A DNA stretch of 46,371 bases from Holdemanella biformis DSM 3989 (GTDB lineage Bacteria; Bacillota_I; Bacilli_A; Erysipelotrichales; Erysipelotrichaceae). The stretch is from assembly GCF_000156655.1 (NCBI RefSeq), contig NZ_DS996839.1, positions 17,357 through 63,727 of the forward strand, written 5' to 3'. Position 1 is the first letter of the stretch. Each line of letters begins with the position of its first letter. The position numbers and the translations under genes are program-made. This document shows positions 1 to 46,371 of the stretch, in pieces. The notes beneath the pieces are model-generated. The model did no database searches and had not been told where the DNA came from. It was given only the letters and a program-made list of their open reading frames with translations.

Positions 1-23
1 GCAGAAATCAAATTGATTTCTGC
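1..23 (-). terminator. Inverted repeat, probable terminator of the glucosaminidase gene
   Basis: A perfect 11-bp inverted repeat (GCAGAAATCAA / TTGATTTCTGC) with a single central base lies 5 bp beyond the stop codon of the first minus-strand gene. A T-run on the minus strand would fall outside the window, so the intrinsic-terminator call is inferred from stem strength and position. Confidence 0.55.
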
Positions 24-28
24 CTCAT

Positions 29-2551
29 TTAACCTCTCCAACAACCATCACTACCAACATAGTAATTTCCAATCCATGTATTTGTAGCCATTGTTCCATC
101 ACTTTGTAAATAATAATTACCTACCCAAGCATTTTTAACCATAGCACCAGAACCATTAAAATAATACGAGTTGTTATTAATTACTTGCCATCCTGTAAGC
201 ATATAACCTGCATCATTGAAATAGTAGGTTGCTCCATTAATTATATCAAACTTTGATGTAGGGTAACTTCCATCTGTATAGCGATACCACCAATTGCCAT
301 TATACATCCATTTTGATGGTGTCCACAATCCATTACCATCTACATAATAGTCACCAACCCACTGGTTTTTAGCCATGATGCCATCATTACCAACATAGTA
401 ATTACCAATCCAACGACTCTTAGCCATAATGCCAGAACCATCAAAATAATACCAGTTTCCATTGATAACTTGCCATCCTGTAAGCATATAGCCACCATTA
501 TCAAAATAATACACATTATTATTTATGACATCAAATTTGTTTCTTGGATAACTACCATCTCCATAACGATACCACCAACGACCATTATAGATCCAACGAT
601 CTTGTTGCCAAACACCATTTGAATCCACATAATAAGCGCCTACCCATTTACTTTTAGCCATCTTACCATCTTTTTCAAGATAATAGTTTCCTGACCAAGA
701 ATTCTTTACCATTACACCAGAACCATTGAATAAATACCAATCGGATTTAATTTGTCTCCAACCCGTAACCATATAGCCATTGCCATCAAAATAATACGTT
801 TGACCATCAATATCTTCAAAATCATTCTTTGTATAAGATCCATCCGAATGTCTATACCACCATTTTCCATTATAAATCCATTGAGCTGGTGTATATAATC
901 CATTTGAATCTACATAACGATCATCAATCCATTGGTTTTTAAGCATAGCTCCATCCGAACCAACATAATAGTTACCAATCCATTTATTTGACTGCATAAC
1001 ACCATTTGAATCAAAATAATAATACTTCGATTGAATCTGTTTCCAACCTGTCACATATGAATTGTTTTCATACCAATACCAATTGCCATTTTCATCTTGA
1101 ACCCATTTACTCTCTTTTTTAACAGAGTTTAAAGGAGTCACTGCACTTTCACTGATATAAGCATAATACAAGTCAAAATCATAGGCTCCATTATCCTGTG
1201 TAACACTAGTACGATTTGAATTCAATGTAGCATCCGATTGTACTTTATAATACCCATCTTGTTTAGCTAATAAAACAATTGGATATGCCCCAACATTTTT
1301 AGAACTAAATAATAAATTTGAACCCGGATTTGTATAATAAGAAACACTACCATTTGCCATACCAATAGAATAAGCATTTACTTCATTGATACCCAAACCA
1401 TTTTGTACTTCCCAACAAAGGCTGGCAATTTTTTCACCCCAATATGGATCTGAAGCATATTTGACATTGATACCACTCTCTTTATCCCCTAAATGAGAAC
1501 CGTAATAACGTCCAATATAATCTTTTGGATCACAATAACTTTCTGAAATAAATACCTTCGCATGATATTGAATACAATCATCCACACTTGAATAGCCATT
1601 GGCACCATAATAAGGATTGTTATCAGCTGCACCATGACCAAATAAATTATTTTTGTCCATCGCAATCTGGCTTTGACCCCAACCACTCTCAAGTACGGCA
1701 TTACTATACATCATCAAAGCATTTACACCATACTTATTCTGATTTGAAACTAAAGAAGCCCCAGCATTCAACAATTTACCACTCGATACTTGACTTGAAG
1801 TATATTGATCAAATTGAGCTGCCGTAATACTTGTCTTTGTACGAGCCGGCAAATACTGAAAATAATTATAATAAGGTGCATTCGAATTTACTGCATTTGT
1901 ATATACACCATTTTTATAATCTTGAATCATTGTTTTAAAGTCTGCATAAAAATAATGACCATCATAACTATAATATGTCGCATTATCACTTAATGAAGCC
2001 GGCTTATTACCTACATAGGTTTTAGAATAATAATTTGAATATTGTGAAATCAAATTTGCAACATAATGATATAAAGAACCACCATTTGTCTTATAACAAC
2101 TAATTGTATTGGCATTTGCATAATCGACAATTTGAACTTCACTAGCATCCACCAAACCAGTAACACCAGCTGCCTTAAATTTTACTTTCCCATTGACCAT
2201 ACCAAGATATGCACCATCACTCATCGTATACCCATTGATATAGCCTTGTTCGCCATTTGTACAATTCGTATAGGTGGTGATTTCATTAGCCGAAGCCTTT
2301 GTTCTAAAGTTAACAACCCCATACGTAACATCTTTAGTTTCTTCAGCAAGCATGACAGTTGAAACCATAGAAGAAGCTAGTTCTTCCTCTAATTCTTCAG
2401 GATCATATTGAATCAAATTTCCATTTTCATCAAATCCAACAAAACTATTATTATTTGTTTCATCTGTACCTGCACTTGTCGCATATATAGATTGTGTACA
2501 AAAACCCAAAACTACTACAAACGTAAATAAACATGTAATTAATCTTTTCAT
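29..2551 (-). CDS. Secreted N-acetylglucosaminidase with C-terminal cell-wall-binding repeats
   Basis: An 840-residue secreted autolysin-like protein. The start is set at the ATG at 2551, preceded by GGAG 8 nt upstream and followed by a typical signal peptide (MKRLITCLFTFVVV...); an upstream ATG gives 19 residues with no ribosome site. Residues about 235-385 form a glucosaminidase (LytG/FlgJ-like) domain with the catalytic Glu near residue 288 in NAVLESGWGQS, and the later NLFG and YASDPYWGEKIA segments typical of the family. An SH3-like stretch follows. From about residue 480 to the end there are tandem aromatic repeats (GWxxI..YYF..GxM, W(I/V)GNYYV) of the choline- or glucan-binding type. 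The enzyme should cleave peptidoglycan glycan strands while held to the wall by the repeats. Choline is the likely ligand because licD lies nearby, but this is inference. Confidence 0.9.
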   Translation of the reverse strand: MKRLITCLFTFVVVLGFCTQSIYATSAGTDETNNNSFVGFDENGNLIQYDPEELEEELASSMVSTVMLAEETKDVTYGVVNFRTKASANEITTYTNCTNGEQGYINGYTMSDGAYLGMVNGKVKFKAAGVTGLVDASEVQIVDYANANTISCYKTNGGSLYHYVANLISQYSNYYSKTYVGNKPASLSDNATYYSYDGHYFYADFKTMIQDYKNGVYTNAVNSNAPYYNYFQYLPARTKTSITAAQFDQYTSSQVSSGKLLNAGASLVSNQNKYGVNALMMYSNAVLESGWGQSQIAMDKNNLFGHGAADNNPYYGANGYSSVDDCIQYHAKVFISESYCDPKDYIGRYYGSHLGDKESGINVKYASDPYWGEKIASLCWEVQNGLGINEVNAYSIGMANGSVSYYTNPGSNLLFSSKNVGAYPIVLLAKQDGYYKVQSDATLNSNRTSVTQDNGAYDFDLYYAYISESAVTPLNSVKKESKWVQDENGNWYWYENNSYVTGWKQIQSKYYYFDSNGVMQSNKWIGNYYVGSDGAMLKNQWIDDRYVDSNGLYTPAQWIYNGKWWYRHSDGSYTKNDFEDIDGQTYYFDGNGYMVTGWRQIKSDWYLFNGSGVMVKNSWSGNYYLEKDGKMAKSKWVGAYYVDSNGVWQQDRWIYNGRWWYRYGDGSYPRNKFDVINNNVYYFDNGGYMLTGWQVINGNWYYFDGSGIMAKSRWIGNYYVGNDGIMAKNQWVGDYYVDGNGLWTPSKWMYNGNWWYRYTDGSYPTSKFDIINGATYYFNDAGYMLTGWQVINNNSYYFNGSGAMVKNAWVGNYYLQSDGTMATNTWIGNYYVGSDGCWRG

Positions 2552-2593
2552 TTCTAGTCTCCAATCAATATTTAATATAACATAATACGAAAC

Positions 2594-2622
2594 AAAAAAG
2601 ATAGCCAAAAATTTTGACTATC
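2594..2622 (-). terminator. Intrinsic terminator after the lysozyme/repeat gene
   Basis: On the minus strand GATAGTCAAAA pairs with TTTTGGCTATC (one G-T wobble) and is followed by TTTTTT (2594-2599). The stem overlaps the TAG stop codon at 2618-2620. It separates this gene from the glucosaminidase gene, which therefore probably has its own promoter in the AT-rich 2552-2593 stretch. Confidence 0.75.
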
Positions 2623-3442
2623 TCCAACAACCATCACTACCTACATAGTAACTTCCAATCCATTGATTTTTTGCCATGGTACCATCACCAAGTAAATAAT
2701 AATTTCCAATCCAACGATTCTTTACCATAGCACCAGATGCATCAAAGAAATAATAAGTATCATTCAAGCTTTTCCATCCAGTTACCATATAGCCATCTTG
2801 ATCAAAATAATACGTTTGGCCATTTATAACTTCAAAATCATTTTTAGTATAAGATCCATCACCATGTCTATACCACCATTTACCATTATGAATCCAACGA
2901 TCTTGTTGCCACAATCCATTTGAATCTACATAATAATTTCCAATCCAAGTATTAATAGCCATGGTTCCATCATTTTGTAAGTAATAATTACCTACCCAGC
3001 TATTTTTTACCATTGCCCCAGAACCATTGAAGTAATACCATTTTCCCTGAATCACTTGCCATCCTGTAAGCATGTATCCATCCGAATTAAAGTAATATAC
3101 ATTATTGTTTATCACATCAAATTTATTCTTTGGATAACTACCATCTCCATAACGATACCACCAACGACCATTATAGATCCAACGATCTGGTTGTACTATT
3201 CCATTTTTATCAAAATAAGTAGTACCAACCCATTTACTTTTGGCCATCTTACCATCTTTTTCAAGATAATAATTACCCGACCATTGATCTTTTACCATAG
3301 CCCCAGAATTATTGAATAAATACCAATCGGATTTGATTTGAATCCAACCCGTAACCATATATCCACCATGATCAAAATAATAGGTTTGCCCATTGATATC
3401 TTCAAAATCATTTTTAGTATACGATCCATCCTGGTGACGATA
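2618..3442 (-). pseudogene. In-frame continuation of the GH25 lysozyme gene after a TGA (cell-wall-binding repeats)
   Basis: This open stretch of 274 codons is in the same frame as the lysozyme upstream of it (3443 minus 2618 is 825, divisible by 3) and consists only of cell-wall-binding repeats nearly identical to those of the glucosaminidase. The codons right after the TGA read Y-R-H-Q-D-G-S-Y, which continues the repeat motif that elsewhere reads K-W-W-Y-R-H-G-D-G-S-Y. The TGA therefore replaces a TGG tryptophan codon by one base change. There is no signal peptide or convincing ribosome site of its own, so it is probably untranslated unless the stop is read through. A sequencing error cannot be excluded. 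Confidence 0.85.
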
Positions 3443-4450
3443 TCACCATTTGCCGCCATTATTGATCCAATGATCCGGTGACCATAATCCATTCGCATCT
3501 ACATAACGATCTCCAATCCATTGGTTTGTGAGCATTTTACCATCTTCACCCACATAATAATTACCTATCCATTGACTAGTAAGTTTAGTATCATCATTAG
3601 AATAGTAATACCAACCATCATTTTCTTGAACCCAACCAAGTTTTCGTAAAGAATTAAAAGTCACATCAATATCAACACGACCCGCAATACCATCTACATA
3701 ACCACTACTAGTTCCTTGCCACATACTATAAGGTTTCATGTAGGTACATTCCGTATTATATTGTGCCACCCATTTCATCACAGAATCAAAATAAGGATCC
3801 GTTAAATAATTGGTAAACCAATTTAAGTTGGCATAAACACCACAGTTATAACCTGCATTTTGAATTGTAGTTACATACGTTTTAGCAATTTGAGCAATCG
3901 TTGATTTACTCACACTTGACATGACACTATAATCTTCTAAATCATAAAAGACAGGATAAGAAGGATTTAAACCCTTTAGTAATCTTAAAGTATGCGCTGC
4001 CTCTTCCTTAGCATCTTCTACCGTTTGTGCATACGAATATAAATATATACCATATGGCATACCCACACGTATGCGTTCGTTTACGTTTCTTACAAATTTT
4101 TTATCATCATATTTTGCATAATCACCCGCAAAACCACAACGAAGAATCGCAAACTCAACATCTGTCTTTTTTACTTTATCCCAATCAATATCCCCCTGCC
4201 ATTCACTGACATCAATACCTTTTGAGATTGCATTGGGAATAGGATCACCTACCCCATTATAAATCACACCATTTTCTTTGACCCAAGCCAAAGAATCATT
4301 TTGTGCACAAATCATTTCTTCTTCTGAAACAATAGGTTCTCCATTTTCATATCGCCAACTATTTGCCGTATACTCCTCTTCATTGGCATATACAGTTATA
4401 GATGATGAAAACATTAGAATAGATAAACAAATTGCCACTAACCTTTTCAT
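3443..4450 (-). CDS. GH25 lysozyme, secreted, cut short by an in-frame TGA
   Basis: Encodes 335 residues up to the TGA at 3443-3445; the intact gene would encode about 610. The ATG at 4450 has a very strong AGGAGGGG site, and a signal peptide ends near VYA (residue 22). Residues about 77-265 are a glycoside hydrolase family 25 (muramidase) barrel: GIDVSEWQGDIDW at the start and the catalytic acidic pair in VFYDLEDYS. About one and a half cell-wall-binding repeats remain after the domain. GH25 enzymes cut the MurNAc-GlcNAc bond of peptidoglycan. The catalytic domain is whole, so the short form could still be an active but weakly wall-binding enzyme. It lies 10 bp after the peptidase-repeat gene and is probably co-transcribed with it. 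Confidence 0.9.
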   Translation of the reverse strand: MKRLVAICLSILMFSSSITVYANEEEYTANSWRYENGEPIVSEEEMICAQNDSLAWVKENGVIYNGVGDPIPNAISKGIDVSEWQGDIDWDKVKKTDVEFAILRCGFAGDYAKYDDKKFVRNVNERIRVGMPYGIYLYSYAQTVEDAKEEAAHTLRLLKGLNPSYPVFYDLEDYSVMSSVSKSTIAQIAKTYVTTIQNAGYNCGVYANLNWFTNYLTDPYFDSVMKWVAQYNTECTYMKPYSMWQGTSSGYVDGIAGRVDIDVTFNSLRKLGWVQENDGWYYYSNDDTKLTSQWIGNYYVGEDGKMLTNQWIGDRYVDANGLWSPDHWINNGGKW

Positions 4451-4460
4451 GTAACCCCTC

Positions 4461-7112
4461 CTAGAAAGCGAAGAATGGACCTCCATTCTGTAAATCTCCA
4501 TAATCACTAGATTGTTGATTCCAAATGGAATCAATTGAATAATATCCATTTTTATATGGATCCAATGGATCATATACATATACATATCCATTGTTGTAGC
4601 CAGCTAATAATATAACATGCGTAATACCATACCCATAGACAAAGTCCCCTTTACCTACGGCTGCCGCCACTAATTTTCCACCCTTTAAACAACCAATCAA
4701 CTGACTATATGACAAGTTATTTTGGTAAGAAAGCCCATAATTATCTTGAACAACTTTATACGAATCTGAAGTTGAACCAAAATAAGTAGGCGTATTCATA
4801 TATCCAGCACTATATAATTGTCGAGCAATATCGACTGGCGTATAATTTGTACCTTTATAATAATTTATAATCATTGCCGCTGTAGAAGGAAGACAACCAG
4901 AACTTCCAATTGTTGAATATCCAATTGAAGTATTCCTCCATCTATAATCGACTTGAGATAGATATGGAATATTTGAAATATCACTACGATAAATATATCC
5001 ACTTCCATCAATATATAATGTTTTACTTCCTAAAGTAATCGTTCTATTCGCTGCCATTAAACCAACAGAACCACCATTTGGATCATTCTCTACATAGAAA
5101 TAGAAAGAGTTACTATCCAGTGTCACAAGCCCCGTTTTTCTAGCTCCATCTTGTCCTAAATAATACCAATCTGAACCATTTAGTAATAACCAATCTTGTT
5201 TCATAGTACCATCACTTAAGAAATAGTACATTCCACTACCTACTTGTTGCCAGCCACTACAAGCCATTTCAAAAGTATTTGAATCAAAATAATACCAAAT
5301 ACTATTTATAAATTTCCAACCTGAAACTTTCTGACCATTTGTATCAAGCCAATACGTATGTTCATTCTCCATGTACCAACCTGTAATCAATTTTCCAATT
5401 TCATCAAAATGATATGTTTTATCTTCAAGAATCTGCGTTCCCACTAATGCATATCCATTCGAATCTACATAATAAGAACCACTCTTAATTTTGATCCAAC
5501 CATCTTTTTCATATTCCAAAGTTCTTTGATTCACAAAACGCGTACCCAAAGAATCTTGTTCAATCACATAAAGCTCTTTTGACTTATCCCAAGCACCATC
5601 TTGACCAACATATCGATCATTGATCCATTGACTTATAGCCATCTTTCCATCAAAATCTAAATAATAATCACCAACCCAAGTGTTTGTGACCATACATCCA
5701 GATGCATTGAAATAATACCAATTCGATTCAATAGATTTCCATCCAGTAACCATATAACCAGACTTATCAAAATAATATGTAGAACCATTAATGACATCAA
5801 ATTTAGAAGCAGGATAACTACCATCCCCATAACGATACCACCATCGACCATTACTGATCCAACGATTTGGCACCCATTTGCCACTTGCATCTACATAATC
5901 ATTTTCAATCCATTCATTTGTCGCAATATATCCATTTTCTTTTACATAATAATTACCAACCCAAGTATTTGTAGCCATAATGCCATCAGATCCTAAATAA
6001 TAATTACCAACCCAAGCATTTGTTAACATACAACCAGATGCATTAAAGCAATACCAATTGGAATCAATCTCTTGCCAACCAATAACCATATTTCCATCTA
6101 CATCAAAATAATATGTAGAACCACTTATCTTTTCAAATTTGTTTGTAGCATAAGTTCCATCACCATAGCGATAATGCCATTTATTATTTTGCAGCACCCA
6201 CTTAGATGGAGACCACAAACCATTTTCATCTACATAATAACTACCAATCCAAGTCTTTGTAGCCATTACACCATCGGATCCTAAATAATAGTTACCAACC
6301 CAAGCATTTGTTACCATACATCCAGATGCATTGAAATAATACCAATTCGATTCAATAGATTTCCATCCAGTAACCATATAACCAGAATCATCAAAATAAT
6401 ATGTAGAACCATTAATGACATCAAATTTAGAACAAGGATAACTACCATCTCCATAACGATACCACCATCGACCATTATAAATCCAACCATTCTGTTGTCG
6501 TAAGCCACTCGCATCTACATAAACATTATCAATCCAAGTATTTCTAGCCATTACACCATCAACACCTAAATAATAGTTACCGACCCAAGTATTTGTTGCC
6601 ATGCATCCAGATACATTAAAATAGTACCAATTTTGGTTAATAACTCTCCAACCCGTTACCATATATCCATCTGCATCAAAATAATATGTAGAACCATTAA
6701 TGACTTCAAACTTATTTTGAGCATACGTTCCATCACCATAGCGATACAACCATTTACCATTATTAACCCAACAATTCTGTTGCCACAAACCATTACTATC
6801 TACATAGCGATCATTAATCCATTGATTTTTAGCCATTCTACCATCTAAACCAACATAATGATTATCGATCCATTGATCACATTGAAGAATTCCTGATTCG
6901 TTAAAATAGTACATTTCTTGATCAATTTCTTGCCAACCAAGCGCAAATGTACCATCTTCCTTTGTATACATATCATGTGTTTCATTCCAACCCAATATTG
7001 TTTCTGTCTGTTCTACTACAGGTTCTTGAACTTCTGTTTCCTCAGCCAATATAGGCATACCTGCAGACAAAATCATAAACATTGGAATTAATACCAATTT
7101 CTTAAAACTCAT
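4461..7112 (-). CDS. Secreted repeat protein with C-terminal C39-like cysteine peptidase domain
   Basis: 883 residues from the ATG at 7112 (ribosome site AAGGGGAAG; a longer reading adds 10 residues with no signal). A signal peptide ends near ILAEE. About 700 residues of cell-wall-binding repeats come first, the reverse of the domain order in the two neighbours. The C-terminal 150 residues are a papain-fold C39-like (Peptidase_C39_2) domain: Cys740 in SSGCLPSTAAM, His832 in GITHVILL and Asp848 in VYVYDPL form the expected catalytic set. The substrate is unknown; such domains in wall proteins may cut peptidoglycan stem peptides or surface proteins. It follows a glycosyltransferase gene by 13 bp, which ties the wall enzymes transcriptionally to the polysaccharide genes. 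Confidence 0.88.
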   Translation of the reverse strand: MSFKKLVLIPMFMILSAGMPILAEETEVQEPVVEQTETILGWNETHDMYTKEDGTFALGWQEIDQEMYYFNESGILQCDQWIDNHYVGLDGRMAKNQWINDRYVDSNGLWQQNCWVNNGKWLYRYGDGTYAQNKFEVINGSTYYFDADGYMVTGWRVINQNWYYFNVSGCMATNTWVGNYYLGVDGVMARNTWIDNVYVDASGLRQQNGWIYNGRWWYRYGDGSYPCSKFDVINGSTYYFDDSGYMVTGWKSIESNWYYFNASGCMVTNAWVGNYYLGSDGVMATKTWIGSYYVDENGLWSPSKWVLQNNKWHYRYGDGTYATNKFEKISGSTYYFDVDGNMVIGWQEIDSNWYCFNASGCMLTNAWVGNYYLGSDGIMATNTWVGNYYVKENGYIATNEWIENDYVDASGKWVPNRWISNGRWWYRYGDGSYPASKFDVINGSTYYFDKSGYMVTGWKSIESNWYYFNASGCMVTNTWVGDYYLDFDGKMAISQWINDRYVGQDGAWDKSKELYVIEQDSLGTRFVNQRTLEYEKDGWIKIKSGSYYVDSNGYALVGTQILEDKTYHFDEIGKLITGWYMENEHTYWLDTNGQKVSGWKFINSIWYYFDSNTFEMACSGWQQVGSGMYYFLSDGTMKQDWLLLNGSDWYYLGQDGARKTGLVTLDSNSFYFYVENDPNGGSVGLMAANRTITLGSKTLYIDGSGYIYRSDISNIPYLSQVDYRWRNTSIGYSTIGSSGCLPSTAAMIINYYKGTNYTPVDIARQLYSAGYMNTPTYFGSTSDSYKVVQDNYGLSYQNNLSYSQLIGCLKGGKLVAAAVGKGDFVYGYGITHVILLAGYNNGYVYVYDPLDPYKNGYYSIDSIWNQQSSDYGDLQNGGPFFAF

Positions 7113-7125
7113 TTTCAACTTCCCC

Positions 7126-8283
7126 TTATTTATTAAACTCATCTATAATCAATTCAACCTTACGCTCTACAGTATCCCACGTAAAATTTTCACACAATCT
7201 TTGATAAGACAATTTTGTAGCCTTTAAACGCCCCTCTTTATCATTAATTGCTTCTTTTAATGCAGGAAGTAATAATTCCTCAGAATTATTATCAATAATC
7301 GTTCCATAATCTTTATTAATGACAAGTTCTTTAGAACCACCACGAGCCGTTGTGACAATATAACACTCACAAGCAGCCGCTTCTAATACTGAGGTTGAAA
7401 AACCTTCCGAAAAAGAAGGAAGACAGAAAATATCAGAATCATCTAATAAAGCAACAATATGATTAAAATCAATACGACCTAAAGGAATAATATGATCATT
7501 CTTTCTTTGATCAATATACGCTTCTAAATCCCCCTCACCCGCAATAAACAAGTATACGTCATCTCTTTTTTTATTGATTTCTGACATCACATTCAGTAAT
7601 TGAGGAATTCCTTTTTCAGGTAATAATCTTCCCGTAAATGTAATCACTGTCGCATCCTTAGAAATATTATATTTCTTACGATAATCTTCACATTTATTTT
7701 TTCTTAATTCATCCACCTCATGTACATCGATTGAATTATATAAAACTCCACTTGCCTCAATATGAAAATGTTTTAACCATTCATTGCAAGCTAATGAAAC
7801 CCCATAGTAACGATCACAATGTCTTTTATCTAACATCGTCAATCCATGTTCATAAACAGAACCAAAGAAATCAAGTACTTTATTGTTGACAGATAAATGC
7901 GAAGTACCATGCTCAATCGTTATGCATGGAATATGATTCTTCTGGGCAAATTTCATAGCCACTAAAGAATGACGATAAAAACGTGTATTTACAATCACTA
8001 AATCAAAATGTTCTTTTTCCAATATAGAAATAATCTTTTTATATTCACTATCCTTTTTTAAAAATGGATAACGCCCTTTTAGAAAAGGATAACAATTAAA
8101 TCGATATACACGAGTATCATGCATGATTTCGAAATTAGGCATATCCCCAATTTTAGAAGTAACGACAACCGGCTCATTACCTTTTTCAATGAGTTTTTTA
8201 CATAAATTTAAAGTATATCTTTCGACACCACCCATATGTGGTAAATGCTGTGCAGAAAAAATACAAACTTTTTTATTCGCCAT
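7126..8283 (-). CDS. Glycosyltransferase family 4
   Basis: 385 residues; start placed at the ATG at 8283 (GGGGAGGA, 8 nt spacing), overlapping the licD stop by 11 bp. It has the GT-B fold layout of GT4 enzymes: an N-terminal glycine-rich acceptor loop (HLPHMGGVERYTLNL), a FTGRLLPEKGI donor-site segment, and the C-terminal EGFSTSVLEAAAC motif that contains the E-x7-E nucleotide-sugar-binding pair. No signal peptide; expected on the cytoplasmic face of the membrane, adding a sugar to a lipid-linked glycan. Donor and linkage cannot be told from sequence. It lies between licD and the wall-binding enzymes, at the 3' end of the polysaccharide genes. Confidence 0.88.
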   Translation of the reverse strand: MANKKVCIFSAQHLPHMGGVERYTLNLCKKLIEKGNEPVVVTSKIGDMPNFEIMHDTRVYRFNCYPFLKGRYPFLKKDSEYKKIISILEKEHFDLVIVNTRFYRHSLVAMKFAQKNHIPCITIEHGTSHLSVNNKVLDFFGSVYEHGLTMLDKRHCDRYYGVSLACNEWLKHFHIEASGVLYNSIDVHEVDELRKNKCEDYRKKYNISKDATVITFTGRLLPEKGIPQLLNVMSEINKKRDDVYLFIAGEGDLEAYIDQRKNDHIIPLGRIDFNHIVALLDDSDIFCLPSFSEGFSTSVLEAAACECYIVTTARGGSKELVINKDYGTIIDNNSEELLLPALKEAINDKEGRLKATKLSYQRLCENFTWDTVERKVELIIDEFNK

Positions 8284-9151
8284 AAATCGGTTCCTCCCCG
8301 TCAAACTGAATGACTAATGGTGCATGGTTGACCCTTTTTTCCACTGGAGGAATCTGCATATAGTCACCATATACCTTCTTTAAAAATTCATCATTATTTG
8401 CAGGAATATATGCCTCAATCGATTCAAATGGAACCTTTTTAAGTGGCAATAAATCCGCCTTTTTGATTTTATCCTTTAAACAACCCGTATACTCATAAGA
8501 CGTTACATATTCACAATCCACATCATTAAATGAAGTACTCACCTTTTTAAATTTCTTGTACAAAAATTTTGGAGTAATATGAAATAACTTCAAACCATAA
8601 TGAGCAACCATACATCCAAAATGTAAAATATGATATTTCAAGCCTGTATAAGGAATGTGAGGTGATCCGGAACCCGAAAGAAATAATAGCTTTCCATATA
8701 ATGTGGATTTTCTTAATAAACGCTTTTGATCGTCAACAGATTCAGGTACATTATCAAAAGGAAAAATATCCATAAAAATACGACAATTGCATTTTAAATC
8801 TTTTGTCATCTCACTAATAAAAACGGTATTTTTACGTTGTACATGCGTAACTGTACAAGCATAACGAGAATCAATCTCTGGCGTTAATAATTCATAATGC
8901 TCCCCTAATTCTTTATCGAAAATTTCCATTAGTCTATCATAATCTTTACGAAGCATTCCAACATCAATATCATCATCCCAAGGAATAAAACCTTGGTGAC
9001 GAACTGCACCTATGGCTGTACCATAAATCAAAAAACAAGGAAGATCCTGTTTTTCACAAACATCAAGTACATCTTTCAACATCTGTGTTTGTACACCTTG
9101 TAATTTTTTTAATACTACAGGATCGTATTGTTTAAATAATACTGTACTCAA
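8273..9151 (-). CDS. licD: LicD family phosphotransferase (probable phosphocholine transferase)
   Basis: 292 residues. The start codon is TTG at 9151, supported by AAAGGAGGG 7 nt upstream. The LicD signature is clear at residues 43-66: IYGTAIGAVRHQGF followed by PWDDDIDVGM, the nucleotidyltransferase-fold metal site. LicD proteins move phosphocholine from CDP-choline, or sometimes other phospho-alcohols, onto sugars of teichoic acid or capsule. The choline reading is favoured by the three choline-binding-type repeat proteins immediately downstream. No choline uptake or activation genes (licA/B/C) are visible in this window, so CDP-choline synthesis would have to be encoded elsewhere. It overlaps the following glycosyltransferase by 11 bp. 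Confidence 0.88.
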   Translation of the reverse strand: MSTVLFKQYDPVVLKKLQGVQTQMLKDVLDVCEKQDLPCFLIYGTAIGAVRHQGFIPWDDDIDVGMLRKDYDRLMEIFDKELGEHYELLTPEIDSRYACTVTHVQRKNTVFISEMTKDLKCNCRIFMDIFPFDNVPESVDDQKRLLRKSTLYGKLLFLSGSGSPHIPYTGLKYHILHFGCMVAHYGLKLFHITPKFLYKKFKKVSTSFNDVDCEYVTSYEYTGCLKDKIKKADLLPLKKVPFESIEAYIPANNDEFLKKVYGDYMQIPPVEKRVNHAPLVIQFDGEEPIYGE

Positions 9152-9164
9152 AATATACCCTCCT

Positions 9165-10265
9165 TTATTTCATCAAATTATCATAAATCTCTTGTAAATG
9201 TTGAACCTCTTTATCAATATTAAAAGGCGAATTCTTTACTAACTCATATCCCTTTAACCTATTATTATTATCAACCTCTAAAATTTTATGAACCCATTTA
9301 CTTTTTGACTCATTTAAAGATAAGCGATGTATATTGGGTGTAATATCAATTTCTGATGTCAAACTATCATTGATAACACAACATAATCCTGAAGCCTGCG
9401 CTTCAATAAGAACTATAGGCAGTCCTTCGAATCTTGATGGAAAAACAAATACATCTAATGCATTTAAATAATCATATACATTAGGGACTACGCCCATAAA
9501 GCGAACCTTATCTTGGATATTCAATGATTGAATCTTTTCTTTCACTTCTTCTTCTAATTCGCCTCGTCCAAATAATAACAGCACAGAATCTGGTCTCACC
9601 GTTTGAAGTTCATTAAAGACTTCTATCAAAAATTCATGATTTTTTGCATAAGTAAAACGCCCAACATGACCTAATACAAGCTTATCTTCTATACCTAATT
9701 TAGCTCTCAATTCATTTCTTTTCATCTCGTCAAAACGATATTTAGTAACATCAATACCATTACACAAAACATCAAATCGATTTGATTCTACAATCTTTGA
9801 TCCATATCGATCCAACCCAGCTTTCTTAGAACAACCAATAAAATAATCATCAATAAATTTTGTCTTAAATGACACAACTTTAGTAAATATCGTTGCTAAA
9901 CTAATTCCAAAATTGGACGAATGACTATGTGCAATTGTCTTAATTCCATATTTTTTTGCGATAGAAGAATAAATATTGACACATGAACAAATGTGTCCAT
10001 GTACAATATCATAATCATGATGAGCTGCAAAAAATTTTTTCACTTCTTTTTTATATTTAGAATAATTATAAATTTTATATCTTGGTATACTATAGATATT
10101 TCCACCAAGTTCACGAATTTCTTTATCAAAGTCGCACTCTCGATCTTCATGAACTAAAAAATCAAAGCTATACTTTGTTCGATCAATTTTACGATAAAAA
10201 TTCATGATCATAGACTCAGCACCACCGCGATCCATAGCTCCAATTACATGTAATACTCTTATCAT
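9165..10265 (-). CDS. Glycosyltransferase family 4
   Basis: 366 residues from the ATG at 10265, preceded by a perfect AGGAGG 7 nt upstream; the longer reading with 16 extra residues has no ribosome site. N-terminal MIRVLHVIGAMDRGGAES is the glycine-rich acceptor-side loop of GT4 enzymes. GHVGRFTYAKNHEFLIEVF and FVFPSRFEGLPIVLIEAQ are the donor-side motifs, the last holding the E-x7-E pair. The overall look resembles capsule/EpsF-type transferases. It follows the flippase gene by 13 bp, and licD starts 13 bp further on. The sugar transferred is unknown. Confidence 0.88.
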   Translation of the reverse strand: MIRVLHVIGAMDRGGAESMIMNFYRKIDRTKYSFDFLVHEDRECDFDKEIRELGGNIYSIPRYKIYNYSKYKKEVKKFFAAHHDYDIVHGHICSCVNIYSSIAKKYGIKTIAHSHSSNFGISLATIFTKVVSFKTKFIDDYFIGCSKKAGLDRYGSKIVESNRFDVLCNGIDVTKYRFDEMKRNELRAKLGIEDKLVLGHVGRFTYAKNHEFLIEVFNELQTVRPDSVLLLFGRGELEEEVKEKIQSLNIQDKVRFMGVVPNVYDYLNALDVFVFPSRFEGLPIVLIEAQASGLCCVINDSLTSEIDITPNIHRLSLNESKSKWVHKILEVDNNNRLKGYELVKNSPFNIDKEVQHLQEIYDNLMK

Positions 10266-10278
10266 TGTTATCCTCCTT

Positions 10279-11529
10279 TTATGATTTATTGTGTAAGTTA
10301 TGAACAAAAACAATGAACATAAACATTGTGATACAAAGCATTCCTATCAAATAATCTATACTTGCACCAACAAATCCAAATCTTGTAATTAAAAATTGAA
10401 TACAAACCTGTGAAACTACTAATGCAACAATATAAATATATAGAATATATTGTTGTTTACGCATAACCGTCATTATATAAGAAAGGATGGAATTAATACT
10501 GGTTAGACAACCTGCTCCAATCAAAATTAAGAATGGAGTTTTATATCCATCTAAATTTACACCATATAATATTTCTAAGAATGGAATTCCTAAAAGTGCA
10601 CATCCTACAAATACAAAGACAGAAAACAATATTGCAATTAAAAATACTTTTTGAACTACTTTTATAAAACTCTTTTTATCATCTTCATGCCATTTCTTTG
10701 CAATTTGAGTATACATTGGTACAAATATAAACATACAAAACATATTCACAATCGAAGAAGGCATAAAAATAATATTATAATACGTTTGAATACTACTACT
10801 TAAGTTCAATTCAATCGCATTTTTGGGAATATTGACAATAAAAGTACTCACAAAAGAACTGATGAATAAAGGAAAACAATTCTTAAACAAATTCATGATT
10901 TTCTTTATATCAAGGTGTACTTTTAAATCCGACATTCTTTTAATAAATGGATAATCAAAAAGAATCAGTTCTACCAAAGAATAAATGAATGCCAGTAAAA
11001 TAGATATGAATAACGACCTAAAAATTAATAGGCTCACCAAAAAGATGACATTATAGCCACCAATTCTTAATATATATGAAATTCCTGATAAGTATAATCG
11101 GTCTTCTTGTTGAAATCTTGCTGAAAATAAATCCGCAAAAATATCACATATGATAAAACTACAATATAAGAATGTGATCATAAATTTATGCGCATTTAAA
11201 TGAAGCATACCTGCATAAATCAAGCCGCCCAATAATGCAATACAAGAAGTAATAATTTTCATTGTAAAGTAATCCGAAAAAGAATATTCTTCCTCGACAT
11301 CCGATACTTGAAATTGTCTAGTTCCAAACCATCCAATTGTAAGCATCAATTGAGCAATACTATAAGCAATCGAGTATACCCCTGCTTCATCTACCCCTAA
11401 AAGATGTGTTACATAAACCATTAATAAAACACTTGTTGCAGAACTGCACAATGTTCCCATTGTAAACCATAAAGTGTTTTCCTTTAACGAAACCTCTCTG
11501 TTTAATAAATACTTATGGATTTTAGTCAT
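10279..11529 (-). CDS. Wzx-type polysaccharide/oligosaccharide flippase
   Basis: 416 residues, strongly hydrophobic, with about 12 predicted membrane spans and the N-terminal pattern of polysaccharide transporters (KENTLWFTMGTLCSSATSVLL, then GVDEAGVYSIAYSIAQL). The family moves undecaprenyl-linked oligosaccharide from the inner to the outer face of the membrane. The ATG overlaps the stop of the DUF2304 gene by 8 bp. No Wzy-type polymerase is recognisable next to it. Because an ABC-2 glycan exporter is also present at 24.5-26.4 kb, the flippase may serve a different glycan, for example the one decorated by LicD. Confidence 0.85.
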   Translation of the reverse strand: MTKIHKYLLNREVSLKENTLWFTMGTLCSSATSVLLMVYVTHLLGVDEAGVYSIAYSIAQLMLTIGWFGTRQFQVSDVEEEYSFSDYFTMKIITSCIALLGGLIYAGMLHLNAHKFMITFLYCSFIICDIFADLFSARFQQEDRLYLSGISYILRIGGYNVIFLVSLLIFRSLFISILLAFIYSLVELILFDYPFIKRMSDLKVHLDIKKIMNLFKNCFPLFISSFVSTFIVNIPKNAIELNLSSSIQTYYNIIFMPSSIVNMFCMFIFVPMYTQIAKKWHEDDKKSFIKVVQKVFLIAILFSVFVFVGCALLGIPFLEILYGVNLDGYKTPFLILIGAGCLTSINSILSYIMTVMRKQQYILYIYIVALVVSQVCIQFLITRFGFVGASIDYLIGMLCITMFMFIVFVHNLHNKS

Positions 11530-11872
11530 TACTCTTATCCTTTATTTCTTGTTTCAACATCGAAACTTCTTGTATCAATAAATTAATTTTATTCTTTTGC
11601 GAAGATACTATCACAGTTAATGACATGGTGATAAAAATCAAAATGACAATAAAGACACCAATCACCATATTCGAAGTCGTTTGAAATCTTAATAAATTCA
11701 CAAAAAATAAGAAGAAATCCGGCCAAAGTGCCAATACAACTAAAATAATGATCGCAATCCACCATAATAAAGAATATTTAACAGGTATCATATCTTTATG
11801 CAAAATACGCATAACAGTAAAAGCTAAAACACACGCAACAATAAAAATTGCGAATCTTAAATTGAATGGCAT
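11522..11872 (-). CDS. DUF2304 family small membrane protein
   Basis: 116 residues with three hydrophobic segments (about residues 5-22, 35-60, 70-92) and a charged, coiled-coil-like C-terminus (SSQKNKINLLIQEVSMLKQEI). Size, topology and position directly after a dolichol-phosphate-mannose-synthase-like GT2 gene match the DUF2304 family. These proteins are thought to act as membrane partners of such transferases, though their biochemical role is not established. It is separated from the GT2 gene by 3 bp and overlaps the flippase gene by 8 bp. Confidence 0.8.
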   Translation of the reverse strand: MPFNLRFAIFIVACVLAFTVMRILHKDMIPVKYSLLWWIAIIILVVLALWPDFFLFFVNLLRFQTTSNMVIGVFIVILIFITMSLTVIVSSQKNKINLLIQEVSMLKQEIKDKSND

Positions 11873-11875
11873 ATA

Positions 11876-12592
11876 CTAATCCCTCCAGATTCCAATATTA
11901 ATAATAGACATTAAAACATTAATCATATAATATGCATTTTTCCAACTATGAATACTTGAAGTACCACCCTGTCTTTCATTCATCTTAACAGGTACTTCTG
12001 CTACTTTCTTTCCATGCTTCAATACTCTTGTGGTTGAGATTGGCTCTGGATATTCTGTTGGATAATTCATAGAAAATTCTTTAATTAAAGATTTATCAAT
12101 GGCACGAAAACCAGATGTTACATCATACAATTTAACTTTCGTAAAAAATTTAATAAATCCAGAAATCATACGAATTCCCATTTGACGCGCTTTTGTCGAT
12201 TTAAATTCACTAGTAGAGCCTTCGACAAAACGTGAACCAATTGTCATATTCGCATTACCATTTTCAATAGGTGCAACCAACGCATCTACAAATGTAATAT
12301 CATGTTGACCATCTCCATCAAATTGAATGGCAATATCAAAATCATTTTCATAAGCATATTTATAACCTGTTTGTACAGCCCCACCAATGCCTAAATTATG
12401 AATCAATTGAATATGTGGGATTTTATTTTCAATAAGAATTTGTTCTGTTTTATCTTTAGATCCATCATTGATCACAATCGTACTCAATTGACGAGTATGA
12501 GTTTGATTGTATTCTAAAATTGTTTTATATGTATTTAAAATACTTTCCTCTTCATTATATGCAGGAATAATGATTAATACTTTTTCCTCCAT
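11876..12592 (-). CDS. GT2 polyprenyl-phosphate glycosyltransferase (DPM1-like)
   Basis: 238 residues from the ATG at 12592, which has GGGGGTT upstream; the alternative ATG 18 nt earlier has no ribosome site. GT-A fold motifs: IIIPAYNEEESI at the N-terminus, the first Asp in INDGSKD, and the metal-binding QFDGDGQHD. SGFRAIDKS and MNERQGGTSS are typical of dolichol- or undecaprenyl-phosphate sugar synthases. It probably loads one sugar onto undecaprenyl phosphate for use on the outer face of the membrane, with the DUF2304 protein as partner. The large DUF2142 membrane protein upstream could be the matching outer-face user, but that is inference. Confidence 0.85.
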   Translation of the reverse strand: MEEKVLIIIPAYNEEESILNTYKTILEYNQTHTRQLSTIVINDGSKDKTEQILIENKIPHIQLIHNLGIGGAVQTGYKYAYENDFDIAIQFDGDGQHDITFVDALVAPIENGNANMTIGSRFVEGSTSEFKSTKARQMGIRMISGFIKFFTKVKLYDVTSGFRAIDKSLIKEFSMNYPTEYPEPISTTRVLKHGKKVAEVPVKMNERQGGTSSIHSWKNAYYMINVLMSIINIGIWRD

Positions 12593-12611
12593 TGTGTAAC
12601 CCCCATCCATT

Positions 12612-12652
12612 AAAAAAAGAATGTAATAACCGCTCTATATGTTATCACATTC
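12612..12652 (-). terminator. Intrinsic terminator after the DUF2142 gene
   Basis: Minus-strand GAATGTGATAAC pairs with GTTATTACATTC (one G-T wobble, 10-nt loop) and is followed by seven T residues (12612-12618). It divides the rhamnose/DUF2142 transcript from the GT2-flippase-licD group, so the latter probably has some readthrough or its own weak promoter. Confidence 0.8.
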
Positions 12653-12664
12653 TATTAAAATATT

Positions 12665-14653
12665 CTATCGTCCTATGACAATTATTAATATCGTCATAAC
12701 TTCCATAATATTAAGACAAAGTATACTCATAATTGTAATTACATTTATAAATTTCGATTCCATATTTAATGTTAAATAACTATGAATCAACACTAGAAAT
12801 AAAGGCAGTATCGGCAAGAAATAACGTCCTTGCACACCAATAATTAAATTAAATTGATCTGGAGTCCATGTGATTTGCAAAGCCAATATAACAGCTATAA
12901 ACATCAAACTACAAAGTACTAGAAGCCACAATCGATTTTGCCATTTTAAACTTTCCTCATCTTTACTAGACATAGAAGATAATAATAAAACACTACTAAA
13001 TCCAGCTGTAATAATACTTGGCATTTTTATTTCCAACCAACCTAATGGTGAACTTAACATTTGTTCAATATATTCACTCATAAAGTATTGAATTGTATTT
13101 ATGAATACAATCGTTTCTTTAATAGGATGATACAAGATAAAAGAAGCTTTGTATGTTTCTACGTCCCAAATAGATTTAGTTTCATTTATATGTACTGTCC
13201 AAAAATATTGATTATATTTTGTGATTAAACCAAAAGATATTCCACTAATTACCATCAATAAGACTATATATATCCATTTCGTGTTTTTATGTTTAAACTT
13301 TTTAGTCGGAATCAGTAATCCAATACCTAAAATTGGTAAATAGATAAACTTGATTGTGGCAATGGCCATCGTACAAATCGTAACTATAGCTAAATCTACA
13401 TTATTCACTTCATCCTTTTTATAGGCTAAATATAATAAATACGCAAACAAGAAAAAGGAAGCCGCGAATAACACTGAATCGTAATTAAAAGAACAAACTT
13501 GCTGCATACACATTGGAAGCATAGATACCGCAAAGAAAATTCGTTTCGCAAACTTAGGGATTAACGCTATACCCCATGAAATCAATATTGCATATACGAT
13601 TAACGCAAACATTCTTCCTACAAAGGCAACTTGCATCGAATTCATATGTAAAAGACGACCAATCGTAACACCTATTGTTTGTGGTATATACCCAAAAGTA
13701 GCCAAACTCAATGGTGCTCTTGAAGCTCTTTGACCTTTGATATCCACCATTTGATGTCCACTTAACTCATTCATTTCCATCGCATAAGTCGATTGATTAG
13801 GACAATCATATCTAACAAAGTAATAAGAACCATCTTCATACAAAATAACATTCCCATGTTCATCAAATGCTTTTTTATGTAATAAAACACTACTTTGAGA
13901 ATAAGCCGTTAAATAATGTGTCCATTCATCTGGAACTGTAAATTGTGGTAATACAAGTGAATAAATAATACCTGTAATAAAAATAACCACAAATGAAATT
14001 TTAGCCAAGTGCACTTCAAGAATTTTTAAAATTCCAAACAAAACAATCAATAAAATAAATAACAAAACAACTAAGAAATATAATCTCCTTACCGCAAAAC
14101 AATTTCCATTCGCCAAACCATAGACAAGCGAATAATCTGTATTTTCGTCATTCAATTTACATTTAGACAGTTGTAGATAATTATCTTCTACATCAGCAGT
14201 TACATCTACTTGCATATTTGTAAAACCAGAAGAAGATACTTCGATCAGTAATTTTTGATCAGGAAGAGTTAACGATTCCATATGAAGCACATTAAAACCA
14301 TCATTCAAATCTTTTTCTTTCATACTCCATTTTCGAATAAGACTGCCCTCTTGACTCTTTATGGAAACATTTAAAATACTATCTGAGTTTTTATCAACAT
14401 TTTTTAAACCAAGTCCAACACCTGTTAATGAAGATGAAACATTATCTATTTCTTGTTTAAAAACATTGTTCTCCAAAGGGACTCCTTGCTCTGCTTTAGT
14501 TCTTACTTTATATACTATATTGTCATTAGGTAAAAAATTCTTCACATATGTAATATAAGTTACGAAAGAAGAACAAATAAAAACAAATAGAAATAAAGTA
14601 AGAATTATACAAAACTTTTTATTCTTATGAATACCACTTTTAATTCTATCCAT
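12665..14653 (-). CDS. DUF2142 family polytopic membrane protein
   Basis: 662 residues with one N-terminal span, an outside domain of about 150 residues, then about 10 or more spans. Markers of the DUF2142 family: PQFTVPDEWTHYLTAY after the second hydrophobic segment and GVQGRYFLPILPLF near the C-terminus. Architecture and the acidic-residue loop resemble GT-C fold transferases that use polyprenyl-linked sugars, although DUF2142 itself has no settled function. It lies 8 bp after rmlD and is followed by a terminator, so it is the last gene of the rhamnose unit. Use of a lipid-linked sugar to modify the glycan outside the cell is a reasonable but unproven role. Confidence 0.82.
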   Translation of the reverse strand: MDRIKSGIHKNKKFCIILTLFLFVFICSSFVTYITYVKNFLPNDNIVYKVRTKAEQGVPLENNVFKQEIDNVSSSLTGVGLGLKNVDKNSDSILNVSIKSQEGSLIRKWSMKEKDLNDGFNVLHMESLTLPDQKLLIEVSSSGFTNMQVDVTADVEDNYLQLSKCKLNDENTDYSLVYGLANGNCFAVRRLYFLVVLLFILLIVLFGILKILEVHLAKISFVVIFITGIIYSLVLPQFTVPDEWTHYLTAYSQSSVLLHKKAFDEHGNVILYEDGSYYFVRYDCPNQSTYAMEMNELSGHQMVDIKGQRASRAPLSLATFGYIPQTIGVTIGRLLHMNSMQVAFVGRMFALIVYAILISWGIALIPKFAKRIFFAVSMLPMCMQQVCSFNYDSVLFAASFFLFAYLLYLAYKKDEVNNVDLAIVTICTMAIATIKFIYLPILGIGLLIPTKKFKHKNTKWIYIVLLMVISGISFGLITKYNQYFWTVHINETKSIWDVETYKASFILYHPIKETIVFINTIQYFMSEYIEQMLSSPLGWLEIKMPSIITAGFSSVLLLSSMSSKDEESLKWQNRLWLLVLCSLMFIAVILALQITWTPDQFNLIIGVQGRYFLPILPLFLVLIHSYLTLNMESKFINVITIMSILCLNIMEVMTILIIVIGR

Positions 14654-14661
14654 ACTTTCAA

Positions 14662-15576
14662 CTAATCCTCAATTTCCTGTAAATATCTCTTTAAAGCATC
14701 CTGCCAAGTAGGTAAAGGTTTAAACCCATTTTCTACTAATTTTGATTTATCCAAACGAGAATTAAAAGGACGAGCTGCTTTAGATAAACCATACTCTTTC
14801 GTTGTTACTGGAATTACTTTATTTGTATAACCCGCTTGTTTAAAGATTTCACACGCAAAATCATACCAGCTGATATAGCCACCCTCATTTGTCGCATGAT
14901 AGTAACCATATTTATCCGTTTCAATCATGTCGACTAATAAACGGGCCAAATCATAAGTATAGGTTGGTGTACCAATTTGATCATTTACGACTTTTAATGT
15001 ATCAAATTTCTTTCCAACATTTAACATTGTCTTAATGAAGTTATTTCCATTCTTTCCAAATACCCATGCAATACGAACTATGAAATATTTAGATAAAGTA
15101 TTTGATACAGCTAGTTCTCCACCAAGCTTCGTTTCACCATAAACATTCAATGGTTTATAATCCTTACAATCCGGTTGCCAAGGCTCTGTTCCCTGACCAT
15201 CAAATACATAATCGGTAGAAATATAAACCATCTTCGCATCAATTTCTTTACAAGCATTGGCAATATTTTGTGTACCACCCACATTAATCGCTTTTACTTT
15301 TTCTTGTTTATCTTCATCTTCTGCTAAATCAACTGCAGTCCAAGCCGCACAATGCACAACAACATCTGGCTTTACAGACTTGATTGTATCCATTACAGCC
15401 TCTGAGTTTGTGATATCTAAAGATACATATTCAGCTGTTGTTACATAAGTACCATCTTGAATTCCATTATAACTTTCAGCTAAGTCTGTACCTACTCCTA
15501 CATATCCTCTAGAAGCCAATTCATTCATAACATCATGACCTAATTGACCTGCCACACCTGTCACAAAAACCTTCAT
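14662..15576 (-). CDS. rfbD: dTDP-4-dehydrorhamnose reductase
   Basis: 304 residues, ordinary family length. An extended short-chain dehydrogenase with the NAD(P)-binding GVAGQLGHDV near the N-terminus and the catalytic YGETKLGGE (YxxxK). It carries out the last step of dTDP-L-rhamnose synthesis, reduction of dTDP-4-dehydro-L-rhamnose. The ATG at 15576 has AGGAGGA upstream. With rmlA, rmlC and rmlB just upstream the pathway is complete and in the order A-C-B-D. Confidence 0.95.
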   Translation of the reverse strand: MKVFVTGVAGQLGHDVMNELASRGYVGVGTDLAESYNGIQDGTYVTTAEYVSLDITNSEAVMDTIKSVKPDVVVHCAAWTAVDLAEDEDKQEKVKAINVGGTQNIANACKEIDAKMVYISTDYVFDGQGTEPWQPDCKDYKPLNVYGETKLGGELAVSNTLSKYFIVRIAWVFGKNGNNFIKTMLNVGKKFDTLKVVNDQIGTPTYTYDLARLLVDMIETDKYGYYHATNEGGYISWYDFACEIFKQAGYTNKVIPVTTKEYGLSKAARPFNSRLDKSKLVENGFKPLPTWQDALKRYLQEIED

Positions 15577-15600
15577 TTATTCATCCTCCTATTTATAGTA

Positions 15601-15627
15601 AGAAAAGCTAAAGATTATTCCTTAGCT
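15601..15627 (-). terminator. Weak hairpin between rmlB and rmlD
   Basis: Minus-strand AGCTAAGG pairs with CTTTAGCT (one G-T wobble, loop AATAAT) and is followed by TTTTCTT. It overlaps the last codons of rmlB. The T-tract is poor, so it may only attenuate transcription or protect the 3' end of the rmlACB message. Confidence 0.4.
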
Positions 15628-16649
15628 CTTCCTTTTTCTACATACATCTTTTCAAAATAGTTTTGGTATTCACCACTAATGATGTTTTCCCACCATTCCT
15701 TGTTGTCTAAATACCATTGGATTGTCATTGGAATACCTGTGTCAAATGTATATTTTGGTTTCCATCCAAGTTCTGTTTCCAACTTAGTTGGATCAATCGC
15801 ATAACGCATATCATGACCTTTACGATCTGTTACAAATGTAATTAAGCTTTCTGGTTTGTTTAATGCATGAAGTACAGTCTTTACAACTTCTAAGTTAGTT
15901 CTTTCATTGTGACCACCCACATTATAGACTTCACCAACACGTCCCTTACGAACAATTAAATCAATGGCGACACAGTGATCATATACATGTAACCAGTCAC
16001 GCACATTTTCACCAGTTCCATATACTGGAATTGTTTCATCATTTAAGGCACGAGAAATAATTAATGGAATTAATTTTTCTGGGAAATGATAAGGACCATA
16101 GTTATTTGAACAACGACTAATCGTTACTGGTAAACCATAAGTTCTGTGGTATGCCAACACAAATAAATCAGCACTTGCCTTTGCACTTGAATAAGGACTT
16201 GAAGTATGTAAAGGTGTGTTTTCAGTAAAGAACAAGTCAGGACGATCTAAAGGAAGATCCCCATATACTTCATCCGTAGAAACTTGGTGATATCTTTGAA
16301 TACCATATTTAACACAAGCATCTAATAAAGTAGTTGTTCCCATTACGTTTGTCTTAACGAAGATTTCAGGATCTTCAATACTACGGTCAACATGACTTTC
16401 AGCCGCAAAGTTAACAACGACATCAAACTTTTCTTTTTCAAATAAATCCATGATGAATTCACGATCTGCAATATCACCCTTGATAAACTTGTAGTTCGGT
16501 TTATCCTCAACTGGCTTACAAGTCTCTAAGTTACCTGCATATGTTAATTTATCTAAGTTTACAATCATATCCTCAGGATATTTATTTACCATATAATGTA
16601 CAAAGTTTCCACCAATGAAACCAGCACCACCCGTTACTAAAATTTTCAT
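15615..16649 (-). CDS. rfbB: dTDP-glucose 4,6-dehydratase
   Basis: 344 residues. NAD-binding TGGAGFIGGNFV at the N-terminus, the catalytic STDEVYGDL loop, and the YSSAKASAD segment with the YxxxK pair (Tyr-Ser-Ser-Ala-Lys). SRCSNNYGPYHFPEKLIPL is highly conserved in RmlB. It converts dTDP-glucose to dTDP-4-dehydro-6-deoxyglucose, the second step of dTDP-L-rhamnose synthesis. It starts 6 bp after rmlC, with GGAG 10 nt before the ATG. Confidence 0.96.
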   Translation of the reverse strand: MKILVTGGAGFIGGNFVHYMVNKYPEDMIVNLDKLTYAGNLETCKPVEDKPNYKFIKGDIADREFIMDLFEKEKFDVVVNFAAESHVDRSIEDPEIFVKTNVMGTTTLLDACVKYGIQRYHQVSTDEVYGDLPLDRPDLFFTENTPLHTSSPYSSAKASADLFVLAYHRTYGLPVTISRCSNNYGPYHFPEKLIPLIISRALNDETIPVYGTGENVRDWLHVYDHCVAIDLIVRKGRVGEVYNVGGHNERTNLEVVKTVLHALNKPESLITFVTDRKGHDMRYAIDPTKLETELGWKPKYTFDTGIPMTIQWYLDNKEWWENIISGEYQNYFEKMYVEKGRAKE

Positions 16650-16655
16650 ATTTTT

Positions 16656-17228
16656 CTATTCTCCTTCATATACAAATTGATTGTTTGATTCTTCTAAAGT
16701 AGGTCCAACCTGATCTTTTTCACTCAAGACAGGCTCAATACCATTTAATAATGAACCCCAATCTACATTACAAGTCGGATCATCATAACGCATTCCACCC
16801 TCAGACTCTTTATTATAGACATTATCGACTTTATACCTAAATTCAACATCATCCGTTAAAGTTAAGAATCCATGCGCAAATCCTTGTGGAATAAAGAATT
16901 GTCTATGATTTTCTTCACTAAGCTCTACACTGACCCATTGACCAAATGTAGGACTACCTTTGCGAATATCGACCGCAACATCAATCACAGTTCCCTTTGT
17001 ACAAGAAACCAATTTACTTTGTGCATAAGGCGGATTTTGCCAATGCAATCCACGAAGCGTACCCTTCTGCGCACTAAAAGACATATTGTCCTGTACAAAA
17101 TCAACCGTAATACCCATCTTTTCATATTTAGGCTTTGAATACGTTTCTGTAAAATATCCTCTATGATCTCCAAATACATCTGTATCAATAATTAATACTC
17201 CAGGAATCTTTGTTTCAGTTACCTTCAT
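16656..17228 (-). CDS. rfbC: dTDP-4-dehydrorhamnose 3,5-epimerase
   Basis: 190 residues, a single cupin-fold domain. Conserved RmlC segments are visible: GDHRGYFTETY, QDNMSFSAQKGTLRGLHWQ (substrate and catalytic His region) and FFIPQGFAHGFLTL. It epimerises C3 and C5 of dTDP-4-dehydro-6-deoxyglucose. It sits 13 bp after rmlA and 6 bp before rmlB. Confidence 0.95.
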   Translation of the reverse strand: MKVTETKIPGVLIIDTDVFGDHRGYFTETYSKPKYEKMGITVDFVQDNMSFSAQKGTLRGLHWQNPPYAQSKLVSCTKGTVIDVAVDIRKGSPTFGQWVSVELSEENHRQFFIPQGFAHGFLTLTDDVEFRYKVDNVYNKESEGGMRYDDPTCNVDWGSLLNGIEPVLSEKDQVGPTLEESNNQFVYEGE

Positions 17229-17241
17229 TCTAATACCCCCA

Positions 17242-18120
17242 TTACTTAATATACTTACGATCCATGATCTTCTTTAAATAAGCACCATATTGGTTTTTCT
17301 TATAAATTTCATACGTAGAAGCTAATTCATCATCACCAATCCATCCATTGTCGTAGGCAATTTCTTCAAGACATGCAATCTTGCGATGTTGATGCTCTTC
17401 GATTGTCTTCACAAAGTTTGTAGCATCCACTAAAGACTCATGTGTACCCGTATCTAACCACGTAAATCCATCACCAAGTAATGTGACATTCAATTCACCA
17501 TTCTCTAAATAGATACGGTTCAAATCTGTGATTTCCAATTCTCCACGAGCACTTGGCTTTAAGTTTTTCGCATACTCAACCACTTTATTATCATAGAAAT
17601 AAAGTCCTGTTACGGCATAATTTGATTTAGGACAAGCAGGTTTTTCCTCTAAACTAATAGCCTTACCCTGAGAATCAAATTCAACAACACCAAAACGTTC
17701 AGGATCTTCTACATAATAACCAAATACGGTAGCCCCCACTTTATTTTCAGCAGCCGCACGAAGACGTTTAGTCAAACCATGACCATGGAAAATATTATCA
17801 CCCAAAATCATTGCACAACTATCATTACCAATAAATTCTTCACCCAAGATAAATGCTTGTGCTAAACCATCAGGACTTGGCTGAACTTTATAAGAAAGCT
17901 CAATTCCAAATTGATGACCATCCCCTAACAATTCTTGAAAACGAGGTGTATCATCTGGAGTTGAAATAATTAAGATTTCACGAATCCCTGCCTGCATTAA
18001 AATAGACATTGGATAATAAATCATTGGCTTGTCATAAATAGGAAGCAATTGCTTACTTGTAACCTTTGTCAAAGGATACAAACGCGTACCACTACCACCA
18101 GCTAAAATAATACCTTTCAT
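17242..18120 (-). CDS. rfbA: Glucose-1-phosphate thymidylyltransferase
   Basis: 292 residues from the ATG at 18120, which has GGAGGAA 8 nt upstream; the earlier in-frame ATG is itself part of that ribosome site. [16 protein letters not shown] is the nucleotide-binding signature, and [16 protein letters not shown] and ILGDNIFHG complete the RmlA pattern. It makes dTDP-glucose from dTTP and glucose 1-phosphate, the first and usually feedback-controlled step towards dTDP-L-rhamnose. It follows a terminator-like hairpin, so the rml genes may be a separate transcription unit. Confidence 0.96.
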
Positions 18121-18156
18121 AATAAGTTCCTCCATATATTACATATAAACAATAAG

Positions 18157-18175
18157 CCCTTACGTAACGTAAGGG
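18157..18175 (-). terminator. GC-rich hairpin after the glycerophosphotransferase gene
   Basis: CCCTTACG / CGTAAGGG, an 8-bp perfect stem with a TAA loop, just beyond the stop at 18187. The minus-strand tail is CTTATTGTTT, only moderately T-rich, so termination is probably partial. It divides the exporter/decorating genes from the rml genes. Confidence 0.55.
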
Positions 18176-18186
18176 TCAAGAACTTT

Positions 18187-19848
18187 TTATCGTTTAATTA
18201 CCTTTTTAATTTTTTCAGTCGCCTTGTAAGAACGACTATTCTTTATAGAATTCAATTCATTTTTATAAATAGAATTCTTTTCATTTACCTCACAAAGCAC
18301 TTCTGTTATTAAATGTATATTTTGATAACTTTCATAAATAGTAAATGAAATATTTAATGAATCTATATTTTTCTTATTTAAATCAATATGAATTTGCGGA
18401 TCAAATTCAAGAAAAAATATTTTGTTTTCAACCTGAACTCCATTAAAAACATGAAAAGGAAGCAATGTATCATTCGCCTTAATTTTTAAATTTTCAATTA
18501 CCCAATGCCCATTTGTATCTGGATCAAAGCGCATATATGTTACATCCTTTAAACCAGAAATCTCATAAACAATTTCATCCCCATTATTCTGTACATTCTT
18601 ATCTATATACAGCTTGTCATTTTCATTTAATCCATTTCCCTTATCTATATATATCTCCGTATGTAAATCCATATTATAACTGCATAAACCTGAATAACCA
18701 GGAAGATAGGCTTTTCCTAATTTTTTATCAAAATCATAATCGTTATTTAAAAACTTCTTAACAATTTCATCATATAACCTTTTTGAAGAATATGAATCAC
18801 AATTCTTATGGAAATAAGGCATCATATTCTTTCTCTTATCTTTTTCAAAATCACATGCCTTTAATGAATCAATCAACTCTTTTTGATTGTGAACCAAAGT
18901 ACCCGGCATTAAAAGACTAGGATCTTCTACAACAAAACCTCTGTCCTTTTTATATTTTTCTAAGTCAGGACACGAAAATACAATTGGTCTATCTAACAAT
19001 AAATAATCCACATAAACAGAAGAATAATCTGTGATTAAAACATCAAATGCATTCATAATATGATAAATCGTTAATAACTGTTCATTCAAAGTACTTGTAT
19101 CTAAAAGAATCATTCTCTTAGGAATTTCAAAATTATTCTTCTTGTAATATTCTTGATCTGCAAAATGGAATTTCGACACAATATACGCATTATTTTCGGC
19201 TAAAAACGCATCTAATGCTTGCACATCATAATCATCATAATTAAAGATATTGTCTTCAAACTGTTTCCCTTCATCTTTCAAGCCTTTACGCATAGTTGGT
19301 AAGTAAAATATAAATTTACAATTTAAGTCCACATTCAACAGCTTCTTAAGATTCTCTTTTCCATTTTCTGTATATAATAAATCATTTCTTGGAAATCCAG
19401 TCACCTTCACTTTATTTGGATCTACACTCAACATCCCACTCATATTTAGCTGACACGTTCTTGAGGTAGCCGTAATAATATCACTCTGTGCTGTAATTAC
19501 TTTTAGATTCATAAAATCTGTATTGGGACTCGCACTATCAAAGTATCCAATTAATTTTAAAGGAAATCCATGCCAAGCAGAAACATGAATTTGATTTTTC
19601 CTTTTTGCATACGCAAATTCAAACGAAGAAGTAATAAAACAATCTGCTTGTTCAATCATTTCATTCGCCTCATCCGTGCCAAATAGAGCACAGCGAATGC
19701 CTTTTTCTTGCATTCTGCGGCACATATTTTCATCACGAACGCACCAAAATGTATCTACATTTTCATTATTCTTTAAATATTCCCAAAATCCTCTCGAATT
19801 ATCCGCAAAATCAGGAGCAGATTCGAACACAAATAATTTCTTTTCCAT
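18187..19848 (-). CDS. CDP-glycerol glycerophosphotransferase family protein (TagB/TagF-like)
   Basis: 553 residues from the ATG at 19848 (AAAGGAT upstream). The glycerophosphotransferase core (Glyphos_transf) is marked by SAWHGFPLKLIGYF (about residues 90-103) and by ITDYSSVYVDYLLLDRPIVF, which contain the usual His and acidic/Ser active-site residues. After about residue 370 comes a separate beta-rich C-terminal domain (YMRFDPDTNGHWVIENLKI and following), of a kind I have seen described on surface-glycan enzymes but cannot assign. It should transfer glycerol phosphate, or poly(glycerol phosphate), from CDP-glycerol to a lipid-linked glycan on the cytoplasmic side. No tagD-like CDP-glycerol synthase lies in the window. 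Confidence 0.85.
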   Translation of the reverse strand: MEKKLFVFESAPDFADNSRGFWEYLKNNENVDTFWCVRDENMCRRMQEKGIRCALFGTDEANEMIEQADCFITSSFEFAYAKRKNQIHVSAWHGFPLKLIGYFDSASPNTDFMNLKVITAQSDIITATSRTCQLNMSGMLSVDPNKVKVTGFPRNDLLYTENGKENLKKLLNVDLNCKFIFYLPTMRKGLKDEGKQFEDNIFNYDDYDVQALDAFLAENNAYIVSKFHFADQEYYKKNNFEIPKRMILLDTSTLNEQLLTIYHIMNAFDVLITDYSSVYVDYLLLDRPIVFSCPDLEKYKKDRGFVVEDPSLLMPGTLVHNQKELIDSLKACDFEKDKRKNMMPYFHKNCDSYSSKRLYDEIVKKFLNNDYDFDKKLGKAYLPGYSGLCSYNMDLHTEIYIDKGNGLNENDKLYIDKNVQNNGDEIVYEISGLKDVTYMRFDPDTNGHWVIENLKIKANDTLLPFHVFNGVQVENKIFFLEFDPQIHIDLNKKNIDSLNISFTIYESYQNIHLITEVLCEVNEKNSIYKNELNSIKNSRSYKATEKIKKVIKR

Positions 19849-19852
19849 TTTT

Positions 19853-21001
19853 CTATCCTTTATGGCCAATAAATAAGCCAGCTTGTTTCGTGACAACTAT
19901 TTTATCATTTTTATTTAATATAAATTCAATATATTCTTTAAACTCATTTAATCTAGGACCCAATATCTCATTCTGATTGCCATGACAAGACATAATATAA
20001 TCGATCAACGGCTTCGATTCTGTAATCTCTAAACAATCCTGATAATCCATTCTTTCAACGTTTGAAAAATAATGTTTTAATATCTCTTCCCCATTTTCCA
20101 ATCCAAAGATATTATACAAGCTATGATTCGAAAGATTGATACGAGAATCAAAATTCTGTACAATCTCATTGATTTCTTTCATATGCTCTTTTCCATATGT
20201 ACTACAATAAAAAACACCATTCGGCTTTAACACTCTATCTATTTCCTTTAATCCCTGATTTAAATCATTCAAATAAAATAATACATGATTGGCAATAATC
20301 GTATCAAAATACGCATCCTTAAAAGGAATCTTTTCCACATTGACCACAATACAGTTAAAATCCGAACCCAATTTATTACGAACCTCTTCCACCATACCTT
20401 CACTAATATCGGACAAGAATATTTCACGATTCCTTAAATCAATCTTATTCTCTTGCCACAACTTCCCATTTCCACAGCCAATCTCCAACAAACGGTTCAC
20501 CTTAGAAAAATCAATCTTCTCAAATAACCAATTAAACCACCCCTGCTTATTTGTAGAATATTTTTCATGAAGACGAATCCGATCATTTAGGTTCTTCGCA
20601 TTCTTATACTGCTCAATAATATTCGTCTCTTCATTCGACAATTGCACTAAAGAAAGAATCATATTCCAAGATAAATCGGGAGCCTGACTCGCTCTTTTTA
20701 AAGCATCCTTTAAAGATTGTAAGTGACTCATTTTATCTTCAATCAAATCAATCTGTAAATCAAAGCTTTCCTTTAAATCCGTATTGTCCATAACCATCGG
20801 AAAGATTTCTTCAATACTAAACCCCAAATGCTTCAACGATAAGATCTTTTGTAGCTTCAACAAATCCAAATCACTATATTGCCGATATCCATTCTCCATA
20901 ACAAAAGAGGGTTTTAATAACCCTATTTTGTCATAATATCGAATCGTTCTTTCACTCACATTCGCTAATTTTGCGAACTGTCCTGTCTTATAGTAGTTCA
21001 T
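19853..21001 (-). CDS. MerR-type regulator fused to a class I SAM-dependent methyltransferase
   Basis: 382 residues with two clearly different parts. Residues 1-70 are a MerR winged helix-turn-helix (YKTGQFAKLANVSERTIRYY, then GLLKPS...GYRQYSDLDLLKLQ), followed by a helical linker to about 130. Residues about 145-300 are a class I methyltransferase: motif I LLEIGCGNGK at 171-180, acidic SDIS at 197-200, and VLKPNGVFYCSTYGKEH as motif III/post-III. The start lies 2 bp from the stop of the glycosyltransferase upstream, and its own ribosome site is poor, suggesting translational coupling. It may sense a metabolite through the methyltransferase fold or regulate the locus; methylation of the glycan is the alternative. 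The target is unknown. Confidence 0.85.
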   Translation of the reverse strand: MNYYKTGQFAKLANVSERTIRYYDKIGLLKPSFVMENGYRQYSDLDLLKLQKILSLKHLGFSIEEIFPMVMDNTDLKESFDLQIDLIEDKMSHLQSLKDALKRASQAPDLSWNMILSLVQLSNEETNIIEQYKNAKNLNDRIRLHEKYSTNKQGWFNWLFEKIDFSKVNRLLEIGCGNGKLWQENKIDLRNREIFLSDISEGMVEEVRNKLGSDFNCIVVNVEKIPFKDAYFDTIIANHVLFYLNDLNQGLKEIDRVLKPNGVFYCSTYGKEHMKEINEIVQNFDSRINLSNHSLYNIFGLENGEEILKHYFSNVERMDYQDCLEITESKPLIDYIMSCHGNQNEILGPRLNEFKEYIEFILNKNDKIVVTKQAGLFIGHKG

Positions 21002-21003
21002 AA

Positions 21004-23484
21004 TTATTCAAATCTAAAAGGTGCTAAATTAATATTCCAATTTCGATTGTAGTATGGATCTCCATTCTTCAAAATCTCTGGCCATTTAGTTTGGAATTTC
21101 TTCTTTTCCGCTTCAAAACGAGCCTCTTTTTCAGGCGTATCTTCATAACCTCTTGATTTTGACTCATAATGATGCCATAACGCAAACGCATTGTAGACAA
21201 TCAAATAACCTTTTTCACGGAATTTCAAGCATAAATCTACATCGTTACATGCCACTTCAAATTGTTCATCAAAACCATTCACTTCATTAAATACAGATTT
21301 TTTTACCATCATACAAGCTGCCGTAACTGCACTATAGTTACAATTAATTCTTGGACGCATTAAAATTCCTGGATCATCCTTATCAATATCCGTAAAGACA
21401 TGTCCTGCATAGCCTCCAAAGCCAACAACTACTCCAGCATGCTGCACTGTATCATCCTCATATAATAACTTAGCCCCTACAGCCCCTACTTCTTTACGTA
21501 AGCAGCAGCCTAACATTTCTGCAATGGCCGTTGGTTCAATGACCTCTGTATCATTATTTAACAATAATACATAATCTCCTTTTGTATATTTCATACCAAA
21601 GTTATTGATTTTTGAATAGTTAAATTCACCTTGATATGTAACAACCTTTACATTGTCATGTTCCTTTTGAAGCTTATCATAATATTCGAAAATATCTTTA
21701 TCTGTACTATTGTTTTCTACAATCACAATTTCAAAGTTTTTATATGTATTCACATTATACAGAGAATCCACACAAGTCTTTAATGTATCTTTTAAATTAT
21801 AGTTTGGGATCAAAATCGAAACCAACGGATTAGGCTCTGTACTATATGTCGTATGATAGAAACCATAGTATGGTTTGGGCATCAGTTCCACCTTAACATC
21901 CTTTAAGCCAATACGATTGTAGTGCGACTCAATAGCTCTTTGTCCCGCAGTATAACAATATAGTTTACTTTCTGGATCCATCGCAGTTGATTGTGGATGC
22001 ATTCTCCAGTGATATAAAACACGCGGAATATGATAAACAGCATTTGCCTTTTCAATACATCTAAAAATATAGTCATAGTCCTGACTTCCATCATATTCAC
22101 TTCTATAGCCACCCACTTCATCATAAATATGACGATTCACAAAGAAAATATGAGTAATATAGTTTTGCGAACGCAATAAGTCTTCACTATAGTCTGGCTT
22201 AAAGTTTGGTTCTGTAAAAACCTTATATTTATCATTCAACTTATCTTCATCCGTATATAGCGTATCATATCTATATTCCTGCAAAGCTTTCACAACTTCA
22301 TAGAAACAATCCAGTTCCAATACATCATCATGATCATATACAGCTAAATAGTCACCATCTGCCATTTCTAAAGCCTTATTTGTGTTACCTGAAATGCCAT
22401 AGTTTTGATCTAACTTTTTGAATTTGATTTTATTCCCATACAAAGCATAATGTGCCTTTACATATTTCTCTACCGCATCCGTTGTGCTTCCATCCGCAAT
22501 ACACAATTCCCAATTGGAATAGCTTTGATTGACAACTGTATCAATCATTTCCTTTAAGTATTCTTCTTTTGTGTTAAATGTCGCAACAACAATACTTAAT
22601 TTTGGATTATACGCAAATTGCTCTTTAGATTGTCTAGCTAATTCTTCTGGCTTTACCCTCTGCTTTAAGAACCAGTTTTGGTATTCATACCCCACTAAAT
22701 TTGGGCCTTGTTTCACTCTTTCAAAAAACCGCTTCACACCATTTTGTTTCAAATAATTCATCGCATTATGAATACTTTGCGCATTCATATGTGTCAAGTA
22801 CGATTTAAACAAACCAAAAGCCGTGTAATTGTTCTCTTCAATTTCAACCTTTCTCTGTTCCTTTTCCGTACTAAATAATAAATAATATGTCTTCTCAGGA
22901 TTACCATCAAATTTCACCTGGAATCCACAATTTTTATTTTCTGCCTTGACTAAATGATAACGCACAAGATCAGGTCTAGGCATTGAACGCTTTTTATACT
23001 CCAATGACTTTCCATTTTCATCTAAAACATCAATTTGTACAGGTTCTCCATTTTCAGAATATACCCACCCTTGTACAGCAATTGAATTCTTATCAAGATC
23101 TTTGGCAACACTATCCATACTATATTCAATAGCAGTCGTATTGCGAATCTTATCAATTTTCTTTTTATTTAAAACTAAGATTTGTTCACTTGCATGACCA
23201 TCCGTAACTCGCAATTCAAATGAATCAACAATATCCGTATCAACATCGACTTTAATACGGAATCCCACTAAATCAGATTTTAATTCCACATGCTGTTCTT
23301 TAAATACATCCTGACGATGAGATTTAATCAAATCCACTGCAGCTTCTTTATTATTAATTTTAGCTGAATATGTCAGAGGAAGATCATCCTTTGAATAACA
23401 CCATCCAATAATCGCAATATAGCTTGCACTTTCAATGTCTTTATATATGACTTTATCTATTGTATAAAAAAAGTTTCTTTTCAT
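21004..23484 (-). CDS. Large glycosyltransferase with two GT2 domains and two N-terminal repeat modules
   Basis: 826 residues from the ATG at 23484 (GGAGG 5 nt upstream). Residues about 20-105 and 132-215 are two copies of one beta-rich module with GW, then R-x-D-V/L, then G-F at equal spacing. The first GT2 domain begins at KLSIVVATFNTKEEYLKEM, with YDHDDVLE as the metal-binding acidic motif. The second begins at PLVSILIPNYNLKDTLKTC, with LLLNNDTEVIE. Double-GT2 proteins of this kind build alternating or side-chain linkages in cell-wall polysaccharides. It lies 24 bp after another GT2 gene and 2 bp before the MerR-methyltransferase gene. Sugar specificity is not readable. Confidence 0.87.
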   Translation of the reverse strand: MKRNFFYTIDKVIYKDIESASYIAIIGWCYSKDDLPLTYSAKINNKEAAVDLIKSHRQDVFKEQHVELKSDLVGFRIKVDVDTDIVDSFELRVTDGHASEQILVLNKKKIDKIRNTTAIEYSMDSVAKDLDKNSIAVQGWVYSENGEPVQIDVLDENGKSLEYKKRSMPRPDLVRYHLVKAENKNCGFQVKFDGNPEKTYYLLFSTEKEQRKVEIEENNYTAFGLFKSYLTHMNAQSIHNAMNYLKQNGVKRFFERVKQGPNLVGYEYQNWFLKQRVKPEELARQSKEQFAYNPKLSIVVATFNTKEEYLKEMIDTVVNQSYSNWELCIADGSTTDAVEKYVKAHYALYGNKIKFKKLDQNYGISGNTNKALEMADGDYLAVYDHDDVLELDCFYEVVKALQEYRYDTLYTDEDKLNDKYKVFTEPNFKPDYSEDLLRSQNYITHIFFVNRHIYDEVGGYRSEYDGSQDYDYIFRCIEKANAVYHIPRVLYHWRMHPQSTAMDPESKLYCYTAGQRAIESHYNRIGLKDVKVELMPKPYYGFYHTTYSTEPNPLVSILIPNYNLKDTLKTCVDSLYNVNTYKNFEIVIVENNSTDKDIFEYYDKLQKEHDNVKVVTYQGEFNYSKINNFGMKYTKGDYVLLLNNDTEVIEPTAIAEMLGCCLRKEVGAVGAKLLYEDDTVQHAGVVVGFGGYAGHVFTDIDKDDPGILMRPRINCNYSAVTAACMMVKKSVFNEVNGFDEQFEVACNDVDLCLKFREKGYLIVYNAFALWHHYESKSRGYEDTPEKEARFEAEKKKFQTKWPEILKNGDPYYNRNWNINLAPFRFE

Positions 23485-23508
23485 AGTAGCCTCCAAAACA
23501 GTTCTATA

Positions 23509-24480
23509 TTAACATATATTTTTTAAAGTAACCACAATATCCATGATTCTACCTTTGATTGTTTTAAAGTATTTATAGTAAGAATCAAAATTTTGCAGGA
23601 ACAGTTTAAACACTTTACCATGCTCAATATAATCCATATGATGTATAAAAAACAATCTATATTGTATGTAGCTTGGATAGTTGTTTTTTAAATCTACATC
23701 CAATTCTTCCAGTCGATTTAATGTTTGAACACAATTGAAAGCCGTATTCAAACGCGCCTCTATAGTATTTGTCGCATTCAAATGCTCTTTTCCTTTTAAG
23801 GTGACATTTCCTTTTAAGCCAATCGCATTCTTCGAATGGATACGATATTGAAAGAGAGGTACATTTAAAAAATACATTCCATTTTCTTCACTCGCCAACA
23901 AATTAATAAACCAATCATGATAGAAGTCTTCTGTATAGCATCTTTGAAATTTATCATTAATCGATTGTCGAACACAAAGTGCACATCCCTGAAAGCTATT
24001 TTCTACAACTAATCTTTCAAAAGGGACCTTTACCAATGCATTATCTTTTACCTTACACTTATACATGTTCTTATTGGAATAATTTCGATTAATATCAATC
24101 TGTTTTTCATTACCCAACTCATCTATTAAATCATATGTACTCGCTAATGCTTTGATTTCTGGATGATTTTGCATAATCTCAATCATCGTTTGTACCTTAT
24201 TAGGCTTCCAAATATCATCCTGATCACATAAAAAAATATAGTCTCCTTTACAGTAAGAAAGTGCCTTTTTAAAATTTAACTTATAGCCCAAATTCTTTTC
24301 ATTTTGATACAAATAGATCTTATCACACAGAAGCTCTTGAATAATTTTTACTGTATCATCACTCGATTGATCATCACAAATCACGATTTCATCAACCGGC
24401 ATTGTTTGATTCAATATAGATAAAAGCTGTTCTTTAATAAATTCTTGACCATTATACGTGGCGATTGCGACTGAAATCAT
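23509..24480 (-). CDS. GT2 family glycosyltransferase (paralogue of the gene at 26522)
   Basis: 323 residues from the ATG at 24480 with GGAGG upstream. N-terminal GT-A fold: ISVAIATYNGQEFIKEQLLS, VICDDQSSDDT and FLCDQDDIWKPNKV (metal-binding DQDD). The C-terminal part ends in KTIKGRIMDIVVTLKN. Sequence and length closely match the product of 26522-27475, including the shared RIHS motif and terminal K-T-I-x-G-R-I-M-D, so the two arose by duplication. The family includes many rhamnosyl- and glucosyltransferases of surface glycans. Its ribosome site lies directly after a hairpin terminator, which may lower its expression relative to the exporter genes. Confidence 0.86.
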   Translation of the reverse strand: MISVAIATYNGQEFIKEQLLSILNQTMPVDEIVICDDQSSDDTVKIIQELLCDKIYLYQNEKNLGYKLNFKKALSYCKGDYIFLCDQDDIWKPNKVQTMIEIMQNHPEIKALASTYDLIDELGNEKQIDINRNYSNKNMYKCKVKDNALVKVPFERLVVENSFQGCALCVRQSINDKFQRCYTEDFYHDWFINLLASEENGMYFLNVPLFQYRIHSKNAIGLKGNVTLKGKEHLNATNTIEARLNTAFNCVQTLNRLEELDVDLKNNYPSYIQYRLFFIHHMDYIEHGKVFKLFLQNFDSYYKYFKTIKGRIMDIVVTLKNIC

Positions 24481-24490
24481 AAAAACCTCC

Positions 24491-24516
24491 AAAAAAAAGG
24501 TATTTTAAAAATACCT
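24491..24516 (-). terminator. Hairpin terminator or attenuator between exporter and GT2 gene
   Basis: On the minus strand AGGTATTTT / AAAATACCT form a 9-bp perfect stem with a single-base loop (in practice a wider loop), followed by eight T residues (24491-24498), directly after the permease stop codon. The next gene's GGAGG comes immediately after the T-run, so this is likely a partial terminator inside the operon. Confidence 0.7.
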
Positions 24517-25299
24517 TTACAATTCTTCTGCAAATCCTTTTTCTAATTTTTTGAAAACGGCATAGCCAATCACTAAAATAACCAAAGCCAATAAGGCAAC
24601 AGCACCTAATGGTTTTAATGGCGGCCATACATGATACATAAAAATATCACGGTAGGAAGTAACTAAAATCGTCAATGGATTCATACGAATGATTTGACCT
24701 AAAACACCAGCTCCATCTAATAAAGATAAATCATAGATAACAGGAGTGGCATACATTCCCATGGTTAGTAAAAAGGATACAATATACTCTAAGTCTTGAA
24801 TATAGGCATTTAATGAACTTAACAATAAAATAATACCTAAAATCAAAATAGATTGAATCAATGCAACTACAGGAAGCATTAGAATTTGAATAGAAATTCC
24901 ATACCCAAATGCGAAACAGAAAATAAATATAATGATACAAGAAATAAAGAAATTGACTAATCCACTTAAGACTTGCGAAATCAATAAGATTTCTCTAGGA
25001 AAATACACCTTTTTAATAATTCCCGCATTTGCCTTAATCGAAGTCGTTCCTGTGCTTACAGTTGTTAAAAAGAATGTCCAAGGAATCAAACCTGTAATCA
25101 AATAGACTAAATAGTTATCTCCCCCAGCTCCACGCATTAAATAGGGGAACACGATCCAATATACAACCACCTGTAATAAAGGATTAATAAATGACCAAAG
25201 AATACCTAGAAAAGAGCCTTTATATTTTCCACGAATATCTTTTTTTACATTTGTCTTCAATAATTCACGATAATCATAAATATCTTTAAATATATGCAT
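24517..25299 (-). CDS. ABC-2 type polysaccharide export permease (TagG/Wzm-like)
   Basis: 260 residues with six predicted membrane spans. The N-terminal TNVKKDIRGKYKGSFLGILW and INPLLQVVVYWIVFPYLM motifs are typical of teichoic acid and O-antigen export permeases. The C-terminus ends in FKKLEKGFAEEL. It forms the channel through which a finished undecaprenyl-linked glycan crosses the membrane, energised by the ATPase gene 11 bp upstream. The ATG at 25299 has AGGTGG before it. Confidence 0.92.
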   Translation of the reverse strand: MHIFKDIYDYRELLKTNVKKDIRGKYKGSFLGILWSFINPLLQVVVYWIVFPYLMRGAGGDNYLVYLITGLIPWTFFLTTVSTGTTSIKANAGIIKKVYFPREILLISQVLSGLVNFFISCIIIFIFCFAFGYGISIQILMLPVVALIQSILILGIILLLSSLNAYIQDLEYIVSFLLTMGMYATPVIYDLSLLDGAGVLGQIIRMNPLTILVTSYRDIFMYHVWPPLKPLGAVALLALVILVIGYAVFKKLEKGFAEEL

Positions 25300-25310
25300 C
25301 TTTTCACCAC

Positions 25311-26441
25311 CTACTCTAAAGTAAACTGTATACTTTTATCGGCCAAAATATTTCCATCCGGTTCTGAACATTGAATATCAATCTTATGATTCCCTAAATC
25401 TAAATCATTTAAATCTAAATTTACCTGCCAACCAATTGCATCTGGATCCATGTCACCCGCATATGCTTCTTGATAGGCTTCAAAAACATCCTGACGATTC
25501 TTTCGCTTAATTCCACAGATTTCATTACCATCTAAGAAAAACTTAAATACAGCTTGATCATGATCACTGATTTGCCAACCTTGACTTACTAACGTTCCCT
25601 TATCCTTTTGAATTGTCGCAAAATCCTTTGGCGCATCAATAAAGACAGCAGCCTTAAATTTATGCTTTCCTTCTGCAATTGCCTTTTTCTTTTCTTCCTT
25701 ATGATCAATCGCAACTTGTTTTAAATACTCATCAATGACATATATTGGATCACCATCTAAGCGAAGCTCTCCTTTATAAATCCAAACTGCACGATCACAT
25801 AAATCTTTTACAACATCTAAACTATGTGTAACAATCACAATCGTTTTATCCGATTCCTTTAATTCCTTTAATTTACGATAACACTTCTGTTGGAAATGCT
25901 GATCTCCAACGGCTAAAATCTCATCAATCAACAAGATTTCAGCATCTACATTAATCGCAACAGAAAAAGCCAATCGCATGTACATACCTGAAGAATAAGT
26001 ACGAACGGGATGATCAATAAATTCGCCTAGTTCACTAAAATCAATGATATCTTGAATTCGTTCATCAATTTCTTTTCTTGTTAAACCAAAAATAGAAGCA
26101 TTAAAATAAATGTTTTCTCTTCCCGTAAAATCTTGGTGAAAACCAGCACCTAACTCTAATAAAGAAGTTAATTTTCCATTTGTTTCAACAGTACCTTTAT
26201 TAGGAAAAATAATCTTAGTCATTAATTTTAATAAAGTAGATTTTCCAGAACCATTTGTACCAATCAATGCTACTGTTTCACCTTTTTTAATATCCATATT
26301 AATATTCTTTAAAACTTCATGAATTTCAACATGACTCGTTTTCCAAAATAATAATTTATCTTTTAAAGTATGAGCTTTATCATAATCAACCTTAAATTGT
26401 TTATACATATTTCGTACTTCAATCGCATTTTGTGAATCCAT
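25311..26441 (-). CDS. ABC transporter ATP-binding protein for polysaccharide export (TagH/Wzt-like) with C-terminal module
   Basis: 376 residues. Walker A GTNGSGKSTLLK, signature YSSGMYMRLAFSV and Walker B AEILLIDEILAVGD are intact, and the order matches Wzt/TagH ATPases. After a linker from about residue 240, residues 285-376 form an extra beta-rich module with GW at 288-289, RQDV at 316-319 and GW at 337-338. That pattern recurs twice in the glycosyltransferase at 21004-23484. Wzt-type C-terminal domains can recognise the end of the exported glycan, so a recognition role is plausible here. A promoter lies just upstream at 26463-26491. Confidence 0.92.
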   Translation of the reverse strand: MDSQNAIEVRNMYKQFKVDYDKAHTLKDKLLFWKTSHVEIHEVLKNINMDIKKGETVALIGTNGSGKSTLLKLMTKIIFPNKGTVETNGKLTSLLELGAGFHQDFTGRENIYFNASIFGLTRKEIDERIQDIIDFSELGEFIDHPVRTYSSGMYMRLAFSVAINVDAEILLIDEILAVGDQHFQQKCYRKLKELKESDKTIVIVTHSLDVVKDLCDRAVWIYKGELRLDGDPIYVIDEYLKQVAIDHKEEKKKAIAEGKHKFKAAVFIDAPKDFATIQKDKGTLVSQGWQISDHDQAVFKFFLDGNEICGIKRKNRQDVFEAYQEAYAGDMDPDAIGWQVNLDLNDLDLGNHKIDIQCSEPDGNILADKSIQFTLE

Positions 26442-26462
26442 TTCAACACCTCAATTCAATTC

Positions 26463-26491
26463 ATTTTAACACACTTGTATACTGTAAACAA
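26463..26491 (-). promoter_or_regulatory. Probable promoter of the ABC exporter operon
   Basis: Minus-strand TTGTTT (26486-26491), 17-bp spacer, TAAAAT (26463-26468), in the 80-bp gap before the ATPase gene. The -35 matches only TTG of the consensus, but spacing is ideal and the same TTGTTT is used by the stronger promoter at 34250-34278. Confidence 0.5.
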
Positions 26492-26521
26492 TATTATACT
26501 ACATACCTAACACAACACTCA

Positions 26522-27475
26522 TTATTTTAAACAATAAACCAAGTCCATAATTCTTCCACGTATTGTTTTTAATTTTTTATAATAAGCATATTTATTTTGA
26601 AAGAATAATTTAAACAGTTTTTTATTTCTTAGATATTCAATATGATTATTCATAAATGATTCAATTTTTAAATAATCAACCTTATTACGCAAATAATAAT
26701 CCCTACAATTTATTTTTAAAATATCCAAAATATATAATGCATCTCTTGCCTTTTGATATCTTTCTTCAAATTGGTAAGCACGCTTTACATGTGTAGATGC
26801 ATCTTGATTTAATGTAGAAACACCAATCGAATTTTGACTATGGATACGATATTCAAAGAGTGGTTTATTCAAAAAATACATGCCACCATCCAATGATCCA
26901 TATAGACTAATGATCCAATCATGTGGAATTCTTTCATCAAAATGATGCACAAAAAAATCTTTTGTTTTCTTATCTATGGCAAGAGCACAACCCTGAAAAT
27001 AATTTCCATAAATAAATTCATCTGTTTTTACTTGCACAATATCATCTGGTCTTACTTCTTTATTATAAAGATTATTATTTGAATATCCTTTTTTATTTTT
27101 AGAAATAATCAAAGTACCATTTTCATCTATATATTCAAATGAACTTGCTAAAACATGAATATTTCTATTCTTTTCCATAATAGAAATCATTTCTTTAACT
27201 TTATCTTTTTTCCATATATCATCTTGATCACATAAAAAAATGTAGTCACCCTTACACTTTTCCATTGCTTTTTTGAAATTTAACTTATACCCCAAATTTT
27301 TCTTATTTTGAATGATTTGAACATTGTACTTTTTTATAAGCTCAATAGTATTATCCGTTGAACCATCATCACAAATTATGATTTCATCAACCGATAAACT
27401 CTGATTTAATATCGATTCTATTTGTTTTTCAATGTATTTTTCTCCATTAAATGTAGTCATTGCGACAGAAATCAT
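26522..27475 (-). CDS. GT2 family glycosyltransferase (paralogue of the gene at 23509)
   Basis: 317 residues. GT-A fold motifs ISVAMTTFNGEKYIEKQIES, IICDDGSTDNT and FLCDQDDIWKKDKV, with RIHSQNSIGVS in the acceptor half and KTIRGRIMDLVYCLK at the C-terminus. It is a close relative of the 23509-24480 product; the two copies flank the ABC exporter and double-GT2 region. The ATG at 27475 has AGGTGG upstream and is 11 bp from the previous gene. It is cytoplasmic or membrane-associated; donor and linkage are unknown. Confidence 0.86.
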   Translation of the reverse strand: MISVAMTTFNGEKYIEKQIESILNQSLSVDEIIICDDGSTDNTIELIKKYNVQIIQNKKNLGYKLNFKKAMEKCKGDYIFLCDQDDIWKKDKVKEMISIMEKNRNIHVLASSFEYIDENGTLIISKNKKGYSNNNLYNKEVRPDDIVQVKTDEFIYGNYFQGCALAIDKKTKDFFVHHFDERIPHDWIISLYGSLDGGMYFLNKPLFEYRIHSQNSIGVSTLNQDASTHVKRAYQFEERYQKARDALYILDILKINCRDYYLRNKVDYLKIESFMNNHIEYLRNKKLFKLFFQNKYAYYKKLKTIRGRIMDLVYCLK

Positions 27476-27486
27476 AATTTCACCAC

Positions 27487-28332
27487 CTAATTATATAATG
27501 TCTTCAAAATAATATAGTTTTCAATATAAATGATTTTTTTATACACTCTCATAATCCACAATAAAAACGGACTTAAATCATAATAATCTTTAAAATATAC
27601 ATAAAAACTATCTAAAGTGATCTTTCTTTTTTTTACTTCGGATTGAAAAGATTTATTAATGCTTGCTGAATGATTGTGAATATATGTAGTATCAATCAAT
27701 AATTTCGTTTTTAACCCGTTGTCTTTAAAGTATTTACCAATACAAGATTCTTCAAAAAATAAGAATATATTTTCGTCATATAATGTTTCAGGAAGAATAT
27801 CCGTTCTTATCATAAAGAAGCAGCCTTGAACACAATCAACCTCGACAATACCGTGACTTAAATATTCCTTAGGATACCACATAGGACGTAATTTTTTATT
27901 TAAAATTTTCGAAGAAAACAAGAAATAATCTTTAACTGTTGGAACTTTCCAAGCTTCAGGCTGTTGTCTTTTTCCATCAGGCTGCAAAGTTAAAGGAGCC
28001 ACAATTGCTGTATCTTTATCAAATGAAGATACTAAGTTAGAAACAACATATTCTTCGAAAATCACATCCGGATTTGCTATCATTATATAGTCCACTTTAT
28101 CTTTTAAATAGTCAATTCCAACATCGTTACCATATCCATATCCACCATTCTTTTCAGACTTTATAACATGGACTTTATTTGACTCTAACATTTTCAATTG
28201 AATATATGAATCGTCTGTAGAACAATTGTCAATAACCACAATCAAATCTATTGAATCCATTATTTTTACGCGTTCAACAAAATCAATTGTAGTGACTGCA
28301 TCATTATAATTTAAAACAACACACCCAATCAT
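27487..28332 (-). CDS. GT2 family glycosyltransferase, rhamnosyltransferase-like
   Basis: 281 residues from the ATG at 28332 (GGAG upstream), whose ATGA overlaps the gmhA stop. N-terminal IGCVVLNYNDAVTTIDFV, VVIDNCSTDDSY and MIANPDVIFEE (the N-P-D acidic motif) and the later EVDCVQGCFFMIR and NIFLFFEESCIGKYF are the pattern of WbbL/RfbN-type transferases, many of which add L-rhamnose. That donor would fit the dTDP-L-rhamnose genes in the locus, but the assignment is by family likeness only. Confidence 0.84.
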   Translation of the reverse strand: MIGCVVLNYNDAVTTIDFVERVKIMDSIDLIVVIDNCSTDDSYIQLKMLESNKVHVIKSEKNGGYGYGNDVGIDYLKDKVDYIMIANPDVIFEEYVVSNLVSSFDKDTAIVAPLTLQPDGKRQQPEAWKVPTVKDYFLFSSKILNKKLRPMWYPKEYLSHGIVEVDCVQGCFFMIRTDILPETLYDENIFLFFEESCIGKYFKDNGLKTKLLIDTTYIHNHSASINKSFQSEVKKRKITLDSFYVYFKDYYDLSPFLLWIMRVYKKIIYIENYIILKTLYN

Positions 28333-28985
28333 TGACTTTCTCCAAAAAAATGATCTTCTAACATTAAACACCAACAATGATAAATTGGAAGATGTAATTC
28401 TTGAATCATATATGTTTCTGTTTCAGGTACTTTTACACATACATCAGAAACACTACTTAACTCACCACCTAAAGCTCCAGTTAATCCTAATACCTTAATA
28501 CCTAAAGCTCTAGCTACTACAGTAGAACTCATAATATTTTGACTATTTCCAGAAGTAGATATGCCTAAAAAGACATCTCCTTTTTTGCCAAAACCATATA
28601 ATTGTTGAGCAAACACACCCAAACCATCTACATCATTGATATAAGCCGTAGTTAGTGCTTCATGTGCAACTAATGGAATAGCCATTAAAGGTCTTTCAAG
28701 ATTTTTAGCTAAATTTTCTCCTCGTATAGGATCAATTTTAATTAATTTTTCTTTTAATTCATTAGGTACAGGACGTGGAGTTTTAAAACGTTTCATTAAT
28801 TCACCTGCAATATGCTCAGCATCAGCTGCAGAACCACCGTTACCTGCTATTAACAATTTTCCACCATGTGCATAACAATCTTCCAATATTAAGTAACCAG
28901 AAATAATATCAGCTTTACAGCTTTCCAACATTGGATATCGCTTTATTAATAAATCTATATGTTTTTTTAATTTATCTTCTAACAT
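28329..28985 (-). CDS. gmhA: Sedoheptulose 7-phosphate isomerase
   Basis: 218 residues, a SIS-fold isomerase. GGKLLIAGNGGSAADAEHIAGEL near the N-terminus is the phosphosugar-binding and zinc/catalytic region; FLGISTSGNSQNI and VPETETYMIQELHLPIYH complete the GmhA pattern with the conserved Glu and His. It converts sedoheptulose 7-phosphate to D-glycero-D-manno-heptose 7-phosphate, the first step of nucleotide-heptose synthesis. It is 2 bp after the fused hddC-gmhB gene and overlaps the next gene by 4 bp, so the heptose genes are tightly coupled. Confidence 0.93.
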   Translation of the reverse strand: MLEDKLKKHIDLLIKRYPMLESCKADIISGYLILEDCYAHGGKLLIAGNGGSAADAEHIAGELMKRFKTPRPVPNELKEKLIKIDPIRGENLAKNLERPLMAIPLVAHEALTTAYINDVDGLGVFAQQLYGFGKKGDVFLGISTSGNSQNIMSSTVVARALGIKVLGLTGALGGELSSVSDVCVKVPETETYMIQELHLPIYHCWCLMLEDHFFGESQ

Positions 28986-28987
28986 GC

Positions 28988-30226
28988 CTACAATATCCTT
29001 TCTACAATATCATACAATGATTCATCATCTGTTACTCGTGCTGTTTTGCATCCTGCATTTTCACCAGCAAGAATGTCATTATCACTATCTCCTATCATCC
29101 AAGATTCATTTAAGTCAATATTAAAATCTTTTGATGCCTGAAGTAACATACCTGGTTTGGGCTTTCTACAATCACAATCAATTTTCAATTCAGAAATTTC
29201 ACCCTCATACCCTTTATGCGGGTGATGCGGACAATAATAAATTCCATCTAGATAGGCTCCATCATTTCCTAATAACGTTTCCATTTTATTATGAATATTT
29301 TTTAGTTCATCAAAAGTTACTTCTCCTCTTGCGATAACAGGTTGATTTGTCACAACAATAGCTAAATACCCTGAATCATTAATTTTCTTAATAGCTTTTG
29401 ATACATTTGGTAATAATTCAAATTGATCTATATCTCTTAAAAAGCCAACATATTTGTTGATTGTTCCATCTCGATCTAAAAATATAGCTTTCTGTTTATT
29501 TGATAAATTTTTAGATTGAACTCGACCTTCTTTAAAATCTTCACATACCGCATAATATCTTTCGGGTGTTCCCATATCTCTAACATATTCAGGACTATCA
29601 TAACAATACATCTTTCCTGTACCAGCCAATGGTTTTAATAGTTGTCTATCCAAATCAACCTTCTTAGTTTCAATTACTTGATTTAATATTTCTTTGTTGA
29701 TTACATGTAAACCGGCATTTACACGGTTCTGATAATAATCTGGTCTTTCGTCTTCTTTGGCTAACCACTTTTCTACTTGATGTTTCGAATTTGAAATAAT
29801 CAAACCACTATCATAAGGATGATTATTAGGATGTGTAAATAAACTTACCAAACCTTTATGACTCTTATGAAATGCAACAAAACGATTGAAATCTACATCA
29901 AACATCGCATCTGCATTTAATAATAAAAAGTCATCTGATAATTTATCTTTGATTTGAAATAAAGCTCCTGCATTTCCTAATGGTTCTTTTTCAAAATAGT
30001 AATCTATATGAACACCAAACTTAGATCCATCTTGAAAGTAATCCATAATAATATTCCCTAAATGAGATACAGTTAAAATGATATCTGTAAAACCTTGTTT
30101 TCTTAAACATTCAATTTCATGTTCAAGCACAGGTTTACCTTCAATTAAAATCATTGGTTTTGGAATATCGGATGCAACGCTTGAAATGCGAGTTCCTTTC
30201 CCTCCTGCCATTATAACAACTTTCAT
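28988..30226 (-). CDS. Bifunctional heptose-1-phosphate guanylyltransferase and heptose bisphosphate phosphatase (HddC-GmhB fusion)
   Basis: 412 residues in two domains. Residues 1-230 are a sugar nucleotidyltransferase (VVIMAGGKGTRISSV, DIPKPMILIEGKPVLEH, LLLNADAMFDVDF), matching HddC-type enzymes. Residues about 245-412 are a HAD-IIIA phosphatase (KAIFLDRDGTINKYVG, VVTNQPVIARGE, a zinc-loop Cys/His cluster CPHHPHKG...CDCRKP, MIGDSDNDILAG), matching GmhB. The phosphatase removes the 7-phosphate of heptose 1,7-bisphosphate and the transferase makes the GDP-heptose, so two consecutive steps share one chain. Two adjacent ATGs (30229 and 30226) follow GGAGGACAA; the second has the better spacing. 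The guanylyl preference is by family, not visible in sequence. Confidence 0.9.
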   Translation of the reverse strand: MKVVIMAGGKGTRISSVASDIPKPMILIEGKPVLEHEIECLRKQGFTDIILTVSHLGNIIMDYFQDGSKFGVHIDYYFEKEPLGNAGALFQIKDKLSDDFLLLNADAMFDVDFNRFVAFHKSHKGLVSLFTHPNNHPYDSGLIISNSKHQVEKWLAKEDERPDYYQNRVNAGLHVINKEILNQVIETKKVDLDRQLLKPLAGTGKMYCYDSPEYVRDMGTPERYYAVCEDFKEGRVQSKNLSNKQKAIFLDRDGTINKYVGFLRDIDQFELLPNVSKAIKKINDSGYLAIVVTNQPVIARGEVTFDELKNIHNKMETLLGNDGAYLDGIYYCPHHPHKGYEGEISELKIDCDCRKPKPGMLLQASKDFNIDLNESWMIGDSDNDILAGENAGCKTARVTDDESLYDIVERIL

Positions 30227-31233
30227 CATTTGTCCTCCAAAGGCGAGTAATCTTCTGGTCCATAATATATAACTTGGGTACCACCATCTTCAAATTTAAA
30301 AGGAATATACAATAAGTCTTTCATGGCTTCTTTTACAAGCATCTGTTTTTCAGGTTGTACATAGAAAACTAAAAATCCGCCGCCACCAGCTCCAAGCAAT
30401 TTTCCTCCTAGAGCTCCGGCTGTAATCCCTTTATCGTATAAATTATCGATATTATTTGTTGAAACAGATTTTCCTGTTTGTCTCTTTAATTTCCAAGTCA
30501 CATCTAACAATCTACCAAAATCATCTAAGTCCTTTGACTGATCCGTCAATATGCTTTCTGCTTCATCCACTAAAGTAAGCATTTGTTTTAACTGCTTAGT
30601 CTTACTTTCATCATCCAAATGATTCGCTTTTTGAATGTCACTTGAAAAACGTGTAAAGCCGGTAAAAAACATCATTAAATTATCATTTAATCGTTTCTTT
30701 CTTTCAGGTGAAATAATAATAGGATGCACAGAATAACCATCCGCATTAAAATCAATGCGATTAAAACCACCAAAACTTGCCGCAATTTGATCTTGCCAGC
30801 CACCTGCTTCATCACATAATACTCTTTCTAGGTAAATAGCTTCATCTGCCAATTGTTTTTTTGATGCATATTTACCTTTTAATGCATAAAAAGCATTTAA
30901 CATTCCTACCGCAAAAGAACTTGAAGTACCCAATCCACTTCTAGCTGGTAAATCGGCTTCATATGTCAATCGAATTTCATGCATATCTAACATCTTCATC
31001 GCATTGCGAATGGCAGGATGTTCAATCGCATCAATATCCGTTACTCTTTCTGTCTTTGAATAACTTAATTCAGTTGAATAATCAAAAAATCTTGGTAAAT
31101 GTCTAACATTGACATAACAATATTTATCAAAAGTAGTAGATAATACAGATCCACCATTTTCTTTAAAAAAAGATTCCATATCTGTACCACCACCAAAGAA
31201 AGACATTCTAAATGGTGTCTTTGTGATTATCAT
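30226..31233 (-). CDS. hddA: D-glycero-alpha-D-manno-heptose 7-phosphate kinase
   Basis: 335 residues, GHMP-kinase superfamily. ITKTPFRMSFFGGGTDMESFF at the N-terminus, the phosphate-binding LPARSGLGTSSSFAVG and the C-terminal GALGGKLLGAGGGGFLVFY are the three GHMP motifs, in the form seen in HddA. It phosphorylates heptose 7-phosphate at C1 to the alpha-1,7-bisphosphate used by the GmhB half of the next gene. It overlaps the glycosyltransferase before it by 4 bp (ATGA) and touches the hddC-gmhB gene after it. Confidence 0.93.
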   Translation of the reverse strand: MIITKTPFRMSFFGGGTDMESFFKENGGSVLSTTFDKYCYVNVRHLPRFFDYSTELSYSKTERVTDIDAIEHPAIRNAMKMLDMHEIRLTYEADLPARSGLGTSSSFAVGMLNAFYALKGKYASKKQLADEAIYLERVLCDEAGGWQDQIAASFGGFNRIDFNADGYSVHPIIISPERKKRLNDNLMMFFTGFTRFSSDIQKANHLDDESKTKQLKQMLTLVDEAESILTDQSKDLDDFGRLLDVTWKLKRQTGKSVSTNNIDNLYDKGITAGALGGKLLGAGGGGFLVFYVQPEKQMLVKEAMKDLLYIPFKFEDGGTQVIYYGPEDYSPLEDK

Positions 31234-32402
31234 TTTCTCACCTCATATAGTCGATCAAATAATTCGACCGTTTTATTCCAACTAAAATATTTTTTTACAA
31301 AATCTTTACTCTCAATTGATTTAGATTTAATTTTATTTGAATCATCAATCAATTCTATAATTTCATTTTTGATTTGGTCATCTGTATTAGCAAGAATCAA
31401 TGTATTTCCATCTTCATCAATACCTTCAGCACCAATATCAGTTGTGATTACAGGTAACCCAAGTCCACATGCCAATAATACTTTTAGCTTAATTCCAGCT
31501 CCCAATGTTAATGGGAATACGGCAATTTGATTCTTTAGAATTTCATCTTCAATATTCTCAACAAAACCAGTAATATGGATATTCTCACATTCTTCTTTTT
31601 GTAACTCCTCATTAGGATGTGCTCCAATAATTGTCAATCGAATATCATCTCTATTTAATGATTTCACAATATGAATAAGGCGCATGGCAGCCAAATGATT
31701 TTCTTCTCTTCCCATTTGTCCAATAAAACAAATTGATTTTTGAATTTTATTTACAACCTTATCTGAAATCTCATCAAAGTCAACACCATAATATGGATTC
31801 ATCAATTCAACTTGATTCAATCCATAATATTCATGAAGCAATCGTTGATCTTTTGAGTTTACCGCAATAACATGATCTGCTTTTTGACAATACTCTTTTT
31901 CATATTTAGTTGCTAAATTTAATTGCCATTTCCAAAATAATTGTTTAAGCCCTTTTGAGTCCATTGACTTTCTATAAAAAGATTGTCTTGTCACATCATG
32001 TTCAACTATATTAAAAATTATATTCGGATACATTTTCTTAATCCAAATGTATTGAGCCATTGCCGTATATTCGCAATGAATCGCATCAATTTTCTTTTCT
32101 TCAATTATTTTAAGGAATTGCTGCTTAAATTCCTTTGAAGTTCGAGCTGAAAACATCAAAGGCTTATTTAAATGTAATAAACCTTCTCTTAATCGATCCT
32201 TATTCGATATACGGACAAAATAACTGCTATTCGTATTATATTCTTCTTTTACTATTCTCTCTTCTAAAGGCATTGTTATAAATGACAAAACATAAACATT
32301 ATGTTTTTTTCTTAATGCTTCTACTTGTTTTCCCATACAAACCCCTCCTGCATGATTTGTATGCAAGCTAGGAACATACGGAGAAATATGCAATATATTC
32401 AT
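31230..32402 (-). CDS. Glycosyltransferase family 4
   Basis: 390 residues. The start is the ATG at 32402, with GGAGG 12 nt upstream; a TTG reading frame start at 32420 would place that ribosome site inside the gene. N-terminal ILHISPYVPSLHTNHAGGV is the GT4 acceptor loop. ICFIGQMGREENHLAAMRL and the following GAGIKLKVLLACGLGLPVITT form the donor-side region, resembling the PelF/Stp2-like branch that has GAGIKxK in place of the usual EGFP motif. It precedes hddA with a 4-bp overlap, so it is a good candidate for the heptose or first backbone transfer, without proof. Confidence 0.84.
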   Translation of the reverse strand: MNILHISPYVPSLHTNHAGGVCMGKQVEALRKKHNVYVLSFITMPLEERIVKEEYNTNSSYFVRISNKDRLREGLLHLNKPLMFSARTSKEFKQQFLKIIEEKKIDAIHCEYTAMAQYIWIKKMYPNIIFNIVEHDVTRQSFYRKSMDSKGLKQLFWKWQLNLATKYEKEYCQKADHVIAVNSKDQRLLHEYYGLNQVELMNPYYGVDFDEISDKVVNKIQKSICFIGQMGREENHLAAMRLIHIVKSLNRDDIRLTIIGAHPNEELQKEECENIHITGFVENIEDEILKNQIAVFPLTLGAGIKLKVLLACGLGLPVITTDIGAEGIDEDGNTLILANTDDQIKNEIIELIDDSNKIKSKSIESKDFVKKYFSWNKTVELFDRLYEVRK

Positions 32403-32422
32403 ATATAACTCAACCTCCAATC

Positions 32423-32449
32423 AAAAAAAATGTGAATACTCACATTTTT
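32423..32449 (-). terminator. Hairpin terminator or attenuator inside the polysaccharide operon
   Basis: Minus-strand AAAAATGTGA / TCACATTTTT (loop of four) followed by eight T residues. The stop codon at 32448 lies in the base of the stem. The next ribosome site follows within about 10 bp, the same layout as at 24491-24516. Confidence 0.7.
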
Positions 32450-33545
32450 ATAAATCTAAAGCTTTATCTAACACTTCATAAAAACGCTTCTTCGTAAAAT
32501 AAGTATTATACAGAGTTTGAATATTTTTTCTTCTTTGAAGCTGCACATCCATACTCTCCAAACAAACTTGATTTGCTATTTCTTTGATATTACCTTTATT
32601 TATATTAAATCCAATATCCCATTCTTCACAAAAATTCTTTGTATCTCCCTGAATTGTATTAATAATTGGTAAACCAGCACACATATAATCCAATGATTTC
32701 ATGGTTAGTCCAACTACCACACTTGATTTCATTACATTGAATCCATAATTACATTGATCAAGTATTTCTTGTTTTTCTCTTTGATCATAAACCTCTTTAT
32801 GATCTATGACATTCACACCAACTGCCAATACATCTTGTATAAACTGTTCTTTCTTTTCACCATTACCAATTATATGCAATACACATTTCTTTAATATGCT
32901 ACATTCTCTTAAGAATGTAGTAATCATTGAAATATCTATAATATTATTTATTGAACCCAAGTAACAAAATTGTAATTCATCCTCTTTTAAATCAGGACTC
33001 ATTGGTAAACAATCACGATCTATAGACCAATATAGAACTTTACCACAACGCAAATATTGCTTAAATAAATCACATTCACAGAATATCACATCTCCACTTG
33101 ATAAATACTTATCTCGCGTGTTTTTCCATATTTTAAAAGGCAACAGATTCTTATATTTTTCAATCGGCATCGATTCAGGCCATAAGTCAATAATGTCATA
33201 TATAATTTTTACATCCCCATGTTCTTTTTTATATTTTGACATTTCTTTGACAAGTGAATTACACGGAATGATACAATGTACTAAATCCGGCTGAATTTCA
33301 CACAAAGCTTTCCTTGCCCCTTTCGCAAACTGTTTATGCGATAAAATTCGATCCAATGATAAATTTTTGTGATATTCACGCACAGGTATGACTACATCCG
33401 TACTTGGATCATACACAGCTTTTTTTCTATGCGAAAAATTTGAAGTAACACTTTTAACTTCATACCCCCTAGAAGTATAGTATTTCTTCAATAATTGCAC
33501 ACGATCCAAACATGTATCAAACGCATACACCAATGCCACTACCAT
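32448..33545 (-). CDS. Glycosyltransferase, GT4-like
   Basis: 365 residues. The N-terminal ALVYAFDTCLDRVQLLKKYY lacks the usual glycine-rich loop, but the two-domain GT-B layout is visible: DLVHCIIPCNSLV and YDIIDLWPESMP in the first half, FCYLGSINNIIDISMI and GLTMKSLDYMCAGLPIINT in the second. IIDLWPES is common in capsule transferases. The ATG at 33545 has GGAGAG 6 nt upstream, 46 bp after the initiating transferase, so this may add the second sugar. The donor is not identifiable. Confidence 0.8.
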   Translation of the reverse strand: MVVALVYAFDTCLDRVQLLKKYYTSRGYEVKSVTSNFSHRKKAVYDPSTDVVIPVREYHKNLSLDRILSHKQFAKGARKALCEIQPDLVHCIIPCNSLVKEMSKYKKEHGDVKIIYDIIDLWPESMPIEKYKNLLPFKIWKNTRDKYLSSGDVIFCECDLFKQYLRCGKVLYWSIDRDCLPMSPDLKEDELQFCYLGSINNIIDISMITTFLRECSILKKCVLHIIGNGEKKEQFIQDVLAVGVNVIDHKEVYDQREKQEILDQCNYGFNVMKSSVVVGLTMKSLDYMCAGLPIINTIQGDTKNFCEEWDIGFNINKGNIKEIANQVCLESMDVQLQRRKNIQTLYNTYFTKKRFYEVLDKALDL

Positions 33546-33591
33546 AGATTACTCTCCAATATAAATGAATTAAAGACCTTCTAACTATCCC

Positions 33592-34206
33592 CTAGTTATT
33601 ATCTTTATTATGGATACTTCCTGTACCCCCTTCGACAACTCCATCATGTTTCAATACCGAAAAAATTGTCATTAAAAAACATTTTACATCAAATAAAAAA
33701 CTTAAATTTTTACAATACTCGCCATCCAATTTAGCCTTGACATCAATCTCTAATTCATCACGACCATTGACCTGTGCCCAACCAGTAAGACCCGGCAAGA
33801 CATCATTAGCGCCATATGCATCTCTTAATTCAATCAAATCATATTGATTCCATAAAGCAGGCCTAGGACCCACAATTGCCATTTCCCCCTTGAATATATT
33901 AAACAACTGTGGAAGCTCATCTAAAGACGTTTTTCTTAAAAACTTACCAACACTTGTAATATATTGATCTGGATTTTCCAATAAATGTGTTGGCATATCT
34001 TTAGGCGTATCAATACGCATTGTTCTAAACTTTAAAATATTAAAATAAGATTTGTGAATTCCCACGCGCTTCTGTTTAAAAAAGATTGGCCCTGGAGAAG
34101 TCACTTTAATTAAAACCATTAATACAATTAAAAGTGGAGATAAAATTATGATTCCAGCTAAACTCAAAACAAAATCAATCGTTCGCTTACCATATTTCGA
34201 ATACAT
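33592..34206 (-). CDS. Initiating sugar-phosphate transferase (undecaprenyl-phosphate glycosyl-1-phosphate transferase)
   Basis: 204 residues, the short monotopic form of the bacterial sugar transferase family (PF02397). One N-terminal hydrophobic segment (DFVLSLAGIIILSPLLIVLMVL), then SPGPIFFKQKRVG, FNILKFRTM, GKFLRKTSLDELPQLFNIFKG and the catalytic/lipid-site PRP in AIVGPRPAL, ending with PGLTGWAQVNGR. It transfers a sugar 1-phosphate to undecaprenyl phosphate and so starts glycan assembly. It is the first gene of the locus and lies behind the promoter at 34250-34278. The sugar (glucose, galactose or an amino sugar) cannot be chosen from sequence. Confidence 0.92.
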   Translation of the reverse strand: MYSKYGKRTIDFVLSLAGIIILSPLLIVLMVLIKVTSPGPIFFKQKRVGIHKSYFNILKFRTMRIDTPKDMPTHLLENPDQYITSVGKFLRKTSLDELPQLFNIFKGEMAIVGPRPALWNQYDLIELRDAYGANDVLPGLTGWAQVNGRDELEIDVKAKLDGEYCKNLSFLFDVKCFLMTIFSVLKHDGVVEGGTGSIHNKDNN

Positions 34207-34249
34207 AAATACACTCTCCTATAAATATAGGGAAAAATCCCCATATGGA

Positions 34250-34278
34250 ATTATACCATACTCATTTCTATGAAACAA
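34250..34278 (-). promoter_or_regulatory. Promoter of the polysaccharide locus
   Basis: Minus-strand TTGTTT (34273-34278), 17-bp spacer, extended -10 TGGTATAAT (TATAAT at 34250-34255). This is the best promoter on the minus strand between 7 and 34 kb. It starts about 40 nt upstream of the initiating transferase and directly follows a terminator stem, so the locus is insulated from the surface-protein gene. Confidence 0.75.
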
Positions 34279-34301
34279 AAAAAGTTCAACAAAAGCTGAA
34301 C
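34277..34301 (-). terminator. Intrinsic terminator upstream of the polysaccharide promoter
   Basis: Minus-strand GTTCAGC / GTTGAAC (one G-T wobble, loop TTTT) followed by seven T residues, ending at the -35 of the next promoter. It is the second terminator after the surface-protein gene and guards the polysaccharide operon against readthrough. Confidence 0.75.
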
Positions 34302-34550
34302 TTAAGATGGAATATTCTCTTTATATAAAGCGCATTCATTAAATTATGTGATATTGTCAAAATGAATTCTTGATACAATTTCGAATTGAAATCAAAACCA
34401 AAACCATAGAAATGCGTAAAATCAAATAATGTGTATGAACAACCGACAATGTTGTAAAACCAGTAAAACCATTCAATTTTGTGAATTCACGATAAAACAC
34501 ACCACCACGACCTATTTTCTTAGACATCCATCAATGGGTATGCCCATATT
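34302..34550. other. Intergenic stretch between two minus-strand terminators
   Basis: No supported gene. The minus strand has a 51-codon open frame beginning MSKKIGRGGVFY near 34531, but it has no ribosome site, ends at once in a hydrophobic run and has no recognisable family; I treat it as chance or decayed sequence. The DNA is AT-rich, without clear repeats. Confidence 0.4.
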
Positions 34551-34573
34551 AAAAAGGAGGTATCTCTACCTCC
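34551..34573 (-). terminator. Intrinsic terminator of the surface-protein gene
   Basis: GGAGGTA / TACCTCC (7-bp perfect stem, four-base loop) followed on the minus strand by TTTTT (34551-34555), 11 bp after the stop codon at 34585. Confidence 0.8.
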
Positions 34574-34584
34574 AAATTGAACCA

Positions 34585-36249
34585 TTATTTATTTCTTCTT
34601 TTTAATACTTCTACAACACCAAAACCAGCAACAGAAACAGCCATTAAGCCAGTAAAGAATGTACCAGCTGTTTGTACACCCGTATTCACAGTTTTATTCT
34701 TTTTAGGATCTTTTTTAGCAGCAGGATCTTTCTTAGTTTGTGTTGCAGGCTTAGTTGTAGTTGTGCCTGTTGAAGGCTTAGTTACAACTACATCTTTATA
34801 TGCCAACATATAACTTGAGAATTGATCTGTTGTAAATGTTCCATCTTCAGCTAAATCTAATGCAGTAACTTTACCATCATGTAAACGCAATACATAGAAT
34901 TTACGATTTGCTTTTTTCAATTCCTTAGGAATTTCAACTTTGAAAGTCAATGGTTCAGATAACTGAGTTAAATAACCCAAAGTTTCTCCATCACTTACCA
35001 ACGCAACATCGATTGCAAACACATTTCCAGCACCATATCCATTTTCTTTGGCGAATTTATTTAAACAATTGTTGTCTGTATCAGAAACAGCACCCTCACG
35101 TTTCATAACTGGAACAAGTGTAGGTGTAGCACCATTTGAAACAGCCTCATCATATTTAGCCTTAAGATCTTTATTTGCCTCTAAAGCTAAACTATTCTTT
35201 AATAAATCTGTTGTATCTGTTGGATATTTTTCTGGTTTAGCTACAAGCGCATCACTACTATGTAAATACATTACATATGTATCAGAAGATTCTTCAATCA
35301 AATCATCAAAAGTATAGAATACATATCCATTCTCACTAAGCAGCCAATCTTGAACATCTTTCTTTGTACCATATGCAGGAACTTCTGCAGTATGAATCAC
35401 TCCATCTGTAGCATCATTGATATACACTTTATAGCTTACAGTTTTTGGCTTATAAACTTGTAAAGTCCATTGTTTTTCACCATTTTTATCAAAATCATAT
35501 CCTAAAGTGAATGATTTATATCCAGTTGGAACATAATTATCTTCAATATAACCAAAAGCATCTTCAGTTTCATTTAGCTTCAACTCAAAATTTTGTGGTT
35601 CCCTAGTTTCATATTGATAAACAACTTTTAAATGATGATTCTCCAAAACATCTGTAGACTTTTTGACTACATAAACTCTATATCCACCATTACCATCTTT
35701 TTCAATCAATGGCTTTTCATTTTCATACGCAAGTTTATATTCTGTTGAAATACCAAACTCAACATCTTTACTTACCTTATCTGCATCTAAATAGTCACTT
35801 AATTTAATCAAAAAATTTCCAACTACTTCATCAGATCCTTTAAGTACATATTCAACTTTGTAATCCTTCAATTGAACTTGTGGAGCATTCTTATTCACTA
35901 AATGCATATACCATACGTTTTCATCTTCCGGAGTATTATAAAGACCTGAAGCCCCACCTTTTCCATCAATGCCATATCCAGCAGGAACATAATTATTCGC
36001 AATTATATTCATCACTTCGAAAAAATCAGCATTTGCAGGTACTTCCACATCAATAGGATTTGGTTCTTCTTTTCCATCCTTGAAAACATGCAACTTAATT
36101 GTTTTCGTGCCTTCCTTAGTTGTATGAGTTGAAGAATTTTGAGCTTTTAAAACATTCACTCCATCATTTGCGAGTACCGGTGAAACCATACCAGCCACAG
36201 TTACAACACTCAACCCTAGCGATAATAACTGCTTTGTTAATTTGTTCAT
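34585..36249 (-). CDS. Secreted surface protein with repeated beta domains and an atypical C-terminal anchor
   Basis: 554 residues. A signal peptide (MNKLTKQLLSLGLSVVTVAG...VLAND) and a C-terminal Thr/Pro/Lys-rich stalk (about 490-525), then NTGVQTAG, a hydrophobic segment and the basic tail KRRNK. This is the layout of a sortase substrate, but no LPXTG is present; the best candidate is VNTGV. Two repeats carry NYVP(A/T)GY at about 86-92 and 238-244, each followed by aromatic-rich strands. The first resembles DUF4430-like ligand-binding domains, which I name only tentatively. The ATG has AGGAGGG upstream. A cre-like site overlaps its promoter, so expression may depend on carbon source. The ligand is unknown. 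Confidence 0.82.
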   Translation of the reverse strand: MNKLTKQLLSLGLSVVTVAGMVSPVLANDGVNVLKAQNSSTHTTKEGTKTIKLHVFKDGKEEPNPIDVEVPANADFFEVMNIIANNYVPAGYGIDGKGGASGLYNTPEDENVWYMHLVNKNAPQVQLKDYKVEYVLKGSDEVVGNFLIKLSDYLDADKVSKDVEFGISTEYKLAYENEKPLIEKDGNGGYRVYVVKKSTDVLENHHLKVVYQYETREPQNFELKLNETEDAFGYIEDNYVPTGYKSFTLGYDFDKNGEKQWTLQVYKPKTVSYKVYINDATDGVIHTAEVPAYGTKKDVQDWLLSENGYVFYTFDDLIEESSDTYVMYLHSSDALVAKPEKYPTDTTDLLKNSLALEANKDLKAKYDEAVSNGATPTLVPVMKREGAVSDTDNNCLNKFAKENGYGAGNVFAIDVALVSDGETLGYLTQLSEPLTFKVEIPKELKKANRKFYVLRLHDGKVTALDLAEDGTFTTDQFSSYMLAYKDVVVTKPSTGTTTTKPATQTKKDPAAKKDPKKNKTVNTGVQTAGTFFTGLMAVSVAGFGVVEVLKRRNK

Positions 36250-36273
36250 TATTAAACCCTCCTAACTAACTTC

Positions 36274-36311
36274 ATTGTACTAGATTTTAAGTATCATTAA
36301 AAGCGCTTTCA
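36274..36311 (-). promoter_or_regulatory. Promoter of the surface-protein gene with overlapping cre-like operator
   Basis: Minus-strand TACAAT (-10, 36274-36279). The -35 region is covered by TGAAAGCGCTTTTA (36298-36311), which differs from the ideal palindromic CcpA operator TGAAAGCGCTTTCA at one base. Binding there would block the polymerase, so catabolite repression of the surface protein is likely if a CcpA homologue is present. Confidence 0.6.
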
Positions 36312-36382
36312 GTTAGAACTTGACCATAAATCATCATACGTTAACAAATCTATATATGATAATTTCACATTGTTTAGGTTAT

Positions 36383-36407
36383 AAAAAAAGAAGAGTTCAC
36401 CTCTTCT
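36383..36407 (-). terminator. Intrinsic terminator of the 45-aa membrane protein gene
   Basis: AGAAGAG / CTCTTCT (7-bp perfect stem, five-base loop) followed on the minus strand by seven T residues. It begins at the stop codon of the small gene. Confidence 0.85.
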
Positions 36408-36543
36408 ATAAAATCAAAGCCACCATCTTAAACACAAAGACTACAATCAAAAGAATACCAATCCATTTAATGCATTTAAAAGTAAACTTAATCGCAAAAT
36501 AAATCAAAGCTATTGAAACCACTAAACCAAGAATGTCTGACAT
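36406..36543 (-). CDS. Small hydrophobic membrane protein, 45 aa
   Basis: A short gene supported by its signals: GGAGG 7 nt before the ATG at 36543, 45 codons, a TAG stop, and a strong terminator directly after. The product is almost wholly hydrophobic with two likely membrane segments (about residues 4-20 and 27-45) joined by a short basic stretch (KFTFKCIKW). I do not recognise a family. It lies between the surface-protein promoter and the divergent beta-galactosidase gene. Confidence 0.65.
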   Translation of the reverse strand: MSDILGLVVSIALIYFAIKFTFKCIKWIGILLIVVFVFKMVALIL

Positions 36544-36586
36544 CTTTCAACCTCCAATTTAACACTTATTTTAATTCATTTTCACC

Positions 36587-36615
36587 TTCCTTTCAATAGG
36601 GCGGTTTGCTATAAT
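36587..36615 (+). promoter_or_regulatory. Promoter of the beta-galactosidase gene
   Basis: Extended -10 TGCTATAAT (TATAAT at 36610-36615) with a weak -35 (TTCCTT, 17-bp spacing), 32 bp before the chosen ATG. The first in-frame ATG (36614) overlaps the -10 and cannot be the start. Confidence 0.65.
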
Positions 36616-36646
36616 GAAAGGTACACGAATACAGAGGAGTGATACA

Positions 36647-37363
36647 ATGCGAACACCAGATTTAAACTGGCTAAAAGACTCACGTATCTTTCAAGTCAAC
36701 CGACTACAAGCATACAGTGATCATAAATATACAATTGGAAAAGACAAAAAACCAAGCTCTTTTTCCCTAAACGGAACATGGAAATTCAACCAATCCAAAA
36801 ACTATGATACATGCTTTAAATTCTTCTATAACACAGAATTTAATGATGCCAATTGGAACGACATCCAAGTTCCTGGACACATTCAACTTCAAGGATTTGA
36901 CAACCCCCACTATACAGATGTGACCTACCCATGGGATGGACATGACGTAGTAAAACCAGGACAAATCGATATGGACAAAAACAAAGTCTATCAATACCGT
37001 AAAACATTCGATTGTCCACAAGACTTCATTGGCAATAAACTCATTCTATCCTTTGAAGGTGTTGAATCCAATATCTACGTATGGCTAAATGGTAAATTTA
37101 TCGGATACTCAGAAGATTCCTTTACCCCAAGCCGTTTTGACATCACAAAATATACACAAGAAAAAGATAACGTACTCTGCGTACGCATCTTTCAAAAATG
37201 TACAGGCACATGGCTAGAAGACCAAGACATGTGGCGCTTTAGCGGAATCTTTAGAGATGTCATGATCTACAAACAACCAAATCTTCACATACAAGACTTA
37301 AAGATTGATACAAATATTGATCTAGACACCAAAAAAGTATTCTTACATGCACATGTAAAATGA
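36647..37363 (+). CDS. lacZ: Beta-galactosidase (GH2), N-terminal part up to a frameshift
   Basis: 238 residues from the ATG at 36647 (GAGGAG upstream). This is the sugar-binding jelly-roll domain of a LacZ-type enzyme: RLQAYSDH near the N-terminus, then FSLNGTWKF, YTDVTYPWDG, EGVESNIYVWLNGKFIGYSEDSFTPS and WLEDQDMWRFSGIFRDV. The frame ends at a TGA (37361-37363) inside the immunoglobulin-like domain 2, where no known LacZ family splits. The next frame continues the protein at once. One missing A in an AAAA run explains the break. Confidence 0.9.
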   Translation: MRTPDLNWLKDSRIFQVNRLQAYSDHKYTIGKDKKPSSFSLNGTWKFNQSKNYDTCFKFFYNTEFNDANWNDIQVPGHIQLQGFDNPHYTDVTYPWDGHDVVKPGQIDMDKNKVYQYRKTFDCPQDFIGNKLILSFEGVESNIYVWLNGKFIGYSEDSFTPSRFDITKYTQEKDNVLCVRIFQKCTGTWLEDQDMWRFSGIFRDVMIYKQPNLHIQDLKIDTNIDLDTKKVFLHAHVK

Positions 37364-39543
37364 GCAGTAATGAAAGCCATATACTACAAGCCAAACTATA
37401 CGATCCACAAGGAAATATCGTATGGAATGCCAATATGCAAGACACATTTGAAATACCTGTAGAAAATACAAGTTTTTGGAGTAGTGAATACCCAAACCTA
37501 TACCAATTGGAAATTGTTCTATACGATGCAAACAACGAAATCATTGAAACCATTCAAGAACAAATAGGATTTCGTAAATTCAGCCTCGAATATGGCATTA
37601 TGAAACTCAATGGAAAACGCATCGTATTCCACGGCATCAACCGCCACGAATGGAACGTGAAAACCGGAAGAGCCATTACATATGAACAAATGGAAGAAGA
37701 CATCCATATGCTAAAGGCATTAAACATCAATGCCGTAAGAACATCCCACTATCCAAACAACAGTTATTGGTATAAGTTATGTGACCAATATGGAATCTAT
37801 GTCATTGACGAAATGAATCTAGAAACCCATGGTGCTAATGACATCATCCCACAAAACAAAACCGAATGGACCGATTGTCTATTAGATCGTGCAAGAAGCA
37901 TGTACGAAAGAGATAAAAACCATGCATGCATTTTAATGTGGTCACTAGGAAATGAAGCTGGAAGCGGATCCAACTTTATGATTCTACACGACTACTTCAA
38001 AGAACAAGATGCATCAAGACTTGTACACTATGAAGGCATCACACAAGATCGAACATTTGAAAATGCCAGTGACATTGAATCCAGAATGTATGCCACACCA
38101 CAAAGTGTAAAAGCCTATCTAGAAAGCCATCCAATGAAACCATTTATTCTATGTGAATATATGCACGCCATGGGAAATAGTCTAGGAGGCATGGAAGAAT
38201 ATACAGACCTAGAAGACGAATATGAACAATACCAAGGCGGCTTTGTATGGGACTATGTAGACCAAGCCATTGAAAAAGACGGCAAATACTACTACGGAAA
38301 AGACTTTGACGATTATCCAAACGATTCTAACTTCTGTGGAGACGGTATCCTTCTAGCCAACCGACAAGAAACTGGCAAAAGCCAAGAACTCAAACAACTC
38401 TACAGATATGTCGATATGGAAATCCATTTCGATTCGGTAACCATTAAAAACAAAAACCTATTCTACGACCTAGGTAAAGATACATTTATCTTTGAACTCA
38501 AACGAAATGGACTAGCCATTCAATCCGGCATCTTTAAAACAAGTGTAGAACCAGGCACTACAAAAACAATGCCCGTACAATTTAAACAAATCAATACGCC
38601 AGGCTACTATACAAAAACCATCTACTATAAAACACCACTTGGTATTCAAGCTTTTGACCAACAAGTCTTCGAAGTCAAACAAGACCAACCAAAAGAAAGT
38701 GCAATGCTTGTAGTGGAAGGACAAAATACAATTGGCATTCAATTTATGGACACTGAATATCTATTCGACAAACGAAAAGGCTTAGTATCCATTCAAGTAA
38801 ACGATACAGAATTACTTCAAGAAACACCAAAACCTGTCTTCTACAGAGCCTTAACCGACAATGATCGTGGTGCCAAACAAACTTATGCCAACTGGCTTAA
38901 CGCAAGCCTATTTCAAAATGTAGTTGACTTTAAAATGATACGCAACTCCAAATGCGCACAAATGATCTATACAATTCAACTAGAATCCATTGAAGAAGAA
39001 TGTAAACTCGTCTATACAGTCTACAACAATCAAAGTATTCAAATCCAATTGCACTTAGACAAAAACTCAAAAAGACAAACCCTACCACTATTTGGGATCG
39101 AGTTTGCCCTAAAAGAAACATTTAAAAACTTTGCGTATTTTGGAAAAGGCGAAAAAGACACATATATAGATCGAAATCACGCACTAACCGATTTCTACTC
39201 TGAAAATGTAGATACAAACTACATTCCATACTTAAAACCACAAGAACACGGCAATCATACCGACTGCAAATGGTGCTGCCTATCCAATGAAACAAACACA
39301 TTCAACATCAAAGCAGAAAACATGGAATGTCAAGCCAGCAAATATTCCTTTATGCACTTATATAACGCAAAACACACGTTTGAACTGCCACAAACCCACA
39401 CAACCTATTTAAGAATCACAAAACAACAAATGGGCGTAGGCGGAATCAATAGCTGGGGCGCTAAAGTACAACCCCAATATTTGATTGATCAATCGAAAAA
39501 CCTAGACTTTACATGTACACTTTACATTTCAAAGAAGGATTAA
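37360..39543 (+). CDS. lacZ: Beta-galactosidase (GH2), catalytic and C-terminal part
   Basis: 727 residues, overlapping the upstream part by 4 bp (ATGA). It has the rest of domain 2 (FWSSEYPNLYQLEIVLYD), the TIM barrel with acid/base Glu in LMWSLGNEAGSGS and nucleophile Glu in FILCEYMHAMGNSLGG, and the C-terminal Bgal_small domain (YFGKGEKDTY, and GGINSWGAKVQPQY). Restoring one A would give one 965-residue protein, the usual LacZ size. No ribosome site precedes the ATG, so independent translation is doubtful; -1 slippage or loss of function are the choices. It is a cytoplasmic enzyme hydrolysing lactose and related beta-galactosides. The galE fragment at the window's right edge could serve the same pathway. 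Confidence 0.9.
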   Translation: MSSNESHILQAKLYDPQGNIVWNANMQDTFEIPVENTSFWSSEYPNLYQLEIVLYDANNEIIETIQEQIGFRKFSLEYGIMKLNGKRIVFHGINRHEWNVKTGRAITYEQMEEDIHMLKALNINAVRTSHYPNNSYWYKLCDQYGIYVIDEMNLETHGANDIIPQNKTEWTDCLLDRARSMYERDKNHACILMWSLGNEAGSGSNFMILHDYFKEQDASRLVHYEGITQDRTFENASDIESRMYATPQSVKAYLESHPMKPFILCEYMHAMGNSLGGMEEYTDLEDEYEQYQGGFVWDYVDQAIEKDGKYYYGKDFDDYPNDSNFCGDGILLANRQETGKSQELKQLYRYVDMEIHFDSVTIKNKNLFYDLGKDTFIFELKRNGLAIQSGIFKTSVEPGTTKTMPVQFKQINTPGYYTKTIYYKTPLGIQAFDQQVFEVKQDQPKESAMLVVEGQNTIGIQFMDTEYLFDKRKGLVSIQVNDTELLQETPKPVFYRALTDNDRGAKQTYANWLNASLFQNVVDFKMIRNSKCAQMIYTIQLESIEEECKLVYTVYNNQSIQIQLHLDKNSKRQTLPLFGIEFALKETFKNFAYFGKGEKDTYIDRNHALTDFYSENVDTNYIPYLKPQEHGNHTDCKWCCLSNETNTFNIKAENMECQASKYSFMHLYNAKHTFELPQTHTTYLRITKQQMGVGGINSWGAKVQPQYLIDQSKNLDFTCTLYISKKD

Positions 39544-39558
39544 TCTCCTTCTTTTTAT
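39532..39558 (+). terminator. Terminator of the beta-galactosidase gene
   Basis: AAGAAGGA / TCCTTCTT (8-bp perfect stem, loop TTAATC) running into a T-rich tail. The stop codon lies in the loop. Confidence 0.7.
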
Positions 39559-39590
39559 TTACCTTCAAATTTCAAATTTAAAATCAAGTA

Positions 39591-39619
39591 TTGACAACAA
39601 ATTACTATCTAGCTATCAT
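39591..39619 (+). promoter_or_regulatory. Consensus promoter in a gene-free region
   Basis: TTGACA (39591-39596), 17-bp spacer, TATCAT (39614-39619). It is one of the best promoters in the window, yet no coding frame follows; a terminator ends the transcript about 80 nt later. Confidence 0.6.
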
Positions 39620-39625
39620 TTAATC

Positions 39626-39703
39626 ACAAAGAAATCTTTTTCCGGAGTGAGAAAGATATTATTACTTTTTCAAAGAAAAGAAGTTCACGGTGAGCTTCTT
39701 TTT
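39626..39703 (+). ncRNA. Candidate small RNA of about 78 nt
   Basis: Delimited by the consensus promoter at 39591-39619 and by a terminator (AGAAGTTCA / TGAGCTTCT, loop CGG, then TTTTT) at 39679-39703. The 5' half forms a 9-bp hairpin (39634-39642 with 39649-39657, one G-U) whose loop shows CGGAGU, a purine-rich sequence like a ribosome site. A CU-rich or GGAG-binding regulatory RNA is possible. It resembles no RNA family I know, and no short reading frame with a ribosome site is present. Confidence 0.4.
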
Positions 39704-40248
39704 ATCTTATAGTCATTTAGAGTTGTAAAACACCAAAATTATCACTTCCCCAACAAATTCATAATCAAATAATTCTATAAACAGATTTCAAGATTCCTTA
39801 AATGAAATTTAGATTATTTTGTTTTGAAACACAAAAGCCAAAAGACAAATCTAAATGTTACCAAGACAAGAATCAAATATTATAAAAGGTAGGCTTGTGC
39901 CTACCAATTATGCGGACTAAGCGTCCTGATATTTTTTACAAGAACTTTATGCAATATTTATTATCAAAAATCAAAAATCTTTATAAATTATTTTATAGAC
40001 TTTTTTCTTCTCGAAACAGAGGTTGAAATCACCGGTTTAGATTTCTAGTATGTTTATGCTTACATTGTTTTAATTACTTATACTCAACGCAAAATAGGAG
40101 AGACTAAAACAGCCTGCAAACACTTTATAATGGCATTCATCGACTGCACCAACAAATTTCCCCAAACATTTGCAATCAAATTCTAGGGGCTCAGCAGCAA
40201 GCACACCTGCGGCAGTTACAAAATTTTATTAGCCAATCTTAAAATCTC
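39704..40248. other. Gene-free AT-rich region with hairpins
   Basis: No coding frame is supported. Visible structure: a 9-bp inverted repeat ATTTAGATT (39807-39815) / AATCTAAAT (39848-39856), and at 39888-39937 two neighbouring hairpins (GGTAGGC / GCCTACC and GGAC / GTCC) followed by six T residues, preceded by a TATTAT box at 39878-39883. The last could be a very short transcript or a terminator remnant. Nothing else recognised. Confidence 0.35.
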
Positions 40249-40279
40249 TTGCATAATGTTATTCGGTGTGGTATATAAT
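40249..40279 (+). promoter_or_regulatory. Promoter-like element before a second short RNA unit
   Basis: TTGCAT (40249-40254), 17-bp spacer, then TATATAAT (40272-40279) preceded by TGG. It drives a unit that ends in a terminator about 65 nt on. Confidence 0.5.
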
Positions 40280-40285
40280 TGCATA

Positions 40286-40345
40286 AATTGCGGTGGTCGT
40301 CTTCGAACAACACCTAGAAGGAGCCTGATGCGTCGGGTTCTTTTT
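40286..40345 (+). ncRNA. Candidate small RNA of about 60 nt
   Basis: Follows the promoter-like element at 40249-40279. It contains a hairpin built from GGTG-TCG / CGA-CACC (about 40292-40314) and ends in a terminator, GAGCCTGA / TCGGGTTC (two G-U pairs, loop TGCG) with TTTTT at 40341-40345. An AGAAGGAG segment lies between the hairpins without a following reading frame. Base composition is GC-richer than the surroundings, like the adjacent HigBA genes, so both may have come in together. It is convergent with higA. Confidence 0.4.
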
Positions 40346-40400
40346 CTTTTGTCAAAAAATATAGACATTGATTCGAAATTCTCGCTTGAAGAAAAGAAAG

Positions 40401-40426
40401 AAAAACCGCAGACGAAAATTCCTGCG
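40401..40426 (-). terminator. Terminator of the higBA operon
   Basis: Minus-strand CGCAG / CTGCG (10-base loop) followed by GTTTTT, 17 bp beyond the higA stop codon. Confidence 0.6.
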
Positions 40427-40442
40427 ATTCCTATCTTACTCT

Positions 40443-40739
40443 TTACATTTTATTCTTTGTTGGCATCGGAACAAACTCCAGCTTTAATTGCATCCCTAAT
40501 CCATGAGCAAGTTTTTTCACCATACTCAGACTGGGATTTCTTGTTCCATTCTCAATCCGGCTTATATCTGCCTGCGTTATTCCGGTTTTAGCTGATAAAT
40601 CTTTCTGTGTCATATTCTGTTGCACTCTTGCATCAATCATCGCCTGGATAATATCATATTCCGGTTGCAATGCATCATATTCTGCCTTTACCTCCGGATT
40701 CTGCAATGCTCTTTTCTTATAATCTTTATAGCTACTCAT
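40443..40739 (-). CDS. higA: HigA-type antitoxin, XRE-family DNA-binding protein
   Basis: 98 residues from the ATG at 40739, with GGAGG 7 nt upstream and an 8-bp overlap with higB; two earlier ATGs have worse spacing. Residues about 37-90 are a Cro/C1-type helix-turn-helix (MTQKDLSAKTGITQADISRI, ENGTRNPSL). The N-terminal part has the LQPEYDIIQAMIDAR helix that contacts the toxin in this family. It should neutralise the toxin encoded just before it and repress their shared promoter by binding the inverted repeat at 41111-41132. The toxin-first order is typical of higBA. Codon use is more GC-rich than the neighbours, suggesting transfer. Confidence 0.9.
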   Translation of the reverse strand: MSSYKDYKKRALQNPEVKAEYDALQPEYDIIQAMIDARVQQNMTQKDLSAKTGITQADISRIENGTRNPSLSMVKKLAHGLGMQLKLEFVPMPTKNKM

Positions 40740-41082
40740 TGCCATACCTCCGTTCATAATCTGATTTATACTTCTTTGCCAGTTCTTTTTCTGCCTTTGG
40801 TGTTTTCTGCGATTTCTTTATAAATCCATTAGTCAGTACCGCCTTCTTTCCTACAATAAAGAAATACAGTACTCTTGTAATATCTGATCCCTGCTTGGTG
40901 CGAAGCTCAAATATTCCATTTTCCAATGGTTTTGAATATGGCTCACGAAGCAATGGACCGTTCATTTCCAGTAAGTCAATTGTCCGCAATGTTTTTGCCA
41001 GCAACTTAGGCTCCAGGGAATCTAATAGTTCCTGCACAGGGCATCTTCCATCTTCTGTATCATATAAAATGATCTCGTACAT
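40732..41082 (-). CDS. higB: HigB-type toxin, RelE/ParE superfamily (phage Gp49-like)
   Basis: 116 residues. GRCPVQELLDSLEPKLLAKTLRTIDLLEMNG, then the PLENGIFELRTKQGSDITRVLYFF core and KKAVLTNGFIKKSQKTPKAEKELA, are the Gp49-like (HigB) pattern, with the basic residues of the RNA-cutting site (Arg in ELRTK and TRV, Lys in FIKKSQKTP). These toxins cleave mRNA on the ribosome when freed of antitoxin. The ATG at 41082 has AAGGAGC upstream, behind a near-consensus promoter. All hallmark residues look intact, so the pair is probably functional. Confidence 0.9.
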   Translation of the reverse strand: MYEIILYDTEDGRCPVQELLDSLEPKLLAKTLRTIDLLEMNGPLLREPYSKPLENGIFELRTKQGSDITRVLYFFIVGKKAVLTNGFIKKSQKTPKAEKELAKKYKSDYERRYGNE

Positions 41083-41108
41083 TAGTATGCTCCTTCCTCT
41101 TTATAATC

Positions 41109-41137
41109 ATAATATGTCGCATTCAACATATTGTCAA
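41109..41137 (-). promoter_or_regulatory. higBA promoter with an internal operator palindrome
   Basis: Minus-strand TTGACA (41132-41137), 17-bp spacer, TATTAT (41109-41114). Between and overlapping the two boxes lies AATATGT-N8-ACATATT (41111-41132), a perfect 7-bp inverted repeat. Its position suits HigA autorepression. Confidence 0.75.
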
Positions 41138-41184
41138 GGTAATTCCAAACACTTTTTCATCCTAAAAAATCGATTTAAAGTATC

Positions 41185-41204
41185 AGTGAATTGGTCACTT
41201 TTTT
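41185..41204 (+). terminator. Isolated plus-strand terminator-like hairpin
   Basis: AGTGA / TCACT (loop ATTGG) followed by six T residues. No plus-strand gene ends here; it may stop antisense transcription or be a remnant. Confidence 0.45.
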
Positions 41205-41495
41205 AATAACTTACAATTATTCGTGTTTTATGCTAAATTATAAGTCGAGATAGAAATATCTTTAGTGAACAAGCACTATAAGCTGAAGACAATAGAAAGT
41301 CGGTAAAACATCCTAATCATTGTTGCTAATAGCGATGAGCTGACAGCCAGAATAAAACTTGCTTAAAGATTATACTGATGTCTTAGAACATCTTTTTTAT
41401 GCGATTTTATGCTTAATTTTCAAAATTCTCAAGATAATCAAGTCTTTGATTTACACCTTTTTTTTGTATATTACATGTAGAGATAAAAAAATTAG
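41205..41495. other. Gene-free region upstream of the higBA promoter
   Basis: No gene supported. A plus-strand open frame of 63 codons from 41359 is low-complexity and hydrophobic (Phe/Ile/Lys-rich) with no ribosome site, so it is probably chance in AT-rich DNA. Confidence 0.35.
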
Positions 41496-41624
41496 CCACT
41501 CCAATATCCAACCGATTACTCAATCGTTTCAAAGAATAAGCGGGATATAAGTGAAGAGCAAGTCGATATTATTGTGTTCGCTTATATCGATTGGACCCAC
41601 TTTTTTATGCAATTTTCAAAATAA
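41496..41624 (+). pseudogene. Possible remnant of a protein C-terminus
   Basis: Forty-two codons between two stops, without a start codon, encode a plausible soluble stretch (SKNKRDISEEQVDIIVFAYI, then DWTHFF and a stop). The mixed charged/hydrophobic pattern looks more like real coding than the surrounding AT-rich DNA. I cannot name a family. The DNA also contains an 11-bp imperfect inverted repeat (ATATAAGTGAA / TTCGCTTATAT), which may be a coincidence. Confidence 0.25.
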
Positions 41625-41635
41625 ACTAATCATTA

Positions 41636-41664
41636 ATGAAATCTTTGATAAAACATGCTATTAT
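41636..41664 (+). promoter_or_regulatory. Promoter of a pseudoknot RNA
   Basis: ATGAAA (41636-41641, 4 of 6 matches to TTGACA), 17-bp spacer, extended -10 TGCTATTAT (TATTAT at 41659-41664). It points into the structured RNA at 41671-41807. Confidence 0.55.
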
Positions 41665-41670
41665 GACAGT

Positions 41671-41807
41671 ACGAAAAAAGAAATATCTATTTTGATAGTG
41701 GTAATTCTTTAATAGAACCGATAAAGTTTGGCGATTCCCTGCCGAAGACGTTGAAACGGGAGACGATAAAGTGATATAGAGGAGGCATTGCTTCCTCTAT
41801 TGTTTTT
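41671..41807 (+). ncRNA. Candidate type III antitoxin-like RNA (45-nt pseudoknot unit plus terminator)
   Basis: Two copies of GATAAAGT lie exactly 45 nt apart (41720-41727 and 41765-41772). The unit between them can fold as an H-type pseudoknot: GGC (41730-41732) pairs with GCC (41741-41743), and UCCC in that loop (41736-41739) pairs with GGGA (41758-41761). A terminator (AGAGGAGGC / GCTTCCTCT, then TGTTTTT) follows at 41778-41807. Promoter, pseudoknot unit flanked by repeated A-rich sites, then terminator is the plan of type III antitoxins such as ToxI and CptI, whose toxin cuts at the repeated site. Only one full unit is present, and no ToxN/CptN-like toxin follows. The 65-codon minus-strand frame here is judged spurious. 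Confidence 0.45.
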
Positions 41808-41932
41808 ATGCCAACGACTTTAAAAGTGGCATTAATACATATATTTGCAGAATAAGAATCTAATGAATTGCCTTTTAGTTTCACACAACTAGAAGAATTA
41901 GTGTATGTTTATTAAGTAAGAAAATGATATAA

Positions 41933-42284
41933 ATGACTAAACAGATTTATTTTGAAAATACTCCAGAATATGGAGATTTGTATATTGATTATATTTTTCA
42001 TTACGATGATCAGCCTATACTATTTACCTTAAAAGATGATTTTTCAAATTTATACTTATGCGTATGTTATGAATTATGCGAATACCAAAAATGGTTTATC
42101 GCAAATATTGATTTTAATGATTTGAAAGAAATGAATGACAACAAGAAGAGTGTTCTAGAATCATTTTTGAAAAACCAATCTCTATTACAAGCTCAAAGAA
42201 AAAGATTTCTATTTAGAAACAGATTATGAAGAACAAGAAAAATTTAATGCATTTTATGCACAAGAAGATCATTATAACAATTAA
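41933..42284 (+). pseudogene. Frameshifted small gene of unknown function
   Basis: The first frame (MTKQIYFENTPEYGDLYIDY and on to about residue 83) reads as a compact alpha/beta protein with the run FSNLYLCVCYELCEYQKWFI, and then loses sense. From about 42180 the frame shifted by one base continues sensibly (YYKLKEKDFYLETDYEEQEK, then FNAFYAQEDHYNN and TAA at 42282-42284). One extra base near 42175-42190 would explain this. The joined protein would be about 116 residues. No ribosome site of quality precedes the ATG. I do not recognise a family with confidence. It follows the pseudoknot RNA but does not look like a ToxN-type toxin. Confidence 0.6.
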
Positions 42285-42341
42285 CCATTCTTATGAAGTC
42301 AGATTCCACAAGGATGCCTTTTTATATTATTTACGCTACAC

Positions 42342-42411
42342 AAAAAAAGCCTGGCCTCCATATCAATCAAGTTGAGGTAGGATTCCAGGGTGCGCACCTC
42401 ACACCTTCGTC
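42342..42411 (-). ncRNA. Candidate small RNA of about 70 nt
   Basis: A minus-strand extended -10 TGATACAAT (TACAAT at 42418-42423) lies 7 nt before the proposed 5' end. The RNA ends in CCTGG...CCAGGC (42385-42389 with 42350-42354) with an inner CCTC/GAGG stem, followed by seven T residues (42342-42348). A GGTGC/GCACC palindrome sits in the 5' half. The whole is clearly GC-richer than its flanks, as expected of a structured RNA. It could be a free small RNA or the structured 3' end of a message for the short peptide at 42453-42530. I know no matching family. Confidence 0.5.
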
Positions 42412-42452
42412 GAAGATATTGTATCACATTTTTTAAAGTGTTTAATCAATAT

Positions 42453-42530
42453 TCAACCCTTTTTACCATCCTTTAGAAAACCAATCGCAATCATGACTAT
42501 ACCTATTGGAAAGGCTGCAATAATACTCAC
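42453..42530 (-). CDS. Possible short hydrophobic peptide, 25 aa
   Basis: A GTG-initiated frame gives SIIAAFPIGIVMIAIGFLKD followed by GKKG: one membrane segment and a basic tail. Size and pattern recall Fst/Ldr-type type I toxin peptides. No ribosome site is visible before the GTG, which is the main argument against it. The candidate small RNA at 42342-42411 lies directly downstream on the same strand. Confidence 0.25.
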   Translation of the reverse strand: MSIIAAFPIGIVMIAIGFLKDGKKG

Positions 42531-42701
42531 ACTATGTAAGTAATTTATTGAACTTTGTGAATGAATTGTAATCTTTTATATAGCATTTCATCTTCTTTTA
42601 ATTCATGATGACATTAATGTAATTGAATCAAAGCTTGTTGCATATGAAAATATGACAACAGGACAGATTTTTTATTATATTTATTTACACGTTTCATAAA
42701 T

Positions 42702-42737
42702 ATACGTATTGAATATATACGTATATTTTAATATACT
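42702..42737 (+). promoter_or_regulatory. Promoter of the HicB-like gene with two palindromic operators
   Basis: TTGAAT (42709-42714), 17-bp spacer, TATACT (42732-42737). The palindrome ATACGTAT occurs twice, 15 bp apart, at 42702-42709 (touching the -35) and 42717-42724 (inside the spacer). This placement is expected for autorepression by a dimeric ribbon-helix-helix or helix-turn-helix protein such as HicB. Confidence 0.65.
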
Positions 42738-42759
42738 ATTTAAAAAGGAGGCAAACAAT

Positions 42760-43182
42760 ATGCTATCAATTTATCCAGCATGTTTCTTTGAAGAAGAAAA
42801 TCATTATTCCGTTATTTTTCCAGACTTCAATTCCCTTTCCACTTGCGGAGATTCTCTACAAGACGCTATGGAAATGGCCATTGATTGTCTAGCCGGTGCA
42901 TTATTCAGTGCAAAACTAGACAATGAAGATAGTCCAATTCCTTCAAAGTTAGAAGAAATTAATCCAACACAAATCGCATCTGAACTTGAATTCGAATTTA
43001 AACAATCTTTTGTCACCCTTGTATCTGTTGATGTTGAAGAATATGCGAAAACCCATTTCAACAAGGCTATCAAGAAAACACTCACAATTCCCGAATGGTT
43101 AAACAAAGAAGCCATGAGTAAGAAAATCAATTTTTCCCAAGTACTTCAAGAAGCATTAATTGCCAAATTACACTCCAATTAA
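42760..43182 (+). CDS. HicB-like antitoxin, apparently without HicA
   Basis: 140 residues from the ATG at 42760 (AGGAGG 9 nt upstream; an earlier in-frame ATG has no ribosome site). The N-terminal half has the partial RNase-H fold of HicB: FEEENHYSVIFPDFNSLSTC, GDSLQDAMEMAIDCLAG. The C-terminal part (TIPEWLNKEAMSKKINFSQVLQEALIAKL) fits a ribbon-helix-helix DNA-binding segment. HicB proteins block the HicA mRNA-cleaving toxin and repress their operon. No HicA-like gene lies on either side, so this is an orphan that may act purely as a repressor, or counter a HicA encoded elsewhere. Confidence 0.85.
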   Translation: MLSIYPACFFEEENHYSVIFPDFNSLSTCGDSLQDAMEMAIDCLAGALFSAKLDNEDSPIPSKLEEINPTQIASELEFEFKQSFVTLVSVDVEEYAKTHFNKAIKKTLTIPEWLNKEAMSKKINFSQVLQEALIAKLHSN

Positions 43183-43191
43183 AGCACCAAC

Positions 43192-43222
43192 AAGCCCCAT
43201 ACCTTCTATAGATACGGGGCTT
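43192..43222. terminator. Shared hairpin between convergent genes
   Basis: AAGCCCC / GGGGCTT extended by three more pairs and a wobble, between the HicB-like gene (+) and the GNAT fragment (-). T-runs are short on both sides, so efficiency is uncertain. Confidence 0.5.
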
Positions 43223-43226
43223 TAAA

Positions 43227-43424
43227 CTATTCTTTTTTACCCGGATTACAAATGATGATACAACCAGCACCCTCAAATTCTTGAAAGCCATGTTTAACAT
43301 AAAAAGCCACATTGCTCTTGTCTTCAGGCATACCATCAATATATAAACAATCCTTATACTTCTCTTTAACAAGTTCAATCAAATGACCTGCAATACCCAA
43401 ACCTTGATATTTTGAATCACTCTT
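43227..43424 (-). pseudogene. Truncated GNAT acetyltransferase (C-terminal fragment)
   Basis: 65 codons in the minus frame encode SKYQGLGIAGHLIELVKEKY, the acetyl-CoA-binding motif A (Q-G-x-G-I-A) and helix of GNAT enzymes. KSNVAFYVKHGFQEFEGAG follows, the standard motif B region, and then a TAG stop. An in-frame stop lies right before the fragment and there is no start codon. About 80-90 residues of the N-terminal half are missing. The fragment begins inside the last codons of the S66 peptidase gene (8-bp overlap), so a deletion probably joined the two genes here. Confidence 0.8.
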
Positions 43425-44397
43425 TCATTTCATATTGAATCGAACCATGACCATCACAAATATCAACTCTAGCCATAGCACCATTCACCACATACATATG
43501 CGGATACGTATGTCCAATGTCCATCTTAAATACAACATCTATATCAGGTAGTGCCCTTTTAAATGCCTCTTCATATCCAATTAAATCCGAAACATTCTTA
43601 AATAAAACACGACCTACCAATATGGCCTTTGTATATTTAAAATACCCCATATACTTCATCTTCAATAAAGCACGATACACATCACATGAATTCATCGAAA
43701 AAATATCAAAAAACCAAATAACACCATCCGATTTATAACGCTCATTAAATTCTTCTACAAAATCATAAGGCGTACCCGCCATATCATTGATACTTTCAAA
43801 ACATCCACCAAGTAATCTACCCGATACACTACAACTACCATCATATTCAGTCTTAGTATTAAGAATAGGCGCTCCATCATTATAAAAATCAACATCCTGA
43901 TGTAAAGAACTTGAATGAAGTTCAATATTCTTTCCCTTTAAAAAATCAAGGCACAAATTGGAATATTCATTCACTCCATATGCATCAAAGCTACCCGCAT
44001 TAAAACCATACACCGTAGCCAAATCACACTTACAAGTTACAGGAAATAATAAATTTGTAGGATCACTCGCACCCAAGTACCACTTAGGATTCTTTTCAAT
44101 CCATTCAAAATCAATATATGGCAACGTCTCAAACTGAAAATCACCACCAGCCGCTAACCATACAGCTCCAATACTCGAATCCTTCACCAATGCATTCAAT
44201 TCATCAACACGCGTCAAGGCATCACAACTTGGCTCACTATCATTACGAACACTACTACTCTCTACAATATGAAACCCAAAAGACTGAATATAATCCATCG
44301 ACTCATCAAAACTATCTAACTTATGCCCTACACCACTCGACATAGCACAAACACCAATCGTATTATTATTCTCATTTAAAAACTTAGGATATTTCAT
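43417..44397 (-). CDS. S66 family LD-carboxypeptidase / microcin C7 self-immunity (MccF)-like peptidase
   Basis: 326 residues from the ATG at 44397 (GGAGG 10 nt upstream). The S66 pattern is visible: GVCAMSSGVG near the N-terminus, AVWLAAGGDFQFETLPYIDF, the nucleophile Ser111 in YLGASDPTNLLF, SGRLLGGCFES in the second domain, and KMDIGHTYPHMYV with the catalytic His. Cytoplasmic family members trim the terminal D-alanine from muropeptides during recycling, or hydrolyse toxic aminoacyl-nucleotide antibiotics. No signal peptide. Its own promoter lies at 44419-44446. The 3' end abuts the GNAT remnant, and the last residues (QYEMKE) may have been altered by the deletion. Confidence 0.87.
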   Translation of the reverse strand: MKYPKFLNENNNTIGVCAMSSGVGHKLDSFDESMDYIQSFGFHIVESSSVRNDSEPSCDALTRVDELNALVKDSSIGAVWLAAGGDFQFETLPYIDFEWIEKNPKWYLGASDPTNLLFPVTCKCDLATVYGFNAGSFDAYGVNEYSNLCLDFLKGKNIELHSSSLHQDVDFYNDGAPILNTKTEYDGSCSVSGRLLGGCFESINDMAGTPYDFVEEFNERYKSDGVIWFFDIFSMNSCDVYRALLKMKYMGYFKYTKAILVGRVLFKNVSDLIGYEEAFKRALPDIDVVFKMDIGHTYPHMYVVNGAMARVDICDGHGSIQYEMKE

Positions 44398-44418
44398 AAT
44401 AAAAAAACCTCCAAATCC

Positions 44419-44446
44419 ATTATAAAGGAAAAACGACAAGACACAA
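44419..44446 (-). promoter_or_regulatory. Promoter of the S66 peptidase gene
   Basis: Minus-strand TTGTGT (44441-44446), 16-bp spacer, TATAAT (44419-44424), about 25 bp before the start codon. A GTATTG/CAATAC hairpin lies further upstream near 44493-44507, with no assigned role. Confidence 0.6.
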
Positions 44447-44665
44447 AGTCCTGCCGCATTCCCAATAGTTTTAAGATAGAAAGGAAGTTTTAGTATTGCC
44501 CCAATACACTTTTATTATAGTCAAAACAAATCCATTTGTCTTTGTACTTTTTAGTAAATTTATATGAACTACAAGCGAATATTCTAATTCTAAAATTCTA
44601 TATCATGATACTGAACGCCTGCCCTACGATACCTTTTTAAACACTTCAAACATTCAATATGCAAC

Positions 44666-44695
44666 AAAAAAGAGTAGGCGCGCATTCCTACTCTT
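44666..44695 (-). terminator. Strong intrinsic terminator with no gene before it
   Basis: AAGAGTAGG / CCTACTCTT (9-bp perfect stem, loop of eight) followed on the minus strand by six T residues. It ends the short transcript that would start near 44752. Confidence 0.75.
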
Positions 44696-44752
44696 TATGT
44701 ATCCTCCATTAAGTCGCGATTTAAGAGAATATACTGACGGATTATTTCTCAC
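44696..44752 (-). ncRNA. Candidate short transcript under catabolite control (small RNA or gene remnant)
   Basis: Lies between the promoter at 44759-44788 and the terminator at 44666-44695. It begins with a 6-bp hairpin (ATTTCT / AGAAAT) and contains GGAGGAT at 44701-44707, a good ribosome site with no start codon and frame after it. Either a gene was deleted between leader and terminator, or this is a small regulatory RNA that uses the purine run. Confidence 0.35.
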
Positions 44753-44758
44753 AGAAAT

Positions 44759-44798
44759 ATTATAGAGAGAAATAGTTCTATGTGCGAAAACGCTTTCA
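44759..44798 (-). promoter_or_regulatory. Promoter with overlapping cre-like site
   Basis: Minus-strand TTCGCA (44783-44788), 18-bp spacer, TATAAT (44759-44764). The plus-strand sequence CGAAAACGCTTTCA (44785-44798) matches the CcpA-operator consensus at 13 of 14 positions and covers the -35. The remaining 44447-44665 and 44799-44859 stretches hold nothing I can assign. Confidence 0.5.
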
Positions 44799-44859
44799 CA
44801 AAACCAATAGTATTATATATCAAATTGGCTCCTTGCGTTTGCACAAATTAGTAATCTAT

Positions 44860-45204
44860 TTATATTTTTTGTTGAGAATCATAAATAATCAAAGCCATGA
44901 AAACCAAATCCTCATCTTGCTCATTTGAAATACTATGACCCTTACCACTTGGTGTAAAATAATGCTCACCCGGTTTTAAATATAAAGTTCTTTCATGATT
45001 ATCATCAAGCGTTGCCATTCCAGAAAGAACGAAATAATCTTCGCCATCTCCATTATGCACATGATAACCAACACTACAACCCTTCTTTAAAGTGACCTTA
45101 GCATAGACACGATTCATACCATGCATCTCATCTGCCGTCATGACATGTTCAAAATGCGCAATACCAGTACCACCCATAAAATTTTCTTTATCAACTACTA
45201 CCAT
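44860..45204 (-). CDS. Single-domain cupin protein
   Basis: 114 residues, one cupin_2 barrel. Motif 1 is seen as GYHVHNGDGEDYFVLSG (two His and a Glu for metal binding) and motif 2 as PGEHYFTPSGKGHSI, with the final His. Small cupins of this type bind a metal and a sugar or small acid, as enzymes or sensors; the substrate cannot be told. It lies 11 bp after trpS and is probably co-transcribed with it. No clear terminator follows before 44799. Confidence 0.82.
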   Translation of the reverse strand: MVVVDKENFMGGTGIAHFEHVMTADEMHGMNRVYAKVTLKKGCSVGYHVHNGDGEDYFVLSGMATLDDNHERTLYLKPGEHYFTPSGKGHSISNEQDEDLVFMALIIYDSQQKI

Positions 45205-45215
45205 TTTCTATACCC

Positions 45216-46274
45216 CTAGATCAAAGAATTATCTTTAAAATAATTGATCTTCATACTTGATTTCACTTCATTCAACGTCTTTTCAGCCGTCGCATAAGCC
45301 TTTTTTGTACCCTCTTCTAAAATCTTGACAACCTCAGGAAGTTTTGCCTGCCATTCCAATCTTCTTTCACGAATTGGGCCCAACTCCTCTTGCATAACAC
45401 TATTTAAGAAACGTTTTACTTTAACATCTCCTAAACCACCACGTTGATAATGTGCTTTTAATGCATCCAAGTTTTCATATTCCGGCAAATACTTTTCAAA
45501 ATGCTCCGGCTTACAGAACGCATCCAAATAAGTAAATACACAATTTCCCTCAATCTTACCCGGATCACTAACCTTGATATGATCTGGATCTGTATACATA
45601 CTCATAACTTTCTTTTTAATTGTTTCCTCATCATCCGATAAATAAATACAATTCCCCAAAGACTTAGACATCTTCGCCTTACCATCCGTACCAGGAAGAC
45701 GCAAACAAGCATCGTTTTGTGGCAATAAGATCTTAGGCTCAACTAAAGTCTCACCATAAATCGAATTGAATTTATGAACGATCTCCTGTGTTTGTTCAAT
45801 CATAGGCATCTGATCTTCTCCAGCAGGAACTGTCGTTGCCTTAAATGCCGTAATATCAGCAGCCTGTGAAATTGGATAACACTGGAATCCTACAGGAATA
45901 CTCGCATCAAATCCACGCATTTTAATTTCAGCCTTTACTGTTGGATTTCTTTGAAGACGACTTACAGAAACCAAGTTCATATAATAGAATGTCAATTCTG
46001 TTAATTGACTAATTTCAGACTGAATAAAAATCGTTGTCTTACTAGGATCAATACCACAAGCCAAATAATCTAAGGCAACCTCTAAAATGTTTTCACGAAC
46101 CTTATCCGGATTGTCAAAGTTATCTGTCAAAGCCTGCGCATCCGCAATCATAATATAAATCTCATCATATTCCCCAGAATTCTGTAAAAGAACACGATTT
46201 CTTAATGAACCAACATAATGTCCAATATGTAATTTTCCTGTGGGACGATCCCCCGTTAAAATAATCTTTGCCAT
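45216..46274 (-). CDS. trpS: Tryptophanyl-tRNA synthetase
   Basis: 352 residues, a class I aminoacyl-tRNA synthetase. The HIGH-type motif is PTGKLHIGHYVGSL near the N-terminus and the KMSKS motif is AKMSKSLGN. It charges tRNA-Trp in the cytoplasm. The ATG at 46274 has GAGG upstream and follows galE by 12 bp, so there is no room for a T-box leader between them; any tryptophan control must lie upstream of the window. It is essential in most bacteria unless a second copy exists. Confidence 0.96.
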   Translation of the reverse strand: MAKIILTGDRPTGKLHIGHYVGSLRNRVLLQNSGEYDEIYIMIADAQALTDNFDNPDKVRENILEVALDYLACGIDPSKTTIFIQSEISQLTELTFYYMNLVSVSRLQRNPTVKAEIKMRGFDASIPVGFQCYPISQAADITAFKATTVPAGEDQMPMIEQTQEIVHKFNSIYGETLVEPKILLPQNDACLRLPGTDGKAKMSKSLGNCIYLSDDEETIKKKVMSMYTDPDHIKVSDPGKIEGNCVFTYLDAFCKPEHFEKYLPEYENLDALKAHYQRGGLGDVKVKRFLNSVMQEELGPIRERRLEWQAKLPEVVKILEEGTKKAYATAEKTLNEVKSSMKINYFKDNSLI

Positions 46275-46286
46275 AAATACCTCATT

Positions 46287-46371
46287 CTACAATAATTGTT
46301 TCTTCGCAAAATTCCATGTATCTCTACACATATCATCTAAATTCTTTTCAGCTACCCAACCAAGTTGAACC
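46287..46371 (-). CDS. galE: UDP-glucose 4-epimerase, C-terminal end (partial at window edge)
   Basis: The last 27 codons of a minus-strand gene that enters from the right edge: VQLGWVAEKNLDDMCRDTWN followed by FAKKQLL and TAG at 46287-46289. L-G-W-x-A followed by (D/E)-M-C-R-D-x-W is the usual C-terminus of GalE, a short-chain dehydrogenase that interconverts UDP-glucose and UDP-galactose. It would supply UDP-galactose for surface glycans, or complete galactose use after the beta-galactosidase. Only this tail is visible, so a related epimerase is possible. Confidence 0.8.
   Translation of the reverse strand, partial: VQLGWVAEKNLDDMCRDTWNFAKKQLL

Follow-up and report, generated by a model that had tools for sequence, protein, structure and literature searches.

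Positions 41636–41808 of the window, the whole 46,371-nt stretch of DNA analyzed here, most probably (we put this at about 85%) contain an orphan RNA gene of the ToxI/antiQ type, in which a ToxIN locus (ToxN/AbiQ, type III) that appears to have lost its toxin survives as the antitoxin, the terminator and probably the promoter. The sequence GATAAAGT occurs twice on the forward strand, at 41720–41727 and at 41765–41772, at a spacing of exactly 45 nt, and the region 41720–41772 comprises a single 45-nt unit that can form an H-type pseudoknot and has a strong terminator downstream, as an earlier sequence-only reading had described. The two copies are A-rich, processing-type borders on either side of the unit, like those of other ToxI units in the order, and are the expected cut sites; the locus holds one full unit and the beginning of another border. 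Stem 1 (UUGGC/GCCGA, 41728–41745, loop GAUUCCCU) has a core in which GGC at 41730–32 pairs with GCC at 41741–43, and can be extended through U41729.G41744 and U41728-A41745. Stem 2 (41735–41762), in which UUCCC at 41735–39 meets GGGAG at 41758–62 to close the pseudoknot, has a core of UCCC (41736–39) paired with GGGA (41758–61), extendable through U41735.G41762. Loop 1 is GAU, with 2–3 nt between the stems. Loop 2, GAAGACGUUGAAAC at 41744–57, is unusually long, at 14 nt counted from the 3-bp stem 1 core as against 7–12 nt in most ToxI/antiQ units, and this explains the 45-nt length of the unit.

An intrinsic, Rho-independent terminator with an 11-bp stem (41776–41800) and a T-run follows at 41776–41808 (+), as expected of a ToxI/antiQ RNA and in the same position as in the related loci L082, L098, L110 and pGTC3 described below. 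Terminator-like sites in the 1-kb region are well above chance (4, compared with 0.2 ± 0.5 in shuffled sequence), and the unit is intact in all its core pairs, its two borders and its terminator. The extended -10 promoter of the sequence-only reading can be found, as TG and TATTAT within the site ATGAAA-17 nt-TATTAT at 41636–41664 (+), but it is a weak match identified by consensus, and promoter-like sites are no more numerous in the region than chance allows (9, compared with 6.1 ± 2.6). Given where this site stands, 41670–41719 (+) is the probable 5’ leader. Immediately upstream, 41526–41624 (+) encodes a protein-like fragment, VSKNKRDISEEQVDIIVFAYIDWTHFFMQFSK, that has no Pfam match.

A type-III-antitoxin descriptor consisting of AAA, stem 1, stem 2, pseudoknot, AAA and terminator matches this locus and no other on either strand of the 46-kb window. 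With the terminator required, it has no match in 100 shuffles or in natural control sequence totaling 193 kb, and it is to be regarded as strict, since among 50 genuine type III loci it recovers only 7. Because the descriptor was composed after the unit had been seen, a covariance model that excludes the window unit provides a fairer, independent test. Such a model (R1), built from 16 ToxI units of neighbors, ranks the window unit first in the window at 21.9 bits (E 0.0058), a score that is moderate alone, as ~0.3 chance matches per genome are expected at that level. R1 matches within genes (L073, L076, L081) were set aside as chance. A second model, R2, includes the units of the window, L082 and L098, so its scores for these three are no evidence, although those for G117, G022 and G031 are. 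No Rfam family matches the RNA at its gathering score and no tRNA is found. When plasmids, phages and 60 relatives are searched at the DNA level, the window unit has only chance matches, and one match (L002) was discarded because it falls within a protein gene. The exact unit pattern is present, among 295 genomes of the order, in the host genome only, and pattern matches in viral contigs are exclusively GC-rich and unrelated. A fortuitous arrangement with no RNA gene behind it might be suspected from the shortness of the element, the unremarkable number of promoter sites and the R1 score considered by itself; we regard it as extremely improbable, given the absence of descriptor-plus-terminator matches in 100 shuffles, the homologous arrays with a similar loop 2, and covariation.

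The closest relatives of the unit are found in G184 (L082), at L098 and in G117 (L110), all with a likewise long loop 2 of 13–14 nt. The first, from the R1 scan of the order, contains three units in tandem, and their loop 2 reads AAAGACUACGAAAC. The second, from a pattern search across 85,000 genomes, is a comparable locus, again of three units in tandem, in which loop 2 reads AAAGACGUUGAAAC; 13 of the 14 loop 2 bases of the window are identical in its unit 2. The third is a single-unit relative (R2 E 2.9e-10), and R2 additionally identifies units adjoining toxins in G022 and G031. Comparison of the window unit with L082 and L098 reveals that three of the seven core base pairs have changed on both sides with pairing kept: one is the third core pair of stem 1 (U-A to C-G) and two lie in stem 2. 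Across seven aligned rows of window, L082 and L098 units, every core pair holds except in one cell, and the true register pairs at 98%, which none of the slid registers (20–57%) comes near. The H-type pseudoknot is therefore retained through compensatory change, whose absence the sequence-only reading had named as grounds for abandoning its interpretation.

Across the order, 48 of 196 genomes encode PF13958 toxins, and the antitoxin repeats that accompany them are readable, although some repeats at L013 and L014 cannot be read because of runs of N in or near these loci. ToxIN antitoxins of the order (L027, L044) share the core GGYGAUUCCCURCC...GGGAG, from which L046 deviates at one stem 1 base. 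The L027 and L044 units (G051, G056) read AGGUGAUUCCCUACC...GGGAG compared with UGGCGAUUCCCUGCC...GGGAG in the window; the stem 1 loop is identical and stem 1 differs by the U-A to C-G exchange. Single-unit antitoxins beside intact toxins also occur in the order (L030, L040, L043). Among the intact toxin loci found, none has precisely this 14-nt loop 2.

Assignment to a family depends on a chain of homology from the window through L098 and L082 to a plasmid. Between the L098 array and the antitoxin array of Enterococcus faecalis plasmid pGTC3 there is a blastn match (E 1e-10), and the latter array belongs to an intact ToxIN locus in which an AbiQ/ToxN toxin (Pfam ToxN 143.5 bits; PADLOC AbiQ 5e-29) begins 26 nt beyond the match. 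The window RNA is thus homologous, indirectly and via L098, to an array that immediately precedes a PF13958 toxin, and on this basis the window RNA is classified from its sequence as a ToxI/antiQ-type antitoxin and not as CptI. Like the ToxI/antiQ RNAs of ToxIN/AbiQ systems, it has A-rich borders, an H-type pseudoknot with a GG-CC stem 1 and a CCC/GGG-type stem 2, and a terminator straight after; it differs in comprising one full 45-nt unit with a longer loop 2 and in having no toxin gene. The sequence-only reading had raised the possibility of a CptI-like antitoxin, and there is a resemblance to Eubacterium rectale CptI, which is 45 nt long with a 1-nt loop 1 and CptN as partner (PMC4627078): the length and H-type pseudoknot are shared, as is the (A)AAGUUU start, and the border is near-identical. 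CptI identity is nevertheless very unlikely and was rejected, as loop 1 of the window is 2–3 nt instead of 1 nt, and all toxins or toxin remnants found beside related units are ToxN/AbiQ (PF13958) rather than CptN.

The toxin itself is missing. A complete ToxIN locus has a ToxN-family gene directly downstream of the antitoxin; at this locus, the ToxN profile detects neither gene nor remnant within 1,200 nt downstream of the RNA. Across the region where the toxin should start, 41811–41932 (+), the profile stays at background, and a C-terminal ToxN remnant suggested by eye (ESNELPFSFTQLEELVYVY, ~41860–41915) was discarded at <= -0.4 bits, within background. The host genome has one ToxN, at L014, which lies on a separate contig and is accompanied by a different antitoxin. 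Three sister loci provide evidence of how the toxin may have been lost. At L075 (G100), L098 and L110 (G117), the antitoxin terminator is followed by only the C-terminus of ToxN, scoring 34.4, 24.5 and 24.4 bits, respectively, compared with 10.6 bits for the best of ~9,000 control frames. Toxin loss is directly visible in the DNA of these three loci; at the window locus, where no ToxN remnant is detectable, it is inferred from them, and that locus would be one step beyond sisters holding only the C-terminus.

The nearest open reading frame downstream of the RNA (41933–42229, +; 98 aa) is DUF6575-like and probably frameshifted near its end. Its Pfam DUF6575 match (E 0.01) is under the curated cut-off, but BLASTP relates it at 4e-07 to a DUF6575 protein at L007 (G347). 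In its other frame the gene continues as ...YLETDYEEQEKFNAFYAQEDHYNN (41933–42282, +). The open reading frame is unrelated to ToxN and nothing links it to the RNA; it has no plasmid, phage or viral relatives, and a single family member occurs among the 247 class genomes searched. The sequence-only reading had also raised the possibility that the RNA is half of an undescribed pair, and a live two-part system with this gene as a new toxin could be imagined, as it is the next same-strand gene behind the terminator and a DUF6575 protein acts as an anti-phage system in E. coli (PMC9519451). Such a system is hard to credit, however. The gene starts ~120 nt past the terminator, compared with mostly 10–40 nt in true loci, and its frame is broken; the sole class relative, in G347, overlaps a small upstream open reading frame, with no repeat RNA noticed alongside on inspection of the open reading frames; and no examined relative of the RNA adjoins such a gene. 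An antitoxin RNA of a single full unit with A-rich borders and without its toxin, as the sequence-only reading had proposed in the first place, is the interpretation that the relatives and the downstream toxin absence support.

Antitoxins without toxins recur across the order. The RNA models identify about two dozen antitoxin loci, of which ~13 have a full-length ToxN behind them and two (G085, G097) a ToxN interrupted by in-frame stops. About ten have no ToxN or only its C-terminus: the window, G184/L098, G117, G100, G043, G064, G200, G244, G049 and G056. The proportion of orphans is rough, as the search covered the ToxI subgroup described by R1, and the scores in G043, G064 and G200 are weak (E 0.002–0.06 per genome), resting partly on the following hairpin. 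Some orphans are well preserved, and some resemble antitoxins of intact loci. First, L136 (G244:C6:199370–199666) contains eight ToxI-type units and a terminator with no toxin, and its next gene is convergent. Second, L137 (G049:C52:43346) is an orphan array of two units, one of them nearly identical to the antitoxin that G056 carries in an intact ToxIN (L009). Loop 2 of the second L137 unit is enlarged by a possible hairpin insertion. Third, a single contig of G056 (C112) carries an intact ToxIN (L044, at 28340) and, at a distance of 25 kb, a lone orphan unit (L138, at 2735) that is of the same antitoxin type and has the same terminator. Leftover or stand-alone antidotes seem to be common in this group, as close relatives show the same toxin loss.

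If the window RNA gene is active, transcription would run from the promoter-like site (last base 41664) as far as the terminator, and the transcript is predicted to adopt the H-type pseudoknot fold. Should the cell contain a ToxN with the matching specificity, this toxin would be expected to cleave the RNA at its A-rich borders, and the 45-nt unit could then bind and inhibit it. No matching toxin follows the RNA in its genome, so today it may be a relic undergoing decay or else an antidote to ToxIN elements that enter the cell. A single CptI unit sufficed against CptN (PMC4627078). For AbiQ, antiQ constructs with 1.8 repeats are functional and those with 0.8 repeats are not (PMC5086642), so the one unit in the window may be insufficient.

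It is plausible, if somewhat short of an even chance, that the window RNA is a maintained, working antidote, a lone antitoxin that neutralizes ToxN arriving on plasmids, phages or islands (anti-addiction). The intact pairs, borders and terminator of the unit point in this direction, as do the frequency of toxin-less arrays in the order, some of them as well preserved as the eight units of G244 (L136), and the correspondence of orphan units to antitoxins of intact loci in related genomes (L137 with L009, L138 with L044). These well-preserved arrays and matches favor an antidote role for at least some orphans. There is precedent in the toxin-less pseudo-ToxI of phage phiTE (PMC3475682), likewise a ToxI-like repeat; however, that element is phage-borne and its wild-type locus has 1.5 repeats, encodes no full unit and needs expansion (PMC3475682), whereas the window unit is complete and chromosomal. 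Orphan type II antitoxins and anti-addiction modules similarly involve an antitoxin retained after toxin loss, although in the window the antitoxin is an RNA. On the other hand, neutral decay also predicts that the toxin is lost first, the reverse order being harmful, and the intact ToxN of the host genome (L014) carries a different antitoxin.

A broader proposal, that stand-alone ToxI-type RNAs form a maintained class of chromosomal antidotes in the order against incoming ToxIN, a bacterial counterpart of phage pseudo-ToxI, is tentative and on balance rather doubtful. A limited search of the open literature found no report of chromosomal orphan type III antitoxin RNAs. Type III surveys overlook toxin-less antitoxin RNAs because their searches begin from the toxin, and Rfam does not call the window RNA either. 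If kept by selection, such RNA antidotes would determine which plasmids, islands and ToxIN-dependent defenses can live in a cell.

The orphan RNA lies within a variable stretch of 3.2 kb and adjoins a second antitoxin bereft of its toxin. The stretch is considered variable because sequence corresponding to 39562–42738 is absent from the same-genus genome G001, where a HicA-HicB pair comes directly after LacZ (Pfam match of HicA at E 4.9e-09). In the window, 42739–43182 encodes a HicB-like antitoxin from which HicA has gone, with the promoter-like sequence upstream retained (compared with L135, 3254–3938, in G001). An apparently intact HigB-like (Gp49) toxin with an HTH antitoxin is also present in the 3.2-kb stretch, at 40443–41082 (-), and the placement of the RNA in a region of other toxin–antitoxin parts, which the sequence-only reading had pointed out, is borne out by these two loci. 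Further upstream, a LacZ-type beta-galactosidase that is intact in G001 (965 aa) is present as two open reading frames with a 4-nt overlap (36614–39543), reflecting either a frameshift or an assembly error.
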